A stretch of 64,000 bases of DNA, from the NCBI RefSeq assembly GCF_014235875.1, contig NZ_JACJUK010000002.1, positions 1 through 64,000 of the forward strand, given 5' to 3'. The position numbers were made by a program, and so were the translations under genes. The notes under the pieces are model-generated. The model had not been told where the DNA came from. It did no database searches and saw only the letters and a program-made list of their open reading frames with translations. Positions 1 through 64,000 of this stretch are shown here, in pieces (position 1 is the first letter of the stretch; the number at the start of each line of letters is the position of its first letter). This stretch comes from Croceivirga lutea. Lineage in GTDB: Bacteria > Bacteroidota > Bacteroidia > Flavobacteriales > Flavobacteriaceae.

Positions 1-206
1 TCTCCATCGTATAATCTTTAATATTCTACGACTCTAGTCCATCCAAAACCCAAAGAAATCTTTCGAATTACTTGTTGTTTATTCTACGCTGTCGTTTCAA
101 TATGTCTAATGAACTTTGTATTTATTTTACAACTTTTAACTCCATTTTCATTACCCTAAAGTAACTCCTCTTTCGCCTCAGTTAACACCCTGCTCTCTAG
201 CAAAGC
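1..206 (-). other. rRNA operon leader, running into the 5' end of a 16S rRNA gene
   Basis: This stretch has no coding frame of interest. Read on the minus strand it starts just after a strong promoter (212-243) and ends at the window edge with ACGATGGAGA. That matches the first bases of Flavobacteriaceae 16S rRNA genes as I remember them (the start of the stretch that continues GTTTGATCCTGG). The 16S body would therefore lie immediately left of the window, and only about the first nine bases could be present here. The roughly 200-base spacing between promoter and 16S start is normal for an rRNA leader, which would be removed by RNase III processing. The assignment rests on the edge match plus the promoter; no 16S body is visible. 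Confidence 0.6.
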
Positions 207-211
207 GGGTG

Positions 212-243
212 CAAATATAAAACCGTTTTTTTAACCACCAAAA
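212..243 (-). promoter_or_regulatory. Bacteroidetes sigma-ABfr-type promoter of the rRNA operon
   Basis: On the minus strand there is TTTTG (239-243), a 19-base spacer, then TATATTTG (212-219). This is an exact match to the Bacteroidetes -33/-7 consensus (TTTG, about 19, TAnnTTTG) with the preferred spacing. Transcription would start near 205 and run left. No other promoter in the window matches the consensus this well, which fits a strongly expressed rRNA operon. The spacer is A/T-rich apart from a short GG tract. The 89 bases between this promoter and the porin stop codon (244-332) hold nothing else I can support. Confidence 0.75.
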
Positions 244-332
244 GTCTTTTCAATAATTTTCTAGAAAAAAATCAAATTAAAAACACATATTCTGATTATC
301 AGTGCTTTACAAATAATACTTTAACACTTTTT

Positions 333-2339
333 TTAGGAAAAGAAATTCCAAACCAAACCAAAACGTATCACAAAATCTCTGTACGGATAATTTGGTGCTG
401 CATAATAATTGTACTCTTTTTGCCAAAGCGTATTTAAATGTTCGGCCTTTAAATAAATTCTTGTTTGCCTAACTTTAGCATTTATAAAGAAATCTATTAG
501 AGGATATGCTCCTAATTCCTCCGAATCTTGAATGTAGAAATCTCCTATAAGTGGATTGTAAGCATCCATATTATAAGCAGAAAAGTATTTAAATGTAACT
601 CCTGTTTGTATATACATTGCTTTTTTAAAGACATCGCTTGAATAATACAATGTATTTCTAGTAAGAATCTCGGGCAAATTAAGTACCTGGTTATTTTGAT
701 TTACATTTTGATAAAGTACTGTATTGTTCAGTGCCCACTTTCGCCATTTTATTTCTTTTTGCCACTTAGCTCTCAAATAATTAATTGTAGCTGTTTCTTG
801 AAATGGTTTCACAAAAGCATCTTGCTGTCCTGCTTCTATTTGTTCTGTAGTAGCATTGGAATCAAAATAGGTATAATTATCAATATTCGAATATTTAACA
901 GAAATATCACCTAACCATTTTGAGTTTATACCGGCAGTTGCCGACTGTACTCTTTGCTTATCGAAAATGGTAGTATTTTGCCAATTAAAATTTTCATAAT
1001 CGCTTTGATACAACAAGAAATTAAAATTCGGCATTCTTGAACTTCCATGAATTCTGAAGAATATCTTATTGTTATCATTCAAGTCATAATCAATAGAAGC
1101 GTTTAGTAAATTACCTGCTATATCCCCTGAAAGCTGATATTTGAGTTCGCCTTTTAGATGAATTGGCCCCAAAGAATTGTCATAGCTAGCCTCTAGAAGC
1201 ATTTCATTACCTTCTATTCTATTGGTTATTGTTTGTTCTGGTTGCACTAAAATGCTATTGAAAAAATAATTATAGTTATAAAAACCAAAGCCTGCACTTA
1301 AATTTCCCCAACCAGGATTGCTAAAATCAATTGAAAGATTATTCTTAGTTAGCTGAAGTTTAGATTTATCATCTATACTTGTTAAAAACGCATCACCCAG
1401 GGAAGCATTAGCTGCTGCTTGAACAAATTGAAAGAATTTTGATTCATATTGAAACTTATGACTCAATGCCAAAAGCGTTTTTTTTGTTACTAAAGAATCT
1501 CTCTTTGGTTTTACCAAATTAAACTGATGATTCAAAACATATCTTCTACCCAACAATCTAGAATCGGCATTGGTATAAACCAAATCTATTCTAGAGCGAT
1601 CTATAAAATCCTCTTCTCCAGATTCAAATTGTTCTGCTTTATTAAGGAGCCCACCGTTTTCTTCTGATTCTAAATCTTGAACTGCTAAATGTCCTCTTAC
1701 CCAATACCTATTGTTTTTAGTTCTATAATTAAAACCTGTTCTAAATCTACCAGATTCTGCTTGTTCGTATGCATATTTACCCAATGATCTAAAACCAGAA
1801 TACGCAACTGAAAAGTTTAATCTAGGAGAGGTATTAAAAGTTAATAAGGCATCTAAATATTGCCCCTGCTCAAATGTTGTTTTAAAAAATAGTTCAGTTA
1901 AAGGGGTAGGAACATGATAGTACTTAAAGTCTTCTGCTTTAATGTACATGAATTGTTTGGCCTGAGCACCGTAACCTGGCATTACAGAAGAACTCTCAAA
2001 ATTTCTACCTAATCTATTATATGGTTGACCAACATTAGCAAACGGCATTAACTCAAAATCATCTTTGCGTAGAACATTATACTTATATTCTTTAGCTATT
2101 GTTAATGTAGTATCAACAAAGGTTGAGTCACCTTCTTGCGGAATTATTCTATAATCTTTTATGGTAAGCTTCACCTCTTCCTCTGGTTTTTTCTGCTTCA
2201 AACTTTTTTTAAGGTTATTAATAGAGTCTCTAAAAGCCTCATCTCGCTGATTCGCGGGAACGGAATTTTGGTTTTTATCTTTTTGACTCCAAATTAAGTT
2301 CGATGCTAACAATAACACCACTAACGGAAAGTACTTCAT
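333..2339 (-). CDS. putative outer-membrane porin (Porin_10-like)
   Basis: The protein of about 668 residues begins with a signal peptide (MKYFPLVVLLLASNLIWSQ). A charged segment rich in Lys and Glu follows, then a long region with the alternating aromatic/polar pattern of outer-membrane beta-strands. It ends in ...VWNFFS, an aromatic terminus of the kind used for outer-membrane assembly. Length and pattern match the 'putative porin' family (Porin_10) common in Flavobacteriia; substrate unknown. The reading frame stays open 93 bases upstream, to 2432, but the first ATG followed by a signal peptide is at 2339 and is taken as the start. It converges on the rRNA promoter region and is divergent from the T9SS protein at 2503. 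Confidence 0.75.
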   Translation of the reverse strand: MKYFPLVVLLLASNLIWSQKDKNQNSVPANQRDEAFRDSINNLKKSLKQKKPEEEVKLTIKDYRIIPQEGDSTFVDTTLTIAKEYKYNVLRKDDFELMPFANVGQPYNRLGRNFESSSVMPGYGAQAKQFMYIKAEDFKYYHVPTPLTELFFKTTFEQGQYLDALLTFNTSPRLNFSVAYSGFRSLGKYAYEQAESGRFRTGFNYRTKNNRYWVRGHLAVQDLESEENGGLLNKAEQFESGEEDFIDRSRIDLVYTNADSRLLGRRYVLNHQFNLVKPKRDSLVTKKTLLALSHKFQYESKFFQFVQAAANASLGDAFLTSIDDKSKLQLTKNNLSIDFSNPGWGNLSAGFGFYNYNYFFNSILVQPEQTITNRIEGNEMLLEASYDNSLGPIHLKGELKYQLSGDIAGNLLNASIDYDLNDNNKIFFRIHGSSRMPNFNFLLYQSDYENFNWQNTTIFDKQRVQSATAGINSKWLGDISVKYSNIDNYTYFDSNATTEQIEAGQQDAFVKPFQETATINYLRAKWQKEIKWRKWALNNTVLYQNVNQNNQVLNLPEILTRNTLYYSSDVFKKAMYIQTGVTFKYFSAYNMDAYNPLIGDFYIQDSEELGAYPLIDFFINAKVRQTRIYLKAEHLNTLWQKEYNYYAAPNYPYRDFVIRFGLVWNFFS

Positions 2340-2502
2340 GCTATATACTTGGAGGGCAAAGTTATATCTTTTTGTTACTAAACAAATGTGAAAGTTAACC
2401 TTCGATATTACAAAAGCTTTTAAAACAACCAATTTATTAGATGCCCATTTTAAAACTTAAAACTGCGTTAAATTCCCTAATTTGTAGCATAATTAATATT
2501 AG

Positions 2503-5500
2503 ATGAAAAAATTAGTACTTCTACTTTTTTTGGGTACATGTTCCTTGGTAATAGGACAGTATAACCAAAATGCTCCTTTTATTGAGAATTTAAAGAAAGA
2601 AAACCAAACAACCTTAAAGTCATCCAATTCTAGCTATACTATTAATGAGCTTTCTAATGCTTTTGAAGCGTATTGGAAGAACAAAGACTGGAAGAAAAAA
2701 GGAAGTGGTTTTAAGCCCTTTAAACGCTGGGAAAATTATTGGGCTAATCAAGCAGATGCAGATGGTTATTTACCATCTGCTAAAAGCATTCTTGAATCTT
2801 TTAAAAACAAACAACTTTCTAAATTAGCACCTAACCCTGTTGCCAATTGGACTGCCATAGGACCTTTTAATCCTGGGGTCTTAGGAGGTGCACTACCAGG
2901 TACTGGCAGAATTAACATAATGGCCGTAGACCCTAATAATTCTGACATCTGGTATGCTGGTGCGCCAGCAGGAGGTATTTGGAAATCTACAGATGCCGGA
3001 CAGTCTTGGACTAACCTGTTTGATGATTTTTTACAAATTGGTGTTAGTGGTATAGCTATTGATTCCAATGATTCTAACATTATTTATATTACAACAGGTG
3101 ATGATGATGCTAGCGATTCTTTCAGCATTGGCGTATTTAAGTCTATTGATGGTGGTAATTCATGGACAGAAACGTCTTTAGGAGTTTCTAGTGATGCAAA
3201 TTGGAGTAACAATAGATTTATGAGTGAAATTGCTATTGACCCAAACAATTCTGATATAATTTGGGTAGCAACTAGTTTTGGTTTATATAAGTCGGTGGAT
3301 GCCGCTAATTCATGGGAACGTAAACAATCAGGAAATATCACAGACTTTAGATTTAAACCCGGAGATAGCAACACAATTTACGCTATTACCAACTCAAATT
3401 TTTATAAATCTACAAATGGAGACTCGTTTACAGAAATAACTTCCAACTTACCAATTGCTTCTGGTAGACGAGTCTTAGATGTTACTCCTGCAAATCCGGA
3501 ATTGGTTTATCTTTTAACAGCTGATACAGGTGCAAACAACTTTGAATACCAAGGTTTTTATGTTTCTACCGATAGTGGTGAAACTTTCACAGAAAGCTCA
3601 AATACTTCTGATGTTATGGAATCTAACCAAGCTTGGTTTGACTTGGCGATTGCGGTTTCTCCAACTAACGAAAATGAAGTTTATGTCGGTTGTTTAAATG
3701 TTTGGAAAACTACTGATGGGGGTTCATCTTTCTCTAAATTAAATGACTGGGCAATTAATAACCAAGCTTATGCTCATGCCGATATTCATACCCTAAAATT
3801 CTTTAACAACATATTATTTACTGGTACTGATGGCGGTCTATATACTTCAGACGACGGTGGAGCAACATTTACCGATATGACCAATAATATGGCGGTAACC
3901 CAGTTTTACCGTATGTCTGTAGCCAAGAATAATTCGCAACGCATTGCAGGAGGAACTCAAGATAACGCTGGCTACGTTGGTAACGGAACTTCATGGAACG
4001 TTTATACAGGTGGTGATGGAATGGATTATGAGATAGACCCAAATAACGAAGATATCATTTATGGCTTTGTACAATTTGGTGACCCCCTTTTCGTGACTAA
4101 TAACGCTGGTCAATCCTTAGGCTTTGTAAATGCTCCCGAAGGTGAATCTGGCAATTGGATCACTCCTTTGGCAGTAAATTCTGATGGAGAAGTTTTTGCT
4201 GGTTACTCAAGAGCTATTTTTAAACTTGTTGGTAATTCTTGGGAAAAGTGGTCTAATAATTTTGCAGTGGCTGGAGCTGATGGTGGTTCAAACAATATAG
4301 AAGATATTGAAATTGACCCAAATAATCCGCTAACGATGTATGCGGTTGATGGCAATAGAGTTTATCGTAGTTCTGATGGCGGTAAAAATTTTTCACTTTA
4401 TACTGAATTTGATGCAGTTGTTTCTGACTTGGCCATAAACACTACAGATGATTCTGCTATTTATGTTACCACATCTAACAGGGTTGGGGTTGGTGAAGCG
4501 GGTCAACCAGCTGCTAGAGGAGTTTTTAGAGTACCCCTAGAAGAAGATGGAAGCGCTGGAGTTATAGAAAATATTACATTAGATTTACCAACAGACCAAG
4601 CGTATTATGCCATCGTTCATCAAGGCAGACACTCTTTAAATCCCATATACGTTGGTACAACCCTAGGGGTTTATAGACTAGATGACTCTTTAACTGAGTG
4701 GGAAGAATTTGATTTAAACTTGCCAAATACCACTGTAAGCGATTTGGAAATCACCCTTGATGATGAAATAATTACGGCATCAACTTATGGTAGAGGGGTA
4801 TTCCAGTCCCCTATTCCCATCGAAATTCCTGAAAATGAAATTAGGCTAATTAGTATATCTCCTGCAAATAATGAAATTAATTGCGGAGAAGTTATACCCA
4901 CAGTAACTGTAGAAAATAAAGGCTTAAATCCCATAACGGAAGTCTTAGTAACGTATAATTTAAACGGTAGCAACAACCAAGAATACACATGGACAGGCAC
5001 TTTAGAAAGCGAAAATTCCACAGTAATAGAACTTCCAGAAATAACCAATCTAGCAAATGTTGGAGTCAATATTATTGTAGTCAACACCACAATCACTAAC
5101 GACACCTATGACGATAACAATTCTGCCGAAGGTAGTTTTATAATCAACCCTATCGAGACAGGTAATACTATTCTGGATTTTGAAAGTGAAGAATCAGAAT
5201 TAGTTGCTTACAATGAATCTGATGACTCTGTTTTATGGGAAAGAGGGGTGCCCACTGGTACTGTTTTAAATACAGCGGTATCTGGTAATCAGGTTTATGG
5301 CACTAATTTAGCAGGTAATCATCCGGATGGTACCAAGGCAATTTTACTAAGCCGATGCTATGACTTTAGTTCAATTTTAGCACCAGTATTAAAATTTCAA
5401 ATGGCCTATGACTTAGAGGTGAATTATGATATAGTTTACGTTGAGTATTCTATTAATAATGGTTTAACATGGTTAAATCTTGGTAGTACAAACAGTCAAC

Positions 5501-6795
5501 CTAATTGGTATAATAGTGACCGTACTAATGCGAGTTCTGGCGCAGCAAACGATTGTCAAAATTGCCCTGGAGCCCAATGGGTAGGAACCAATGCTGAAAT
5601 GACAGAATACGCTTATGATTTTGAACTTAATGCCACATTAGGCGAAACAGATTTAACCAACGAGAGTGAAATTATTTTTAGAATTGTATTTCAATCAGAC
5701 CCATCAGTATTTCAAGAAGGTGTGATTGTAGATGATTTTGGAGTGGAAGGATTTCAAAATGATAATGATGATGATGATGATGGCATTTTAGATACTGAAG
5801 ACAACTGTCCGTTAATAGCCAATGCTGAGCAATTAGATAACGATGGAGACGGTGAGGGTGACGTTTGTGATGTCGATGATGATAATGATGGTGTTCTAGA
5901 TACAGAAGATAATTGCCCTTTTACCGCTAACCCAGACCAAGCAGATGGAGACAATGACGGTATTGGTGATGTTTGTGATGACGATTTTGATAATGATGGG
6001 GTGCCAAATGCAAACGATTTATGTAATAATACTCCAGCGGATACTATTGTAGACATTGATGGATGTCCAATTTTTACACTTCCGTCGACTAATTTTTCTA
6101 TTCAAACCATAGGAGAATCATGTATAAGTACCAACAATGGGCAGATAGTTATTACAGCCGAAGAAATACTAGACTATACAGTAACTTTAGTTGGTGATGG
6201 AGTGGACTTTTCCAATCAATTTACTCAAGAATTTATATTTACGAATTTGTCTGCTGGTGAATATGAAATTTGTATTACCGTACTAGGACAAACTGATTAT
6301 GAGTTCTGTAATACTTTAATAATTACAGAACCCGCTCCACTTTCTGTATCATCAAAAGTAAGCACTTTAAACAACGAGGTTGAACTAGAACTTAGTGGTG
6401 GCAAACAATACACCATAACTTTAAATGGTAAACTTTACCAAACCAGTAGAAACTCAATTACGCTTCCTTTGGAAAATCTGGTAAATTCGTTAACCGTCTC
6501 TACTGATATAGCATGCCAAGGCGTGTATTCAGAATCCATTGTTTTAAGTAATGATTTTCTTGTTTACCCCAATCCTGTATCTGTTGACTATTTAAATATT
6601 TATTTAGGTAATACTAGCGACTCAGAAGCAGAATTAAACCTATTCAATGTTCAAGGAAGAAAAGTCATGCACAAAACCTTAAAAAACCCTTCTAATCTTA
6701 TTGAAATGAGTTTAAACGGACTACCAAATGGGGTTTACATTTTAAACATAAAAACAAAAGATTCTCTTAAGAATATTAAAATATTGAAGAAATGA
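2503..6795 (+). CDS. T9SS-secreted VPS10/BNR beta-propeller protein with thrombospondin type 3 repeats
   Basis: This is a secreted multidomain protein of 1430 residues. A signal peptide (1-19) is followed by a region of about 700 residues with repeated sortilin/BNR-type propeller blades: motifs such as DPNNSDIWY alternate with [23 protein letters not shown] and [11 protein letters not shown]. Next come an Ig/CARDB-like stretch (about 770-880) and a jelly-roll-like region (about 895-1080). Asp-rich thrombospondin type 3 calcium repeats (about 1086-1190) contain DTEDNCPL and [10 protein letters not shown]-terminal type A sorting domain (about 1350-1430) begins VYPNPVS and ends in KILKK. The family lacks a confirmed enzymatic role here; a glycosidase-like or adhesive surface function is inference. 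It overlaps the next gene by four bases (ATGA), so the two are co-translated. Confidence 0.85.
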
Positions 6796-7517
6796 AGAAT
6801 TTGAAAAACACATCTCTACTATTCATTTTACTCATTGTTTCGGCCTGTAGCAGCTCTAGTACTGATGACGACCCAAATTCTGGCTCTGATGATGATAAAG
6901 TGATAATTACGCCCGCAGCGGCAACCTTAATTTTCCCTCTAAATAATACGGAGTGTAATACCGGTGAAATTGAAAATGTAAACCAATCTTGGGTAACCTT
7001 TGAGTGGAATGCTTCTAATAATACCGACAGTTATGAAGTAAACATTGTTAACCTCAATACAGGAAATGCAACCCGGTCTAGAGTTAGTGATACTGAGTCG
7101 AGGGTTTTAATTGCCAGAGGCACACCTTATGAATGGTTTGTGGTATCAGAATCTTCTTCAACAAATGAAACCGCCACAAGTGAAACTTGGCGTTTTTATA
7201 ATGAAGGTCCAGGAATACAAAATTATAGTCCGTTCCCCGCAGTTGCTGTGAATCCAGAAAGAGGAGTCAATTTAGCTGCTTCTACTACTGAAGTTTCTTT
7301 AGAATGGAGCGCAAGCGATGTTGATAATGATATTTCTTCCTTTGAAGTCTTTTTTGGTACAGATGTTGAACCTACTACCTCAATTGCTGTGACAGAAAAT
7401 ACAGCTGTTTCTAATGTTGCTGTAATGTCAGGAAATATATATTACTGGAGGGTAGTAACTATTGATGAGATTGGTAACAGCTCATTCTCAGAAGTCTTTG
7501 AATTCAAAATATTGTAA
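6792..7517 (+). CDS. lipoprotein with two fibronectin type III-like domains
   Basis: The protein has 241 residues. The N terminus is a lipoprotein signal with lipobox VSAC (Cys about 19), followed by a Ser/Asp-rich linker. Two Ig-like/FN3-like modules follow: the first carries [16 protein letters not shown], the second [19 protein letters not shown]. Each has the Trp and Tyr spacing of FN3 domains that bind or present carbohydrate or protein. The start codon overlaps the stop of the T9SS propeller gene, and the next gene begins 19 bases after this stop. The three therefore look like one surface-protein transcription unit. A lipid-anchored partner for the secreted upstream protein is plausible, but that is inference. 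Confidence 0.7.
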
Positions 7518-7536
7518 ACTAAAATTAAAAAATGCT

Positions 7537-8217
7537 ATGCTTTCAAAAACCCAAATTTTCATTGCTGGTACCTTACTTTCGGCAACACTAACTGTTAATG
7601 GTCAAACCAACAACACCGATTCTGGTGATGCCAACTATCAATTACTTGCGCAAAGCGATTTGTTTGTGTTTAGAATAGTTTCTCAAGAAACCGAAGCTCT
7701 TGGTTCAACTTATTTAGATGAATCGTTCTCACCCGGAGTAATAGTTATTAAAAATACAGGCCAAAAGATTAGTTTTCCAATGCGCTATAACGCGCTATCA
7801 AATGAAATTGAAATTGATAGAGAAAATCGAGTTGAAGCCATTAAACCATTAGGTGGTTCTGAGGTATTGTTAAACAATAAAACCTTTGTTGCCGTAAAAC
7901 ACCCTATTACTAATAAATTTATTTACGTAGAAAAATTGGTTGGCGTAAAGGCAAAATTGTACGATTTTTTCGAAGTTAAATTGAATAAAGCAGTTGCAGA
8001 TGCTACACTTCTTGGCATTGAAGATAAAGATGAATACGTGATAAAAGAACAATTATTTTATCAATTACCAGATGACACAATTAAAGAACTCCCTAATAAG
8101 AAAAAAGATTTGCTAAACATATTTAAAAAGGAACAAGAATTTATCAGTAATAAGAAGCTAAATCTTAAAAAGAAAGAAGATTTAATTGTCCTCTTTCAAT
8201 ATTTAAATACAATTTAA
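7537..8217 (+). CDS. secreted protein of unknown function
   Basis: The predicted protein has 226 residues. The frame extends 75 bases further 5', inside the preceding gene, but the ATG at 7537 gives a clean signal peptide (MLSKTQIFIAGTLLSATLTVNGQ) and follows the upstream stop by 19 bases, so it is preferred. The body (about 24-170) is mixed alpha/beta with a YVEKLVGVKAKLYDFFEVKL segment. The C terminus (about 190-226) is Lys-rich and probably helical. I do not recognise the family. It is the last gene of the block started by the T9SS propeller protein and is followed by a strong terminator, so a role in the same surface assembly is likely but unproven. Confidence 0.6.
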   Translation: MLSKTQIFIAGTLLSATLTVNGQTNNTDSGDANYQLLAQSDLFVFRIVSQETEALGSTYLDESFSPGVIVIKNTGQKISFPMRYNALSNEIEIDRENRVEAIKPLGGSEVLLNNKTFVAVKHPITNKFIYVEKLVGVKAKLYDFFEVKLNKAVADATLLGIEDKDEYVIKEQLFYQLPDDTIKELPNKKKDLLNIFKKEQEFISNKKLNLKKKEDLIVLFQYLNTI

Positions 8218-8226
8218 AAAATAAAA

Positions 8227-8250
8227 GCCCTGCAAATGCAGGGCCTTTTT
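8227..8250. terminator. bidirectional rho-independent terminator
   Basis: An 8-bp perfect stem (GCCCTGCA / TGCAGGGC, 8227-8234 and 8237-8244) with a two-base loop is followed by CTTTTT. It lies between convergent genes and has an A-run on the other side, so it can stop both transcripts. Confidence 0.85.
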
Positions 8251-8270
8251 ATTTTGAAACAAATTACCAA

Positions 8271-9692
8271 TTAATGGAATGGTAATACCTCAGGAGCTGT
8301 TTTATTGGCAACCAATATTTCATTTAAATCAATAGTAGTCGTTGCAACACCACTACCTGGAACGTAGTTAATGGCATCTAAATCAGGAATTACCGCCTGA
8401 ATAAAAGATGGAATTACTGGCTCAGTACCTGCATCACCTTCAGAAATGTTTTCATTTAATAACACCTCATTTTCGTCGATAATAAGCTTAACGCCCATAT
8501 CTACAAAACGAATACCTTCGGCAATAAAAACCTCTTGTCTAGTTCTGTATAGTAAGGTTAAACCTGCATCATCAGCAGTGATAGAAGGAACATCAGCAGC
8601 AGTTAAAGATGTACCAGAAACAGATGGAACATCTACATTTCCATTTTGTCTATCTAAAACTAAACCACTTCTACCATTTACAACGATATCATCGCTATCA
8701 GGTCTTGTTGCAGGCTCAAACTCACTTCTTTGTTCAATAGAGTCGTCAATAGTTCTTACTTCTCTTGTTGCAATAACGTCTAATAAACCTGTCATGTTAG
8801 TTTGAGCAGCACCAGCGTTACCATCAGCCAAATTAGCTTCAGCCAAAATTAGGTAAGCTTCTTCCGCTTTTAAAATGTGAACAGGTGCGTCACGCTCTGG
8901 AGTTAAAAAAGAATATTTAGGATCCAAGAAATCTAATGTTGGTAATGGTTGTAAATCATCGAAAGTTGCTCTTTCATAAAGAGCATTTTCAAATATGTTT
9001 GAAGGACCATTAGACTCATCAAAGTTTATTACTCTATCAAAATCTGAACCAAGGGCTAAAGCAGATTGTGCAGATGAAACTGCCTGTGCTTGATTACCTA
9101 AATAGTAATAAGCTCTAGCTTTACCTAAGTGATATTCTGGTTTAGCACTAATTGCTAAAGCAGCATCAAAGGATGCTATAGCATTTTGATAGTGATCAGC
9201 AGAGCTGATTGGAACTCCTGTTGGCTCAGCTGGTAATGCAGAGAAATACATTGCTGAATACAAATATGATAATCCAGCGTAAAAATTATACTCTGCTTCA
9301 ATATCAGCCGTATAATTTGGGTCACCAGGACCAACTGTTGATAAACCAAAAAGCGCTAATTCTCTTAGTCTTTGAATTTGTCTTTGGGTATCACGCATAT
9401 CTGGATCTGTAGGTACAATTACCAAATCATCCAAAAATTGACTAAAGAAAGTCTGCGTGTTAACGTAGTTGTCTGACCCTAATTCAGCAAGCACTAAAAT
9501 TTCATTAAGCGCTATAGCTGTTTGTCTCTCTAAACCTGCTAACCAAATAGTTGATGAGTTTGGCACTCCAACTACTGAGCCTTCAGACAGGTTAGGGTTT
9601 TCTACTTCGGTAAAGTCTACGACATCATCGAAGCCATTTGTGCAGCTAAATAAAAGTAGCCCACCTAAAACTGTAAATATTATTTTCTTCAT
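8271..9692 (-). CDS. SusD/RagB-type outer-membrane lipoprotein
   Basis: The protein of 473 residues has a lipoprotein signal (lipobox FSC, Cys about 17). TPR-like helical repeats follow (for example YYLGNQAQAVSSAQSALAL), then a C-terminal region with LILAEANLADGNAG and LLYRTRQEVFIAEGIRFVDM, which are hallmarks of the SusD/RagB family. SusD-like proteins sit as a lid on a SusC barrel and capture the nutrient at the cell surface. It lies 16 bases downstream of the SusC-like gene on the same strand, so the two form one operon. The substrate cannot be read: no glycoside hydrolase, lyase, sulfatase or peptidase is encoded next to the pair. Confidence 0.85.
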   Translation of the reverse strand: MKKIIFTVLGGLLLFSCTNGFDDVVDFTEVENPNLSEGSVVGVPNSSTIWLAGLERQTAIALNEILVLAELGSDNYVNTQTFFSQFLDDLVIVPTDPDMRDTQRQIQRLRELALFGLSTVGPGDPNYTADIEAEYNFYAGLSYLYSAMYFSALPAEPTGVPISSADHYQNAIASFDAALAISAKPEYHLGKARAYYYLGNQAQAVSSAQSALALGSDFDRVINFDESNGPSNIFENALYERATFDDLQPLPTLDFLDPKYSFLTPERDAPVHILKAEEAYLILAEANLADGNAGAAQTNMTGLLDVIATREVRTIDDSIEQRSEFEPATRPDSDDIVVNGRSGLVLDRQNGNVDVPSVSGTSLTAADVPSITADDAGLTLLYRTRQEVFIAEGIRFVDMGVKLIIDENEVLLNENISEGDAGTEPVIPSFIQAVIPDLDAINYVPGSGVATTTIDLNEILVANKTAPEVLPFH

Positions 9693-9708
9693 TATATTTT
9701 TCTTTCAA

Positions 9709-12522
9709 TTAAAATTCAAACTTCAAAGAACTCATGAAAATTCTTGGTGGCGATTCAATACCGTAAGCAAAACCACCACTAGCAAATCCGTTCTGACCGC
9801 TAATACCTGAACCAGTAGTTTCTGGATCAAAATCACCAGCAGTGAAGTTAAATGGATTTGAAACAGTTACACCAAGACGAATGTTACTAAACACTCCTTT
9901 AGCAATTGGTCCAAAATCGTAAGAAGCACCAATTGTTCTCACTTTTAAGAAATCATTATCAAACACAAAGAAATTTGTGTAATTGAAAGGTGAAGTAGTT
10001 CCAATTAATTCTTCAGGAATACCCGTGTTATCCACACCTCTTAAGTGTCTTAACAAGAAACTTAAATCAGTGATTTTACCACCCCACTGATAATCAGCGT
10101 TAGCATAGAAATTAAAATCACCCCATCTGTAATTTAATCCTAGAGAACCAAAGTTTGGAGCAAAAGTATCACCTAAGAATGAGTTAAATTCAAAATCATA
10201 AGTGCCATCATCTTGCAATACAGCAGCCGTTCCTCTTAAGAAACCTAAACTTTGGCCTTCATCAACAACAGAACCCAATACGGTGAAACCACCTACTACG
10301 AATGCAGGAGCACCACCAGCATCTGTAACTCTGTTTTCATTTGTGTTATATGAGGCGTTGAAAGATAACGTGTGCTTCTCTGTTTGAATTGGCGTAGCTC
10401 TTAATTCAAATTCCCAACCTTTGTTTTCAACCTCACCAATGTTTTGAATTTGGTTAAGCTGACCTGAAGAAGGAGCAGATTGCGGTGTAAATAATGCATC
10501 TTCTGTAATTGCAACATAACGTGTACCACTTAAGAATAATCTATCATTAAAGAATCCTAATTCTGCACCAAATTCCGTTGTAGCCACAGTTTCTGAGATT
10601 AACTCATTATTTCCTGGATTAGCAAACGTAAATGAAGGGGCACCTAAGAAAGGATTTTGAGCAAATGTTCTATCTTGAGAGAAAGGCTGAGCAAAGTTAG
10701 TAGCCTCACCATAGTTAGCTCTTAATCTTACAGTTGATAAAATATTGCTGATGTTTGAATCTCTCCAAAAATCATGGCTTGAAAGGTTATAAGTAATACC
10801 AGCTTTAGGTAAGAATAGTGCATCTGTGTTGTCACCAGCTGAAGTGTTTCTATCAAAACGACCACCTAGTTCAACGAAAGCCACATCCCATAAACCAATA
10901 TTTTCTAAGAAATATAAACCGTAGTTAGCGTTTTCCAATACGAAATCTGCTAAGGTTTGCTCAGAAAAGTTGTTTAATGATCGAGTACCATCAACACCAC
11001 CTGAACCGTTTAATTGATTTTGTCTGTCTGATGTTCTAAAGAACTGCCCACCTAAAATAGTAACAAAAGAGAAGTTATCTAAATTAGCTTTGTGGGTAAA
11101 GTTTAAATCAGAAGTAACGGTAAAGGCTGAACGTAAAGACCTAGATAATGAACCTTGATCCGTTGTACCTTCTGCCACAGCACCAATTGCTACTTGAAAA
11201 GCATTTGATTGTAAAACTTCTTGAACCGTATTCCTGTTATCAACACCAATGGTGAAGTTAGCTTGAAAATTTGGCGAGAAGTCGTAAATAAATTTGTTCG
11301 AAGCCGTAAAACGGTTTGTTGAAGAAGTATTATCCACCAATGGGCCAATTGCATTAGATCTATCTAATTCAGATTGCCATTGTTCTGGAGTCAACTCGTC
11401 AAGATTACCACGACCACCACCTTCAAAAGCAGAAAATCTTGAGAAACTTGTATTTGCGTTGTAATCTAAGTTCGAATCAAAGTTTACATATGAGAATGAA
11501 CCTTGATATCTTAACTTGTCACTTACTTTAGCCGTTAAACCAAATGTAAAAGTTCTTCTTACCTGCTCATTTAATAAGTTGAAAGAATCATCTTTATATA
11601 AGCTTCCACCAAAGTTATACGAGAATTTTTCGCTACCACCATTGATACCTACTCTAAATTCTTGCGAAAAACCAGTATCAAACAAGGCTTCTTTCGTTCT
11701 TTCATACTTTAAAAAGTCATCAGTTGCAGAAATTACACCCAATCTACTTTCAAAAAATGCAGAGGCTCTACCATCTCTACCTTTTTTAGTGATGATTTGA
11801 ATAACACCATTTGCAGCATCTGCACCATATAGTGTTGTTGCAGCACCACCTTTAATGTATTCTATTCTCTCAATTGATTCTACAGGAATATCTGCTAAAG
11901 CAGAAGTTTGTAGACCACCAGTAGCAATACCTAGTTCTGGGTTAGAGTTAAGGTTATCAACTCTTACACCATCAACTATTACTACAGGAGTAGAAGAAGT
12001 AGCAGCAGAAATTGGACCCCTTGTTCTAATTACAGAAGCTGTACCTGGCTGACCAGAACTTAATCTAATCTGAGCACTAGGAGCAGTTGCTTGTAATAAC
12101 TGATCAATTTGGTTAGCAGGAAGTTTATCAATGTCTTCCTCATCTAATACATCAACAGTTGTAGAAAGTTTTCTCCTTTCAATACCAGAACCCTGTCCTG
12201 TTACAATTACTTCTTCTAACGCTTGCGCATCAGTTTCCATTTGAACATTGATTGTTGAACCAGAACCAACTGTTTGGTCAACTGACTTTTGGCCTAGGTA
12301 GCTAAATCTTAATACCTGACCTTCTGATACATTAATGGTATAATTACCATCAAAATCTGTTTGTGTTCCATTAGTTGTACCAACTACAACTATGGAAACA
12401 CCAGGTAACGGTAGACCAGTTTCGTCTGTCACGTTACCTGAAACCGTTTTCTCTTGTGCAAAAGAAAACGAAAAACATAACACCAATAGTGGTGTTAACA
12501 TCCAAGTTAACTTTGATTTCAT
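9709..12522 (-). CDS. SusC/RagA-type TonB-dependent outer-membrane transporter
   Basis: The protein has 937 residues. A signal peptide (1-22) is followed by a carboxypeptidase-regulatory-like beta-sandwich (about 24-105) with the family's SGNVTDETGLPLPGVSIVV. A TonB-box-like region (EEVIVTGQG) comes next, then the plug domain (about 115-230) with VVIVDGVRVD and IEYIKGGAATTLYGADAANG. The remainder is a 22-strand-type beta-barrel that ends SLKFEF. This architecture defines SusC/RagA importers, which pull ligands through the outer membrane with ExbB/ExbD/TonB energy. At 937 residues it is slightly shorter than most polysaccharide SusCs (about 1000). It is the first gene of the operon and is followed by the SusD partner. 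Confidence 0.92.
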   Translation of the reverse strand: MKSKLTWMLTPLLVLCFSFSFAQEKTVSGNVTDETGLPLPGVSIVVVGTTNGTQTDFDGNYTINVSEGQVLRFSYLGQKSVDQTVGSGSTINVQMETDAQALEEVIVTGQGSGIERRKLSTTVDVLDEEDIDKLPANQIDQLLQATAPSAQIRLSSGQPGTASVIRTRGPISAATSSTPVVIVDGVRVDNLNSNPELGIATGGLQTSALADIPVESIERIEYIKGGAATTLYGADAANGVIQIITKKGRDGRASAFFESRLGVISATDDFLKYERTKEALFDTGFSQEFRVGINGGSEKFSYNFGGSLYKDDSFNLLNEQVRRTFTFGLTAKVSDKLRYQGSFSYVNFDSNLDYNANTSFSRFSAFEGGGRGNLDELTPEQWQSELDRSNAIGPLVDNTSSTNRFTASNKFIYDFSPNFQANFTIGVDNRNTVQEVLQSNAFQVAIGAVAEGTTDQGSLSRSLRSAFTVTSDLNFTHKANLDNFSFVTILGGQFFRTSDRQNQLNGSGGVDGTRSLNNFSEQTLADFVLENANYGLYFLENIGLWDVAFVELGGRFDRNTSAGDNTDALFLPKAGITYNLSSHDFWRDSNISNILSTVRLRANYGEATNFAQPFSQDRTFAQNPFLGAPSFTFANPGNNELISETVATTEFGAELGFFNDRLFLSGTRYVAITEDALFTPQSAPSSGQLNQIQNIGEVENKGWEFELRATPIQTEKHTLSFNASYNTNENRVTDAGGAPAFVVGGFTVLGSVVDEGQSLGFLRGTAAVLQDDGTYDFEFNSFLGDTFAPNFGSLGLNYRWGDFNFYANADYQWGGKITDLSFLLRHLRGVDNTGIPEELIGTTSPFNYTNFFVFDNDFLKVRTIGASYDFGPIAKGVFSNIRLGVTVSNPFNFTAGDFDPETTGSGISGQNGFASGGFAYGIESPPRIFMSSLKFEF

Positions 12523-12728
12523 TTATTTGAATTTTGAATTAGTCAATCCCAAAAATGTCGAAAAACAAATAATTGTACAAGATAAATGCACATAAGAATT
12601 AAGGTATTGTTAAATAAAAAATGCTTTTTGTGATTTTCAAACTATTTTGGCGTTTTTAATAAGGATTATATATTTATTTAACAAAAATAAATACTAACAA
12701 AAGCTTAATAAAAATTTAAATATTTCTG

Positions 12729-13325
12729 ATGCTAAAGCAATTTTACAAGCTTGAAAATGAAGCAGGCACTGATGAAGCTGGTCGAGGATGCCTTGCAGGC
12801 CCTGTTACTGCGGCCGCTGTAATTCTACCCAGTTCATTTAAAAATAAGGTGTTAAACGACTCTAAAAAATTAATTTCTTCTTCAAGAGCATCTTTAAAAA
12901 GTATTATAGAAAATGAAAGTATTTGTTACGCAGTAAAACATGTTTTTGAACAAGAAATTGATGAAATCAATATTTTAAATGCTTCAATCAAAGCTATGCA
13001 CCTAGCAATCAATGAACTAACGGTTAGCCCTAACTTTATTATTGTGGATGGCAACCGATTTAAAAAATTTGGGACCATTGAACATGAGTGTATCGTAAAA
13101 GGAGACGCCAAATTTATGAGTATTGCAGCGGCCTCTATACTTGCCAAAACTTATAGAGATGAATACATGACGCAATTACATCATAAATATCCCATGTATA
13201 ATTGGGCTAAGAATAAAGGATATCCAACAAAAGAACACAGAGAAGCCATTAGAGTTCATGGCCCTTCACCATACCATCGTAAAAGTTTTAAGCTCTTACC
13301 TGAACAATTACATTTTAAATTTTAA
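12729..13325 (+). CDS. rnhB: ribonuclease HII
   Basis: RNase HII of 198 residues, which cuts the RNA strand of RNA-DNA hybrids and removes single ribonucleotides left in DNA. The signature DEAGRG is at residues 15-20 (D15, E16 metal ligands). The third acidic residue is D107 in IIVDGNR, and the conserved [20 protein letters not shown] block (125-144) supplies the fourth. Length is normal for the family. It is divergent from the SusC gene, across a 206-base AT-rich gap in which I could not find a full -33/-7 promoter. The next gene starts 33 bases downstream on the same strand. Confidence 0.95.
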
Positions 13326-13358
13326 ACAATGTCCTAACTTTGCCCAAACCTATAGAAA

Positions 13359-15809
13359 ATGAAATTTAAAGCGTTATTGCTTTGCTTACTTTTTATGGCA
13401 TGCGCCAAAAAAAAAGAATCTTCTACGAGTTTAATTGGGCATTTACCTAAAAATCCGATAGTTATTTTAAAAGTAAATTCCCTTTCGAATTTGCAAAACG
13501 AACTAACCAACAACACGTTTACTGCTAACTTAATTACTACTACTACAGGAAAGCGTTTCACAGACCGGTTGGCTGTCTTAAAAGGAATAGACTCTATAGG
13601 AGAAGTTGCCATTGCATTTTATGAGAATCCAGATACAGAAATTGATTTTTTGCTAACTACGCAAGGCCAAAGTAATCTCTTCAGAACTGAGAATTTTGAA
13701 AATATTAAAAAAGAAACTGTTTCTTACAACACCTATACCCTTGAAAAAGTTACCATTGAAGAGGATGCTTATTATGTATTTGAAGAAAACGGTTTACGCT
13801 ATGCATCTAACCAACTTAATCTGATTAAAAGTATAGCTGAAGACACAGCTATTTATGAAAACTCAGATGAACTAAATACTCTTTATCAGACAACAGATAA
13901 TAGCAAATCCGCCTCTATTTTATTTAATTTTCAAAATTCCGATTCACTTAATAATTCATCAATAATTGCTAAAAATAATAGTGTATCTGCTATATCTAAA
14001 TGGGTTTCGCTTGATATTGTAAATGAAAACAACAACCTTTTTCTTAATGGTGTAGCAACAGCAAATGATAGTGTTTTTAAGTTTTCAAAACTGTTTGAAG
14101 GCACCATTCCGCAGACCGAACGTATTGCCAATGCTGTACCAGGAACTGCTGAAGGTTTATTAGTTTATGGTTATGGGGATTATTCACAATTTTCAAAAAA
14201 CAAAGAAACCTATCTACAACAATCTCAAGATAGAGATACCATACTAAACACTACTGAAGAATTAGGAGTATTTACACTAGGTTCAGAAAAAGTAGTAGCT
14301 CTCAACTCTTACGGGCTTTCTGGATTGTTGGCATATATGGAACCTCATATAACAAAGACAAGCACTTTTGAAGGATACGAAATACACGCACTAAATGACA
14401 CCAGCTTTGTAACTGATAGGCTTTCACCATTAGTAACATCATTTGAATCTAATTTCTATTTTATTTCAGACAATATCATCTTCTTTGCTGAAACTGCAAG
14501 TGCGCTAGAAAGGGTAATTTCGAACTATAAAATTGGTAACACCTTTGCTAAAACCAGAGCTTATATTTTCGCCAAAGAAAAGTTGCCTACAGAATCATCC
14601 ATCTTTTTAGTTACTAAGGCGAATTCGTTAGAATCTTTTTTAAACAACACCTTAACTATTGAACTTAACCAAGATATCATCAATAGTGCAGAAAATATGG
14701 TGTTTGCCGCTCAATTAACAGCGGACCAAAGTGTTTATCACACCCAAGTTATCATTGCTAAACCCAAAGAAAAATCAAGCACCTCTGGCGTTTCTCAATT
14801 GGTATCTATACAATTAGATACAGATTTAGCTATTGACCCAATATTTGTAAAAAATCATAGGAATAATTCTTATGAAGTGGTTGTTCAGGATATTGACAAC
14901 AATCTTTATTTAATTTCTACAGATGGAAAAATTCTATGGAAAAAGCCTCTAGAAAATAAAATTCGCGGTAAAATACATCAAGTTGACGTATTTAAAAACG
15001 GTAAACTTCAATTGGCATTTTGTACCAGTAATCAATTTTTGATTTTAGATAGAAATGGCGAATTGGTAGAACCTTTTAACAAAAAATTTGAGGGTGGCAA
15101 CCTTAATCCATTAGCGGTTTTCGATTATGATAAAGACAGAAACTATCGTTTTGTTGTTACTCAAGGCACAAAAGTATTTATGTATAACAGTAAAGGAAAT
15201 ATCGTAAAAGGTTTTACGTATACAGACACTAACAGTCCTATTGTTAAAGCTCCAAAACATTTTAGCATTGGCAAAAAAGATTATTTAGTTTTTGCACTTG
15301 AGAATAATCAGTTACAAATAAGACATCGTTCGGGTGGCCAACGTATTAAGGTCAATCGTAAAATAGATTTTTCTAACAACCCAATTTTCTTGTATAAAAA
15401 CAAATTTTCTGTAACCGATAAAAAAGGTGTACTACATCAAGTAGACACTAAAGGTGGATTAGCCGCAACTAATTTTAACCTTAGCAAAAATCACGGCATG
15501 TTTGCAACAAGCAAAACGCTCGCCTTAATGGATGAAAATGTACTTAGTATTAAAGGTAAGAAAGTAGAACTGGATTTAGGAGTGTATAGCGCTCCGCAAA
15601 TCTTTTACATTTATGATAAAATTTACGTATCAGTTACCGATATTCAGAATCAGCAAATTTATCTTTTCGACAGTCAAGCTCAACCAATCTCAGGTTTTCC
15701 TGTAAACGGTAGCTCAGCCATTGATTTAATAGATGTTGATGGTGATAGAAAACTAGAACTGGTAACCAAAGACCAAGAAAATTCTATCCTATTATACCAA
15801 CTTAATTAA
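13359..15809 (+). CDS. large lipoprotein of unknown function with C-terminal propeller-like region
   Basis: The protein of 816 residues begins with a lipoprotein signal (lipobox FMAC, Cys about 15) and a Lys-rich spacer. Residues about 20-480 have no motif I recognise. The C-terminal part (about 490-815) has beta-propeller-type repeats with signatures like PQQ/FG-GAP blades: DIDNNLYLISTDGKILWKKP, FDYDKDRNYRFVV, and near the end IDLIDVDGDRKLELVTKD. It probably sits on the periplasmic side of a membrane. A TAACTTTG hexamer-like -7 match lies at 13335-13342, but without a clear -33 partner. It follows rnhB by 33 bases; no functional link is evident. Confidence 0.65.
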   Translation: MKFKALLLCLLFMACAKKKESSTSLIGHLPKNPIVILKVNSLSNLQNELTNNTFTANLITTTTGKRFTDRLAVLKGIDSIGEVAIAFYENPDTEIDFLLTTQGQSNLFRTENFENIKKETVSYNTYTLEKVTIEEDAYYVFEENGLRYASNQLNLIKSIAEDTAIYENSDELNTLYQTTDNSKSASILFNFQNSDSLNNSSIIAKNNSVSAISKWVSLDIVNENNNLFLNGVATANDSVFKFSKLFEGTIPQTERIANAVPGTAEGLLVYGYGDYSQFSKNKETYLQQSQDRDTILNTTEELGVFTLGSEKVVALNSYGLSGLLAYMEPHITKTSTFEGYEIHALNDTSFVTDRLSPLVTSFESNFYFISDNIIFFAETASALERVISNYKIGNTFAKTRAYIFAKEKLPTESSIFLVTKANSLESFLNNTLTIELNQDIINSAENMVFAAQLTADQSVYHTQVIIAKPKEKSSTSGVSQLVSIQLDTDLAIDPIFVKNHRNNSYEVVVQDIDNNLYLISTDGKILWKKPLENKIRGKIHQVDVFKNGKLQLAFCTSNQFLILDRNGELVEPFNKKFEGGNLNPLAVFDYDKDRNYRFVVTQGTKVFMYNSKGNIVKGFTYTDTNSPIVKAPKHFSIGKKDYLVFALENNQLQIRHRSGGQRIKVNRKIDFSNNPIFLYKNKFSVTDKKGVLHQVDTKGGLAATNFNLSKNHGMFATSKTLALMDENVLSIKGKKVELDLGVYSAPQIFYIYDKIYVSVTDIQNQQIYLFDSQAQPISGFPVNGSSAIDLIDVDGDRKLELVTKDQENSILLYQLN

Positions 15810-15951
15810 ACCATACAAGCTTACCTACCAGTTACACAATTTTTAAATTTTATTCTTAGACTACAGTTAACTTGTTATGGTTTTATTTTAATACAACCGT
15901 ATTAACTTAGGCCTAAATCAACAAATAGAATTAATTAAATCGAAAACCAAA

Positions 15952-16644
15952 ATGAAAAAATGTATTCTCCCACTGTTAGTGTTTTTTGCACTTACCAATT
16001 ACGTTAATGCTCAATCTGCCTGTAGCCAATACTACCCCTTAGTAGAGGGTGCTACTATGGAGTACACCAACTACGATAAAAAAGGTAAAGAAGATGGCGT
16101 TATGCATTATAAGGTAACTAATGTTAAAACTTCTGGCTCTACAGATTCGGCTACTATGATGATGACCATGACCGACAAAAAGGGCAACGAATTTAGTTCA
16201 GAATACGATATCCTATGTGAAGGTGATATTGTAAAAATTGATTTTGAATCTCTAATGAACGAGCAAATGATGAATCAATTTGGTGACATGGAAATGGAAA
16301 TGTCTGGTGTAGATATAGAAATACCCAACAACCTCTCTGTTGGCCAACGTTTACCAGATGCTAATATTAATATTAAAGTTACCATGGGCGGAGGTATGAA
16401 TATGAATATGAATGTGGATACGGTTAATAGAAAAGTGGAGAAAAAGGAAAAAGTAACCACACCAGCAGGCTCTTTTGATTGTTATGTGATTTATAGTGAT
16501 ACTCAAACCAAAATGATGATGGCCAATCAAAGCTTTCCAACTAGAGTATGGTTAGCAGAAGGCGTTGGTATGGTTAAGCAAGAAACCTACAATAAAAACA
16601 GGAAATTAATGAGTAGTACACTTCTAACAGCTTACAATAAGTAA
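15952..16644 (+). CDS. exported TapB/DUF3108-like protein
   Basis: The protein of 230 residues has a signal peptide ending NAQS (about residue 20). A single beta-rich domain follows, which opens CSQYYPLVEGATMEYTNYD and ends with a segment TPAGSFDCYVIYSDTQTK. That layout fits the TapB/DUF3108-type family of periplasmic lipocalin-like proteins, where the Cys in SFDCYV is commonly conserved. It is strikingly Met-rich (runs such as SATMMMTMTD and MGGGMNMNMNVD), which could mean metal binding or simply surface composition. It is monocistronic and ends at a terminator shared with lipB. The assignment to the family is from memory of its motifs. Confidence 0.6.
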   Translation: MKKCILPLLVFFALTNYVNAQSACSQYYPLVEGATMEYTNYDKKGKEDGVMHYKVTNVKTSGSTDSATMMMTMTDKKGNEFSSEYDILCEGDIVKIDFESLMNEQMMNQFGDMEMEMSGVDIEIPNNLSVGQRLPDANINIKVTMGGGMNMNMNVDTVNRKVEKKEKVTTPAGSFDCYVIYSDTQTKMMMANQSFPTRVWLAEGVGMVKQETYNKNRKLMSSTLLTAYNK

Positions 16645-16652
16645 AAAACTAT

Positions 16653-16680
16653 AAACCTCGGTACTAAACCGAGGTTTTTT
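16653..16680. terminator. bidirectional terminator overlapping the lipB stop codon
   Basis: The stem AAACCTCGGT / ACCGAGGTTT (16653-16662, 16668-16677) with a 5-base loop is followed by a T-run on the plus strand and has A's on the other side. The lipB TAG stop (16664-16666) lies in the loop, so the 3' arm of the hairpin also encodes the last residues of LipB. Confidence 0.85.
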
Positions 16681-17380
16681 CTTTTATAAGTTCAACTTCG
16701 AAGAGTTTAGTAAAGTGTTTTAATAACTTTTGCTGTACTTCCTCTACATCTATTTGTTTCTTTCCTAACTCTACATTTAAAGAAGTTACGGCTTTGTCTT
16801 TAATTCCGCAGGGTATCATCATATCAAAATAACCCAGATTAGCATTTACATTTAAAGCAAAACCGTGCATGGTTACCCATCTACTTGCGCGCACGCCCAT
16901 AGCACATATTTTTCGAGCAAAAGGTGTACCCACATCTAACCACACCCCAGTCTCCCCTTTAGAACGTTCCGCTTTTAGTCCATACTCAGCTAGGGTTAAA
17001 ATCACCATTTCTTCTAAAAAACGTAAGTATTTATGAATATCTGTAAAGAAGTTATCCAGGTCTAAAATTGGGTAACCAACTATCTGACCTGGTCCGTGGT
17101 ATGTAATATCTCCGCCTCTGTTTATTTTATAAAATTTAGCGCCCTTTTCTTCTAGTTTTTTTTCATCCACTAAAAGATTGTCCATATCGCCACTTTTACC
17201 TAAAGTAAAAACATGCGGATGTTCTACGAACAAAAAATAGTTAGGCGTCTCTAGACCAGCTTCTTCTCTCCTATTTTTAATTTTGGTATCAACTATACCT
17301 TTAAATAGAGTTTCCTGATAATCCCAAGTTTCCTTATAATCTTTGTGACCTAAATCTTTAAGTAAGACCTTTTTATTCAT
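16664..17380 (-). CDS. lipB: octanoyl-[acyl-carrier-protein]:protein octanoyltransferase
   Basis: LipB of 238 residues moves octanoyl groups from ACP to lipoyl domains, the first step of lipoate synthesis. The signature RGGDITYHGPGQ is at 88-99. The catalytic Lys is K157 in FARKICAMGV and the catalytic Cys is C191 in IPCGI, both present. Length is normal. The gene ends inside a shared terminator hairpin. It lies 20 bases downstream of the lipoprotein gene at 17401-18147 on the same strand and may be co-transcribed with it, although nothing links the functions. The partner gene lipA is not in the window. Confidence 0.95.
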   Translation of the reverse strand: MNKKVLLKDLGHKDYKETWDYQETLFKGIVDTKIKNRREEAGLETPNYFLFVEHPHVFTLGKSGDMDNLLVDEKKLEEKGAKFYKINRGGDITYHGPGQIVGYPILDLDNFFTDIHKYLRFLEEMVILTLAEYGLKAERSKGETGVWLDVGTPFARKICAMGVRASRWVTMHGFALNVNANLGYFDMMIPCGIKDKAVTSLNVELGKKQIDVEEVQQKLLKHFTKLFEVELIKEKTSV

Positions 17381-17400
17381 CTTACAAAGTTACGAATACC

Positions 17401-18147
17401 CTATTTCTTTTCTAACTCCACAGTAAAGTCAATTGCAGTTGGGTTTTTCATCATGTTTAAGAAATTAACTTCGTAAATCATTGTTTTACCATCCATAGAA
17501 AATGTTGCTCCTTCAGCCGAAGTAGCTTTTATTCTTCGAGGAAAATGATATTTAAAAGTATACGTAGAACTGGATAAAAACATTTCAGCACTCTGCAAGC
17601 TATCTAAGCTTTTTTCAAAGAGTGTTTCATCTAAAATTTTTACAGTTCTAGAAAATGTGTTTCCATTAAAATCATAAACCACTTCAGTAGGCATTTGAGG
17701 TGGTTTTTGCCCAGCAGCATCATTATTTGAAGAAGGCCCTATTGATGATGCATCTTGAAAAGCGTTGAAAGCATCATTAACCTCATTTACGTTTTTAAAT
17801 TCACTATACATATCAAAACTCATTTTTTGAGTCTCTGAATCCATTACCATGTGCATCGTAAATGGCTCAAGCTTTTTCAGTTTTTCTTGTTCTTCTACTG
17901 GTAACTGTGCAATACTATCTTTACGTTCTTCTAATAAATCTCTAAACACTAAAGTAGTATCAATTTTCTCTTCGAGGCTTGTACTATCAGTACCCATAGA
18001 CCCCATAGCAGCCATTAACTCATCACCATTAAAGTGAATATTAATTTTACCAGAACCATTATCATCAAGAAAAATTTCTTCAGTAAAATTACAGGCAACA
18101 ACAAGTACAGCAACCGTTAAGAAGCTTAAAAATTTAAAGACTCGCAT
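17401..18147 (-). CDS. lipoprotein of unknown function
   Basis: The frame is open to 18246, but the ATG at 18147 is followed directly by a lipoprotein signal (MRVFKFLSFLTVAVLVVAC), giving 248 residues. After the lipid-anchored Cys (about 19) comes FTEEIFLDDNGSGKINIHFN, a beta-rich stretch, then a helical segment with Pro/Gln-rich spacer (about 135-155), then a beta-rich C terminus. I do not recognise the family. It lies five bases from the stop of the upstream Pmp3-type peptide gene on the same strand, so the two and lipB may share a transcript. Confidence 0.65.
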   Translation of the reverse strand: MRVFKFLSFLTVAVLVVACNFTEEIFLDDNGSGKINIHFNGDELMAAMGSMGTDSTSLEEKIDTTLVFRDLLEERKDSIAQLPVEEQEKLKKLEPFTMHMVMDSETQKMSFDMYSEFKNVNEVNDAFNAFQDASSIGPSSNNDAAGQKPPQMPTEVVYDFNGNTFSRTVKILDETLFEKSLDSLQSAEMFLSSSTYTFKYHFPRRIKATSAEGATFSMDGKTMIYEVNFLNMMKNPTAIDFTVELEKK

Positions 18148-18152
18148 AGTTC

Positions 18153-18308
18153 TTAGTTTGGATTGTTCAAAATAATTAACGCGGCAATTACCCCTGGCAC
18201 CCAACCGCAAAATGTTAAAAGTAGAACAATAAAAAATGACCCACAACCTTTGCCAATAACAGACAAGGGTGGAAAAATAATTGCTAATAAAACTCGTAGA
18301 AAACTCAT
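18153..18308 (-). CDS. YqaE/Pmp3-family small membrane protein
   Basis: The ATG at 18308 gives a 51-residue hydrophobic peptide with two membrane helices (about 2-22 and 27-47) joined by a Gly/Cys-containing turn. The pattern LLAIIFPPLSVIGKG ... LLLTFCGWVPGVIAA is the Pmp3/YqaE (UPF0057) signature, in which PPL and the second-helix W-x-PG-x-IHA-like block are conserved. These peptides affect membrane potential and salt or cold tolerance in yeast and plants; the bacterial role is not settled. It is divergently placed from the LuxR-type regulator at 18347 with a short shared promoter region. Confidence 0.85.
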   Translation of the reverse strand: MSFLRVLLAIIFPPLSVIGKGCGSFFIVLLLTFCGWVPGVIAALIILNNPN

Positions 18309-18346
18309 AGATTTGATTGATGTACCTATATGTCGCAAAACTGCTT

Positions 18347-19411
18347 ATGTTGTTACAGTTTTTACACCTGTTTTTTAGACGTTTCTTTTACGTCTCTATA
18401 CTTTTTTGTTTAGGAACTATGCAAGCGCAATTTCAATTTAGTGGCCAAGTAGGTGAGCCGTATAGGAATCAAAGCGTTTATTTATCTCTTGTTGAAGATT
18501 ATCGTAAAACAGAACGGGTTTATCAAAGCCAATTTTTAGAACAAACTGTTGCCGACTCTTTAGGTAATTTTACTTTCTCTGGTGATAACCTTCCTAAGAA
18601 AAATAGAATTTACAGAGTTCATGTTGACGGTTGCAATGATAGCATTGTTAGCGGCAATCATTTTTTAAAAGCGTGCAATTCAATAGAAAGCATCTTATTT
18701 ATTGCCAATAACAGCGATACCATAAATCTACCCTTTACATTTAATCAAACATTTTGTGAGGTTAATGCAACCAATAATTCGGCAGATAAGATTTTAGAAT
18801 TTTATGCTCTAAAGGATGAAATGATTTTAGACTTTGCAAACGCCGATTCTGATTTAGCCAAGGATTTAAAATTTGCGAAATGGTTTGAAATTTTTCAAGA
18901 ATTTGGCCTAAATTCAAACGAACCTCTTGTAGAATTAGTAGTTTATAATTTTTTATCTAATCGAAGTTCAGAAACTCACGATTACTATTTAGAAGATATT
19001 TTAGATTCTAAATATTATTCCGATTTATTGGAGCGCTTACATAGAAAATACCCAGAAGCTGCTTTTACCAAGCAATTTGAAGCGGAAATATCTGCAGACA
19101 CTTATATTCAATCTTCTTCGAAAAATGCTACAAAAGACCCAAACTTTTGGTTTAAATGGTTTGCTTACACTTTACCAATTGTAGTCTTTCTCGTTGGTTT
19201 ATTAATCTACAAATCTAGAAAAGTCAATACTAAAAACTACCACCTAACACAACAAGAAGAACGGGTGGTTAAAGCTATACTAGAAGGAAAATCGAATAAA
19301 GAAATTGCCGCAGAATTATTTATAAGTTTAAGCACAGTAAAAACCCATATTAATAGTATCTATAAAAAGTTAAATATTACTTCTAGAGCAGAAATTCATT
19401 CTAAATTTTAA
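18347..19411 (+). CDS. membrane-tethered LuxR-type transcriptional regulator
   Basis: With the ATG at 18347 the protein has 354 residues. It starts with a hydrophobic signal segment (to about 28, ending MQAQ), then has a periplasmic domain of about 230 residues. The domain starts with a beta-rich part (FSGQVGEPYRNQSVYLSL, transthyretin-like) and continues helical. One membrane helix follows (about 260-280, YTLPIVVFLVGLLIY), then a LuxR/GerE helix-turn-helix at the C terminus (about 292-354) with EGKSNKEIAAELFISLSTVK. A one-component regulator that senses outside and binds DNA inside is the direct reading. The frame also opens with TTG/ATG at 18317/18320; the later ATG gives the better signal peptide. 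Confidence 0.75.
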   Translation: MLLQFLHLFFRRFFYVSILFCLGTMQAQFQFSGQVGEPYRNQSVYLSLVEDYRKTERVYQSQFLEQTVADSLGNFTFSGDNLPKKNRIYRVHVDGCNDSIVSGNHFLKACNSIESILFIANNSDTINLPFTFNQTFCEVNATNNSADKILEFYALKDEMILDFANADSDLAKDLKFAKWFEIFQEFGLNSNEPLVELVVYNFLSNRSSETHDYYLEDILDSKYYSDLLERLHRKYPEAAFTKQFEAEISADTYIQSSSKNATKDPNFWFKWFAYTLPIVVFLVGLLIYKSRKVNTKNYHLTQQEERVVKAILEGKSNKEIAAELFISLSTVKTHINSIYKKLNITSRAEIHSKF

Positions 19412-19500
19412 ATTTCAACGGGGGTCTAGTCCCATTTTCAAACCCTACCTTCTTTTGCTAAGTAGTGTTTTTATTGATTTTCGGACAAATTCTAAAAATC

Positions 19501-20043
19501 ATGAAAAAACTAACATGCGTTGCAGTTATGCTTTCCACTTTTATGTTGAATGCACAGTCAAAAGAAATCGTTTTACCCAATGGTACTACCTTTCTAGTTG
19601 GAGAAATTTCGGTTACCGATTTAAAAACAAATTCGTATCAATCCTGGTTTGAACCGCAATTTGAGAACTATACCATTGACAACACCAAATCTGCCCTTAT
19701 CGCTAGCAAGCTAAAAACGTATAACCTACTCTTATTTATGGGCACATGGTGTGGAGATAGTAAACGAGAGGTACCCAAAATTATTAAACTATTATCGCAT
19801 TTGAATTTTCCAATGAATCAACTTAAAATTGTTGCTGTTGACCAACGAAAAGAATATTACAAAAAAAGCCCTGGCGGCGAAGAATGGGGTCTCCATATCA
19901 AACGTGTTCCCACGCTAATTTTTCTTAAAAATGGTAAGGAAGTCAATAGAATTATAGAAACGCCTGTTACTTCTTGGGAAGCCGATTTTTTTGCCATTGT
20001 TAGCAATCAAACATATAATCCTAATTATGAACAAACCAAGTAA
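19501..20043 (+). CDS. secreted thioredoxin-fold protein with a single active-site cysteine
   Basis: With ATG 19501 the protein has 180 residues and a signal peptide ending LNAQ. A thioredoxin fold follows: LLFMGTWCGDSKREVPK replaces the usual WCxxC by WCGDS, so only the N-terminal Cys remains. The cis-Pro loop RVPTLIFLKNGKEV is intact. A monothiol active site argues against disulfide exchange of the TlpA type and suggests binding, peroxidase-like or isomerase chemistry; which one is unknown. It follows the tethered LuxR regulator by 89 bases on the same strand and ends at its own terminator. The frame extends upstream to 19465 without a better start. Confidence 0.7.
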   Translation: MKKLTCVAVMLSTFMLNAQSKEIVLPNGTTFLVGEISVTDLKTNSYQSWFEPQFENYTIDNTKSALIASKLKTYNLLLFMGTWCGDSKREVPKIIKLLSHLNFPMNQLKIVAVDQRKEYYKKSPGGEEWGLHIKRVPTLIFLKNGKEVNRIIETPVTSWEADFFAIVSNQTYNPNYEQTK

Positions 20044-20062
20044 GTACTAAAGGGTTTTTATT

Positions 20063-20097
20063 AAAGCGCAAAAGTGTAATTTTGCGCTTTAATTTTT
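20063..20097 (+). terminator. rho-independent terminator
   Basis: An 11-bp stem (20063-20073 with 20080-20090, arms AAAGCGCAAAA and TTTTGCGCTTT) with a six-base loop is followed by AATTTTT. It ends the thioredoxin-like gene and insulates lysS. Confidence 0.85.
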
Positions 20098-20164
20098 GAG
20101 AAGTTTTTTTAGTTCCTATTGAATAAAACTGAACTACTTTTTAAAAAAACAAATTGGTTTTACT

Positions 20165-21856
20165 ATGCAACTGTCTGAACAAGAAATAGTTCGAAGAGAA
20201 AAATTATCCAAATTACGAGAAATGGGTATTGACCCATACCCTGCAGCCTTATATCCTGTTGATGCCACATCAAAAAGTATAAAAGAAAATTTTGAAGCTG
20301 ACAAAAAGGTAATTATCGCTGGTAGGTTAATGTCTCGTAGAATTCAGGGAAAAGCTTCTTTTGCTGAATTGCAAGATAGTCAAGGGCGTATCCAAGTATA
20401 TTTTAATAGAGATGAAATTTGCCCTGATGAAGATAAAACCCTGTATAACGAGGTCTATAAAAAACTACTTGATATTGGTGATTTTGTAGGGGTTGAAGGC
20501 GAACTGTTTACAACACAGGTTGGTGAGAAAACAGTATTGGTTAAGAACTTTAAATTGTTAAGCAAAGCGTTAAGACCCTTACCGTTACCAAAGGTTGATG
20601 CAGATGGTAAGGTATACGATGAGTTTAATGACCCTGAATTACGATACCGTCAACGATATGTTGATTTAGTTGTAAACCCTAAAGTAAAAGAGACGTTTAT
20701 TAAACGAACTAAAATCACTAACAGTATTCGTGAATTTTATAACGCCAAAGGGTACTTAGAGGTAGAAACGCCTATTTTACAACCCATACCAGGTGGTGCT
20801 GCTGCACGCCCATTTTTAACGCACCACAATGCGTTAAACATTCCTTTATACTTAAGAATTGCCAACGAACTGTATTTAAAAAGATTAATTGTTGGTGGTT
20901 TTGATGGTGTTTATGAGTTCTCTAAAGATTTTAGAAACGAGGGAATGGATCGTACTCATAATCCAGAATTTACGGTAATGGAATTGTATGTTTCATACAA
21001 AGACTATAACTGGATGATGGATACCACCGAACAATTATTAGAAAAAGTAGCCAAAGATGCCACCGGAGGTACCACCATTACCGTTGGTGATAACAAAATA
21101 GAATTCAAAGCTCCTTACCCTAGAGTACCTATTTTAGAAGCTATTAAAGAACATACCGGTATTGATGTTTCTGGTATGGGAGAAGAAGAATTAAGAGCTA
21201 CTGCTCAAAACCTTGGTTTAGAGGTAGACGAAACCATGGGTGTAGGTAAATTAATAGATGAAATTTTTGGTGAAAAATGTGAGCATTTCTATATACAACC
21301 CACTTTTATAACAGACTACCCGAAAGAAATGAGTCCGTTAACTAAGGCACATAGAAGCAAACCTGGTCTTACAGAGCGTTTTGAATTAATGGTCAATGGT
21401 AAAGAGTTGGCTAATGCATATTCTGAGCTAAATGACCCTATTGACCAGCGTGAGCGTTTTGAAGAACAGTTACGTCTTTCTGAAAAGGGTGACGATGAGG
21501 CCATGTTTATTGACCAAGATTTTTTACGAGCATTAGAGTACGGTATGCCTCCAACTTCAGGTATTGGTATTGGTATAGATAGATTGGTAATGTTAATGAC
21601 CAATAATGCTAGCATACAAGAAGTACTTTTCTTTCCGCAAATGAAACCTGAGAAAAAGAAGGTTGAATTAACTGAAGAAGAAAAGGTAATTATCGACATT
21701 TTAAAGCCCATAAGTGAAATGCCATTAGCTGATTTAAAATCTAAAGCTGGTTTAAGCGGTAAAAAATGGGATAAAAGCACCAAAAATCTCGCAAAAATTG
21801 GGCAACTTAAAGTTGAAAAAACAGACGATAACCTTATGGTAAAATATACAGGTTAG
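20165..21856 (+). CDS. lysS: lysyl-tRNA synthetase, class II, with a C-terminal extension
   Basis: LysRS of 563 residues charges tRNA-Lys. An OB-fold anticodon-binding domain (about 40-150) is followed by the class II catalytic core. Motif 2 is [14 protein letters not shown], and motif 3 is [11 protein letters not shown] near 470. Bacterial LysRS usually ends just after motif 3 (about 500 residues); here about 67 more residues follow (from [10 protein letters not shown]). They look like a small winged-helix or helical-hairpin domain ([20 protein letters not shown]). This tail is, as far as I recall, a Bacteroidetes feature. It is monocistronic, between two terminators. Confidence 0.96.
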
Positions 21857-21883
21857 GTATAGCTGCCTAAGGTAAAAGTATTT

Positions 21884-21943
21884 AGGTATTTTTGAGAGAA
21901 GCTGCAATAATTATGCAGTATTACTCTTGAAAATACCTTTTTT
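21884..21943 (+). terminator. long rho-independent terminator of lysS
   Basis: The outer stem pairs 21884-21898 with 21924-21938 (arms AGGTATTTTTGAGAG and CTCTTGAAAATACCT, with G-U pairs). The inner stem is CTGCA / TGCAG. It is followed by TTTTTTA and ends next to the ATG of the following gene. Confidence 0.8.
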
Positions 21944-23209
21944 ATGCGCATCAATCTCATAATTCTCGGACTTGTATTCTTTTCGCTTGTAAATTTTAAG
22001 CTACAGGCACAACACAAAGCCATGTCTTACAACATTAGATATAGCACTTCTAATGATGGTGAAAATGCGTGGGATAATAGAAAAGAAGCCGTGGTGGCAC
22101 TCATTAAAAATTATGAACCAGATTTTCTAGGAATTCAAGAAGGATTACTATCTCAAGTAGCTTACCTCAACAAAAATTTAGCTGACTATGCATATACCGG
22201 GGTGGGTAGAGATGACGGAAAAGAAAAAGGAGAATTCTCGGCAATATTCTACAATGGTAAGGCATTTAAACTTATAACAGGTGAAACTTTTTGGTTGTCA
22301 ACAACCCCAGAAAAAATATCTGTTGGTTGGGATGCCGCCATGGAACGCATCTGTACGTACGCACTTTTTGAACATTTAACTACGGGTGAAAAAATATATG
22401 TATTTAATGCCCATTTTGACCATATTGGTGAGCAGGCAAGAAAAAATTCGGCATTACTCATTGAACAAAAACTACAACAACTACAAATTCTGACGGAACC
22501 TGTAATTGTAATGGGCGATTTTAATAGCGAACCTAATAGCCCTCCAATTCAAACATTTACTAGCTATTTAGATGACGGTGTAGCCATCTCAGAAAAATCG
22601 TTATACGGACCAAAAGGCACATTTAACGGCTTTGATGAAAACCTAATTCCACAAAACAGAATTGACTACATATTCTGTAAAAATTTAAAAAGTGTTCAGA
22701 AATACCGTCATATAAACGACAAAAGAAATAATGGCTTATGCCCCTCTGACCACTTACCTATTTACATGGAATTTACACTGAATAAAAAAATTACGGGTTA
22801 TGATGTATCTTTAAGTGAAACCAAAAATCAATCAATTATGCAATTGGGTAACTTTTCTATTAGTCTAGCGGTTAAAGACATCAAAGCTTCGAAGGCATTT
22901 TATGAAAAACTGGGATTCACTGAGTTTGGTGGAGACATTGCTCAAAACTGGTTAATACTACAAAACGATACCTGTACTATTGGGTTGTTTCAAGGCATGT
23001 TTGATAAAAACACGTTAACCTTTAATCCAGGATGGGACAATAACGCAAATAACCTAAAAGAATTTACAGATATTAGGCAACTAAAAGAGCAATTAGAGGC
23101 TGAAAACATCACCATACTATCAGACGGAATCAAAGGCGAAAAAGGCCCCGGAAACTTAGTGCTCATGGATCCAGATGGTAATCCTATTTTAATAGACCAG
23201 CATCGTTAA
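21944..23209 (+). CDS. exported endonuclease/exonuclease/phosphatase-family protein fused to a VOC domain
   Basis: A protein of 421 residues with a signal peptide (1-23). Residues 25-280 form an EEP domain: N30 in SYNIRY, E66 in GIQEG, H157 and D159 in NAHFDH, D192/N194 in GDFNSE, D241 in RIDYIF and the final D269/H270 in SDHLP. All the usual catalytic positions are present, so it is likely an active phosphodiesterase or phosphatase. After a 20-residue linker, residues 300-421 are a complete glyoxalase/VOC domain (SLAVKDIKASKAFYEKLGF ... DPDGNPILIDQ). No stop separates them. An internal ATG at 22838 (residue 299) could start the VOC part alone. This EEP-VOC combination is not one I know as standard. 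Confidence 0.8.
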   Translation: MRINLIILGLVFFSLVNFKLQAQHKAMSYNIRYSTSNDGENAWDNRKEAVVALIKNYEPDFLGIQEGLLSQVAYLNKNLADYAYTGVGRDDGKEKGEFSAIFYNGKAFKLITGETFWLSTTPEKISVGWDAAMERICTYALFEHLTTGEKIYVFNAHFDHIGEQARKNSALLIEQKLQQLQILTEPVIVMGDFNSEPNSPPIQTFTSYLDDGVAISEKSLYGPKGTFNGFDENLIPQNRIDYIFCKNLKSVQKYRHINDKRNNGLCPSDHLPIYMEFTLNKKITGYDVSLSETKNQSIMQLGNFSISLAVKDIKASKAFYEKLGFTEFGGDIAQNWLILQNDTCTIGLFQGMFDKNTLTFNPGWDNNANNLKEFTDIRQLKEQLEAENITILSDGIKGEKGPGNLVLMDPDGNPILIDQHR

Positions 23210-23254
23210 AAATAGCTTTTTCACTTTGTTAAAAAATAGTTAGCTTAGTTTCCC

Positions 23255-24685
23255 ATGGAGCTAAGTAAAAAAATTGGGCTATTTCTAGGCCCTATGCTAT
23301 TTATCGTATGTGTTAATCTTCCATTTGAACTAATTTCTACCAAAGGTGATGCTGTAATTGCGGTAGCCCTTTGGATGCTTGTTTGGTGGATTACTGAAGC
23401 GGTTTCAATTTCAGTTACGGCATTATTACCATTATTACTCTTTCCCATTTTAAATATTATTCCTATTGCAGAAGTAGGCGCTAATTATGGTAGTCCTATA
23501 ATATTTTTATTCTTTGGTGGATTTGTAATGGCCTTAGCTTTAGAAAAAGTAAATCTGCATCGTAGAATTGCGTTAACTATAATTAAACTTACTGGTACAA
23601 CCCCCAACAAAGTTGTTTTGGGTTTTATGATTGCAACAGCAGCCTTAAGCATGTGGATTAGCAATACGGCAAGCACGGTTGTAATGCTACCAATAGCACT
23701 ATCTGTTATCAATCTCTTAATTCATGATGCTGATGGCTTTACTCAAAAAGACCAAAATTTTGCCTTAAGTGTAATGTTGGGTATTGCATTTTCTGCCAAT
23801 GTTGGTGGTGTGGCTACGCTCATTGGAACTCCTCCCAATTCAGTTATGGTTGGATTGTTAGAAAATGAATATCAAATTGAAATCTCGTTTCTAAAATGGA
23901 TGGTATTTGGGGTGCCTTTTGCCACTTTAATGTTAGTAATAACCTACTTTGTTCTTGTAAAATGGATGTTCCCCAGCAAAGGGTTGCGTTTTAATGCTTC
24001 TAAAGATGTAATTAAAACGGAATTGGAAAAGCTAGGTCCAACTTCTGGAAAAGAAAAAATGGTCTTAGCCATTTTTGGAGTTACCGTTTTCTTATGGATT
24101 TTTAGAACATTAATAAATGGTGTTTTTCCAGCACTGGGCCTTACAGATACTATGATAAGTATTTTCGCCGCTATTTGTCTTTTTGCCATTCCTTACAATC
24201 TTAAAAAAGCTGACTTTATAATAGAATGGAAAGATACTTCGAAACTTGCATGGGGAATTTTAGTTCTGTTTGGCGGTGGCTTGGCACTTGCAAAAGGAAT
24301 GTCTGTAAGTGGTATTGTTGACCTTGTTGCTAATGGTATTGCACAAAGTGATATCAGCATTCTGCTAACCGCATCTCTTTTAATTTTACTAATGCTTTTT
24401 ATGACAGAGTTAATGAGTAATGTAGCGTTAGTTGCTGTTTTAGCACCCGTTGTAGCAGGTATTGCTATAGGTTTAGAAATACCTATTCTTTATCTTTTAA
24501 TACCAGTTACCGTAGCTAGTAGTTGTGCGTTTATGTTACCAATGGCAACCCCACCTAATGCAATAGTTTTTGCTAGTGGCTATGTAAAAGTTCCGCAAAT
24601 GGCAAGAGCAGGTGTAATTCTTAATTTAATTGCGGTTTCGCTATTAATCTTGGTATTTCAGTTTGTGTTACCACTCTTGTTTTAG
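23255..24685 (+). CDS. DASS-family (SLC13) sodium-coupled anion/dicarboxylate transporter
   Basis: A membrane protein of 476 residues with about 11-12 transmembrane helices. The SLC13 signatures are present twice, as expected for the inverted-repeat fold: SNTAST in the first half (about 130-136) and TPPNAIVFASGY in the second (about 430). The re-entrant GGVATLIGTPPNSVMVG lies in the first half. These transporters import succinate, citrate or sulfate with Na+; the substrate cannot be told from sequence. It is the second gene after the EEP-VOC gene (45-base gap) and ends at a terminator. Confidence 0.9.
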   Translation: MELSKKIGLFLGPMLFIVCVNLPFELISTKGDAVIAVALWMLVWWITEAVSISVTALLPLLLFPILNIIPIAEVGANYGSPIIFLFFGGFVMALALEKVNLHRRIALTIIKLTGTTPNKVVLGFMIATAALSMWISNTASTVVMLPIALSVINLLIHDADGFTQKDQNFALSVMLGIAFSANVGGVATLIGTPPNSVMVGLLENEYQIEISFLKWMVFGVPFATLMLVITYFVLVKWMFPSKGLRFNASKDVIKTELEKLGPTSGKEKMVLAIFGVTVFLWIFRTLINGVFPALGLTDTMISIFAAICLFAIPYNLKKADFIIEWKDTSKLAWGILVLFGGGLALAKGMSVSGIVDLVANGIAQSDISILLTASLLILLMLFMTELMSNVALVAVLAPVVAGIAIGLEIPILYLLIPVTVASSCAFMLPMATPPNAIVFASGYVKVPQMARAGVILNLIAVSLLILVFQFVLPLLF

Positions 24686-24696
24686 TGGATAAAAAA

Positions 24697-24735
24697 AAAG
24701 GCTTGCAACACCATAGCAAGCCTTTAAAAATGAAA
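24697..24735. terminator. bidirectional rho-independent terminator
   Basis: The 10-bp stem AAAGGCTTGC / GCAAGCCTTT (24697-24706, 24716-24725) is preceded by an A-run and followed by T/A. It lies between convergent genes (DASS transporter and LRR protein). Confidence 0.85.
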
Positions 24736-24748
24736 AGCATGGTTAAGA

Positions 24749-25492
24749 TTACTCTTCGTTATCGTCTTCAAATTTAGTTTCCGCAGTACCTTCTTGAGGC
24801 GCCATAAAATCTAAAGGAATATATTTTAAGTCTTTAATATCAACATCTAAAGCAACTAATTGCTGCTGTGATAATTGGTGTAGACCTCTTAAATCATTAA
24901 AATTATTATTTGCCAAATACAATTTATTTAGCTTTTTTAAATTCTCCATCCCTGATGGCATGCCTCCTGTAAAATTGTTATCTGCTAAAACAAGGCTGTT
25001 TAAATTACGCAACTCAATTATCGATTTTGGTAATTCACCTTCGAAAGCATTTTTTCCTAAATCTAGATAGGCCAAGCTCTCTAAACGGTTTACGGTTAAC
25101 GGCAAAGAACCTTTAAACATATTAGCGCTTAAATCTAAATACTTTAGATTTTCAAACTTTCTAAGTTCTCTTGGCATTCTACCCGTTAGTTCATTCTCTG
25201 ATAAATCTAGATATTCTAAATTTCTGAGATTACCAACCGTAAGTGGCAAATTACCTTTAAGATTGTTGTCTGCTAAATCTAAGGCAACTACTTTACCATC
25301 TTTTACTTTGACACCATACCATGTTGAAATGGGTTGGTCCAAATCCCAAGGGTGGGTCCATTCGTGGCCATTAGTTCGAGCATGTAATTCTAATAAAGCA
25401 ATTTCTTCTCGTTTACTTACTTCTTGAGCAAAAGTGGAAAAAGCGAAGGGTAAGATTAGCAGGGGAACTAAAAGTACTTTTTTAATCTTCAT
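24749..25492 (-). CDS. secreted leucine-rich repeat protein
   Basis: ATG 25492 starts a signal peptide (MKIKKVLLVPLLILPFAFSTFAQ); the mature part is about 225 residues. A plant-receptor-like LRR N-terminal cap (RTNGHEWTHPWDLDQPISTWYGV, here split for length) is followed by six LRR units of 24 residues with the plant-type pattern LxxLxLxxNxLxGxLP, for example LEYLDLSENELTGRMP. The tail is acidic. Plant-type LRR proteins of Bacteroidetes are surface or periplasmic binding proteins; the ligand is unknown. It is on the same strand as the two repeat proteins upstream, but more than 200 bases away and separated by a terminator, so it is probably independent. Confidence 0.8.
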   Translation of the reverse strand: MKIKKVLLVPLLILPFAFSTFAQEVSKREEIALLELHARTNGHEWTHPWDLDQPISTWYGVKVKDGKVVALDLADNNLKGNLPLTVGNLRNLEYLDLSENELTGRMPRELRKFENLKYLDLSANMFKGSLPLTVNRLESLAYLDLGKNAFEGELPKSIIELRNLNSLVLADNNFTGGMPSGMENLKKLNKLYLANNNFNDLRGLHQLSQQQLVALDVDIKDLKYIPLDFMAPQEGTAETKFEDDNEE

Positions 25493-25646
25493 AATTATAG
25501 TGTGTTTGGGAACTGATTGAGACATTAAAAAAAATCAATTCGGTTAAATGTAACAAAAAATAGATGTGAACCACGCTTAACCAGAAGTGTGAACCCAAGA
25601 TTTTGTTGTCTTTTCGACGAACTGCACAATCGTTCTTACACCAAAC

Positions 25647-25678
25647 TATAAAACCCTGAAAAATCTCAGGGTTTTATA
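25647..25678 (-). terminator. rho-independent terminator
   Basis: The 13-bp stem TATAAAACCCTGA / TCAGGGTTTTATA (25647-25659, 25666-25678), 23 bases below the small repeat-protein gene on the minus strand, has a six-base loop. On the minus strand the arm ends in a T-rich stretch. Confidence 0.8.
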
Positions 25679-25701
25679 GGCCTATTTCATAAAGAGAATT
25701 C

Positions 25702-25998
25702 TTACTCGTAAGCATTAAAATTCTCTGGCAAATACTTTTTAGTATCAATAGTCAGCTCTTCTTCGATTTCTATAAAATCAATGGAGTGAATATTTGATGC
25801 CGCAGCATATGGGTCAAAATCTGCAGGCAAATAACTTTTGGTGTCAAAACCTAAGTTTATTTCCTCAGAAACCTCAACAAACTCAATAGCAGATACATCT
25901 ACTTTTGAGTTGCTTTTTTCTGTTTTAGTTTTTGCACCCACTAATGGCATTAATAATAACGCTACAAATAAGGTACTTAAGTACATTTTGTACTTCAT
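25702..25998 (-). CDS. small secreted protein with FDPY/IHSIDFIEIE repeats
   Basis: The frame is open to 26091, but ATG 25998 starts a signal peptide (MKYKMYLSTLFVALLLMPLVGA), giving 98 residues. The mature protein is almost only repeat: a half-unit (AIEFVEVSEEI), then one unit LGFDTKSYLPADFDPYAAAS + NIHSIDFIEIEEE, then a shortened second unit (IDTKKYLPENFNAYE). It is a smaller paralogue of the gene at 26351. I do not recognise the family. The composition (acidic, aromatic, Pro, Asn/Asp) suggests a beta-rich surface protein with Asp/Glu-ladder cation sites, which is inference. Confidence 0.65.
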   Translation of the reverse strand: MKYKMYLSTLFVALLLMPLVGAKTKTEKSNSKVDVSAIEFVEVSEEINLGFDTKSYLPADFDPYAAASNIHSIDFIEIEEELTIDTKKYLPENFNAYE

Positions 25999-26280
25999 AA
26001 TATTGCTTTTAAAATTGCACATGTATAACCCTATTACGATGATTTTCGTATGTGTAGATGAGTATGTAAGTAATTCTAAAACCCCAGTCATTCATAATTA
26101 TTTTAACATACCTTAGAAACATTGCTACTCTGTTAATCTACTTAGTCACTTTGTTGCACATTTAACAACAAAATGATTGAAATTTTATCAGTTACACTTT
26201 ATCGAAAAAATAGGTTAAGTTTTTGTTAAGCAGCGAAATAGAGCGATTAAGAGGAATAATAACAACGCATACCACATAAA
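25999..26280. other. intergenic region between the two repeat-protein genes
   Basis: This AT-rich gap of about 280 bases contains the upstream region of the small repeat gene (minus strand). No ORF, RNA gene or complete -33/-7 promoter was found by eye. The terminator of the larger repeat gene begins at 26281. Confidence 0.5.
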
Positions 26281-26306
26281 AAAACCCTCGATTTCTCGAG
26301 GGTTTT
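26281..26306 (-). terminator. rho-independent terminator
   Basis: The 11-bp stem AAAACCCTCGA / TCGAGGGTTTT (26281-26291, 26296-26306) with a TTTC loop lies 45 bases after the stop codon of the larger repeat gene, which is transcribed to the left. On the minus strand it is followed by T's. Confidence 0.8.
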
Positions 26307-26350
26307 TACCAACTAACTAACTCAAATTTGATAAAATGAAAACATCCTAC

Positions 26351-27058
26351 CTAGATTGACCTTTTATAAGGGTCAAAGCCTTCTGGAAGATACGGTCTCG
26401 TATCAAATCCTAATTCTATTTCGTCATCCATATCTATAAAGTTTATAGAGTGTATGTCTATTATATTGGTGTAAGGGTCAAAAGAATCATCTAAATACGT
26501 GTCTGTATTTACGTCTAACACTTCTTCTTCCTCAATAATTTCAATGTCATGAATATTGAAGTATGCTTTATGTGGATTAAATCCTTCTGGCAAATAAGGT
26601 TCAGTGTCAAATCCTAAATCCTCATCTTCAATTTCAATAAAGTCTATAGAATGAATATCTGTTGGCGTGGCATACGGGTCAAAACCTGAGGGTAAATAAT
26701 CCGAAGTGTCAAAACCTAACTCAATTTCATTTTCTATCACTGAACTTATATTGGAATCAAAATCAAAAATTGTAGTAGTTTCTTCTTCAGAGGTAGCACT
26801 ATTAGTAACTACAACTTTAGTCTCCACTAATTCTTTTTCTAAGATTTCTGAATTCCAATCCATAAATTGTACAGACTCATTAAAAACGTCTGTTACAATT
26901 GGTCTTGTTTCAGCAGTAACATTTACTACTGTTAGTTCTTCTAAGCTACGGTTTGTTTCAACTTGGGGTTGAATTAAAAAGTCCGTACTTTTTTGTTCTT
27001 CTGCTATGGGTGAACCGCCGATTAAGGTACACGCATAAATAATTAATAACTGTTTCAT
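26351..27058 (-). CDS. secreted protein with four FDPY/IHSIDFIEIE repeats
   Basis: A protein of 235 residues. The N terminus is short and hydrophobic (MKQLLIIYACTLIGG) and could be a short lipoprotein signal (YAC). Residues 20-110 are low in recognisable motifs and Thr/Glu-rich. From about residue 114 the C-terminal half consists of repeats starting at L114, L148, L181 and L216 (spacing 34, 33, 35): LGFDTSDYLPSGFDPY, LGFDTEPYLPEGFNPH, LDVNTDTYLDDSFDPY, LGFDTRPYLPEGFDPY. Each of the first three ends DIHSIDFIEIE or a close variant; the last stops after FDPYKRSI. The family is unknown to me. It and the gene at 25702 are the only genes of this kind in the window. Confidence 0.65.
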   Translation of the reverse strand: MKQLLIIYACTLIGGSPIAEEQKSTDFLIQPQVETNRSLEELTVVNVTAETRPIVTDVFNESVQFMDWNSEILEKELVETKVVVTNSATSEEETTTIFDFDSNISSVIENEIELGFDTSDYLPSGFDPYATPTDIHSIDFIEIEDEDLGFDTEPYLPEGFNPHKAYFNIHDIEIIEEEEVLDVNTDTYLDDSFDPYTNIIDIHSINFIDMDDEIELGFDTRPYLPEGFDPYKRSI

Positions 27059-27313
27059 TTTTGATTGATTTTTTGATTGATGTTATATGCTTATAAGACT
27101 ACACTAAAACCAAAATGTTACATCGAATATTTCATTTTAACAATTTCCTAATACTCCGCTAAGTCAACTATAGCAGGAGCTAACAACTGAAACCAAGTCT
27201 AAAACGCAGGGTTGCCAAAGATTCACCATCAAAAAAAATAGTACACACCTTAGCATGGTTTTAACAGAAAGATTCTTCTTTTTTTTGGTTATTTACAGCA
27301 CTGACAAATTCAA

Positions 27314-29833
27314 ATGATGCTAAAAAAGATGATTTCAAAGTTATTTTTGAGGAGTTTCCTCATGTTTTTTGCATTAGTAAGCTTTCAAACTGCTGATGCA
27401 CAACTATTCAAAAAGAAAAAGAAAAAAGCCGATTCGGCTGCTGAATCAAAACCTAAAAAAGACGAAAAAATTAAACCTTACAGCAAGGTAATTACTTCTG
27501 ATGCTAAAACTGATGAAGGACTTTTTCATGTACATGATGTAGATGGAAAATATTTCTACGAAATTCCAGATTCACTATTTAATAGAGAAATGCTAATGGT
27601 GAGCAGAATTTCTAAAACAGCAACCGGTATTGGTTTTGGTGGCGGAAAAATAAATACTCAAGTACTACGCTGGGAAAAAAAGCCAGAAAAAGTATTGCTA
27701 AGAGTGGTATCTTACCAAAATTATGCGGCGGACTCATTACCCATACATGAGGCGGTAGTGAATTCTAATTTTGAGCCTGTTCTATTTTCATTCGACATTA
27801 AGGCCTTTAATACAAAAGATTCACTCAACACCACTACAGTAATTGAGGCTAACAATTTGTTTACCAAAGATGTTAAGGCGTTAGGTATGCCAGACTCTAG
27901 AAGAAAACGGTATAAGATTTCTCGTTTAGATGGTGACCGTAGTTATATAGAAAGTATAAAAAGTTACCCGCTTAACGTAGAAGCGCGTCATGTAAAAACG
28001 TATGCTGCAGGTAACCCGCCAAGTAATCAAAGTTTAGGTTCTATCTCTATTGAAATTAATAACTCCATGATTCTTTTACCTAAAGCACCTATGAAAAGAC
28101 GCTATTTTGATGAGCGTGTGGGTTGGTTTGCAAGAGGTCAGGTAGATTATGGTGATGATGCTCAGCGCAGTAAAACGGTGACTTATTTAGATAGATGGCG
28201 TTTAGAGGTTAAAGATGAGGACATTGAAAAATATAAAGCTGGCGAATTAGTTGAGCCTAAAAAACAAATTGTATACTATATAGACAGAGCCACACCAAAA
28301 AAATGGGTACCCTTTATAAAACAAGGTATTGAAGATTGGCAAGTTGCTTTTGAAGCTGCCGGTTTTAAAAATGCTATTATTGCTAAAGACCCCCCATCAG
28401 CAGAAGAAGACCCAGAATGGTCACCTGAAGATGTTCGGTATTCTGTGGTACGTTATTTGGCTTCTCCCATACCTAACGCTAACGGTCCGCATGTAAGTGA
28501 CCCTAGAAGCGGTGAAATTTTAGAATCAGACATTAATTGGTATCATAATGTAATGTCATTATTACGCAACTGGTATTTTGTACAAACAGCTGCAATTAAT
28601 CCGGAAGCACAAAGTACTGAATTTAAAGATGAGATTATGGGGCGTTTAATTCGTTTTGTATCGTCTCACGAAGTTGGTCACACTTTAGGTTTACCTCACA
28701 ATATGGGTAGTAGTGTGGCATATCCGGTAGATTCTTTACGTTCTGCAAGTTTTACAAAAAAATATGGTACTGCGCCTTCTATAATGGATTATGCGCGTTT
28801 TAACTACGTGGCACAGCCAGGTGATGGTGATGTGGCCATGATGCCTAATATTGGGGTATACGATAAGTATGCTATCAAATGGGGTTACAAACCTATTTTA
28901 GATAAAACAGCTAAAGAAGAAAAGCCAATTCTAAACAAATGGATTCTTGAACATGCGGGTGACCCAATGTACCGTTTTGGTCACCAACAGGTAGGAGATA
29001 TTCATGACCCTAGTTCACAAACTGAAGATTTAGGTGATGATGCTATAAAAGCTAGCGAATATGGTATTGCTAACCTGAAACGTATTGTGCCTAATTTAAT
29101 GAAATGGACAACAGAAGATGGCGAAAACTACGATGAGTTGGGCACTATGTATGGGCAGGTAATTTCGCAACTTCGAAGATACATGGGCCATGTAGCTAAT
29201 AATATTGGTGGTGTTTATGAATATCACAAAACTGCTGACCAAGAAGGTGTAGTCTATACCCACGTACCAAAAGCACATCAGAAAAACTGTATGGCATTTT
29301 TAAATGAGCAATTATTTGAAACGCCTGAGTGGTTATTAGATAAAGCTATTTTTCAACGTACCGAATATTCGGGTTCAGTAGAACGCATTCGTGCTTTACA
29401 AGAACGCTCATTAAATACAGTTCTTGGTTTAGGGAAACTAGCAAGAGCTATTGAAAATGAATCCTTAAATGGTAGTGATGCTTATACTATTACCGAGTTA
29501 ATGCGCGATTTAAGACGAGGTGTTTGGTCAGAAACTAGAAGCGGAAGGTCAATTGATACGTATCGTAGAAACCTACAAAAAGCGCATATTGATAGATTAG
29601 AATATTTAATGACTGCTGAAAACCAACGTAAATTGCCCGACTTTGGTGGTTATCGTAAATCAACTGCTGTAAATACAAGTCAGTCAGATATTAGGTCTGT
29701 AGCACGAGCGGAATTAAATAACTTAAGGCGCGATATTAGAAACGGACTTTCAAGAATTTCTGATACTATGAGTCGCTATCATTTACAAGATGTGCTCGAA
29801 AGAATTGATATGATTTTAGACCCAAAAAGCTAA
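27314..29833 (+). CDS. zinc-dependent metalloprotease (DUF5117/DUF5118 type)
   Basis: An exported protein of 839 residues; the start codon is one of two adjacent ATGs (27314 or 27317), with a signal peptide after a charged N terminus. A Lys-rich segment (about 35-55) precedes a domain with the WxRRY and RYFDERVGWFARG motifs of the DUF5117/5118 part. The catalytic motif is HEVGHTLGLPH at residues 452-462 (HExxHxxGxxH; Zn ligands H452, H456, H462; E453 the base), with the Met-turn probably at YGTAPSIMDYARF. The C-terminal third (about 600-839) is helical. Peptidase substrates of this family are unknown; the location would be periplasmic or surface. It ends at a terminator. Confidence 0.85.
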   Translation: MMLKKMISKLFLRSFLMFFALVSFQTADAQLFKKKKKKADSAAESKPKKDEKIKPYSKVITSDAKTDEGLFHVHDVDGKYFYEIPDSLFNREMLMVSRISKTATGIGFGGGKINTQVLRWEKKPEKVLLRVVSYQNYAADSLPIHEAVVNSNFEPVLFSFDIKAFNTKDSLNTTTVIEANNLFTKDVKALGMPDSRRKRYKISRLDGDRSYIESIKSYPLNVEARHVKTYAAGNPPSNQSLGSISIEINNSMILLPKAPMKRRYFDERVGWFARGQVDYGDDAQRSKTVTYLDRWRLEVKDEDIEKYKAGELVEPKKQIVYYIDRATPKKWVPFIKQGIEDWQVAFEAAGFKNAIIAKDPPSAEEDPEWSPEDVRYSVVRYLASPIPNANGPHVSDPRSGEILESDINWYHNVMSLLRNWYFVQTAAINPEAQSTEFKDEIMGRLIRFVSSHEVGHTLGLPHNMGSSVAYPVDSLRSASFTKKYGTAPSIMDYARFNYVAQPGDGDVAMMPNIGVYDKYAIKWGYKPILDKTAKEEKPILNKWILEHAGDPMYRFGHQQVGDIHDPSSQTEDLGDDAIKASEYGIANLKRIVPNLMKWTTEDGENYDELGTMYGQVISQLRRYMGHVANNIGGVYEYHKTADQEGVVYTHVPKAHQKNCMAFLNEQLFETPEWLLDKAIFQRTEYSGSVERIRALQERSLNTVLGLGKLARAIENESLNGSDAYTITELMRDLRRGVWSETRSGRSIDTYRRNLQKAHIDRLEYLMTAENQRKLPDFGGYRKSTAVNTSQSDIRSVARAELNNLRRDIRNGLSRISDTMSRYHLQDVLERIDMILDPKS

Positions 29834-29856
29834 TTTCACATACATTTTAACAGTTG

Positions 29857-29890
29857 AAAGGGACGAAACCATGCATTTCGTCCCTTTTAC
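29857..29890 (+). terminator. rho-independent terminator
   Basis: The 12-bp stem AAAGGGACGAAA / TTTCGTCCCTTT (29857-29868, 29876-29887) with a seven-base loop is followed by T. It lies 24 bases after the metalloprotease stop. Confidence 0.8.
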
Positions 29891-29992
29891 ATTGGTATTA
29901 ACTCCATTCACCTACACTTTTCTGCATTTCGCAACCATTTAAAAATCTGAATTACTTAATTCGGTAATTTTACAGTCCCAAATCTTATTATC

Positions 29993-30178
29993 ATGAATTC
30001 CCAAAAAGTAAAAAGCCTATTCTTTTTCTGTTCATTTGTTGTTGCTGCTATCGTTTATTATAACGTAGAGCAAAAAGATTCTTTTAATCCACATATGGAC
30101 ATGAGTCAGACCGCTGACCTCCAAGTAGATAACACAGACACCTTAGAAGACACTGAGCTAGAGAGCTTAACTGAGTAG
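29993..30178 (+). CDS. small single-pass membrane or secreted protein
   Basis: A 61-residue ORF with a Lys-rich start, a hydrophobic segment (about 8-24, LFFFCSFVVAAIVYYN), then an acidic Thr/Glu/Leu-rich tail (TLEDTELESLTE). It follows a terminator and starts an own unit. A -7-like TAATTTTA (29965-29972) lies upstream, without a clear -33. No family recognised; the coding call rests on a plausible signal segment and position. Confidence 0.4.
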   Translation: MNSQKVKSLFFFCSFVVAAIVYYNVEQKDSFNPHMDMSQTADLQVDNTDTLEDTELESLTE

Positions 30179-30276
30179 AACACAACGTCTTCTGTTAAAA
30201 CACTACTAAATTTTGTAGTTGGTTTAAACCTTGTTCTTGTTTTAAGGTCAAAAGAACAAACAGTAAAATTTAAACC

Positions 30277-30729
30277 ATGAAAAAAATAGTAGTTGTATTA
30301 GTGTTGTTGACCACAACCTTAAGTTTTGCGCAAGAGCGCCAACGTGGCGAAAGACCACGTCAAAATCGTTTTGAAGATTTATCCGCGGAGCAAATTGCTA
30401 CGCTTCATACCAAAAAAATGGCGTTAGCTTTAGATTTAACTAACGACCAAGTTAAAAAGGTTCAAAAAATAAATCTTGAAAACGCTGAGCTTCGCAAAGC
30501 ACACATGGCCAAACGAAAGGCGAATAAGGAAAATGCTGATGCTAAAAGGCCAACGGCTGAAGAACGCTACGAGCGCGAAAATGCTCGTCTAGATAGACAG
30601 CTAGCAGTTCAAAAGCAAATGCAAGACATACTTTCTGATGAGCAATACCAGAAATGGAAGAAAATGTCGCATAGAAAGCATAAAAAAGGTAATAAGAGAC
30701 CTAATAGGGATGAAGCAAAAAGAGGGTAG
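30277..30729 (+). CDS. Spy/CpxP-like periplasmic helical protein (DUF4890-type)
   Basis: A protein of 150 residues with signal peptide (to about 19, SFAQ), then a strongly basic, helical mature part with heptad-like leucines: LALDLTNDQVKKVQKINLEN and QKQMQDILSDEQYQKWKK. The 'LTxxQ-x-KVxxI ... LSxEQ' layout is that of small DUF4890/Spy-like proteins that respond to envelope stress or carry a chaperone-like role. Here the C terminus is Lys/Arg/His-rich (HRKHKKGNKRPNRD). Its gene lies 98 bases downstream of the small ORF at 29993 on the same strand and ends at a shared terminator. Function by family resemblance only. Confidence 0.65.
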   Translation: MKKIVVVLVLLTTTLSFAQERQRGERPRQNRFEDLSAEQIATLHTKKMALALDLTNDQVKKVQKINLENAELRKAHMAKRKANKENADAKRPTAEERYERENARLDRQLAVQKQMQDILSDEQYQKWKKMSHRKHKKGNKRPNRDEAKRG

Positions 30730-30746
30730 TGTTTTTTGTTGATTTG

Positions 30747-30780
30747 AAAAGCCCTGACAGAATTTGTCAGGGCTTTTTGC
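30747..30780. terminator. bidirectional rho-independent terminator
   Basis: The 13-bp stem AAAAGCCCTGACA / TGTCAGGGCTTTT (30747-30759, 30765-30777) with a five-base loop lies between the convergent Spy-like and PhoD genes. A's precede it and T's follow. Confidence 0.9.
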
Positions 30781-30792
30781 TTTTTATACAAC

Positions 30793-32535
30793 TTATACGG
30801 AATAGGATACCGTGTTACCAACAAACGCCGTATAACCACTATCTGCAATAGTATCTATAAATTGATAGTTAGCCGTTGCCGCTCCTTGGCTAAATTCCAT
30901 CAGAATATAACCTCGCTGTTTGGCGTCAAAATATTGAAGCCCATCTATTAGTAACGTAAAGGCTTGCTCAATACCAGCTATGGTTGCAGGGTCTGTACCA
31001 AAAATGCCTTCAAAACCTGGAGAGGTTACAGATGGACAGGCAAATTCCATTCCAACGTTGTTTCCATTCAAATCAGTTAATACATTATTCCATGCATTGT
31101 GTGTGTCTCCTGCTAAAACCACTGTGTTTTTTCCATTCAACAAACCAAACAATTGCTCGCGTTCAACAAAATAACCGTCCCAAGCATCTAAATTATAAGG
31201 TACTTGTGCAGCCAATCTTGCTTGCTCTTCTGGGGTTAAGGTGGGGTCTCCTGCTAGAGCTCTTGCTTTTAAAGTCGATAGCTCAACAATAAGGTTTTGC
31301 AGGGCTGTTAAAGTTTCAGGTGAATTGTCTCCACCAGCTACCTGACCTATTAAAATTAAAAGCTCAGCAGGAACTGTCATTCTTCCCATTAATACTTGCT
31401 GGCCAAGAACTTGCCATTTTGCAGTACTGCTACCAATTGCGTTTGCTGTCCATGCCAACTGCTCATCTCCAAGCAAACGTTGATTAGGGTCTCCTAATGC
31501 TGCTGCACAACCATTGAAGTCAAAACTTCCGTCAGTATTAAAATAATCGGTAAAACTTAGTTGTTTGTCTCTACCTACGATACGCGTATCTAAAAACACC
31601 AAATTGGCAAGATTACCATATTCAAAATTTCTGTAAATAACTCCTTCAGCGTCTGTTCTTACTGGCAGGTATTCGCTATGAACTTTTATAGCACGTTCTA
31701 AACGAGCTTGGTAATCTCCTTCACTTTCATCATGATTTTGAGCACCATCTTTATACGCATCATTAGTAATCTCATGGTCATCCCAAACCACCATAAATGG
31801 TTTTTTCTGATGTGCCAGTTGTAAGCCCTCATCAGTTCTATACTGACGATAACGCAATCTGTAGTCTTCTAAAGTTAATATTTCTGTTGCAGGGTCATGT
31901 TCTCTATTTAATGGCACTGTATTTTCATTGGTTCCATATTCGCCAATACCATATTCATAAATGTAATCGCCTAGATGAATAATGATATCTGCATCACTTT
32001 TAGCCATTGCATCATAAGCATTGAACAAACCAGCAGGATAATTACTACAAGAACACACGGCTAACTTTAAGCTATCTACAGCAGCTCCTGGTTCTGGTAA
32101 AGTAATGGTTTCACCAGTTACCGAAGCCATATTTCTATCTGGTTGCACAAAACGATAGTAGTATTTACCATTAGACGCTAAACCAGTAACGTCTTGTACA
32201 ATGGTAAAATCGTTTTCAGCAGAAGCATACTGCATGCCTTCTTTAACCACCTCAGTAAAGTCAGCATCTGTAGCTACTTGCCAATTAATTTGTATAAAAT
32301 CTGAAACCTCATCTGTGGTTGGCGTAAAACGTGTCCAAATAATTACTGCAGTGGCTGTAGGGTCAAAACTGCCTACACCGTGTAAAAAGCGTGGGGTTTG
32401 TTCGCCATCATCACCATCACCCAATACATCATCTAATCTATTGCATGCTACTATTTGTGAACTTAAAAGCACCCCTCCTGAGGCTAAAATAGACTTTGCC
32501 AAAAAGGCGCGTCTGGTTTGTATTTTTCTTTCCAT
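30793..32535 (-). CDS. PhoD-like alkaline phosphatase/phosphodiesterase lipoprotein
   Basis: A protein of 580 residues. The N terminus combines a twin-arginine motif (QTRRAFLAKS) with a lipobox (SQIVAC, Cys about 31), suggesting Tat export of a folded, metal-loaded lipoprotein. A PhoD N-terminal Ig-like domain (about 45-150) is followed by the calcineurin-like metallophosphoesterase core. Motifs include IIHLGDYIYEYG (metal-binding Asp), VWDDHEITND, VFLDTRI and VVLAGDTHNAW. These ligands fit the PhoD Fe/Ca site. The role would be phosphate release from organic phosphodiesters outside the cytoplasm. No phosphate-starvation regulator or transporter lies nearby. It is monocistronic. Confidence 0.9.
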   Translation of the reverse strand: MERKIQTRRAFLAKSILASGGVLLSSQIVACNRLDDVLGDGDDGEQTPRFLHGVGSFDPTATAVIIWTRFTPTTDEVSDFIQINWQVATDADFTEVVKEGMQYASAENDFTIVQDVTGLASNGKYYYRFVQPDRNMASVTGETITLPEPGAAVDSLKLAVCSCSNYPAGLFNAYDAMAKSDADIIIHLGDYIYEYGIGEYGTNENTVPLNREHDPATEILTLEDYRLRYRQYRTDEGLQLAHQKKPFMVVWDDHEITNDAYKDGAQNHDESEGDYQARLERAIKVHSEYLPVRTDAEGVIYRNFEYGNLANLVFLDTRIVGRDKQLSFTDYFNTDGSFDFNGCAAALGDPNQRLLGDEQLAWTANAIGSSTAKWQVLGQQVLMGRMTVPAELLILIGQVAGGDNSPETLTALQNLIVELSTLKARALAGDPTLTPEEQARLAAQVPYNLDAWDGYFVEREQLFGLLNGKNTVVLAGDTHNAWNNVLTDLNGNNVGMEFACPSVTSPGFEGIFGTDPATIAGIEQAFTLLIDGLQYFDAKQRGYILMEFSQGAATANYQFIDTIADSGYTAFVGNTVSYSV

Positions 32536-32728
32536 TTGTTTGTTTTGAAATGTGTTCTCTGAATACTTTAAAGCTATAACCCCAACGTAGCTTTTGGGTT
32601 ATTTGAACTTTACGAGAAAATTAAACTGTTGTGCCTTAATGTTAAGTTCTGGTGAACCAAGCTATGCTTTTAGAGCGTATTTAAAATAAGCTTACCACCT
32701 ATTACGTTTAATTTTTAATTCTTTTCTT

Positions 32729-33544
32729 ATGAAAACACGTAATTTTTTAGCTGCCTTTACCTTACTAATCACCTTTGCTATACAAGCACAAATGCACCCT
32801 AAATTTCATTGCCTTTGGGGCGAATGTGATTTTCAACCAGGTCAACTTATATATGCCTTTGGAGATAATGTAAAAATGCGTACTGCACCCAATACCAATG
32901 CTAAAGTGCTCGATTATTTGCCTATTGGACATCCGGTTTTAATTGTAGAAAAAACTTCAGAAACCATGACCTATAATGGTTACGAGAGCCCCTTTTATAA
33001 AGTGGAATATGACAATGCCACGGGCTACATTTTGGGCGCACTGCTTTCTTTGGAGAAAAAAGAAATTAATGGTAATACCTTACTCTTTAGCTACAAAAAA
33101 GAAGGGGATGCTACTTTTTTACTGATGCGAAATCGAAAAAGCGATGGTAGCTACACCCAAGACAAAATACCGTTAGCAAACAGCATGCTTAGTTTAGAAG
33201 TTAAAGATTCTGGAATTGACGGGCTAAACCAATTACTGTACGTAAGTTATTTATCTGAAGCGTGTGGCGTTGAAGGTGGCGGAATCTATCTTTTACCTAC
33301 ACAAGATAATCTTGTACAATTGGCTGAACTTTCTCAAGTGTCTGAAGCGGGGCAATTCTGGTACTCTGAGCGGTTTATATTTCCAAGTGATGAAGGCGGA
33401 GTGCCTCAAAAAATTCTCTTTAAAAAAGAAAGAAGCGTTACTATCGATGAAAGCCATAATTGGGTGAGTAACTCAGAAGAAAGCGTTGAATTAAGCTGGC
33501 AAGACGGTAAATTACTCCCCGATTTTAGAAAAAATCAGGATTAA
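32729..33544 (+). CDS. secreted SH3-domain protein
   Basis: A protein of 271 residues with a signal peptide (MKTRNFLAAFTLLITFAIQAQ) and a bacterial SH3 (SH3b) domain at about 45-125: VKMRTAPNTNAKVLDYLPIG, VEYDNATGYILG. The rest (about 130-271) is beta-rich with two Cys-containing turns and no recognised family. SH3b domains usually bind peptidoglycan stem peptides or other envelope targets, so a cell-wall or surface role is likely. A -7-like TACGTTTA (32703-32710) lies upstream. The gene stands alone. Confidence 0.7.
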   Translation: MKTRNFLAAFTLLITFAIQAQMHPKFHCLWGECDFQPGQLIYAFGDNVKMRTAPNTNAKVLDYLPIGHPVLIVEKTSETMTYNGYESPFYKVEYDNATGYILGALLSLEKKEINGNTLLFSYKKEGDATFLLMRNRKSDGSYTQDKIPLANSMLSLEVKDSGIDGLNQLLYVSYLSEACGVEGGGIYLLPTQDNLVQLAELSQVSEAGQFWYSERFIFPSDEGGVPQKILFKKERSVTIDESHNWVSNSEESVELSWQDGKLLPDFRKNQD

Positions 33545-33643
33545 AAATAAGGTTTCTCAATATTTTATGCTCTTTTTAAAGCATATTTTTAATTATGTAT
33601 TATTTTATACATATATTTGATTATATCTTTTTAAGTACATAAA

Positions 33644-34243
33644 ATGATTGCAATACTTACGGGTGACCTTATTAAGTCTCAAAAAGAAGATGCTAAATTA
33701 TGGTTACCCACCTTAAAAGAAGCTTTAAACCATTTTGGGCCTACCCCAAAACAATGGGAAATTTACCGTGGCGATAGTTTTCAGTTAGAAACCTCAGCTA
33801 CTGAAGCGTTGACGGCTGCCCTATTACTTAAAGCCAGTTTAAAAACCTACAAAAAATTAGATGTGCGTTTGGCTATTGGCTTGGGCGAAAAGTCTCATAA
33901 TGCTGCCAATATTACCGAAGCTAACGGCACTGCTTTTGTGCATTCTGGGCAGTGTTTTGACCAACTAAAAAAACATACGCTGGCCATACAATCTGCTCAA
34001 ACAGATTTTGATACCGAATTTAATTTGCTGTTTCGTTTGGCTGCGCTGACCATGAATAGCTGGCCACCAGTTACGGCTCGCATTGTAAAAACTGCTATCT
34101 TGAATCCAGAAATGGACCAAAGTGAGCTTGCCGCACTTTTAGACAAAGACCAACCCTACATTAGTCGTGCCTTAAAACGTGCGGGTTATGAAGAACTTTT
34201 GCAACTGAACCAACATTACAAACACAAGCTGAGCAACCTATGA
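33644..34243 (+). CDS. SatD-family protein with a C-terminal helix-turn-helix
   Basis: A cytosolic protein of 199 residues. The N-terminal part (1-145) begins MIAILTGDLIKSQK and contains EIYRGDSFQLE and DVRLAIGLGEK, matching the SatD family as I recall it (first seen in the streptococcal acid-tolerance satCDE operon). The C-terminal part (about 155-195) reads as a helix-turn-helix: MDQSELAALLDKDQPYISRALK. Its stop overlaps the ATG of the DUF3307 gene by four bases (ATGA at 34240), so the two are translationally coupled. The same pair occurs in other Bacteroidetes (from memory). Function unknown. Confidence 0.7.
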   Translation: MIAILTGDLIKSQKEDAKLWLPTLKEALNHFGPTPKQWEIYRGDSFQLETSATEALTAALLLKASLKTYKKLDVRLAIGLGEKSHNAANITEANGTAFVHSGQCFDQLKKHTLAIQSAQTDFDTEFNLLFRLAALTMNSWPPVTARIVKTAILNPEMDQSELAALLDKDQPYISRALKRAGYEELLQLNQHYKHKLSNL

Positions 34244-34974
34244 TGAGTTTATTTTTTGCCTTAAAACTGCTACTTGCACATTTTTTAGGTGATTTTGCCC
34301 TACAACCCCAAAAATGGGTTGCCCACAAAAAAGAGCACAAAGCAAAATCTAAATACCTCTATTTTCATGTAGGTGTGCATCTGCTACTCTTACTGTTAGT
34401 GTTACAATTTCAAAAGTTTTGGGTGGTAGCGTTAATAGTGGTCAGCCATTACCTCATTGATTTAATTAAGCTACTACTTACCAACTCTAAAAATGAACGT
34501 TGGCTTTTTGTAGCTGACCAACTACTACACCTTTTGGTAATTGCTTTAGCAACCTATATGGTAGCGCCCTTTAGCATTGACCCAAAAACCATTTTAACAC
34601 CTAAAATAGTGCTCTTTTTATGTTGTATAGTTTTTGTTACGGCGGTATCCGGAATTTTAATGAAACTACTACTGCAACGGTATATTACAGATTTGGCCGA
34701 AAGCGAAAAAGACAACCAAGAAGGGAGCTCTCTCAAAGATGCAGGGCGCTATATTGGTATGCTCGAACGGCTGTTTGTTTTTGGTTTTATTCTAGCCAGT
34801 CAATGGTCGGCTATCGGTCTGCTTATTGCGGCAAAATCAGTGTTTAGATTTGGCGATTTAAATAAGGGGAACAACCGTAAACTAACCGAGTATGTGCTTA
34901 TTGGCACCTTACTCAGTTTTGGCCTCGCCATTTTAACGGGTTTGGCATATAAACTTTTGGTGGTACACCTATAA
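34240..34974 (+). CDS. DUF3307 integral membrane protein
   Basis: A protein of 244 residues with about six transmembrane helices. The start MMSLFFALKLLLAHFLGDFALQP and the motif HYLIDLIKLL are typical of DUF3307, in which the first-helix His/Asp and HxxxD-like residues are conserved and could bind metal. Residues 150-180 are a soluble, charged loop (DLAESEKDNQEGSS). Overlap with the SatD gene makes the two a unit: a cytosolic DNA- or nucleotide-binding-like partner and a membrane protein. Whether SatD regulates, or assembles with, this membrane protein is not known. Confidence 0.75.
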   Translation: MMSLFFALKLLLAHFLGDFALQPQKWVAHKKEHKAKSKYLYFHVGVHLLLLLLVLQFQKFWVVALIVVSHYLIDLIKLLLTNSKNERWLFVADQLLHLLVIALATYMVAPFSIDPKTILTPKIVLFLCCIVFVTAVSGILMKLLLQRYITDLAESEKDNQEGSSLKDAGRYIGMLERLFVFGFILASQWSAIGLLIAAKSVFRFGDLNKGNNRKLTEYVLIGTLLSFGLAILTGLAYKLLVVHL

Positions 34975-34976
34975 AA

Positions 34977-35004
34977 AAGCCATCCCTTTAGAGATGGCCT
35001 TTAA
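34977..35004. terminator. bidirectional rho-independent terminator
   Basis: A GCCATC / GATGGC stem (34979-34984, 34993-34998) with flanking A's and a following CTTT lies between the convergent DUF3307 and NmrA-type genes. Confidence 0.65.
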
Positions 35005-35028
35005 TCATGGTTGATTAATTACTTCTAA

Positions 35029-35865
35029 TTATGCGGTAACAGTGGCGTTCCAAATACCGGTTTTTGCAGTTGTAGCTACATAATCTGTAAATGCAATAGG
35101 TTTTCTGCCCAACACTTTTGGTATACCATCACCAATAACTTGGTTTTTAGCATTGCCTAAAACTTCGGTAAACAAATATTCTATAAGCCAAACGTATCCA
35201 GAGGGTAAGTCTAAACTTTCTAAATGGGCCAAATACGCTTCTAACGTAACCGGAACAAAAGTTAGGTTTCGGTCTGTAGCTTTTGCAATCTCAGCAACTA
35301 CTTCTTTAAAGGTAAAAAAGGTGTCTCCAGTAAGCTCGTAAATTTCACCCGTATGACCTTCATTAAGTAACACCTCAACGGCTACATCTGCAATATCATT
35401 GGCATCAACATAAGGCACCTTAACCTCAGCCTTGGGTAAGGCTACAACACCCTGTTGTATGGGTTCTAAAAAGAAACTTTCACTAAAATTCTGATTAAAC
35501 CAACTTGCACGCACTACCGTACTATCAATTCCGCTATGTAACACAATTTGTTCGCATTTTTCAGCTTCGGTTTCGCCTTTACCCGAGAGCAATACCAACT
35601 TTTGTACGTTTTGTTCTTTCGCTACTTGTACTAGTTGCTCAATTGCTTCTTTGGCACCTGGCACGGCTAAATCGGGCTGATAACTAATATACACAGCTTC
35701 TATACCTTCTAAAACTGCGGGCCAAGCTTCGGGTTGGTGCCAGTCAAAAGCCGGACTCGCATTACGTGACCCTACCCTTACGGTAATGCCTTTGCTTTGT
35801 AAACGGTCTACTATTCTTCGACCTGTTTTTCCATTTCCTCCTAAAACTAAAATGTTGTTTCTCAT
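35029..35865 (-). CDS. NmrA-family NAD(P)-binding protein
   Basis: A protein of 278 residues with a Rossmann nucleotide-binding motif at the N terminus (ILVLGGNGKTGRRIVDRL), a KLVLLSGKGETEAEKCEQ segment, and the NmrA-like ASWFNQNFSESFF and VPYVDANDIADVAVEVL blocks. Members are atypical SDR proteins: NADPH sensors, azoreductase-like or quinone reductases. Active-site Tyr/Lys of classical SDRs is not obvious, typical of NmrA. Last gene of a minus-strand run after DUF1772 and a 131-residue membrane protein, 27 bases downstream of the former. The AraC-type gene lies upstream on the same strand. Confidence 0.85.
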   Translation of the reverse strand: MRNNILVLGGNGKTGRRIVDRLQSKGITVRVGSRNASPAFDWHQPEAWPAVLEGIEAVYISYQPDLAVPGAKEAIEQLVQVAKEQNVQKLVLLSGKGETEAEKCEQIVLHSGIDSTVVRASWFNQNFSESFFLEPIQQGVVALPKAEVKVPYVDANDIADVAVEVLLNEGHTGEIYELTGDTFFTFKEVVAEIAKATDRNLTFVPVTLEAYLAHLESLDLPSGYVWLIEYLFTEVLGNAKNQVIGDGIPKVLGRKPIAFTDYVATTAKTGIWNATVTA

Positions 35866-35892
35866 GATTTTCGAATTTTGATTTTTATTAAT

Positions 35893-36384
35893 TTATTTTA
35901 ATATTCCTACTATCGTCAATAAGGCAAAAGAGACTATTGATGCTAGTACTCGTAGCAGATGAAACCTATTCCAAGGGGTTTCAAATTGCCTTCTCAAGGT
36001 TTTCAATTCTTCAGCGGTACTAGCGGCCAAATCGGTTTTTTCTAATACCTGATTCAAGGGCACATTACCAAAAATGGTGACCAAGACTATGCCCACAAAG
36101 TAGATGGCCATACCCAGCATTAATAATTTGTATTGCACAGGCTCCAAGCTTTTATTGGTTAGTAAGGCTGCAATACCTAAAAGAAAGCTCCCAAAGAAGA
36201 CCATGAAAAAGAGCGGATTTTCAATGCTTCGATTCATTTTTTGAAATGCTTCCAAGTAATAAATATCGCTTAGTTGCCCAATTCCTGGGGTTACGGCATT
36301 GCCCCAAGTAAAACATATTCCCGCAGTTAGACCTACGCCTAAAATGGTTAAGCATAAACTGCTGTTTCCTAAAGTAATTTCCAT
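35893..36384 (-). CDS. DUF1772 (anthrone-oxygenase-like) membrane protein
   Basis: A protein of 163 residues with four membrane helices. The start region LTAGICFTWGNAVTPGIGQLSD and the later LNQVLEKTDLA...FETPWNRFHLLRVLASIVSF are the DUF1772 pattern: a conserved short motif after helix 1, and the W-x-R-x-H-x-x-R block before helix 4. Fungal relatives act as anthrone oxygenases in polyketide pathways; bacterial ones are of unknown function. Next to the NmrA-like protein the association suggests small-molecule redox chemistry, an inference from neighbours. Confidence 0.8.
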   Translation of the reverse strand: MEITLGNSSLCLTILGVGLTAGICFTWGNAVTPGIGQLSDIYYLEAFQKMNRSIENPLFFMVFFGSFLLGIAALLTNKSLEPVQYKLLMLGMAIYFVGIVLVTIFGNVPLNQVLEKTDLAASTAEELKTLRRQFETPWNRFHLLRVLASIVSFALLTIVGILK

Positions 36385-36415
36385 GATGTAATTTGTTTTT
36401 TGATGTTAGTATTTG

Positions 36416-36811
36416 TTAAACGGATGCCACTTTTTTTCGGTGAAACCAATACCCATATACCGAAGCTACCAAGACAAATTCCGCAGCTATTATCCAAAAA
36501 CCAGGTGCGGTAAAAAACGCTTGATAACTACCGCCTACAGGCAAGACCAGTAAAGGCACGGTAAATAGGGCGTCTAAAAAGGCCGCGATACCAAAAAAGG
36601 CTAGACCTACAAAAAATCCTTTTGTGGTGGAATCTTTTTTAAAGTACCATCCAGTTCCAAACCATACTATTGGTAGAACTGCTAAAGAAAGACTACAATT
36701 GGCTTGTAATTCGGCATCCGCAATAAGCGGAATACTGTAAGAAAGTACATAAATACTTACCCCTAAAACCCAAATGAGCAGACCTATTTTTGCTATTGCT
36801 ATTATTTTCAT
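36416..36811 (-). CDS. four-helix membrane protein of unknown family
   Basis: A protein of 131 residues with four predicted membrane helices (about 7-25, 40-56, 66-84 and 104-124) and short loops. No motif I recognise; RKKVASV is a basic cytosolic tail. It begins the DUF1772/NmrA run on the minus strand (31-base gap to DUF1772). The 203 bases upstream, up to the AraC gene, hold an array of 7-base repeats. If that array lies in the promoter of this gene, copy number could change spacing. Confidence 0.65.
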   Translation of the reverse strand: MKIIAIAKIGLLIWVLGVSIYVLSYSIPLIADAELQANCSLSLAVLPIVWFGTGWYFKKDSTTKGFFVGLAFFGIAAFLDALFTVPLLVLPVGGSYQAFFTAPGFWIIAAEFVLVASVYGYWFHRKKVASV

Positions 36812-36941
36812 GACTATTCGTTTTTTGATGATTACACCGCAAAACTAGAACAGCCGCTTCCGCCTTATTTGTTTGAAACGGAGTTTGATTTGTTCGAAAT
36901 GGAGAAGATATTTGTTGGTTATTTTAAACCTTAAACTCTGA

Positions 36942-37011
36942 ACTTTGTACTTTGTACTTTGTACTTTGTACTTTGTACTTTGTACTTTGTACTTTGTACT
37001 TTATACTTTCT
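36942..37011. repeat. heptanucleotide tandem array (ACTTTGT)n
   Basis: Eight perfect back-to-back ACTTTGT units cover 36942-36997, followed by two degenerate units (ACTTTAT, ACTTTCT) to 37011 and a third partial one (ACTTTAA) that reaches the AraC stop at 37015. Read on the minus strand it is the same array of ACAAAGT. The unit is 7 bases, so any gain or loss of units would shift a frame if the array lay in a coding region. Here it lies between the AraC gene and the membrane-protein gene on the same strand. Confidence 0.95.
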
Positions 37012-37014
37012 ACT

Positions 37015-37875
37015 TTAAACCCCCTTTACTTCACTAGGCCTAAAGCCATATTTTTTAGCAAAAGCATTAGAGAACGAACTCAGACTATCATACCCTACAT
37101 GCCAGGCAGCCTCTTGTACCGTAGCTTTTTTATGGCGCAGCAATTCGTGCGCGCGCTCCATACGTTCATTTTGTAAGTATTTAAACACAGGAACACCAAA
37201 TAACTTTTTAAAGTCCTTTTTTAAACGAAACGTATTAAGACCAATGAGCCTTGAAAGTTCAGTTAACGAGGGTGGCTCATCTAAGTTTTCAGAAAGTATT
37301 TCTTTGGCCTTATACAGTTTGTCTCGTTCTACCTTTGAAAAATCTTCGGTTTTTAGTTGGGAAAGTTCCCAAAAAAAGTGCGATAATAAGGCCGTTACCT
37401 GACTTCTAAAAAACATCATTTTGGCTTTACCTTCATACGTATTGCTAAAAACGTTGTCGATAATATGCTCCATTTCTGGGGTCATATAAAATCGAGGTCC
37501 TTCTACATATGGGGCATCGGGTTTGGCTAATTTACCTAGTAGCTCGGTAAACAATTCGCCTTCACCATTAGGTAATTTTTCCAAATTTTTAGGGGCTGTA
37601 GCTATCAGCAAACATTGCAGTGGTTTTTCTGGTGAAATGGTATGAATACAATCTACCGTAGTATCCGCAAAAAACGATAGTGCCAATCCCTTGGTATTGT
37701 CATAATCATGCGTAGCATTTTTGTGCTGCATGCGCAAATGCACATTACCCGAACCATAAAAGGCTACCGCAATAAGGGGCTCATCAAAACGGCACGAATC
37801 GATAAGTTCCTTATCCGTATTCGCCTCCTCTACCAGAACAATAAAGTCATTAATGTTAATACTATCGCGTACCAT
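37015..37875 (-). CDS. AraC-family transcriptional regulator
   Basis: A protein of 286 residues. The N-terminal part (1-175) is a ligand- or cupin-like sensing domain. The C-terminal part (about 185-286) has two helix-turn-helix motifs of the AraC/XylS type: PPSLTELSRLIGLNTFRLKK and ATVQEAAWHVGYDSLSSFSN, followed by the KKYGFRPSEVKG signature (here AFAKKYGFRPSEV). It is divergent from the penicillin acylase gene (61 bases between starts) and lies upstream of the 131-residue/DUF1772/NmrA run. Either neighbour could be its target; no operator was recognised. Confidence 0.88.
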   Translation of the reverse strand: MVRDSININDFIVLVEEANTDKELIDSCRFDEPLIAVAFYGSGNVHLRMQHKNATHDYDNTKGLALSFFADTTVDCIHTISPEKPLQCLLIATAPKNLEKLPNGEGELFTELLGKLAKPDAPYVEGPRFYMTPEMEHIIDNVFSNTYEGKAKMMFFRSQVTALLSHFFWELSQLKTEDFSKVERDKLYKAKEILSENLDEPPSLTELSRLIGLNTFRLKKDFKKLFGVPVFKYLQNERMERAHELLRHKKATVQEAAWHVGYDSLSSFSNAFAKKYGFRPSEVKGV

Positions 37876-37936
37876 TGCATTCCTAAATTACAAAAACAAT
37901 GCTTACCTTAAAACAGTGCTAAATAAACCTATTCTT

Positions 37937-40333
37937 ATGAAAACTTTAAATTTAACAGTACTTGCTGCACTACTTGTTATTTCTTGTAAAAACCAAGCTC
38001 CAGAGCCCAACACACTTACCGTTAACGGCCTAAAAGACCAGGTAGAACTCATTAGAGATGAATGGGGCATTAATCATATTTACGCTCAAAACGAACACGA
38101 TTTATTTTTTGCTCAGGGTTATGCCGCGGCTAAAGACCGCCTTTTTCAGTTCGAAGTTTGGCGCAGACAGGCCACAGGAACCGTTGCTGAAATTTTAGGA
38201 GAGCGCGAAATTAAACGCGATATTGGCACCCGACTATTTAAATTTCGGGGTGATATGACTACCGAAATGAATCACTACCACGATAATGGCAGCGAAATTA
38301 TCACCGCCTATACCAAAGGCGTTAATGCCTATATTGAAGAAATTTTACAAACCCCTGAAAAGTTACCTATAGAATTTCACCTGCTTAATATTCGGCCTCA
38401 GAAATGGACACCAGAAGTGGTAATTTCTAGGCACCAAGGGCTACTTGGTAATATTGGAAGCGAATTGCAAATTGGGCGCGCCGTTGCCACTTTAGGCGAA
38501 GAAAAAGTTAAAGAATTGCTCTGGTTTCACCCCAAAGAACCGCAACTAACCTTAGACCCTAAAATTGATAAAAACTTGCTTTTTAATGATATTCTAGACG
38601 TGTACAACGCCTATCGCAAACCGGTAGCATTTACGCCTGAAGATATTGTACCCAAATACCGTAAAAGCGAAAAGGCCATGGCCCTACTCACCCAAAAACC
38701 AATACAAACCGATTCACTCGCTATTGGCAGTAACAACTGGGTAACCCGTGGCGACCTCATGGCAGATGGCAATACCTATATGGCTAACGACCCCCACCGT
38801 ACTATTGCCATACCCTCTTTACGCTATATGGCGCATTTGGTGGCTCCGGGGTGGAATGTTATTGGGGGTGGTGAGCCTGAAATTCCTGGAATTTCCATCG
38901 GGCATAACGAATATGGCGCGTGGGGACTAACCGTTTTTAGAACCGATGGTGAAGATTTGTATGTGTACGACCTCAACCCTAAAAACCTCAACCAATACCA
39001 GTACCAAGGGGAGTGGGTAGACATGACTGTGCTTACCGAAACTATTGCCGTAAAAGACCAAGCACCCGTTGCGGTAAAACTACACTACACCCAACACGGC
39101 CCAGTTACGTATATTGATAAAGAAAACCACAAAGCGTATGCCGTGCGGTGCGCATGGTTAGAACCCGGTGGCTCACCGTATTTAGCCTCATTACGAATGG
39201 ACCAAGCCAAGACCTGGGAAGAATTTCGTGAGGCTTGTAATTATAGTCATATTCCGGGTGAAAACATGATTTGGGCCGATAAAGAAGGAAACATTGGCTG
39301 GCAAGCCGTAGGTATTGCGCCAATTCGCTCAAACTTTAGTGGTATGGTTCCTGTTCCCGGTGACGGCAGTTACGAGTGGGATGGCTACCTTCCTATTATC
39401 GAAAAACCACATGCCTACAATCCTGAAAAAGGGTTTATAGCCACCGCAAACCAAAATGTAACTCAGGCCGATTATGAACACTGGAATGCTATTGGGTTTT
39501 CTTGGTCTGACCCCTATCGTGGCGACCGGGTAAACCAAGTGCTGAGCAATAAAAAAGCCCTAACCATGGAGGATATGAAAGCCCTACAGGTAGACTACCA
39601 TTCGTTACCCGCCCAAGCGCTAGTGCCCTATTTAGAAAGTATGGCTTTTGAAGGTACTGCTGAAAAAGCTAAAGAACAGCTATTAAATTGGGACTTTAAA
39701 TTACTACCCAACAGTATTGCTGCGGCAATCTACGTGAGTTGGGAGAACGAAATTCGTGCACAAGCCCATAAACAATTTGTGCCTAAAGAAGCGCAAGAAT
39801 TTATCACCGCTATTCAATTAAAACGCATTATGGATTGGCTACAAAAACCCGATACCAAATTTGGACCACAACCTATATTAGGGCGCAACCAATTTTTAAG
39901 TAACACCTTTAGTGCCGCGGTAAACAATTTAGAAGAACGGCTCGGTACAAGTATGAACAACTGGCAGTACGGCCAAGAAAAAAATAAACACAGTACCATC
40001 ACCCATGCTTTGGGCGCTGTGGTCACAGACAGTTTAGCCAATAAACTAAATGTGGGGCCGCTCCCCAGAGGCGGTAATGGCTATACCCCCGGCTCTACGG
40101 GTAACAATTACCAACAAACTAGTGGCGCTTCTTTTCGGATGATAGTTAACACCGGCAACTGGGATGCCGCTGTGGGTACTAACGGCCCCGGCCAATCTGG
40201 TGACCCTGACAGTAAGTTTTACAATAACCTTTTTCAACCCTGGGCAGCAGACCAGTATTTTCCGGTATTGTTTAGTAAAGCGAAAATAGATTCGGTAGCG
40301 GTAAGTACAACGCTTTTACAGCCCATGAATTAA
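37937..40333 (+). CDS. penicillin acylase family lipoprotein (Ntn hydrolase)
   Basis: A protein of 798 residues from ATG 37937; the open frame extends to 37853 but the signal MKTLNLTVLAALLVISC with lipobox VISC starts here. Penicillin acylase (Peptidase S45) fold: the alpha-subunit part (to about 264), then the autocleavage site, with the nucleophile S265 in IGSNNWV, and the beta-subunit. The adjacent NDPH motif (ANDPHRTIAIP) and YTPGSTGNNYQQ near the C terminus are typical. Members hydrolyse penicillin G, acyl-homoserine lactones or other N-acyl amides. Quorum-quenching or beta-lactam substrates cannot be chosen from sequence. It is divergent from AraC. Confidence 0.9.
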   Translation: MKTLNLTVLAALLVISCKNQAPEPNTLTVNGLKDQVELIRDEWGINHIYAQNEHDLFFAQGYAAAKDRLFQFEVWRRQATGTVAEILGEREIKRDIGTRLFKFRGDMTTEMNHYHDNGSEIITAYTKGVNAYIEEILQTPEKLPIEFHLLNIRPQKWTPEVVISRHQGLLGNIGSELQIGRAVATLGEEKVKELLWFHPKEPQLTLDPKIDKNLLFNDILDVYNAYRKPVAFTPEDIVPKYRKSEKAMALLTQKPIQTDSLAIGSNNWVTRGDLMADGNTYMANDPHRTIAIPSLRYMAHLVAPGWNVIGGGEPEIPGISIGHNEYGAWGLTVFRTDGEDLYVYDLNPKNLNQYQYQGEWVDMTVLTETIAVKDQAPVAVKLHYTQHGPVTYIDKENHKAYAVRCAWLEPGGSPYLASLRMDQAKTWEEFREACNYSHIPGENMIWADKEGNIGWQAVGIAPIRSNFSGMVPVPGDGSYEWDGYLPIIEKPHAYNPEKGFIATANQNVTQADYEHWNAIGFSWSDPYRGDRVNQVLSNKKALTMEDMKALQVDYHSLPAQALVPYLESMAFEGTAEKAKEQLLNWDFKLLPNSIAAAIYVSWENEIRAQAHKQFVPKEAQEFITAIQLKRIMDWLQKPDTKFGPQPILGRNQFLSNTFSAAVNNLEERLGTSMNNWQYGQEKNKHSTITHALGAVVTDSLANKLNVGPLPRGGNGYTPGSTGNNYQQTSGASFRMIVNTGNWDAAVGTNGPGQSGDPDSKFYNNLFQPWAADQYFPVLFSKAKIDSVAVSTTLLQPMN

Positions 40334-40337
40334 CAAT

Positions 40338-40413
40338 TGTCATTCCAATGAAAATGGGAAGCTACTAAAATCAGTTGAAAGTAAAATGGTTTCCTGCTTT
40401 CGCAGGAATGACA
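40338..40413. repeat. repeat element A, copy 1 (76 bp)
   Basis: Starts TGTCATTCC and ends GGAATGACA, nine-base perfect inverted ends. The middle contains ATGAAAATGGGAAGCTACT and GTAAAATGG. The copy at 48441-48516 is also 76 bp; a variant is at 40715-40791. Confidence 0.85.
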
Positions 40414-40654
40414 AAACCACGACGAAAAGGTTAATGTGTGGTTTGCTTTACAGAAGAATACATTGAGAAAGCTCGGAATGGCACCTGTTTCGTGCAACGA
40501 AACGGCCGAGTTTCGAGATGGGTTTTACGAAGTAAAAATACCTGCTGGAAAGTGTGCTTTCTTTTGCTTGACAGCGCTACATCTCGCACATAAAATTTAA
40601 AGATGCACTGCATTTTTAAATTTTAGTCGTTGCACAATCAAAGAAAATGAAGAG

Positions 40655-40699
40655 AACAAGAGATTTCTCAATCGGCTAACGCCTAATTTCGAAATGACA
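40655..40699. repeat. repeat element B, 3' fragment
   Basis: Only the distal half of element B is present (GAGATTTCTCAATCGGC ... TTCGAAATGACA). It lacks the TGTCATTTCGAA start. Confidence 0.75.
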
Positions 40700-40714
40700 A
40701 ATCGCGTAATTTAT

Positions 40715-40791
40715 TGTCTTTTCCATGAAAATGAGAAGCTTTTAAAAAGCAATTCTTAGCGTAATGGATTCCTGCTTTCGTAGGAATGACA
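40715..40791. repeat. repeat element A, copy 2
   Basis: Starts TGTCTTTTCC (one end degenerate) and ends GGAATGACA. The internal sequence is shared with copies 1 and 3, but the middle (TTTTAAAAAGCAATTCTTAG) has diverged. It is followed by the linker GCGTTACAAAAGGCTTTCAG, which also follows copy 3. Confidence 0.8.
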
Positions 40792-40820
40792 GCGTTACAA
40801 AAGGCTTTCAGGACGCTAAA

Positions 40821-40880
40821 GGTCATTTCGAACCGAAACATATTGTAGCGTGAGAAATCTAGTTTGTTTTTGAGATTTCT
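40821..40880. repeat. repeat element B, 5' fragment
   Basis: Starts GGTCATTTCGAACCGAAAC and runs through GAGAAATCTAGTTTG but loses the distal end after GAGATTTCT. Follows copy A2 through a shared linker. Confidence 0.8.
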
Positions 40881-40911
40881 AAATAAAGGTTAGCGACAGT
40901 CGGCGTGTTTT

Positions 40912-40961
40912 TGTGTCCGATACTTTTTTCATCGCCAAAAAAGTATCCAAAAAGTCTAGGC
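40912..40961. repeat. repeat element C with 11-bp inverted arms, copy 1
   Basis: A palindrome with arms GATACTTTTTT (40919-40929) and AAAAAAGTATC (40937-40947), loop CATCGCC, followed by CAAAAAGTCTAGG. The copy at 48252-48301 has loop CATTTCC. It could act as an RNA hairpin in either direction. Confidence 0.85.
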
Positions 40962-41143
40962 TGATTTTCCGATTCTTGAAATCTAACGAAGTCTTTGGTC
41001 CGCATCGTCCAGACCGTTTCCGATGTTATCGGAATACTCTTTGGACGATTTCCCTCAACCTTCTCAAATACTTCTTGATTTACTACAAATCTGAAAATAG
41101 GCCGGATTCCCCTTTAATGGACAATTTTCATTAGAACGCTAAA

Positions 41144-41234
41144 GGTCATTTCGAACCGAAACATAGTGAAGTGTGAGAAATCTAGTTTGTTCTTGAGATT
41201 TCTCAATCGGCTAACGCCTCATTTCGAAATGACA
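41144..41234. repeat. repeat element B, full copy (91 bp)
   Basis: Begins GGTCATTTCGAA and ends TTCGAAATGACA. The copy at 48336-48426 is also 91 bp with the perfect ends TGTCATTTCGAA / TTCGAAATGACA; the two are in the same orientation. Confidence 0.9.
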
Positions 41235-41258
41235 TAAAACTGGAACAATAACTACTAC

Positions 41259-42539
41259 CTATAATTTACAATTACGAACGGCATCAATAGTTTTATCTAA
41301 ATCAGTATAACTAATAGCATCATTTAAAAAATAACTTTCAAATGCTGATGGCGGTAAATAAATACCCTGGTCTAACATGCCGTGGAAGTACTTTTTAAAC
41401 GAGTCATTATTGCCTTTTGCAGAAGAGGCAAAGTCAACAACGGGCTCCTCACAAAAATGAACCGAAATCATGCTCCCAAAGCGGTTGATTTGATGCGCAA
41501 TTCCTCTTTCGGTCAAAACCTCAGCAATTCCTTTATGCAAGTATGCTGTCTTGTTTTCAAGACTTTCAAATACTTCAGGATTGTTATCAATTTCGGTAAG
41601 CATGGCTAAACCAGCACTCATTGCTAGTGGATTTCCACTTAAAGTGCCAGCCTGATAAACCGGACCTTCCGGAGCTAAATGCGCCATAATTTCGGCACTG
41701 GCGGCAAAGGCACCTACGGGTAAACCGCCACCAATTACTTTACCAAACATTACAATATCTGCAGCTATTCCCAATACTTCTTGCGCACCACCAGCTGCTA
41801 ATCTAAAGCCTGTCATTACCTCATCAAAAAGCAACAAAATACCTTCTTGGGTACATAAAGCGCGTAACCCTTTTATAAATTCATCTGTAGGAATTATACA
41901 TCCCATATTACCTGCTACAGGTTCTAGAATAATGGCAGCAATTTCACCTTTATTAGCGGCTACCAATTCTTTTACGTTATCCAAATTGTTATAGGTAGCT
42001 AACAAAGTGTCTTTTGCCGTACCTTGAGTTACACCCGGACTGTTAGGACTACCAAAGGTAACTGCACCACTACCCGCTTGGATTAAGAACGAGTCTGAAT
42101 GCCCATGATAGCAACCCGCAAACTTTATAATCTTGTCTTTACCGGTATACCCTCTAGCCAAACGTACGGCACTCATACACGCCTCTGTACCCGAATTTAC
42201 AAAGCGAATTTTATCAATATTAGGTACCATTTTTACCGCCAGCTCCGCTAGTCTGGTTTCAATTTCTGTGGGTATACCAAAAGAGGTTCCTGCTTTGGCT
42301 TTTTCAATTACGGCATCTAATACGGGTTGATGTGCATGACCAAATAACAAAGGCCCCCAAGAAGAGATATAATCAACATATGCATTACCGTCCTCATCAT
42401 GTAAATAGGCTCCTTTAGCATTTTTTATAAAAATAGGTTCACCACCTACAGCTTTAAACGCTCTAACTGGGGAATTTACACCGCCTGGAATATATTTTTT
42501 TGCTTCAGCAAATAGTGCACTACTACGTTGGTATCGCAT
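41259..42539 (-). CDS. hemL: glutamate-1-semialdehyde 2,1-aminomutase
   Basis: HemL of 426 residues converts glutamate-1-semialdehyde to 5-aminolevulinate, using PLP, in the C5 pathway of tetrapyrrole synthesis. The PLP lysine is K267 in [15 protein letters not shown]; the fold-type I aminotransferase blocks [29 protein letters not shown] and [10 protein letters not shown] are present. Length is normal. It is the last gene of a minus-strand run that starts at 44695. Its 3' end lies 24 bases from the full repeat B copy, so transcription probably ends in the repeat block. Other hem genes are not in the window. Confidence 0.97.
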
Positions 42540-42606
42540 AGAATTTATTTTCGGAATGTTCGATTATAAAAAAGATTCTCTTATCAGAATATAAGTGTAA
42601 GCACTC

Positions 42607-43458
42607 TTAGTTGGTGCTAACTTTTCGCAAATTTAAGACTTGTCCGATAGAAAGTTGCGAATTAGACAAATTGTTCAAGCGTTTAATTTCATCTATAGAA
42701 ACTGCATACTTTTTAGCTATCGCATAAAGGGTATCCCCTTTTTCAACAACATGGGTAAATACATCGTATTTTTTAGGTTTACGAACCACATCGTACCCTG
42801 ATGAAACCACTTCTTCATCATACGCATCTAAATTATAGCGCTCAATTAAAGAAATTAATTTGTTAGGATATTTAGGGTCTGTAGCGTAACCTGCTTTTTT
42901 TAGACCGTAAGCCCATTTTTTATAATCATCTCTTCGGTAATTAAACAAAAAACGATACCGCGTACGAGAGGCTAAAAAAATACTATGGTCTCTAAAGGAA
43001 TACATAGGGTGGTTGTACTTTCGAAAACATTCGCCTTTAGCATCATCATCATGAAAATCATAATCGCCCTGCCAACCAGTATGGCACTTGATTCCAAAAT
43101 GGTTGTTGGTTTTACGCGTTAGCTCTCCTCTACCCGATGCACTTTCTAAAATACCTTGTGCTAACGTAATACTTGCAGGTATACCAAATGCCTTCATCTC
43201 ATACTGTGCCATTTCAGAAAAGGTTGCAATATAATCTTGGGTAGAAATTACCTCGTACCTAATAAACCTACCTGGTTCTTCTGGCAAAGGGTACAATTCT
43301 GACTTGTTAAACTTGGTGTTTTCTAAACCTGTGTTGGGCTTGTAAATACCTACCTGTTTTTTAGAAGTATCAACTTTTGCTGCAGTTGTGCGTTTTTTAG
43401 CCCCACAACTTGCTAATAGAATTCCACTAAAAAGAATAAGAACAATACGATTTATCAT
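42607..43458 (-). CDS. secreted glucosaminidase (GH73-like) with LysM domain
   Basis: A protein of 283 residues. Lipoprotein signal MINRIVLILFSGILLASC (Cys 18), then a linker, then a mannosyl-glycoprotein endo-beta-N-acetylglucosaminidase domain (about 75-220) with the catalytic-Glu motif LAQGILESASGRG and NNHFGIKCH. One LysM motif (about 237-281) begins VEKGDTLYAIAKKY. It cleaves peptidoglycan glycan strands and binds it through LysM. Its ATG overlaps the stop of the upstream ACC-deaminase-like gene by four bases; the functional link is not obvious. Confidence 0.92.
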   Translation of the reverse strand: MINRIVLILFSGILLASCGAKKRTTAAKVDTSKKQVGIYKPNTGLENTKFNKSELYPLPEEPGRFIRYEVISTQDYIATFSEMAQYEMKAFGIPASITLAQGILESASGRGELTRKTNNHFGIKCHTGWQGDYDFHDDDAKGECFRKYNHPMYSFRDHSIFLASRTRYRFLFNYRRDDYKKWAYGLKKAGYATDPKYPNKLISLIERYNLDAYDEEVVSSGYDVVRKPKKYDVFTHVVEKGDTLYAIAKKYAVSIDEIKRLNNLSNSQLSIGQVLNLRKVSTN

Positions 43459-44360
43459 AGCTGTAGCAATGGTAAATTTTTAGTTTTCAAAATAGCATTC
43501 ATGCCAAAAACACCTTGTAAACCTCCTGTATGTATGGCAAGAATCTTTGTTTGAGGTCGAAAGTATCCTTTTTTTATGAGATTGAATATACCAAACATCA
43601 TTTTACCCGTATAAATTGGGTCTAAAGGAACCTGATGTGCTACTGCAAAATTATTAATGAAATTAATGAGTTCTACATCTATTTTAGCATAACCCCCAAA
43701 ATGATAGTCGGTAATCAGTTTCCAGTTATTCTGATGGGTATGTTTCTTAATTTCCTTTTTGAGAAAATCACCCTTTAGTGCAGGAAATCCTAAAACGTGT
43801 TGCTTTTTGTTTCGTGAATTAATAATACCTGAAATAGTACCTCCGGTACCTACAGCACAGGTTACCACATCAAAAATGGTGTCTTCTGGTAATAAAATCT
43901 CTTCACAACCTTGTATAGCCAAATTATTAGTACCCCCTTCAGGCAGTAGGTAATAATCACCAAACTCAGCCCTTAGATAATTTAAGAATTCAGGGGCATT
44001 CTTATTTCTATAATCTTCTCTAGAGATAAATTTAAATTGCATGCCATGGTCGGCTGCACTTTTTAAGGTATGATTAAAATGCCATGTTTCTTGAAGTTCG
44101 TCTCCACGAATAACGCCTATAGCCTCAAAACCTTGTTCTTTAGCGGCAACAGCGGTAGCTAAAATATGATTGCTGTAAGCACCACCAAAAGTTAATAGTT
44201 TTGTACTACCTTCTGCTTTAGCGCGCTCTAAATTGTACTTGAGCTTGCGATATTTATTACCTGATATTAGTGGATGCAACTCGTCTTCTCGTTTTATAAA
44301 CAAAGAAATTTGATGTTGCTCAAGTAGTGGGGATTTTATTTCTTGGTTTCTAGAAAACAC
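43455..44360 (-). CDS. ACC deaminase/D-cysteine desulfhydrase family PLP enzyme
   Basis: A protein of 301 residues of fold-type II PLP enzymes. The N-terminal SGNKYRKLKYNL holds the likely PLP lysine (K in GNKYRK). The phosphate-binding loop appears as FGGAYSNHILA and the Gly-rich AVGTGGTISGI region later. Members deaminate 1-aminocyclopropane-1-carboxylate or degrade D-cysteine; which one needs specific residues I cannot settle. It is two bases downstream of the small HExxH gene and overlaps the glucosaminidase gene by four bases, so it is inside a tight operon. Confidence 0.85.
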   Translation of the reverse strand: MFSRNQEIKSPLLEQHQISLFIKREDELHPLISGNKYRKLKYNLERAKAEGSTKLLTFGGAYSNHILATAVAAKEQGFEAIGVIRGDELQETWHFNHTLKSAADHGMQFKFISREDYRNKNAPEFLNYLRAEFGDYYLLPEGGTNNLAIQGCEEILLPEDTIFDVVTCAVGTGGTISGIINSRNKKQHVLGFPALKGDFLKKEIKKHTHQNNWKLITDYHFGGYAKIDVELINFINNFAVAHQVPLDPIYTGKMMFGIFNLIKKGYFRPQTKILAIHTGGLQGVFGMNAILKTKNLPLLQL

Positions 44361-44362
44361 CG

Positions 44363-44695
44363 TTAAGACCTAAACATGTATTTTAAAAAACTATAGGCTT
44401 TTCTGCGTTGTGTATAGCCCAATTCTTTTTCATTCTCGTAGGCTTCACGCTCAAAACTCACATTTTGATACGCTTTATACGTATCCCAGTAGATTAAAGA
44501 ACGCCACAACCACTCAACCACATACCAAATATAAAATGGTATAATCAGCAATTCTAATTGCTGTTTTAGGTGAATTTTTTCATGATTGATTAAAATAGAA
44601 TCTCTCTTATAACTATCCTCTTTTACAATTATAAAAGGCCATAGTGATAAGCCCACATAATTGCTTCTAAAGAAATACTTAAAGACTAGAATCAT
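44363..44695 (-). CDS. small membrane-associated HExxH protein (minigluzincin-like?)
   Basis: A protein of only 110 residues. A hydrophobic start (about 15-24) precedes the motif INHEKIHLKQQLELL, with H38, E39 and H42 forming a zinc-protease-type HExxH. A membrane-type helix (about 48-68) follows, then the acidic motif FEREAYENEKE (E84 or E87 as a possible third ligand). The combination of a short chain, HExxH and a downstream acidic motif resembles minimal gluzincin-like peptidases; this is inference. Conserved small homologues exist in Flavobacteriaceae (memory). It starts the operon with the ACC-deaminase-like, glucosaminidase and hemL genes. Confidence 0.6.
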   Translation of the reverse strand: MILVFKYFFRSNYVGLSLWPFIIVKEDSYKRDSILINHEKIHLKQQLELLIIPFYIWYVVEWLWRSLIYWDTYKAYQNVSFEREAYENEKELGYTQRRKAYSFLKYMFRS

Positions 44696-44854
44696 AGGTG
44701 AAATTTGGTTTGCTTGAGCTCAAATATAAACTGAAATTCATAAAAATCTGTTAAGAACTATACAGATCCTAGAGAGGTTTAGACCAAGCTTACAGTAAAT
44801 TCGTTAATCGGTTGTTAAGCCCAAGCTAAAACGTTTGAATTCTACTAACTTTAA

Positions 44855-45037
<183 letters not shown>

Positions 45038-45104
45038 CCACGGTTTTCGGCATAATATTTGCTGCTAGTATTTGTAGTTACCTTCAACTCAAAAAAATAG
45101 TGTT

Positions 45105-45686
45105 ATGAAAAGAATTAAAAATATTATCCTACCCCTGTTAGTACTTTCCCTTTTTGCCTCTTGTGTAAGTGTACGTGTGGCTACTGATTATGATAGGGAT
45201 ACAAATTTTACCGCATACAATACCTATGCATTTTATAAAACAGGTATTGACCAAGCTCAAATTTCTGACTTAGATAAAAAACGAATTTTACGTGCTATTG
45301 AAACAGAAATGAGCAATAGAGGTTTTAGCAAATCTAACGACCCAGATTTATTGGTAAGCATATTTACTAAAGAACGTGAGCAAGTAGACGTTTACAACAA
45401 CAACTTTGGCTGGGGCTGGGGTTGGGGCTGGGGAGGCTTCTACAATCCTTGGGTTTGGGGTCCTGGATGGGCCGGTGGCTGGGGACCAAATGTGAGCACC
45501 CGTACCGAAGGTTCTTTGTTTATAGATTTAATTGACAACAGAAACAAATCGCTAGTTTGGCAAGGTAGAGGTATTGGAACATTAAATAATACCGATAATG
45601 TTGAAAAGAAAGAAGAGCGAATTAAAGAGTTTGTAGCAGAAATTATGAGTGCCTATCCGCCAGAACGCGTGGTAGTCGCTAATTAA
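45105..45686 (+). CDS. DUF4136 lipoprotein
   Basis: A protein of 193 residues with lipobox FASC (Cys about 20). The DUF4136 domain begins VATDYDRDTNFTAYNTYAFY. A Trp/Gly-rich patch (about 102-128) contains GWGWGWGWGGF and GWAGGWG. The last part carries SLFIDLIDNRNKSLVWQGRG, the usual DUF4136 C-terminal sequence, and an AEIMSAYPP end. Function unknown; outer-membrane inner face or periplasm. It ends before a terminator. Confidence 0.85.
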   Translation: MKRIKNIILPLLVLSLFASCVSVRVATDYDRDTNFTAYNTYAFYKTGIDQAQISDLDKKRILRAIETEMSNRGFSKSNDPDLLVSIFTKEREQVDVYNNNFGWGWGWGWGGFYNPWVWGPGWAGGWGPNVSTRTEGSLFIDLIDNRNKSLVWQGRGIGTLNNTDNVEKKEERIKEFVAEIMSAYPPERVVVAN

Positions 45687-45756
45687 AATAGAAGATGGCG
45701 TTGTGTTTTAAGGTGATGAGTGTTTTCAAATGTTAGTGTTCATGCGCCATTGGAAG

Positions 45757-45792
45757 AAAAAACCCTTTTTGCAATTTGCAAAAGGGTTTTTT
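45757..45792 (+). terminator. rho-independent terminator
   Basis: AAAAAACCCTTTTTGCAA / TTGCAAAAGGGTTTTTT gives a long hairpin at 45757-45792 followed by C and T's. It separates the DUF4136 gene from the DUF3291/hydroxylase operon. Confidence 0.8.
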
Positions 45793-45811
45793 CATTTCTA
45801 AAGCATTCTGG

Positions 45812-45843
45812 TTTTGAAATGGCAGGCGATAACTTTAACTTTA
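45812..45843 (+). promoter_or_regulatory. probable promoter of the DUF3291/hydroxylase operon
   Basis: TTTTG (45812-45816), a 19-base spacer, then TAACTTTA (45836-45843) matches the Bacteroidetes consensus except for the final G. Transcription would start near 45850, 12 bases before the ATG at 45862. Confidence 0.5.
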
Positions 45844-45861
45844 AGAACTGAATAAAACTAC

Positions 45862-46329
45862 ATGAAACACCATTTGGCACAGGCAAATATTGCCCGATTT
45901 AAAGCTAGTTTAGACGACCCCATAATGAAAGAATTTGTTGACTTTATTGGGCCTATTAATAAGCTAGCAGAAGAAAGTCCAGGATTTGTATGGCGTTTAA
46001 AAGACGACGAAGGCAGGTCTTCTTCATACATTGAATCGCCGTTTAGAGATGAAATGCTAGCCATTAATTTAAGTGTTTGGGAAGATTTACCATCACTTAA
46101 AAACTTTGTGTATACCACCGTTCACAGCTACTTTTTACGAAATAAGAAAAAGTGGTTTCAAAAAGATGGTAAATCACAATTTGTAATGTGGTGGATTCCA
46201 GAAGGGGAAGTGCCCACTTTAGAACTCACCAAACAGAAGCTTGAACTTTTAGATACTAACGGGCCAACTCCTGAGGCCTTTTCTATAAAACAACTATTTG
46301 ACGTTAACGGTAATACAATTGCATTATGA
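45862..46329 (+). CDS. DUF3291 protein
   Basis: A cytosolic protein of 155 residues. The family block SPGFVWRLKDDEGRSSSY (here at about 38-55) and LSVWEDLPSLKNFVY, FQKDGKSQFVMWW are typical of DUF3291, a dimeric ferredoxin-like-fold family related to antibiotic-biosynthesis monooxygenase-like domains. The C-terminal stop overlaps the ATG of the aromatic amino acid hydroxylase gene by four bases (46326), so translational coupling is likely. A role next to a mono-oxygenase (for example, handling a product or cofactor) is inference. Confidence 0.8.
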   Translation: MKHHLAQANIARFKASLDDPIMKEFVDFIGPINKLAEESPGFVWRLKDDEGRSSSYIESPFRDEMLAINLSVWEDLPSLKNFVYTTVHSYFLRNKKKWFQKDGKSQFVMWWIPEGEVPTLELTKQKLELLDTNGPTPEAFSIKQLFDVNGNTIAL

Positions 46330-48095
46330 TGAATGATAAAGCCTATGAGAGCAATCCGGTATTAGATAAATTACCCAAACATTTAAGACAATATATTAAG
46401 CCTCAAAATTATGAGGATTACACCGCTATAGACCAAGCTGTTTGGCGCTATGTAATGCGCAAAAATGTAGATTATCTTAGTACAGTTGCTGATGATTCTT
46501 ATGTTGAAGGTCTACAAAAAACAGGAATCTCTATTGACCATATTCCGAATATGTATGGAATGAATAGAATTCTAAAAGAGATTGGTTGGGCCGCTGTTGC
46601 AGTCGATGGCTTTATACCTCCTGCTGCTTTTATGGAGTTTCAAGCCTACAATGTTTTAGTCATAGCTTCTGATATACGACAGCTCGAAAATATTGAATAC
46701 ACTCCTGCCCCAGACATAATTCACGAAGGCGCTGGCCATGCACCCATAATTGCCAATCCTGAATATGCGGAATATTTGCGGAGATTTGGTGAAATTGGCT
46801 GCAAGGCAATTTCTAGTGCTAAAGATTATGAGTTGTATGAAGCTGTTCGGCATTTAAGTATTATTAAAGAGGCAGATGGCACCCCAGAAGCGGATATTAA
46901 AATAGCTGAAGAAAAGGTTGAAAACTTACAACAAAATATGGGTGAGCCTAGTGAAATGGCGCTTATTCGTAACTTACATTGGTGGACGGTAGAGTATGGG
47001 CTAATTGGTAGCGTAACACAACCTAAAATTTATGGAGCAGGGTTGTTATCATCTATTGGTGAGAGCGCATGGTGCATGACCAATGAAGTTAAAAAAATAC
47101 CGTATACCCTAGCCGCAGCGCATACCGAATTTGATATTACCAAACCACAGCCGCAATTATTTGTAACGCCAAACTTTGCTCATCTTTCCCAAGTTTTAGA
47201 AGACTTTGCCAATACCATGGCCCTAAGAAAAGGAGGATTGGAAGGAATTCAAAAACTAATTGATTCTAAGGAACTCTGTACGGTAGAACTTAGTACGGGT
47301 CTTCAGATTTCTGGAAACTTTACCAAAGTAATTGCTCATGAAGGTAAACCGGTTTACATTCAGACTGCTGGTAAAACCGCCTTGGCCTATCATGAAAAAG
47401 AATTAATTGGTCATGGTATTGAAAAACACGCTACTGGTTTTGGTACGCCTGTAGGCAAACTAAAAGGTATTAATTTGGCGATAGAAGATATGGGGCCAAG
47501 AGACCTTAAAGCCTACAATATTTTTGAAGGTGAAACCATCACCTTAGAATTTGAAGGCGAAATTAAAATCTCTGGTAAAATAATCACAGGAACCAGAAAT
47601 CTTCAAGGAAAAATACTTTTAGTAACCTTTGAGAAATGCATGGTTACTCATAATGATGCGGTCATTTTTAAATCGGATGGAGAAACCTATAGTATGGCCG
47701 TAGGTGAAGCAGTGGTTTCATGCTTTAATGGCCCTGCAGATGTTACTAGTTTTAATATGGTAACTCATGAATTATCAACCTCTACAGCTCCAAGTAATAT
47801 AGATAATGCTAGAAAACGCTTAGAAAAATTGTATCAACGCATACGAGATTGGCGTGAAAATAAAGACCGCACAGTTTCTCGAAGCAAAATTTTTGAAGAA
47901 TTGCAAGAGAAATACCCTAATGATTGGTTGTTATCTGTGGAATTGTATGAACTGGCTCAGCTAGACGGCAAGAGGCAATTAGCTGAGGCAATAAAAGTAC
48001 ACTTAGAGCACGTAAAGCTTGAAAATCCTAAAGTGGGCCACTTAATTGATGATGGTTTAGCGTTGGTTGACCAAGCCAATACATTAAAAGTGTAG
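46326..48095 (+). CDS. aromatic amino acid hydroxylase (phenylalanine 4-monooxygenase type) with long C-terminal extension
   Basis: A protein of 589 residues. The catalytic part (about 20-330) belongs to the tetrahydropterin-dependent, iron-containing hydroxylases. The iron ligands are H133 and H138 in IIHEGAGHAP and probably E223 in WWTVEYGL; the pterin-site region PDIIHEGAGH is intact. Bacterial enzymes are usually about 270-300 residues; here about 250 more residues follow (from about 340) that look beta-rich and then helical (DNARKRLEKLYQRIRDW). This long form occurs in Flavobacteriia, from memory. It probably converts Phe to Tyr; substrate choice is not proven. The function of the extra domain is unknown. 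Confidence 0.9.
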   Translation: MMNDKAYESNPVLDKLPKHLRQYIKPQNYEDYTAIDQAVWRYVMRKNVDYLSTVADDSYVEGLQKTGISIDHIPNMYGMNRILKEIGWAAVAVDGFIPPAAFMEFQAYNVLVIASDIRQLENIEYTPAPDIIHEGAGHAPIIANPEYAEYLRRFGEIGCKAISSAKDYELYEAVRHLSIIKEADGTPEADIKIAEEKVENLQQNMGEPSEMALIRNLHWWTVEYGLIGSVTQPKIYGAGLLSSIGESAWCMTNEVKKIPYTLAAAHTEFDITKPQPQLFVTPNFAHLSQVLEDFANTMALRKGGLEGIQKLIDSKELCTVELSTGLQISGNFTKVIAHEGKPVYIQTAGKTALAYHEKELIGHGIEKHATGFGTPVGKLKGINLAIEDMGPRDLKAYNIFEGETITLEFEGEIKISGKIITGTRNLQGKILLVTFEKCMVTHNDAVIFKSDGETYSMAVGEAVVSCFNGPADVTSFNMVTHELSTSTAPSNIDNARKRLEKLYQRIRDWRENKDRTVSRSKIFEELQEKYPNDWLLSVELYELAQLDGKRQLAEAIKVHLEHVKLENPKVGHLIDDGLALVDQANTLKV

Positions 48096-48251
48096 ATTGA
48101 CTTTTAATAAAAAACTAAGAACTAATGGTGAATGTTGCTATTTTCTATCATCTGCCATTTCCATGAAAATGGGAATCTAATAATATCAATAAGAACTCCT
48201 ACCCCTGGTCAGGGGAAGGTGGACTGACGATGGTCGGGACGGAAGGGGTTG

Positions 48252-48301
48252 TGTATCTGATACTTTTTTCATTTCCAAAAAAGTATCCAAAAAGTCTAGG
48301 C
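48252..48301. repeat. repeat element C, copy 2
   Basis: GATACTTTTTT / AAAAAAGTATC arms with loop CATTTCC, then CAAAAAGTCTAGG; same order and flank as copy 1 at 40912. Confidence 0.85.
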
Positions 48302-48335
48302 CTATTTACTGGACAACTTTCATTAGAACTCTAAA

Positions 48336-48426
48336 TGTCATTTCGAACCGAAACATAGTCAAGTGAGAGAAATCTAGTTTGTTCTTGGGATTTCTCAATC
48401 GGCTAACGCCTCATTTCGAAATGACA
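48336..48426. repeat. repeat element B, full copy (91 bp)
   Basis: Perfect 12-base terminal inverted repeats TGTCATTTCGAA and TTCGAAATGACA; matches the copy at 41144-41234 in length and orientation with few differences. Confidence 0.9.
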
Positions 48427-48440
48427 ATCGTGTAATTTGA

Positions 48441-48516
48441 TGTCATTCCCATGAAAATGGAAATCTACTAAAATCGGTAGAAAGTAAAATGGATTTCTGC
48501 CTTCGCAGGAATGACA
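48441..48516. repeat. repeat element A, copy 3 (76 bp)
   Basis: TGTCATTCC ... GGAATGACA ends; same length as copy 1, followed by the linker GCGTTACAAAAGGCTTTCAG seen after copy 2. Confidence 0.85.
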
Positions 48517-48545
48517 GCGTTACAAAAGGCTTTCAGAACGCTAAA

Positions 48546-48586
48546 TGTCATTTAGAACCGAAACATATTCAAGTGAGAGAAATCTA
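48546..48586. repeat. repeat element B fragment that overlaps the end of the DUF4230 gene
   Basis: Begins TGTCATTTAGAACCG and runs to GAGAAATCTAA. The TAG stop codon of the minus-strand DUF4230 gene (48584-48586) lies inside the last bases of the fragment. Confidence 0.8.
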
Positions 48587-49201
48587 ATCCATAAGCCGCA
48601 ACTCTAATTGCTGTGGTTCTTTAATTGGTACATCACCATAAACTAGTGTCCAACCCATACTATTGGTCAAAACTAATAGTTGCGAGAGTTCAGAAAGCAA
48701 CCTGTTTTCTGCATTTGTAAGTAAAGTGGACTGTTCTATCTTTTTTAATAATGATGTGTTAACATTACGCTTAATAGTGTTATAGTCATTAGCATCAAAC
48801 TGATTCAGATAATCGGCAGTAACGTCATAGTATTCAAAATCTGGATTGATTTTTATTTCGGCTTCAGGTACGCTTTTTAGTCTAAGAGTTTTGTTGGCCT
48901 CATCAATTTCATACCGTAATTGTGTTAGGTCGTAAGCCACTAAGACTTCGGCATTAACTACCACCAAAGCTTTTTTATCTGCCGTGATTAATGGTCCAAA
49001 AAGTTCTTTTGAGTCTTTATAATTATAAACCTCAGCAAAATGGCCTTCGGTAACAACCAATTTAGAAACATTTTTTAATTGCTGCTCAATTAGCATGGAA
49101 TTCTCTTGAAGAATGGCATCTTTATTGGCCTTATCTGTACAAGATTTATATACCAGTACAACTGCCAATGTTAGTACTACTCCAAAGAGAATTTTTTTCA
49201 T
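48584..49201 (-). CDS. DUF4230 membrane-anchored protein
   Basis: A protein of 205 residues. One N-terminal membrane anchor (about 4-20) is followed by the DUF4230 domain: [45 protein letters not shown]. Function unknown; it is probably periplasmic or extracytoplasmic. Its ATG overlaps the stop of alaS by four bases, so it is translated with alaS. The stop codon lies in a fragment of repeat B, so the last residues may have been set by the repeat's arrival. Confidence 0.85.
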
Positions 49202-51813
49202 GACAAATACGCTATTGCTTTTTCTAAAGCTTCGGTAATACCAGCTGGGTTCTTACCGCCTGCAGTTGCAAAAAACGGTTGGCCACCGCCACCACCTTGA
49301 ATATATTTGCCAAGCTCTCGAACTATTTGTCCGGCATTAAGATTTTTAGCATTTGCCAATTCTTTTGAGATATAGCAAGATAATAAGGCCTTACCTCCTT
49401 TTTCTGAACCTAACAACACAAATAAATCTGTTTTGTTTTGACCCATATCAAAGACCAAATCTTTCATACCTGCAGCGTCCAAGTCTACTTTACGGGCTAA
49501 AAACTGAGCACCATTAACTTCTTTTAAACTGTTAAGAAGTTCACCTTTCAATCCTTTAGCTTTTTCTTTTAACAAAATTTCAAGCTGTTTTTTAAGCTCG
49601 CTATTTTCTTCTTGCAATTTGGTTACGGCCTGCACAGGGTCTTGATTTTTACCTACCAAATCTTTAATTTCAAAAAGCATACGGTTATTGGTAAAATAAA
49701 AATCTTTAACCGCATCTGTAGTAATAGCTTCAATTCTTCTTACCCCAGCGGCAACCGCACTCTCAGAAGTTATTTTAAAATGCCAAATATCGCTGGTATT
49801 TTGCACGTGAGTACCACCACACAATTCAACAGATTGGCCAAAACGAATGGTTCTAACAGTATCTCCGTATTTTTCACCGAATAATGCCATAGCGCCTTCT
49901 TCTAGCGCTTTATCCATAGGAATATTACGCTGTTCTTGTAAAGGCAACGCCCCTTCAATTCTTGCATTTACAAAGTTTTCCACCGAGCGTAGTTCCTCAA
50001 CCGAAACTTTTGAAAAATGAGAAAAATCGAATCGTAAATATTTAGAGTGTACCGCAGAACCTTTTTGTTCAACATGCTCACCCAAAACCTCTCGTAAAGC
50101 TTGATGTAATAAATGCGTGGCTGTGTGATTGGCTGCCGTTCTGTATCGTTGTTTCTTATCAACAACAGCTTTTAACGTAGCTTCTTTTTCTATGGGTAGA
50201 TTTTCAGAAAAATGAACTATTTCATTATTTTCTTTCTTGGTATCTGTAATGTAAAGAACGTCACCATTAGGCTGTTCTAAATAACCTTTATCACCTACTT
50301 GACCTCCACCTTCGGCATAAAAAGGCGTTAGGTTAAATACCAATTGGTAGTGGTCACCCTCTTTTTTACTTTTTACCTTTCTATACTTCACCAATTTAAC
50401 ATCAGCTTCTAACTGATCGTAACCAACAAATTCTTGTACAGCATCTTCTCTTAAAATGGTCCAATCTTCTTTAGAAACTTCTGAGGCTTTTCTCGACCGG
50501 TCTTTTTGCACTTGTAGTGCTTTTTTAAAGCCCTCTTGGTCTAACTCATACCCTTTTTCTTCTAGAATCAAAGAGGTTAAATCAATCGGGAATCCGAAGG
50601 TATCATACAATTCAAAAGCCTTTTCACCATCAATAACTTTACCAGCATTTGATTTAATGATGGAATCTAATAAATGAAGTCCTTGTTCTAAGGTGTTTAA
50701 AAACGATTGCTCTTCTTCTTTAATTACATTTTCAATTAGTTGACGTTGTTGTTTAAGTTCTGGGAAGGCATCGCCCATTACCTCAATTAATACGCTGACC
50801 AATCTATGTATAAAAGGTTTAGAAGCCCCCAAAAATGTAAAGCCGTAACGCACTGCTCTTCGTAAAATTCGTCTAATAACGTATCCAGCACCCGTGTTAC
50901 TCGGCAATTGCCCATCAGCAATAGCAAAAGCAACAGCTCTAACATGGTCAGCCACTACACGTATGGCAATATCTGTTTCGTTAGACTGGCCAACTTTAGT
51001 ATGGGTAATTGTTTCAATCTCTCTTGTTATCGGTGTAAAAACATCAGTCTCGTAAGTAGATTCAACTCCTTGTAATACCATACAAAGGCGTTCAAAACCC
51101 ATACCAGTATCAATATGCTTTTCAGGTAAATCTTCTAATTGACCATTTGCTTTTCTATTGTATTGTATAAATACGAGATTCCAAATTTCTATTACCAACG
51201 GATGGTCTTGATTCACTAAATCTGCTCCAGAAACCTTGGCTTTTTCTTCTTTAGAGCGAATATCAACATGAATTTCTGAACAAGGACCGCAAGGGCCTTG
51301 GTCACCCATTTCCCAAAAATTATCCTTTTTATTGCCCATTAGTATACGGTCTTCAGGAATTATTGCTTTCCAAAAATCGTATGCCTCCTGGTCTAAACTT
51401 AGGTTATCTGCATCTTTACTACCTTCAAAAACGGTTACATATAAATTATCTTTATCAATACCGTAAACTTCTGTTAACAACTCCCAAGCCCAAGCAATTG
51501 CTTCTTTTTTAAAGTAATCACCAAAACTCCAGTTACCTAACATTTCAAATAACGTATGGTGATAGGTGTCTTTCCCAACTTCCTCTAAATCATTGTGTTT
51601 GCCACTAACCCTTAGGCATTTTTGCGTATCTGCTACGCGCTTATCTGTTGCTGCGGTATTGCCTAAAAAGTACTCCTTAAACTGGTTCATACCAGCGTTT
51701 GTAAATAGCAGTGTTGGGTCGTTTTTAATTACCAACGATGCCGACGGTACTATTTTATGCGTTTTGCTCTTGAAGAAGTTTAGAAACTGTTCTCTAACCT
51801 TTTGGGATGTCAT
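49198..51813 (-). CDS. alaS: alanyl-tRNA synthetase
   Basis: AlaRS of 871 residues, with the aminoacylation core (1-440), the editing domain with the HxxxH motif (HTATHLLHQ near 560) and CGGTH at about 663, and the C-Ala domain. Class II motif 2 and 3 residues are in the N-terminal half ([15 protein letters not shown]). Length and order match the bacterial enzyme. It is divergent from the M23 peptidase gene (103-base gap). Confidence 0.97.
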
Positions 51814-51916
51814 TTTGTAAGTTAAGCTTTAATTAATTTTAACAGACAGTTTAAAACAATTTTTATATTTGTTTGTTCTGCTATTTAGATAGCCAAAAAT
51901 AGGACAAAAACCACAC

Positions 51917-52894
51917 ATGTCTAAGGTAAAGTACTATTACGATCCAGATACGCTTTCGTATAGAAAGATAGAGCCTAAAAAGTCTAGGCGGTACCGCAAC
52001 ATTTTTTTCTTTTTGTTGGGAGCTGCGCTCTTTGGTTTTTTAGGACTTATAGTTTTGCTCAATACGAGTCTAGTGAATACGCCAAAAGAACTCTCGTTAA
52101 GTAGAGAAGTTCAGAACTATGAGCTTCAATTTGAAATCCTTAATAAAAAAATGGAACAAATGGAGCGGGTTTTAGCGAGTATTGAGGATAGAGACAACAA
52201 TATTTACCGACTTTATTTTGAGGCCAACCCTATACCAGAAGAACAACGTAAAGCTGGTTTTGGGGGTGTAAATAGATATAAATCTTTAGAAGGTTTTAAT
52301 AATTCTGAAATTATTATTGATGCTACCAACCGACTTGAAGTAATTCAAAAACAAATGGTTGTACAATCAAAGTCTTTAGATGAAATTGCCAAACTTGCTG
52401 AAGAAAAAGAAAAACTTTTAGCATCAATGCCCGCCATACAGCCTGTACGAAATGAAGATTTAACGCGAATGGCATCAGGTTACGGTTGGCGCTCAGACCC
52501 TTTTACTAAAGCACGAAAAATGCATTATGGAATGGATTTTACAGCCCCAAGAGGAACACCCATTTATGCTTCCGGAAATGGTAGGGTAACTAGAGCAGAT
52601 AACAACTCATCTGGTTACGGAAAGCATATTAGAATAGACCACGGATACGGTTATTTGTCTTTATACGCACATTTAAGCAAGTACAACGTTACCCCTGGCC
52701 AAAGAGTAAAAAGAGGTGATTTAATTGGCTTTGTGGGTAATACTGGCCGTTCAGAAGCACCTCATTTACATTATGAGGTTTGGAAAGATAAAGAACGTAT
52801 CAACCCGATTAACTTTTACTATGGAAGTTTATCTCCGCAAGAATTTGAGAATATGCTCAAATTTGCCAACCAAGAGAACCAATCACTCGATTAA
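51917..52894 (+). CDS. M23-family peptidoglycan metallopeptidase
   Basis: A protein of 325 residues with an N-terminal cytosolic segment, one membrane anchor (about 28-50, FFFLLGAALFGFLGLIVLL), a coiled-coil region (about 60-180), and the M23 peptidase domain (about 185-300). The Zn ligands are in HYGMDFTAP (H-x(3)-D) and APHLHYEVW (HxH). The fold cleaves peptidoglycan cross-bridges or acts as an activator of amidases. A -7-like TATATTTG (51864-51871) lies upstream, without a clear -33. The following gene overlaps by one base (TAATG). Confidence 0.92.
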   Translation: MSKVKYYYDPDTLSYRKIEPKKSRRYRNIFFFLLGAALFGFLGLIVLLNTSLVNTPKELSLSREVQNYELQFEILNKKMEQMERVLASIEDRDNNIYRLYFEANPIPEEQRKAGFGGVNRYKSLEGFNNSEIIIDATNRLEVIQKQMVVQSKSLDEIAKLAEEKEKLLASMPAIQPVRNEDLTRMASGYGWRSDPFTKARKMHYGMDFTAPRGTPIYASGNGRVTRADNNSSGYGKHIRIDHGYGYLSLYAHLSKYNVTPGQRVKRGDLIGFVGNTGRSEAPHLHYEVWKDKERINPINFYYGSLSPQEFENMLKFANQENQSLD

Positions 52895-53223
52895 TGCATA
52901 TCGATTTACCTGAAAAAAGATATTACGGTATTGGCGAAGTTGCCAAAGCCTTTGGTGTGAACACCTCTCTCATTCGTTTCTGGGAAAAAGAGTTTGATGT
53001 ACTCAAACCAAAGAAAAACGCAAAAGGAAATCGAAAATTTACTCCTGAAGACATTAAAAATCTTCAGTTAATCTATCACTTAGTAAAAGAACGTGGGTTT
53101 ACTCTAGAGGGTGCTAAAATTCATCTTAAAGAAGAAAAGCATAAAACGCTTACCAATTTTGAACTCATTCAAAAATTGCAAAAAATTAAAGCTGAACTCA
53201 TTAAAATAAAAGAACAGCTATAA
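52894..53223 (+). CDS. MerR-family transcriptional regulator
   Basis: A protein of 109 residues, short for MerR and lacking a long effector domain. The N-terminal winged helix carries YYGIGEVAKAFGVNTSLIRFWEKEFDVL, the first half of a MerR DNA-binding domain (HTH plus wing). The rest is helical and mostly Lys/Glu-rich, able to dimerise. ATG overlaps the M23 stop. The LemA gene starts 68 bases downstream. A regulator between envelope genes suggests control of this cluster, but no binding site is visible. Confidence 0.85.
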   Translation: MHIDLPEKRYYGIGEVAKAFGVNTSLIRFWEKEFDVLKPKKNAKGNRKFTPEDIKNLQLIYHLVKERGFTLEGAKIHLKEEKHKTLTNFELIQKLQKIKAELIKIKEQL

Positions 53224-53291
53224 AAAGCGTAACAAAACTTACCTTTAACATACTAATTAAATAACCACAATAAACACTAAAACTTTTGACA

Positions 53292-53885
53292 ATGAAAAAA
53301 TGGTTAATTCCTTTACTTGTTCTTGGGGTTCTTGCCTTTGCATTAGTAGGCTGGTACATTAGAACTAACAACACTTTTGTAGATATGCGTGGCCAAGCAG
53401 TTAAGCAATGGGCTAACGTAGAAAGTTCTTACCAAAGAAGAAACGATTTAATTGGAAACTTGGTAAAAACAGTACAAGGTGCTGCCGATTTTGAACGTGG
53501 AACATTAACAGATGTTATTGAAGCTCGAGCAAAAGCTACTCAGATTCAGGTGAATCCTGAAAATGCACAACAGTTAGCTGAATTTCAACAAGCGCAGACA
53601 GGATTATCTTCTGCATTATCACGATTATTAGTTACGGTAGAACGCTACCCTGACTTAAAGGCTAATCAGAACTTTTTAGAACTGCAAAGTCAATTAGAAG
53701 GTACTGAAAACCGTATTAACGTAGAACGTAATAGATTTAATGAAGCTGCTGGAGAATACAATATTGCTATTGAAAAAATTCCAGGAAATATTGTGGCTGG
53801 TTTTGCCAACTTTGACAAAATGCCACTATTTGAGTCTGACCCTGGTGCAGAAGAAGCTCCTGATGTAGAATTCAATTTTGACTAA
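53292..53885 (+). CDS. lemA: LemA-family protein
   Basis: A protein of 197 residues from ATG 53292 (an upstream in-frame TTG at 53286 exists). One N-terminal membrane helix (about 4-22) is followed by the LemA helical domain: QWANVESSYQRRNDLIGNLV, FERGTLTDVIEARAKATQI, ERYPDLKANQNFLELQ, IETTENRI-like. Function in general is unsettled. Its stop is four bases before the ATG of the next gene. LemA genes are typically linked to TPM-domain genes, as here. Confidence 0.92.
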   Translation: MKKWLIPLLVLGVLAFALVGWYIRTNNTFVDMRGQAVKQWANVESSYQRRNDLIGNLVKTVQGAADFERGTLTDVIEARAKATQIQVNPENAQQLAEFQQAQTGLSSALSRLLVTVERYPDLKANQNFLELQSQLEGTENRINVERNRFNEAAGEYNIAIEKIPGNIVAGFANFDKMPLFESDPGAEEAPDVEFNFD

Positions 53886-53889
53886 TCAA

Positions 53890-54327
53890 ATGTCCCAAGT
53901 CGAAGCCTTTTTAACCGCTAATGAAGAGCAGCAGATTGTAAATGCCATTTTAGAGGCTGAAAAAAACACCTCTGGCGAAATACGTGTGCATATTGAAGCC
54001 ACTACTAAAATCGACCATTTTAGTAGAGCGCAACAGGTATTTCATTTTTTAAAAATGGATAATACCAAAGATGAAAATGGCGTGTTGCTTTATGTAGCAG
54101 TAGAAGATAAAAAATTTGTGATTTACGGTGACCGCGGTATCGATAGAGCTGTACCTCGCGGTTTTTGGGAATCAACAAAAGAGATAATAGCAAGGCATTT
54201 TAAAAAGGGAGAATTTAAAGACGGTATAATTGCTGGTGTTTTAAACGCTGGTAAAGAATTAGAAGCCCACTTTCCGTGGCATCATGGAGACCAAAACGAA
54301 TTAAGTGATGCAATATCTAAAGGATAA
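53890..54327 (+). CDS. soluble TPM-domain protein
   Basis: A protein of 145 residues from ATG 53890. It lacks a signal peptide or membrane helix and consists of a single TPM phosphatase-like domain: EIRVHIEATTKIDHF, VLLYVAVEDKKFVIYGD, and the REGIHRAV-like GDRGIDRAV. The Asp residues of the domain that bind Ca or Mg may be present. It lies between LemA and the second, membrane-bound TPM protein. Because the start codon of the last gene lies before this gene's stop (20 bases overlap), the three are probably one transcript. Confidence 0.85.
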   Translation: MSQVEAFLTANEEQQIVNAILEAEKNTSGEIRVHIEATTKIDHFSRAQQVFHFLKMDNTKDENGVLLYVAVEDKKFVIYGDRGIDRAVPRGFWESTKEIIARHFKKGEFKDGIIAGVLNAGKELEAHFPWHHGDQNELSDAISKG

Positions 54328-55177
54328 GTGGACCGTTTTAACTTCTGAAAGGGAGCAGTGTATTTGGTTTCAGGTGTATTCATATTTGAAACCAAATACC
54401 CTAATTCCATTTTTGTCTATTTGTATCCTGCTAATTTCTCAATTTAGTTGGGCCCAATTTCAAATTCCACCTGTTCCCAAAGAACAGACCAGCGTTTACG
54501 ACTATGTAAATTTGCTTAGTGCTGGTCAAAAAACACAATTGGAACAAAAGCTCGTTAGCTATGCTGACAGTACCTCAACACAAATTGTGGTGGCTATTAT
54601 TAGTTCAACTGAAGGTGAAAACATTAACTTTCTAGGTGCGCAATGGGGGCAAAAATGGGGTATAGGTCAAGCTGATGAGGATAACGGAATACTAATTCTT
54701 CTGGCCAAAGACGACCGCCGTATTGCCATTAAATCTGGTTATGGAGTAGAAGAATTTTTAACAGATTACCGAAGCAAACAAATTATAGAACAAGTAATTA
54801 TACCTGAATTTAAACAAGGTGATTACTACGGTGGGTTAAACGCTGGTGCCGATGCCATTTTTCAAGTATTAACAGGTCAGTTTATTGAAACACGTAATTT
54901 CGACAATCAAGGTATTGGACTACAAAAACTACTGCCATTCATAATTTTTTTAGTGATTATGCTAATCCTCATCAATCGAGGCAAACGTGGCAACGGCCGT
55001 AACAATCGCGGAGGTAAAAACAGCGGCTTAGATATTTGGGATATGATTATTCTAAGTAATATGGGTCGTGGTGGTTACCGTGGCGGTTCTTCTGGAGGAG
55101 GATTCGGTGGAGGCGGCTTCGGCGGAGGTTTTGGAGGCGGCGGCTTTGGCGGCGGTGGTGCTTCTGGTGGCTGGTAA
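54308..55177 (+). CDS. TPM-domain membrane protein with Gly-rich tail (YgcG-like)
   Basis: From ATG 54308 it is 289 residues; an upstream GTG and possible internal TTG at 54386 give alternative starts. The signal-anchor segment TLIPFLSICILLISQFSWAQ is followed by the TPM domain (VYDYVNLLSAGQKTQLEQKL, IKSGYGVEEFLTDY), a membrane helix (about 210-228, LLPFIIFLVIMLILI) and a glycine-rich end built of GGGFGGGG units. This layout is that of the YgcG-type TPM proteins, found with LemA. Function unknown; Gly-rich tails are common in the family. Confidence 0.87.
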   Translation: MQYLKDKWTVLTSEREQCIWFQVYSYLKPNTLIPFLSICILLISQFSWAQFQIPPVPKEQTSVYDYVNLLSAGQKTQLEQKLVSYADSTSTQIVVAIISSTEGENINFLGAQWGQKWGIGQADEDNGILILLAKDDRRIAIKSGYGVEEFLTDYRSKQIIEQVIIPEFKQGDYYGGLNAGADAIFQVLTGQFIETRNFDNQGIGLQKLLPFIIFLVIMLILINRGKRGNGRNNRGGKNSGLDIWDMIILSNMGRGGYRGGSSGGGFGGGGFGGGFGGGGFGGGGASGGW

Positions 55178-55246
55178 AGTTTAAAATAAAAAGCGCTTTG
55201 GCAGCAACCTTTTTTAGCTAACCTCATCTTTAATTTAAAATACAGA

Positions 55247-55714
55247 ATGATGTTGAAACCTACCTTAAGCCTAGCATTTCTACTTCTATTATTTTCTAGT
55301 TGCGATGTTTTAAATGATACATCTGACGATTTTGACTGCGCCACAGTGCTGTGTGCTGGCCCCTATAACTTATTTCTAGAGTTTACTGAAAACGGCGAAA
55401 ATATTTTTGATGCCGAATTATATACGCTTGATGATATCTCTTTATTGGGACAAAATAGAGATGCGTATTCGCTTTCACTTTACAAATCAGATTATGATGC
55501 TATTACCCGTTTGGTGATTGATAATTCAGATTGGAAAGAAGGAACTAACTCCTTCTCACTCAACATTACAACTGATTATAATCTTGAGTTTGAAATCGTA
55601 ATTGAATCAAATACAGAAGGTTGTTGCTCTGGCATACCTTACGCTAACGAAGTGAGCATCAACGAAGTAATTCAAGAAAATGTGTATGATATTCCGGCTA
55701 TTGCGTTGGAATAA
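55247..55714 (+). CDS. lipoprotein of unknown function
   Basis: A protein of 155 residues with a lipoprotein signal (LLLFSSC, Cys about 20; starts at ATG 55247 or 55250). The mature domain is beta-rich and acidic, with CATVLCAGPYNL and a Cys pair ESNTEGCCSGIPY. Four cysteines beyond the lipobox one are present and could form two disulfide bonds. No family recognised. Confidence 0.65.
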   Translation: MMLKPTLSLAFLLLLFSSCDVLNDTSDDFDCATVLCAGPYNLFLEFTENGENIFDAELYTLDDISLLGQNRDAYSLSLYKSDYDAITRLVIDNSDWKEGTNSFSLNITTDYNLEFEIVIESNTEGCCSGIPYANEVSINEVIQENVYDIPAIALE

Positions 55715-55766
55715 TCAGTAGTTTAAGTTAACTTATTTACCTGCCAATTATATAAATTGTTACCCT

Positions 55767-55967
55767 ATGCCAGCATACAAAGTTGAAACCCTGATTTATT
55801 ATTCTAAAATAACAACTGATAGCAAACACATTGCTAAGGCTTCTGAAAAAGAAATTCAAGAAAAGTTAGATGAATATGCTAAAGAAGGGTACAAATTAGT
55901 ATCAACAGATGCTACTAATTTTGGCTTAGCTGTATATATCTATCTGTATTTTGAGAAAATTGCCTAA
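55767..55967 (+). CDS. small DUF4177-like protein
   Basis: A protein of 66 residues. The pattern YKVETLIYYSK, a helix with EKEIQEKLDEYAKEGYKLVS, then a final beta-strand, resembles DUF4177 (a small ferredoxin-like-fold domain with EGYKLVS-type core). No membrane or export signal. It ends two bases from the stop of the convergent glutathione peroxidase gene, so no terminator fits between. Function unknown. Confidence 0.7.
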   Translation: MPAYKVETLIYYSKITTDSKHIAKASEKEIQEKLDEYAKEGYKLVSTDATNFGLAVYIYLYFEKIA

Positions 55968-55969
55968 AC

Positions 55970-56494
55970 TTAACTTAAGTGTTTGGTTATCTTTTTACTC
56001 ATAGGTTTAGTAATAGAATAGTAATAGTCAACTAAATTACCCCGTGGACTTATCAGATATTTTTGAAAATTCCATTTAACACTAGAATTCTTTTTGCCGT
56101 TCAATTCTTTTGAGGTTAACCACTGATATAATGGATGTTGGTCAACACCTTTTACATTAAGTTTTTCGGTTAACGGAAAAGTAACTCCAAAATTAACTTC
56201 GCAAAATCCTTGAATTGCTGTGGCATCGCCTGGCTCTTGCGCACCAAATTGATTACAAGGACACCCAAGCACTACCAATTTATCTTTATAGGTGTCACTC
56301 AACTTTTGCAACTCTTTGTATTGCGGAGTAAAACCACATTTAGAAGCCACGTTAACAATTAACACATACTTGCCTTTAAACTGAGAAAGGTCCATTTTAG
56401 AACCATCTAAATTAGAAATAGCAATATTGTAAATTGAAAAGGGTTCTTTTTCAGAATTGGATTTTGAAGTTTTGGCTTCATTAATAGTTTTCAT
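55970..56494 (-). CDS. glutathione peroxidase-type thiol peroxidase
   Basis: A protein of 174 residues of the Gpx family. The N-terminal extension (about 22 residues) has no hydrophobic signal. The peroxidatic Cys is in NVASKCGFTPQY (Cys, not Sec), with the Gln of the tetrad in GCPCNQFGAQEPG and the Trp in VKWNFQKYLI. Such Cys-Gpx enzymes usually reduce hydroperoxides with thioredoxin. It follows der on the same strand by 11 bases, so the two are probably one transcript; no functional link is known. Confidence 0.93.
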   Translation of the reverse strand: MKTINEAKTSKSNSEKEPFSIYNIAISNLDGSKMDLSQFKGKYVLIVNVASKCGFTPQYKELQKLSDTYKDKLVVLGCPCNQFGAQEPGDATAIQGFCEVNFGVTFPLTEKLNVKGVDQHPLYQWLTSKELNGKKNSSVKWNFQKYLISPRGNLVDYYYSITKPMSKKITKHLS

Positions 56495-56505
56495 AGCAGT
56501 TTATC

Positions 56506-57807
56506 TTACTTCTTTCGAATAAATACAGAAATAGGCACACCTGTAAAATCAAAATTTTCTCGAATCTGATTTTCTAAAAACCTACGATACGGGTCTCTAA
56601 CGTATTGGGGCAAATTGCAATAAAATGCAAATTGCGGATAGGGTGTTGGCAACTGTGTACAGAATTTAATTTTAACGTATTTACCTTTAATTGCTGGTGG
56701 TGGCTTACGCTCAATTATTGGTAACATTACATCATTAAACTTGCGTGTTTTTATCTTTCTAGAGCGGTTGTGATATACCTCAACAGCAGTTTCTATAGCT
56801 TTATAAATTCGCTGTTTGTTTAGTACCGAAATAAACACAATAGGCACATCTGTAAAAGGTTCTATAGCTTTTTTGATTTTTGTAGTATAATCACGAACCG
56901 AGTTGGTTTCTTTTTCAACCAAATCCCATTTGTTTACCAAAATTACAACTCCTTTGTTGTTACGGTGCGCTAACCAAAAAATATTCTGAACCTGCCCATC
57001 AAATCCTCTTGAGGCATCAAAAAGTAGTAAACAGACATCACTATATTCAATAGACCGCACAGAACGCATTACTGAATAAAACTCTAAGTCTTCTTTAACC
57101 TTAGCTTTTCTTCTTATACCAGCAGTATCTACCAAATTAAATTCAAAACCAAAACGGTTGTATTTGGTATCAATACTATCTCTAGTTGTACCGGCTATAT
57201 CTGTTACTATGTATCTATCTTCACCGATTAAGGCATTTATAAAAGATGACTTACCAGCATTTGGTCTACCAACCACCGCAAACCTTGGTAAGGTACTTTC
57301 TTCTTCAATGGTTTCTGGTAATTCTTTTACCAAAGCATCCAATAAATCTCCTGTTCCGCTACCATTTATACTGGATATGGTGTAGTATTCTCCTAAGCCA
57401 AGAGAATAGAATTCAGTTGCGTCAGCTTCTCGTTGGGTATTATCAACCTTATTAACGGTTAAAAAAGTAGGCTTGTTTGCTCGCCTTAATAAGTTAGCCA
57501 CATCTTCATCCATACCAGTAACCCCAGATTCAACATCTACCATAAAAATAATGGCGTCTGCTTCTTCAATGGCCAGTTCTACTTGCTTATCTATTTCTTG
57601 CTCAAAAATATCATCACTACCCAAAACATAACCTCCTGTATCTATCAAAGAAAATTCTTTTCCATTCCAATCGCTTTTACCGTAATGACGGTCTCTAGTA
57701 ACCCCACTAACGGCATCTACAATAGCTTCTCTACGTTGAATTAAACGATTGAAGAATGTTGACTTTCCAACATTTGGCCTCCCCACAATAGCAACAATGG
57801 CACTCAT
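56506..57807 (-). CDS. der: ribosome-assembly GTPase Der (EngA)
   Basis: A protein of 433 residues from ATG 57807 (a longer frame to 57825 adds six residues). Two tandem GTPase domains: the first with [14 protein letters not shown] and NKVD; the second with [18 protein letters not shown]. The C-terminal KH-like domain (about 355-433) contains [14 protein letters not shown]. Der is essential for 50S subunit maturation. It is upstream of Gpx. Length and domain order are normal. Confidence 0.97.
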
Positions 57808-57880
57808 ACTAACAAATTTCCGCAAAAGTAGTACTATTTATCACGAAAATTAGATACCTTTTTTGGGCAATCTTTTCAAA

Positions 57881-58393
57881 ATGAGTAATCTGACCAATGA
57901 AATAGTTCTAAGACCTAGATTTCAGTTGCATTATAATGCCGAAATCAATGAATTACAATCTGCGTTTCATAACAAAGCCAAGGAACCTTTTACCTTAAAA
58001 ACCATTGATGAACACGTGTATTTAGGCTTTATAAAAAGTGAACGTACGTTTTGGTCGCCACAACTGCATTTAGAATTGACCTCTTTTGAGAAAGGAAAAA
58101 GTAGCATTCACGGCGTTTTTGGTCCGAACCCCACCTTATGGACATTCTTTATGTTTTTGCATTTTGGAGTAGCTACTTTTTTTATCATTCTTGGGATTTT
58201 TGCCTATTCTAAGCATGCCTTAGGGCATACTATTACCGGACTTGTAATTGGTATGATAGTAATGTTGCTGCTTTGGATTGCACTTTATGTGTTTGGTAGA
58301 TTGGGAAAGAAAAAAGGAAAACCTCAAATGCAACAGTTATACAATTATCTTGAAGAACTACTTGAAGGGTATAAAAAAAGCGCAGCCAATTAA
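57881..58393 (+). CDS. two-helix membrane protein of unknown family
   Basis: From ATG 57881 (an in-frame TTG at 57863 also exists) the protein is 170 residues. A soluble N-terminal part (1-85) with several Phe/Leu-rich strands precedes two membrane helices (about 91-112 and 120-140), and the C-terminal part (about 140-170) is charged and helical (NYLEELLEGYKKS). No motif I recognise. Divergent from der; its stop codon lies within an imperfect GCGCAG-type hairpin (58380-58405). Confidence 0.7.
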   Translation: MSNLTNEIVLRPRFQLHYNAEINELQSAFHNKAKEPFTLKTIDEHVYLGFIKSERTFWSPQLHLELTSFEKGKSSIHGVFGPNPTLWTFFMFLHFGVATFFIILGIFAYSKHALGHTITGLVIGMIVMLLLWIALYVFGRLGKKKGKPQMQQLYNYLEELLEGYKKSAAN

Positions 58394-58438
58394 AATTGAC
58401 TGCGCCACGAATATTAAATTCAAATTATGACCTTAAAC

Positions 58439-59980
58439 TTAATTTTGGTAAAAGCTTACCGTTCCACTTACTTCATTGCTCACTACCAATAAGGTTTTAC
58501 CGTTTGGACTCTCATCAGCTCCAATGACCAAAACTCCTTCTGGACCTATATCACCATTATGTGATAGAATTTGCAGAAAGGTTGGATTGCTAGGATTAGA
58601 AACATCGTAAACCATAACTTGGTTGTTTCTTTCTAAACCAACAAACAAAATTTGCTTACCATTGATTTCTTTAACAGTCACCGCTTCTGGCTCAGCACCT
58701 TTATCATCACTTCTATCATCTGGCTCTACTCCACCATTAAATGCCTCTGGTGTTAAGTCTAGCGTCTTAACAGCGATATCATTTCCGCTGTCATAAACCA
58801 ACTGACCGCTACCTGACCAAATGGTAAAAGAACGTGCACCAAAACTGTACAATTCATCAAAATCACCATCGTCATCAATATCCCCTTTTGTAGTTGTAAT
58901 TTTTAAACGTCCTAAATTTTCTTCGGCCTGTAATTCTTCAAAATCTGGAAAAACAGTAGGGTCTAAAACAATATCTTTAATACGCTCCTCTTCGATGAAT
59001 CCAGGTTCACCTTCATACTCGCGAGCATCACCCTCATTGGCGGTTACCACATAGTCCATTCCATTTACGCTGTAATAAGCAATTGCATCTGGGTGATAGG
59101 TACCAAACACAGGTACATTGCGTAGTTCAAACTTACCGTCTTCATTACTTGGGTCAATTTCATTACCAGGAACCGAGTAATCTTTATACCCTAATGGCAC
59201 TATAGCCTCAATAGTTTTAGTTTCTAGATTTACTACTGCAACACCATTATTTTCTTGTAAGGTAACCCATGCCGTTTTAGAATCGTCTGAGATAGCAACA
59301 TATTCTGGTTCAACATCCATAGCTAAAGTAGCGCCAGGACCAAATACTCTAAAGCCCTGAGTTTCTAAAACTTCCTCTTCACCGTTGAAAGCATTAAAAT
59401 CTAAATTGTAAACCATACCCGTTTCTAGTTCAATTACACTAACATAACCTTCAGGGTCTACTGTATAATCACCGTTAGGCTCACCTTCATTTGCCACCAC
59501 TAACAGATTACCATCTGGTGAAAAGGTTACCATATCTGGTAATGGCCCCACATCAAAAGCACCTTCAAATGCTAATGATTCTGTATCATATATTTTAATG
59601 TAACCTGGGTCTTGTTTAATTTCTGCTTCAACTGCCACGGCCAGTTTACCATTACTAACACTTACACTATTTGGAGCGCCAACACCATTTAATGTTATAT
59701 CGGCAACAAAAACAGCATTGTTGATGTCAGCTACATCCAATACTGAAACTACATCTGTTTCTGCATTGGTAATAAATAAGCGTTGTGTTAGTGCATCGTA
59801 AGCCGATATTTCGGCGGCGCCTTCTCCACCAACTAGAAAAGTTGAAGCGTACTTAAAATTGATGTTTTCAGCAGTGTCTTCTCCATTATCATCATCTGAA
59901 TGACCTACAAAATCATCTAAATGTTCACATGAAAATAAGACAAGACATAAAATAATTAGGGGTGCTAGGGTTTTTCTCAT
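58439..59980 (-). CDS. choice-of-anchor-I-type beta-propeller lipoprotein
   Basis: A protein of 513 residues from ATG 59980, with lipobox LFSC (Cys about 18). The mature part is a seven-blade propeller-type protein of the choice-of-anchor I family: GVGAPNSVSVSNGKLAVAVE, MVTFSPDGNLLVVANEGEPN, YVVTANEGDAREY and, near the end, GPEGVLVI. The family name comes from the variety of surface anchors used; here the anchor is lipid. The gene was sometimes labelled alkaline-phosphatase-like; no catalytic residues are visible. Role on the cell surface unknown. Confidence 0.82.
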   Translation of the reverse strand: MRKTLAPLIILCLVLFSCEHLDDFVGHSDDDNGEDTAENINFKYASTFLVGGEGAAEISAYDALTQRLFITNAETDVVSVLDVADINNAVFVADITLNGVGAPNSVSVSNGKLAVAVEAEIKQDPGYIKIYDTESLAFEGAFDVGPLPDMVTFSPDGNLLVVANEGEPNGDYTVDPEGYVSVIELETGMVYNLDFNAFNGEEEVLETQGFRVFGPGATLAMDVEPEYVAISDDSKTAWVTLQENNGVAVVNLETKTIEAIVPLGYKDYSVPGNEIDPSNEDGKFELRNVPVFGTYHPDAIAYYSVNGMDYVVTANEGDAREYEGEPGFIEEERIKDIVLDPTVFPDFEELQAEENLGRLKITTTKGDIDDDGDFDELYSFGARSFTIWSGSGQLVYDSGNDIAVKTLDLTPEAFNGGVEPDDRSDDKGAEPEAVTVKEINGKQILFVGLERNNQVMVYDVSNPSNPTFLQILSHNGDIGPEGVLVIGADESPNGKTLLVVSNEVSGTVSFYQN

Positions 59981-60200
59981 TTTTTGTTCGGTTTTTATTT
60001 TGCATGAAGTTCTTAAGAAGCACAACATCTTATGTTAGCGGAAGGGTAAAAAATGTTTTCCTAATAGTTAAAATCACAACCCTAATGTTAACCCTACAAA
60101 AACTCAAAAAATAAATTCTAACACAACTTTAAGTAAAACTAACAATACGTTAACGACTACAGCTTGCTCTAACGGCGTACATAAAGAAACAAACAACAAC

Positions 60201-60734
60201 ATGAGATATTTAAAAACAGTTATAGTAGCGTTTACATTTTTTGGAGTGTTAACCGCTACAGCTCAAGACAACAAAACCAAAGAATTGATAAGCGATGCTG
60301 AGAAAGCCAAAAGCGATTTAATGTCAAAAAATGAGTCGTTAGCTACCTTTTTTGACAATTCTGCCGGGTACGTAATTTTTCCGAATGTGGGTAAAGGTGG
60401 ATTAATTATTGGTGGTGCTTCAGGAAATGGCATAGTTTATGAAGAAGGTAATGTGATAGGAAAATCAAACCTGAAAAAATTAAATATTGGTTTTCAAGCG
60501 GGTGGCCAAGCAGTTGTGGAGGTTATCTTTTTTGAAACCAAAACAGATTTAGAACGATTTAAAGAAGACGATTTTCAGTTTGCTGCAGAAACTTCAGCAG
60601 TAGCAGTAAAATCTGGAATAGCCTTCAATGCAAAATATAAAGACGGTGTAGCTGTTTTTGCCATGCCAAAAGCAGGTCTTATGGCCGATGCCTCTGTAGG
60701 AGGACAACGATTTGAGTTTACTCCATTTGAGTAG
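60201..60734 (+). CDS. SYLF/YSC84-domain secreted protein
   Basis: A protein of 177 residues with a signal peptide (1-21, TATAQ). The SYLF lipid-binding domain spans the mature part: GYVIFPNVGKGGLIIGGASG and KKLNIGFQAGGQAVVEVIFF, with EDDFQFAAETSAVAVKSG and a Gly-rich C terminus. SYLF domains bind phosphoinositides in eukaryotes; bacterial ones are likely envelope proteins. It has a normal length and ends 31 bases before a terminator. Confidence 0.88.
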   Translation: MRYLKTVIVAFTFFGVLTATAQDNKTKELISDAEKAKSDLMSKNESLATFFDNSAGYVIFPNVGKGGLIIGGASGNGIVYEEGNVIGKSNLKKLNIGFQAGGQAVVEVIFFETKTDLERFKEDDFQFAAETSAVAVKSGIAFNAKYKDGVAVFAMPKAGLMADASVGGQRFEFTPFE

Positions 60735-60765
60735 TAGATTTCATTATTTGAGTTAGTTAGTTAGT

Positions 60766-60795
60766 AAAAAGGACGGCAATCGCCGTCCTTTTTTT
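60766..60795. terminator. bidirectional rho-independent terminator
   Basis: AAAGGACGGC / GCCGTCCTTT stem with four-base loop, followed by T's on both strands; between the convergent SYLF and era genes. Confidence 0.9.
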
Positions 60796-60800
60796 ATGTG

Positions 60801-61682
60801 CTATTGATAACCAAATCGTTTTAATTGCCTATCACTAGAACGCCAGTTTTTATTCACTTTTACATACAACTCTATATGTACTTGTTTATCAAAAAAGGTT
60901 TCTAAATCTTTTCTGGCTTCGACACCTACTTTTTTTAAAGCAGCGCCTTTATGGCCAATAATGATTCCTTTTTGAGAATCGCGCTCCACCATTATTACAG
61001 AACGAATTCTAATAATTTTATCATCTTCTACAAACTCTTCAGTCTCCACTTCTACCGAATATGGAATTTCTTTTTTGTAATGCAATAGAATTTTTTCTCT
61101 AATAGTTTCATTCACAAAAAAACGTTCTGGTTTGTCTGTTAATTGGTCTTTAGGATAGTAAGGTGGACCTACGGGAAGTAATTCTAAAATTCGATTAAAA
61201 ACTTCCTTAACATTAAAATTAGTTAAGGCCGATATAGGATGAATTTCCGCTCTTGGCAACAATTCTTGCCAGTATTGTACTTGCTCTTCTAAAACCTGTT
61301 GCTCAGAAGTGTCTATTTTATTTAATAATAGTAAAACCGGAATTTTGCTATTCTGAATTTTTTTAAAAAAGGCTTCATCTTTTAAACCCTTTTCACCAAT
61401 TTCTACCATGTAAAGCAATACATCGGCATCTTCAAATGCCGATTTCACAAAATCCATCATAGAATTTTGTAACTGGTACGCTGGTTTTATAATTCCTGGA
61501 GTATCTGAAAAAACTACTTGAAAATCATCACCATTTACAATACCAAAAATACGATGTCTTGTGGTTTGAGCCTTTGAAGTAATTATGGAAAGTTTCTCAC
61601 CCACAAAAGCATTCATTAAGGTAGACTTACCCACATTGGGGTTACCTATAATATTTACAAAACCTGATTTATGTTCACTCAT
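60801..61682 (-). CDS. era: GTPase Era
   Basis: Era of 293 residues binds 16S rRNA and helps 30S maturation. GTPase motifs GNPNVGKST (G1), FSDTPG (G3), LNKID (G4) and SAL (G5) are present. The KH domain at the C terminus (about 200-293) has the VMVERDSQKGIIIGHKGAALK motif. It is the last gene of the minus-strand run that starts with the amino acid symporter gene and the SPOUT methyltransferase; the gap to the latter is 11 bases. Confidence 0.97.
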   Translation of the reverse strand: MSEHKSGFVNIIGNPNVGKSTLMNAFVGEKLSIITSKAQTTRHRIFGIVNGDDFQVVFSDTPGIIKPAYQLQNSMMDFVKSAFEDADVLLYMVEIGEKGLKDEAFFKKIQNSKIPVLLLLNKIDTSEQQVLEEQVQYWQELLPRAEIHPISALTNFNVKEVFNRILELLPVGPPYYPKDQLTDKPERFFVNETIREKILLHYKKEIPYSVEVETEEFVEDDKIIRIRSVIMVERDSQKGIIIGHKGAALKKVGVEARKDLETFFDKQVHIELYVKVNKNWRSSDRQLKRFGYQ

Positions 61683-61693
61683 CTTATCTCTTT

Positions 61694-62158
61694 TTACGTC
61701 ATTCGCGGTTTTGGCAGATTTCTATCGTACATCACAATGCTTCCCGCTACCGCAACATTAAGACTTTTAATTGATTTAAATTGAACCAAACGATGTGATT
61801 TTTCGCAAGCTCTGTTTGTTAACCCATGGTCTTCAGCACCTAATAAATACACACATCTTCTTGGATGATGAAAGCTCTCTAAATCTATAGCATCATCTGT
61901 TTTTTCTACACCAACCAACATGGCACCTTTTGGTAAGTTGTTATAAAACTCATCAAAGGTTTTGTAATGAAAATACGGCATGGCTTTAACAGCATGGTGG
62001 GTATCACTAGATTGTTTGGCATATCTATTACCAATAGTAAAAATAAAACTAGCCCCTAAGTTTTGCGCTGTACGCCATAAGACCCCTAAATTTTCTGGTG
62101 TTTTACCATTTTGTATGCCAATACCAAAAAACTCGTGTTCAAAATTATCTGTGCTCAC
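61694..62158 (-). CDS. TrmH/SpoU-family RNA 2'-O-methyltransferase
   Basis: A protein of 154 residues, the compact SPOUT domain only (no N-terminal RNA-binding domain). Family motifs: motif 1 at GKTPENLGVLWRTAQNLGA, motif 2 at CVYLLGAEDHGL, motif 3 at SLNVAVAGSIVMYDR. Such proteins methylate 2'-O positions of tRNA or rRNA using SAM; the target cannot be told. It overlaps the 3' end of the symporter gene by 14 bases and is followed by era. The association with era supports an rRNA or ribosome role. Confidence 0.9.
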   Translation of the reverse strand: MSTDNFEHEFFGIGIQNGKTPENLGVLWRTAQNLGASFIFTIGNRYAKQSSDTHHAVKAMPYFHYKTFDEFYNNLPKGAMLVGVEKTDDAIDLESFHHPRRCVYLLGAEDHGLTNRACEKSHRLVQFKSIKSLNVAVAGSIVMYDRNLPKPRMT

Positions 62159-63527
62159 TTTTTAGCTTCTGAAAATATTTCTTTGCCTCTTTATTCACTT
62201 TTGGTGCCAATAACAAAATGGCTATCATGTTAGGTATCACCATTAAGGCATAGGACAAGTCAATTAAATTCTTGACTAAATCTAAAGAGGCTACTGCTGC
62301 AAAAACAATCATAATTACAAAATACCAATTGTAAAGTCTTCCTATTTTAGGATTCGTTAAAAACGATAGGCATTTTACGCCGTAATACGAATAGGTAAAG
62401 AGCGTTGACATGGCAAAAGCTGCAACGATGACCATCAATAACACACCTCCCCAATCACCTAAAGAACTATTAAAGGCATTTAGGGTCATTACAATTCCAC
62501 TACCTTCTTCTAAATACGCACCACTTAAAATCAGCACTACTGCAGTAAAGGTGCATACTAAAATAGTATCGATAAATGGCCCCAGCATAGCTACTAAACC
62601 TTCTCTTATGGGTTCATCATTTTTAGACTGGCCATGATACATAGGTGCAGAACCCAAACCCGCTTCATTAGAGAACATAGCTCTTCTAACCCCTATAATT
62701 ACAAGCCCCCAAAACCCACCATTTACAAGTGAATTAAAATTCCAAGCCTCTGTAAAAATTAGTTTTAATGAAGGTAGCACTTGAGAAGCGTTCGCAATCA
62801 TTACAAAAATCACTGCTAATAAATATACAATCACCATAAACGGCACTAAGGTAGTAGCTACTTTGGCAATCTTTTGTAGTCCGCCAAAAATCACAAACGA
62901 ACTGGCAATAGCTAATAAAAATCCTATTAAAAGTTTCCAATTAAACACGGGATCATCTACAGTGCCCCCTAAGGCAACAATAGATTGCTCAGGTGTTATC
63001 ACACTCATAAAAGTCTCTGTAAACTGGTTTGCGGTAAATACGCCTAAAAAGCCAAACATACCCGCAATACAAAAGAAAATAGCCAAGGGTTTGTATTTTT
63101 TACCAAGCCCTTGGGTAATGTAAAACATAGGGCCACCTTGTAGTTTTCCTTCAGAGTCGGTTGACCTAAACATAATAGCCAAACTTCCCGAATAAAACTT
63201 AATACACATACCTATTAAAGCGGTCATCCAAATCCAAAATACCACACCCGGACCACCATCATGTATAGCAATGGCAACACCAGAAATATTACCTAAACCT
63301 ACGGTAGCCGCCACTGCAGCTGACAAAGCTTGTAACGAACTAACATCACCTTTTGCATTTTTGTCATCATACTTACCTGAAGTAATTGCTATGGCATGAC
63401 CAAAATAACGGTAGGGCAAAAATTTTGAAGTTAAAACTAATAGTAATCCGCCTCCTATTAAAAGAATAAACATGGGCCATTCTGTTCCAGAAATGGCTTC
63501 AGCTAAAAAGCTATTTAATTTTTCCAT
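62145..63527 (-). CDS. alanine/glycine:cation symporter (AGCS family)
   Basis: A protein of 460 residues from ATG 63527 (frame open to 63572). About 11 transmembrane helices. AGCS signatures include GLGNISGVAIAIHDGGPGVVFW and the later NEAGLGSAPMYHGQS, which belong to the AGCS fold with a Na+-coupled site. It probably imports alanine, glycine or similar amino acids with Na+. It is the first gene of the operon with the SPOUT methyltransferase and era. Confidence 0.93.
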   Translation of the reverse strand: MEKLNSFLAEAISGTEWPMFILLIGGGLLLVLTSKFLPYRYFGHAIAITSGKYDDKNAKGDVSSLQALSAAVAATVGLGNISGVAIAIHDGGPGVVFWIWMTALIGMCIKFYSGSLAIMFRSTDSEGKLQGGPMFYITQGLGKKYKPLAIFFCIAGMFGFLGVFTANQFTETFMSVITPEQSIVALGGTVDDPVFNWKLLIGFLLAIASSFVIFGGLQKIAKVATTLVPFMVIVYLLAVIFVMIANASQVLPSLKLIFTEAWNFNSLVNGGFWGLVIIGVRRAMFSNEAGLGSAPMYHGQSKNDEPIREGLVAMLGPFIDTILVCTFTAVVLILSGAYLEEGSGIVMTLNAFNSSLGDWGGVLLMVIVAAFAMSTLFTYSYYGVKCLSFLTNPKIGRLYNWYFVIMIVFAAVASLDLVKNLIDLSYALMVIPNMIAILLLAPKVNKEAKKYFQKLKSEHR

Positions 63528-63662
63528 AGGGCGTGAAGTTACACATTTTGCACATTTAGCTAGTGAGCACAAAACCCCAGAAAAGAATACATAATAAAAT
63601 ACATTTTATATTTTAACAGCCTAAATTCCTTAGAATTAATATTTTTAAACAAAAACTAACTC

Positions 63663-64000
63663 ATGAAGAAGAATTTTGCATGGGCCATGGTAATGGTCGC
63701 ATCCCTCCTTTTTATATCATGCGAAAATGATGATTCAGAAGCGCCTACCTTGTTTATGGTAACCATTTCTAGTAGCGAAGGTGGAACAACTAATGCTTCT
63801 ACAGGCGAATATGCATCTGGAACCCTACTTAATTTAACGGCGACTCCTAACCAAGGCTATGTTTTTGAAAATTGGTCTGGTGATGTTTCTGGCACCCTTG
63901 CTAAACTATCAGTAACTGTTGAAGATGATATGACCATAGTTGCCAATTTTGCTCTTGATGAAATTGCCGAAGAACCTGATGAAAAAATTGCCTTTATCAA
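63663..64000 (+). CDS. lipoprotein with InlB-B/bacterial repeat domain, truncated by window end
   Basis: The first 112 codons are in the window. Lipoprotein signal MKKNFAWAMVMVASLLFISC (Cys 20), then an InlB B-repeat-type module: VTISSSEGGTTNASTGEYAS, then LNLTATPNQGYVFENWSGD and MTIVANF, the pattern of the bacterial repeat (Flg_new_2) family. An acidic linker follows (EIAEEPDEKIAFI) and the frame remains open at 64000. The rest is unknown. Such lipoproteins are often surface adhesins, or carry a catalytic or sorting domain downstream. Confidence 0.75.
   Translation, partial: MKKNFAWAMVMVASLLFISCENDDSEAPTLFMVTISSSEGGTTNASTGEYASGTLLNLTATPNQGYVFENWSGDVSGTLAKLSVTVEDDMTIVANFALDEIAEEPDEKIAFI

What the first reader, a model, noticed from the sequence alone, without database searches (positions are those of the whole stretch)
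25702..27058. Two neighbouring secreted proteins built on an unrecognised 34-residue repeat (FDPY ... IHSIDFIEIE)
Seen: the 235-residue protein has four units starting at L114, L148, L181 and L216 with LGFDTxxYLPxxFDPY, the first three followed by IHSIDFIEIE or a variant; the 98-residue paralogue has two. The unit phase is constant (33-35 residues) while nucleotide sequences differ, which indicates selection on protein sequence rather than recent DNA duplication. Inference: a stacked beta-type repeat, perhaps cation-binding through its Asp/Glu ladder, exported and perhaps assembled outside the cell. No family in my memory matches.
Basis: partly seen in the sequence, partly recalled or inferred. 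Interest (0 to 1): 0.72.

Follow-up and report, generated by a model that had tools for sequence, protein, structure and literature searches.

The report
Exported acidic repeat proteins of flavobacteria
Two neighbouring bacterial genes make exported acidic proteins built from an undescribed 34-residue repeat; the larger one carries the promoter of a stress-type sigma factor, and relatives occur in about a quarter of the genomes checked in the same bacterial family, so an anonymous protein becomes a testable part of a stress circuit.

Summary
In detail: four units at L114, L148, L181 and L216 (235 aa), two in the 98-aa neighbour, spacing 33-35, far above shuffles. The proteins are real: relatives in 11 of 11 genus genomes and 108 of 397 family genomes, hits only within that family, dN/dS about 0.1. 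No Pfam, NCBIfam or PDB family fits. The stacked-beta reading is not supported: AlphaFold2 gives no fold.

New here is the regulation. The long protein has an ECF-sigma-type promoter, TGTAAC-N16-[AC]GTCT (76 of 80 fetched long genes; 19 of 55 repeat genes against 1 of 592 neighbours). It also precedes one widespread ECF sigma gene (21 of 21 loci with a located start, 15 in strict form) and, in this genome, four other genes, among them a MacB-type permease. Short relatives use the housekeeping promoter. A third class sits in repeat-protein/histidine-kinase/LytTR operons with 21-bp-spaced direct repeats; the window genome has no close copy of that kinase.

Best reading: an exported, probably disordered, acidic multivalent effector of an envelope-stress response. 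The regulatory link is well supported by sequence; the molecular activity is inferred. An undescribed family in a known type of regulon.

The parts
26351..27058 (-). Long repeat protein (class A), 235 aa: hydrophobic N-terminal segment, about 90 residues without repeat, four units (L114, L148, L181, L216)
   Evidence: relatives
27096..27122 (-). ECF-sigma-type promoter TGTAAC-N16-AGTCT, 37 nt before the start codon
   Evidence: exact pattern hit; conserved in relatives
26280..26308 (-). Probable intrinsic terminator of the long gene (CCCTCGA-GAAA-TCGAGGG followed by a T run)
   Evidence: read directly; not listed by the scan
25702..25998 (-). Short repeat protein (class B), 98 aa, two units (L49, L82), probably its own transcription unit
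26018..26025 (-). Degenerate housekeeping -7 box TACATGTG of the short gene (one mismatch to TAnnTTTG)
   Evidence: read; 38 of 38 fetched short relatives have TAnnTTTG within 75 nt (window gene not among them)
25646..25679 (-). Terminator-like hairpin after the short gene
   Evidence: 1 found, 0.8 expected in shuffles

Best explanation
The long protein is an exported effector of an ECF-sigma envelope-stress response. Shown by computation: a real, constrained, lineage-specific repeat family; a promoter of one fixed form in front of the long gene that is shared with an ECF sigma gene of the same genome (operon: sigma, small protein with one hydrophobic segment, three DUF4252 genes) and with a MacB-type permease and three genes for exported-looking proteins; separate, housekeeping-type control of the short companion. 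Inferred: when the envelope is stressed the sigma factor is released, the long protein is made and exported, and its acidic, mostly unfolded chain works by multivalent contact, each unit offering the motif LGFDTxxYLPxxFDPY followed by a hydrophobic-acidic tail (IxSIxYIEEEE) to a partner or ion in the periplasm or at the surface. The partner is not known. The short paralogue would be a constitutive, low-valency version.
For: Promoter: 76 of 80 fetched long-class genes have TGTAAC-N16-[AC]GTCT 63-66 nt before the start, 0 of 38 short-class genes do; 19 of 55 repeat genes in 41 regions (40 fetched plus the window) against 1 of 592 other genes of at least 120 aa; in a list of 69 repeat genes that includes duplicates and kinase-linked ones, 19 strict and 31 strict or loose. 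Sigma link: 1 of 19 sigma-70 region-2 loci in the own genome has the site, a gene with DUF4252 neighbours; among the 30 best orthologue loci, own included, the 21 whose start was located all have it at 71-79 nt, 15 strict and 6 without the last T; the sigma is in 328 of 378 family genomes. Regulon: 7 exact sites in the own genome against 3 for the reversed control; 6 of 7 lie 37-47 nt before a gene start: sigma, this gene, MacB-type permease, 109-aa exported-looking protein, ankyrin protein, 895-aa protein with a CBM9-like domain. Disorder. Stress (by analogy of operon make-up only): in Porphyromonas gingivalis, sigma, hypothetical and DUF4252 genes (PG_0214-0218, PG_0985-0987) are listed with positive fold changes in two conditions, AN and HPS, which I read as anaerobic and peroxide (PMC10101095, passage), and a PG0985 mutant survives peroxide poorly (PMC9862357, passage).
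Against: No expression data for any member. The sigma is far more widespread (328 of 378) than the repeat family (108 of 397), so the family is at most an optional part of the regulon. The short and the kinase-linked relatives are not under this promoter. Pattern hits in the 11 genus genomes are 96 against 42 for the reversed control, so single sites can be chance; 2 of 11 genus genomes (G001, G002) show no exact site at the long gene. Of 22 sites in 20 fetched regions, 10 precede an ATG frame of at least 100 aa by 42-47 nt, 4 precede a frame of about 37 aa, 1 precedes a transporter-ATPase frame without a clear ATG, 2 lie at contig ends and 5 lie beside the end of a convergent frame. Other sigma genes may have been missed because the first Met was taken as start. 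AlphaFold2 alignments were shallow (51 and 39 close relatives).
Confidence: 0.55

Rival explanations
1. The repeat proteins are signals or signal precursors. In the third class the exported repeat protein, a histidine kinase with about four membrane helices and almost no outside domain, and a LytTR regulator form one apparently autoregulated operon, as in the ComCDE and Agr pheromone systems (recalled); repeat units or peptides cut from them would be the ligand.
For: The first plausible gene before the kinase is a repeat protein in the 13 best kinase loci and in 18 of the 30 fetched, of 34 found (small overlapping frames disregarded in L204, L207, L208); a response-regulator-like frame follows in 28 of 30; 21-bp-period direct repeats lie upstream (mean score 10.69 of 12 at period 21 against 8.0-9.0 at the other periods from 14 to 29, 13 regions), matching the 9-bp repeats with 12-bp spacers of LytTR sites (PMC6193735, passages); hydrophobic segments and short loops in the one kinase examined.
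Against: The window genome has no close copy of this kinase (best match 32%) and the window genes lack the direct repeats (7 of 12, control level). Eight of 30 kinase loci have a putative lipoprotein there instead, one a half-unit acidic protein, three neither. One repeat gene keeps the direct repeats without that kinase beside it (L171), which looks like an output. Whole 34-residue units, not a short peptide, are conserved. The box TTTCAC was taken from the same 13 regions, so only its period is tested.
Confidence: 0.12
2. Accessory feedback protein: the stress-induced repeat protein binds the sensor or anti-sigma side in the periplasm and damps the response that made it, as CpxP does for Cpx (recalled).
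For: Members sit under two unrelated stress-type controls, an ECF-type promoter and a LytTR system.
Against: No common binding site in the two sensors was looked for or found; the short class has neither control; no interaction data.
Confidence: 0.13
3. Stacked beta-type, cation-binding surface repeat.
For: Constant unit length; 53 Asp+Glu against 9 Lys+Arg in 213 residues after the first 22.
Against: No strands and low confidence in AlphaFold2; charge-hydropathy on the disordered side; no sequence hit to any solved structure.
Confidence: 0.1
4. Spurious frame or low-complexity artefact.
For: Acidic bias; several chance-like library hits.
Against: dN/dS about 0.1; homologues in 70 of 237 genera sampled; conserved promoter and leader.
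Confidence: 0.01

Closest known systems
DUF4252-linked ECF-sigma operons of Bacteroidota (PG_0214-0218 and PG_0985-0987 of Porphyromonas gingivalis, passages of PMC10101095 and PMC10434189)
   Same: ECF sigma, a small hypothetical protein and DUF4252 genes together; here the sigma promoter is shared with other genes for exported-looking proteins
   Different: No repeat protein is mentioned in the passages read; equivalence of the sigma factors rests on gene make-up; no mutant or expression data for the flavobacterial one
LytTR two-component systems and ComCDE/Agr-like autoinduction operons
   Same: In the third class: exported repeat protein, PF06580 kinase, LytTR regulator (Pfam-checked in L188), direct repeats with 21-bp period upstream
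   Different: The window genes are not in such an operon; the exported protein is a 126-248 aa repeat protein, not a short peptide; a role as signal is untested
SM6 (sigma-ECF) promoters of Flavobacterium psychrophilum (PMC9723704, passages read)
   Same: [quoted passage not shown] an ECF sigma/anti-sigma pair among the targets
   Different: The full SM6 sequence was not seen or compared; its listed targets include T9SS parts and Band-7 proteins

Membership tests
Known repeat or domain family (Pfam-A, NCBIfam, PDB) | Profile match over the curated cut-off or significant E-value | tested here: not met
   P0001 and P0002: only PF13981 at E 0.25. 21 long relatives: scattered Pfam hits in 1-3 members (best DUF7652, E 0.00012, 1 member) and NCBIfam hits in 1-6 members; of the 6 members with TIGR00295, the one shown in full has 39 bits against a cut-off of 172. 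PDB: none for P0001, best E 0.54 for the profile
ECF-sigma regulon with the DUF4252-linked sigma | Promoter of the same sequence and spacing as the sigma gene's own | tested here: met
   TGTAAC-N16-[AC]GTCT at 27096-27122 and at G000:C11:127239-127265; 76 of 80 fetched long genes; 21 of 21 located sigma orthologues, 15 strict
ECF-sigma regulon with the DUF4252-linked sigma | Transcription depends on that sigma | not testable with these tools
   needs a sigma mutant and RNA data
T9SS substrate | C-terminal sorting domain | tested here: not met
   no NCBIfam match in P0001 or P0002; the array runs to the C-terminus; the genome does carry 21 TIGR04183 matches
Lipoprotein | Lipobox with invariant Cys | tested here: not met
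   the Cys near position 10 is replaced (by Ser, Tyr, Trp, Phe or Leu) in many of the 80 fetched long proteins; judged by eye
LytTR autoregulated operon (third class) | Kinase and LytTR regulator beside the gene | tested here: not met
   window genes: no such neighbours; best kinase match in the genome 32%. A repeat gene precedes the kinase in 18 of 30 loci of other genomes
LytTR autoregulated operon (third class) | Direct repeats with 21-bp period upstream | tested here: not met
   window genes score 7 of 12, as in controls; met in the kinase-linked class
Stacked beta repeat | Regular strands in a confident model | tested here: not met
   shallow alignments

The most novel reading that the evidence does not exclude
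The repeat proteins are a Gram-negative pheromone-like or co-sensing system: in the kinase-linked class the exported repeats (or peptides cut from them) are the ligand of the adjacent multi-helix kinase and drive an autoinducing LytTR loop, and the ECF-driven long class of the window speaks to a receptor of the same kind, tying envelope stress to cell-cell signalling.
Probability: 0.1. Interest if true: 0.8.

Novelty: new variant of a known kind. Interest (0 to 1): 0.52.

Why it matters
A repeat family found in 108 of 397 sampled genomes of its bacterial family has no name, fold or function in the libraries searched. Tying it to one specific, widespread ECF sigma factor, and a sister class to a LytTR operon that looks autoregulated, turns an anonymous protein into a testable part of two signalling circuits, and gives a promoter signature for mapping a stress regulon in a bacterial family that PMC9723704 (abstract seen) calls understudied.

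Tried and rejected
Stacked beta repeat: two AlphaFold2 jobs gave no fold; fold searches were not run because models of such low confidence give meaningless matches. A single-sequence scan of genome contigs found nothing; the profile A3 found 281 relatives among 317 candidate stretches, best 80 kept. Literature: seven peptide strings of the motif occur in no paper of the library; a five-term search for flavobacterial LytTR, kinase and repeat protein found none. Phage and plasmid collections: no match. Fusion to a larger protein: the 575-residue open frame at G221 holds a 170-aa gene. The general sigma-70 promoter scan gave chance numbers. TIGR00295, IglI and SopA hits were judged compositional. 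Neighbours (lysS, DASS transporter, Met-zincin, DUF4890-like protein, glucosaminidase-like protein; lysS and the last are names from recall) recur in many of the 40 regions but look like inherited gene order. The upstream lipoprotein of some kinase operons, which I first took for DUF4136 from memory, has no Pfam match.

Limits: the class and phylum samples hit only same-family genomes (4 and 7 of 395), but how many of the 395 lie outside the family is not shown. One search scored at most 7 candidates a genome, so 108 of 397 is a lower bound. In one search, 9 of 30 sigma loci were dropped because my script did not find the start, and the 30 are the best of 328 genomes. In one search the first Met of the frame was taken as start. 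One search passed over 10 of 30 kinase loci, and the per-locus list also lacks 10 of 30, because the kinase motif searched for differs there (one was checked); one search covers all 30. Loci overlap, so its unit counts are redundant. The 20 regions are my choice among 96 sites.

Full report
1. The observation. Both genes are on the minus strand, 26351-27058 (235 aa) and 25702-25998 (98 aa). Self-alignment scores are far above 200 shuffles, and units agree more in protein than in DNA. Close relatives have a median dN/dS near 0.1 (170 long pairs, 7 short pairs). In 46 long proteins with five recognised units, the unit most like a given one in another species is its counterpart at four of five positions; unit 2 is the exception. 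The array is old and largely ordered.

2. Distribution. Relatives are in 11 of 11 genus genomes and 108 of 397 family genomes (70 of 237 genera). Samples of the class and the phylum gave hits only in same-family genomes (4 of 395 and 7 of 395). A profile scan of named genomes found 281 relatives; the best 80 are titled Croceivirga, Flagellimonas, Muricauda, Allomuricauda, Croceitalea, unnamed Flavobacteriaceae, one Algicola sp. and one Bacteroidia bacterium. In the genus set the closest long relative is 54% identical, in G010; its contig length equals that of a Croceivirga thetidis DJ-13 contig, so the window is from Croceivirga or very near it. No phage or plasmid match. Unit consensus over long and short proteins of the 80 loci: LGFDTxxYLPEGFDPYxxxxDxxSIxYxExE; over kinase-linked relatives: LGFDTaeYLPxxFNAYaGMxDLnDIxYIExEE (lower-case and x for weaker positions). 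Unit spacing peaks at 34-35 residues.

3. No known family. Pfam, NCBIfam and the PDB give nothing credible for the two proteins or for 21 aligned relatives. Seven peptide strings of the motif occur in no paper of the library.

4. Structure. AlphaFold2 on 51 long relatives: mean pLDDT 48.7, pTM 0.19, 130 of 235 residues under 50, no strand of three residues. On 39 short relatives: pLDDT 72.5, pTM 0.24, helix at residues 2-15 and little else. Charge and hydropathy place both on the disordered side, the short one narrowly. The alignments are shallow and close, so this argues against, but does not exclude, a stacked fold.

5. The promoter. Upstream sequences of 22 long genes align with blocks TGTAACA and GTCTTATAAG and a shared leader. 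The strict form TGTAAC-N16-[AC]GTCT is found in 76 of 80 fetched long genes (of the four misses, one differs in a base, one in spacing, and two are second copies without a site) and in 0 of 38 short genes; all 38 short genes have a TAnnTTTG box close to the start, the box that PMC9723704 (passages read) gives for the flavobacterial main sigma factor. The window's own short gene has a one-mismatch version. In 40 regions from other genomes plus the window, 19 of 55 repeat genes and 1 of 592 other genes have the strict site. The window site lies at 27096-27122, 37 nt before the ATG.

6. The sigma factor. Of 19 sigma-70 region-2 loci in the own genome, one has GTAAC-N16-CGTC upstream: a 169-aa ECF sigma followed by a 141-aa protein with one hydrophobic segment and three DUF4252 proteins. 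Relatives at E 1e-20 or better are in 328 of 378 family genomes. In the 30 best loci fetched, my script located the start in 21, and all 21 carry the site at 71-79 nt, 15 in the strict form; whether DUF4252 genes follow in those genomes was not checked. This is the pattern expected for an autoregulated ECF sigma and makes it the best candidate for the long gene. Exact sites number 96 in 11 genus genomes against 42 for the reversed pattern; nine of the 11 have one at the long gene. In the own genome six of seven sites stand 37-47 nt before a gene: the sigma, the long repeat gene, a MacB/FtsX permease, a 109-aa exported-looking protein, an ankyrin protein and an 895-aa protein with a CBM9-like domain; the seventh does not precede a gene start. 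Of all 22 sites in the 20 regions I chose to fetch, 10 precede a frame of at least 100 aa by 42-47 nt (the 109-aa protein in six genomes, the permease in two, and the two other own-genome genes), 4 precede a frame of about 37 aa, 1 a transporter-ATPase frame without clear ATG, 2 are at contig ends and 5 lie beside the end of a convergent frame.

7. What that response may be. In Porphyromonas gingivalis, genes of the same make-up (PG_0214-0218, PG_0985-0987) are listed with raised expression under conditions AN and HPS in one strain's transcriptome (PMC10101095, passage), and a PG0985 mutant survives peroxide poorly (PMC9862357, passage). That the flavobacterial sigma does the same is inference.

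8. A third class. In five of 40 regions the repeat gene is followed by a histidine kinase and a response regulator of shared clusters; in L188 these are PF06580 and LytTR. A search with that kinase found 34 of 397 genomes at E 1e-80 or better. Of the 30 loci fetched, 18 have a repeat protein as first plausible upstream gene, among them the 13 best; 8 have a ~213-aa putative lipoprotein, one has an acidic protein with half units, three have none of these. A response-regulator-like frame follows in 28 of 30. Upstream lie TTCAC-type direct repeats with a 21-bp period: mean score 10.69 of 12 at 21 against 8.0-9.0 at the other periods from 14 to 29 (13 regions, from which the box itself was taken; alignment). 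LytTR sites are 9-bp repeats, mostly with 12-bp spacers (PMC6193735, passages). So this class is probably controlled by its own regulator. One repeat gene shows the triple repeat although that kinase is not next to it (L171). The window's genome has no close copy of the kinase (best 32%), and the window genes have no such repeats.

9. Interpretation. Exported acidic repeat proteins are placed under an ECF-type promoter, under the housekeeping promoter and under a LytTR system. Three different controls on one kind of product suggest that the product is an effector with a common job outside the cytoplasm. A mostly unfolded chain with several copies of one conserved motif fits multivalent binding. 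The partner, and whether ions matter, are unknown. The signal-precursor reading is the boldest that remains; the ComCDE-like gene order of the third class speaks for it, and the many members without the kinase speak against it.

10. Verdict. I file the protein as an undescribed family and a candidate member of a known kind of regulon, not as a member of any named protein family.

Noticed in passing
window 27250-27270: Between the long repeat gene and the divergent Met-zincin gene a block CTGTTAAA...TTAA is conserved in the aligned relatives, in many as a palindrome GTTAAATAATTATTAAC; possible operator of the divergent gene.
   Followed up: no
window 24749-25525: Leucine-rich-repeat protein just downstream of the short repeat gene, same strand; similar gene beside repeat genes in two of the 40 other regions (L155, L167).
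   Followed up: partly
window 21944-23209: Exo_endo_phos domain protein (residues 27-270) with a C-terminal stretch weakly like glyoxalase (306-415, below cut-off): an unusual combination.
   Followed up: no
window 30277-30729: Weakly DUF4890-like (below cut-off), Lys/Arg-rich 150-aa protein whose relatives lie near repeat genes in 29 of 41 regions counted.
   Followed up: partly
L285 (G000:C14:161779) and relatives L294, L295, L296, L300, L303: A 109-aa exported-looking protein keeps the same ECF-type promoter 46-47 nt before its start in six genus genomes; the own-genome copy has no Pfam match.
   Followed up: partly
L288 (two sites), L289, L292: The same promoter form recurs about 42 nt before a frame of about 37 aa beginning MKAS-NRTATES, in three genus genomes, twice in one; a possible small gene.
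   Followed up: partly
L293, L299, L301, L302, L284: A site of the promoter form recurs beside the end of a convergent frame in five genus genomes, with no gene start after it; an unannotated RNA or chance conservation.
   Followed up: no
L158: Three long repeat genes in tandem (two with the promoter in a looser form) in one genome, units ending in FDPHVGDL.
   Followed up: no
contig ends: By eye, in many draft genomes the locus lies 20-35 kb from a contig end, as in the window's own contig, hinting at a conserved nearby assembly breakpoint such as an rRNA operon (inference).
   Followed up: no
L215-L217, L220, L224, L226, L227, L230: The same kinase/regulator pair is preceded by a ~213-aa putative lipoprotein (one tested, no Pfam match) instead of a repeat protein; in L223 both are present.
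   Followed up: partly
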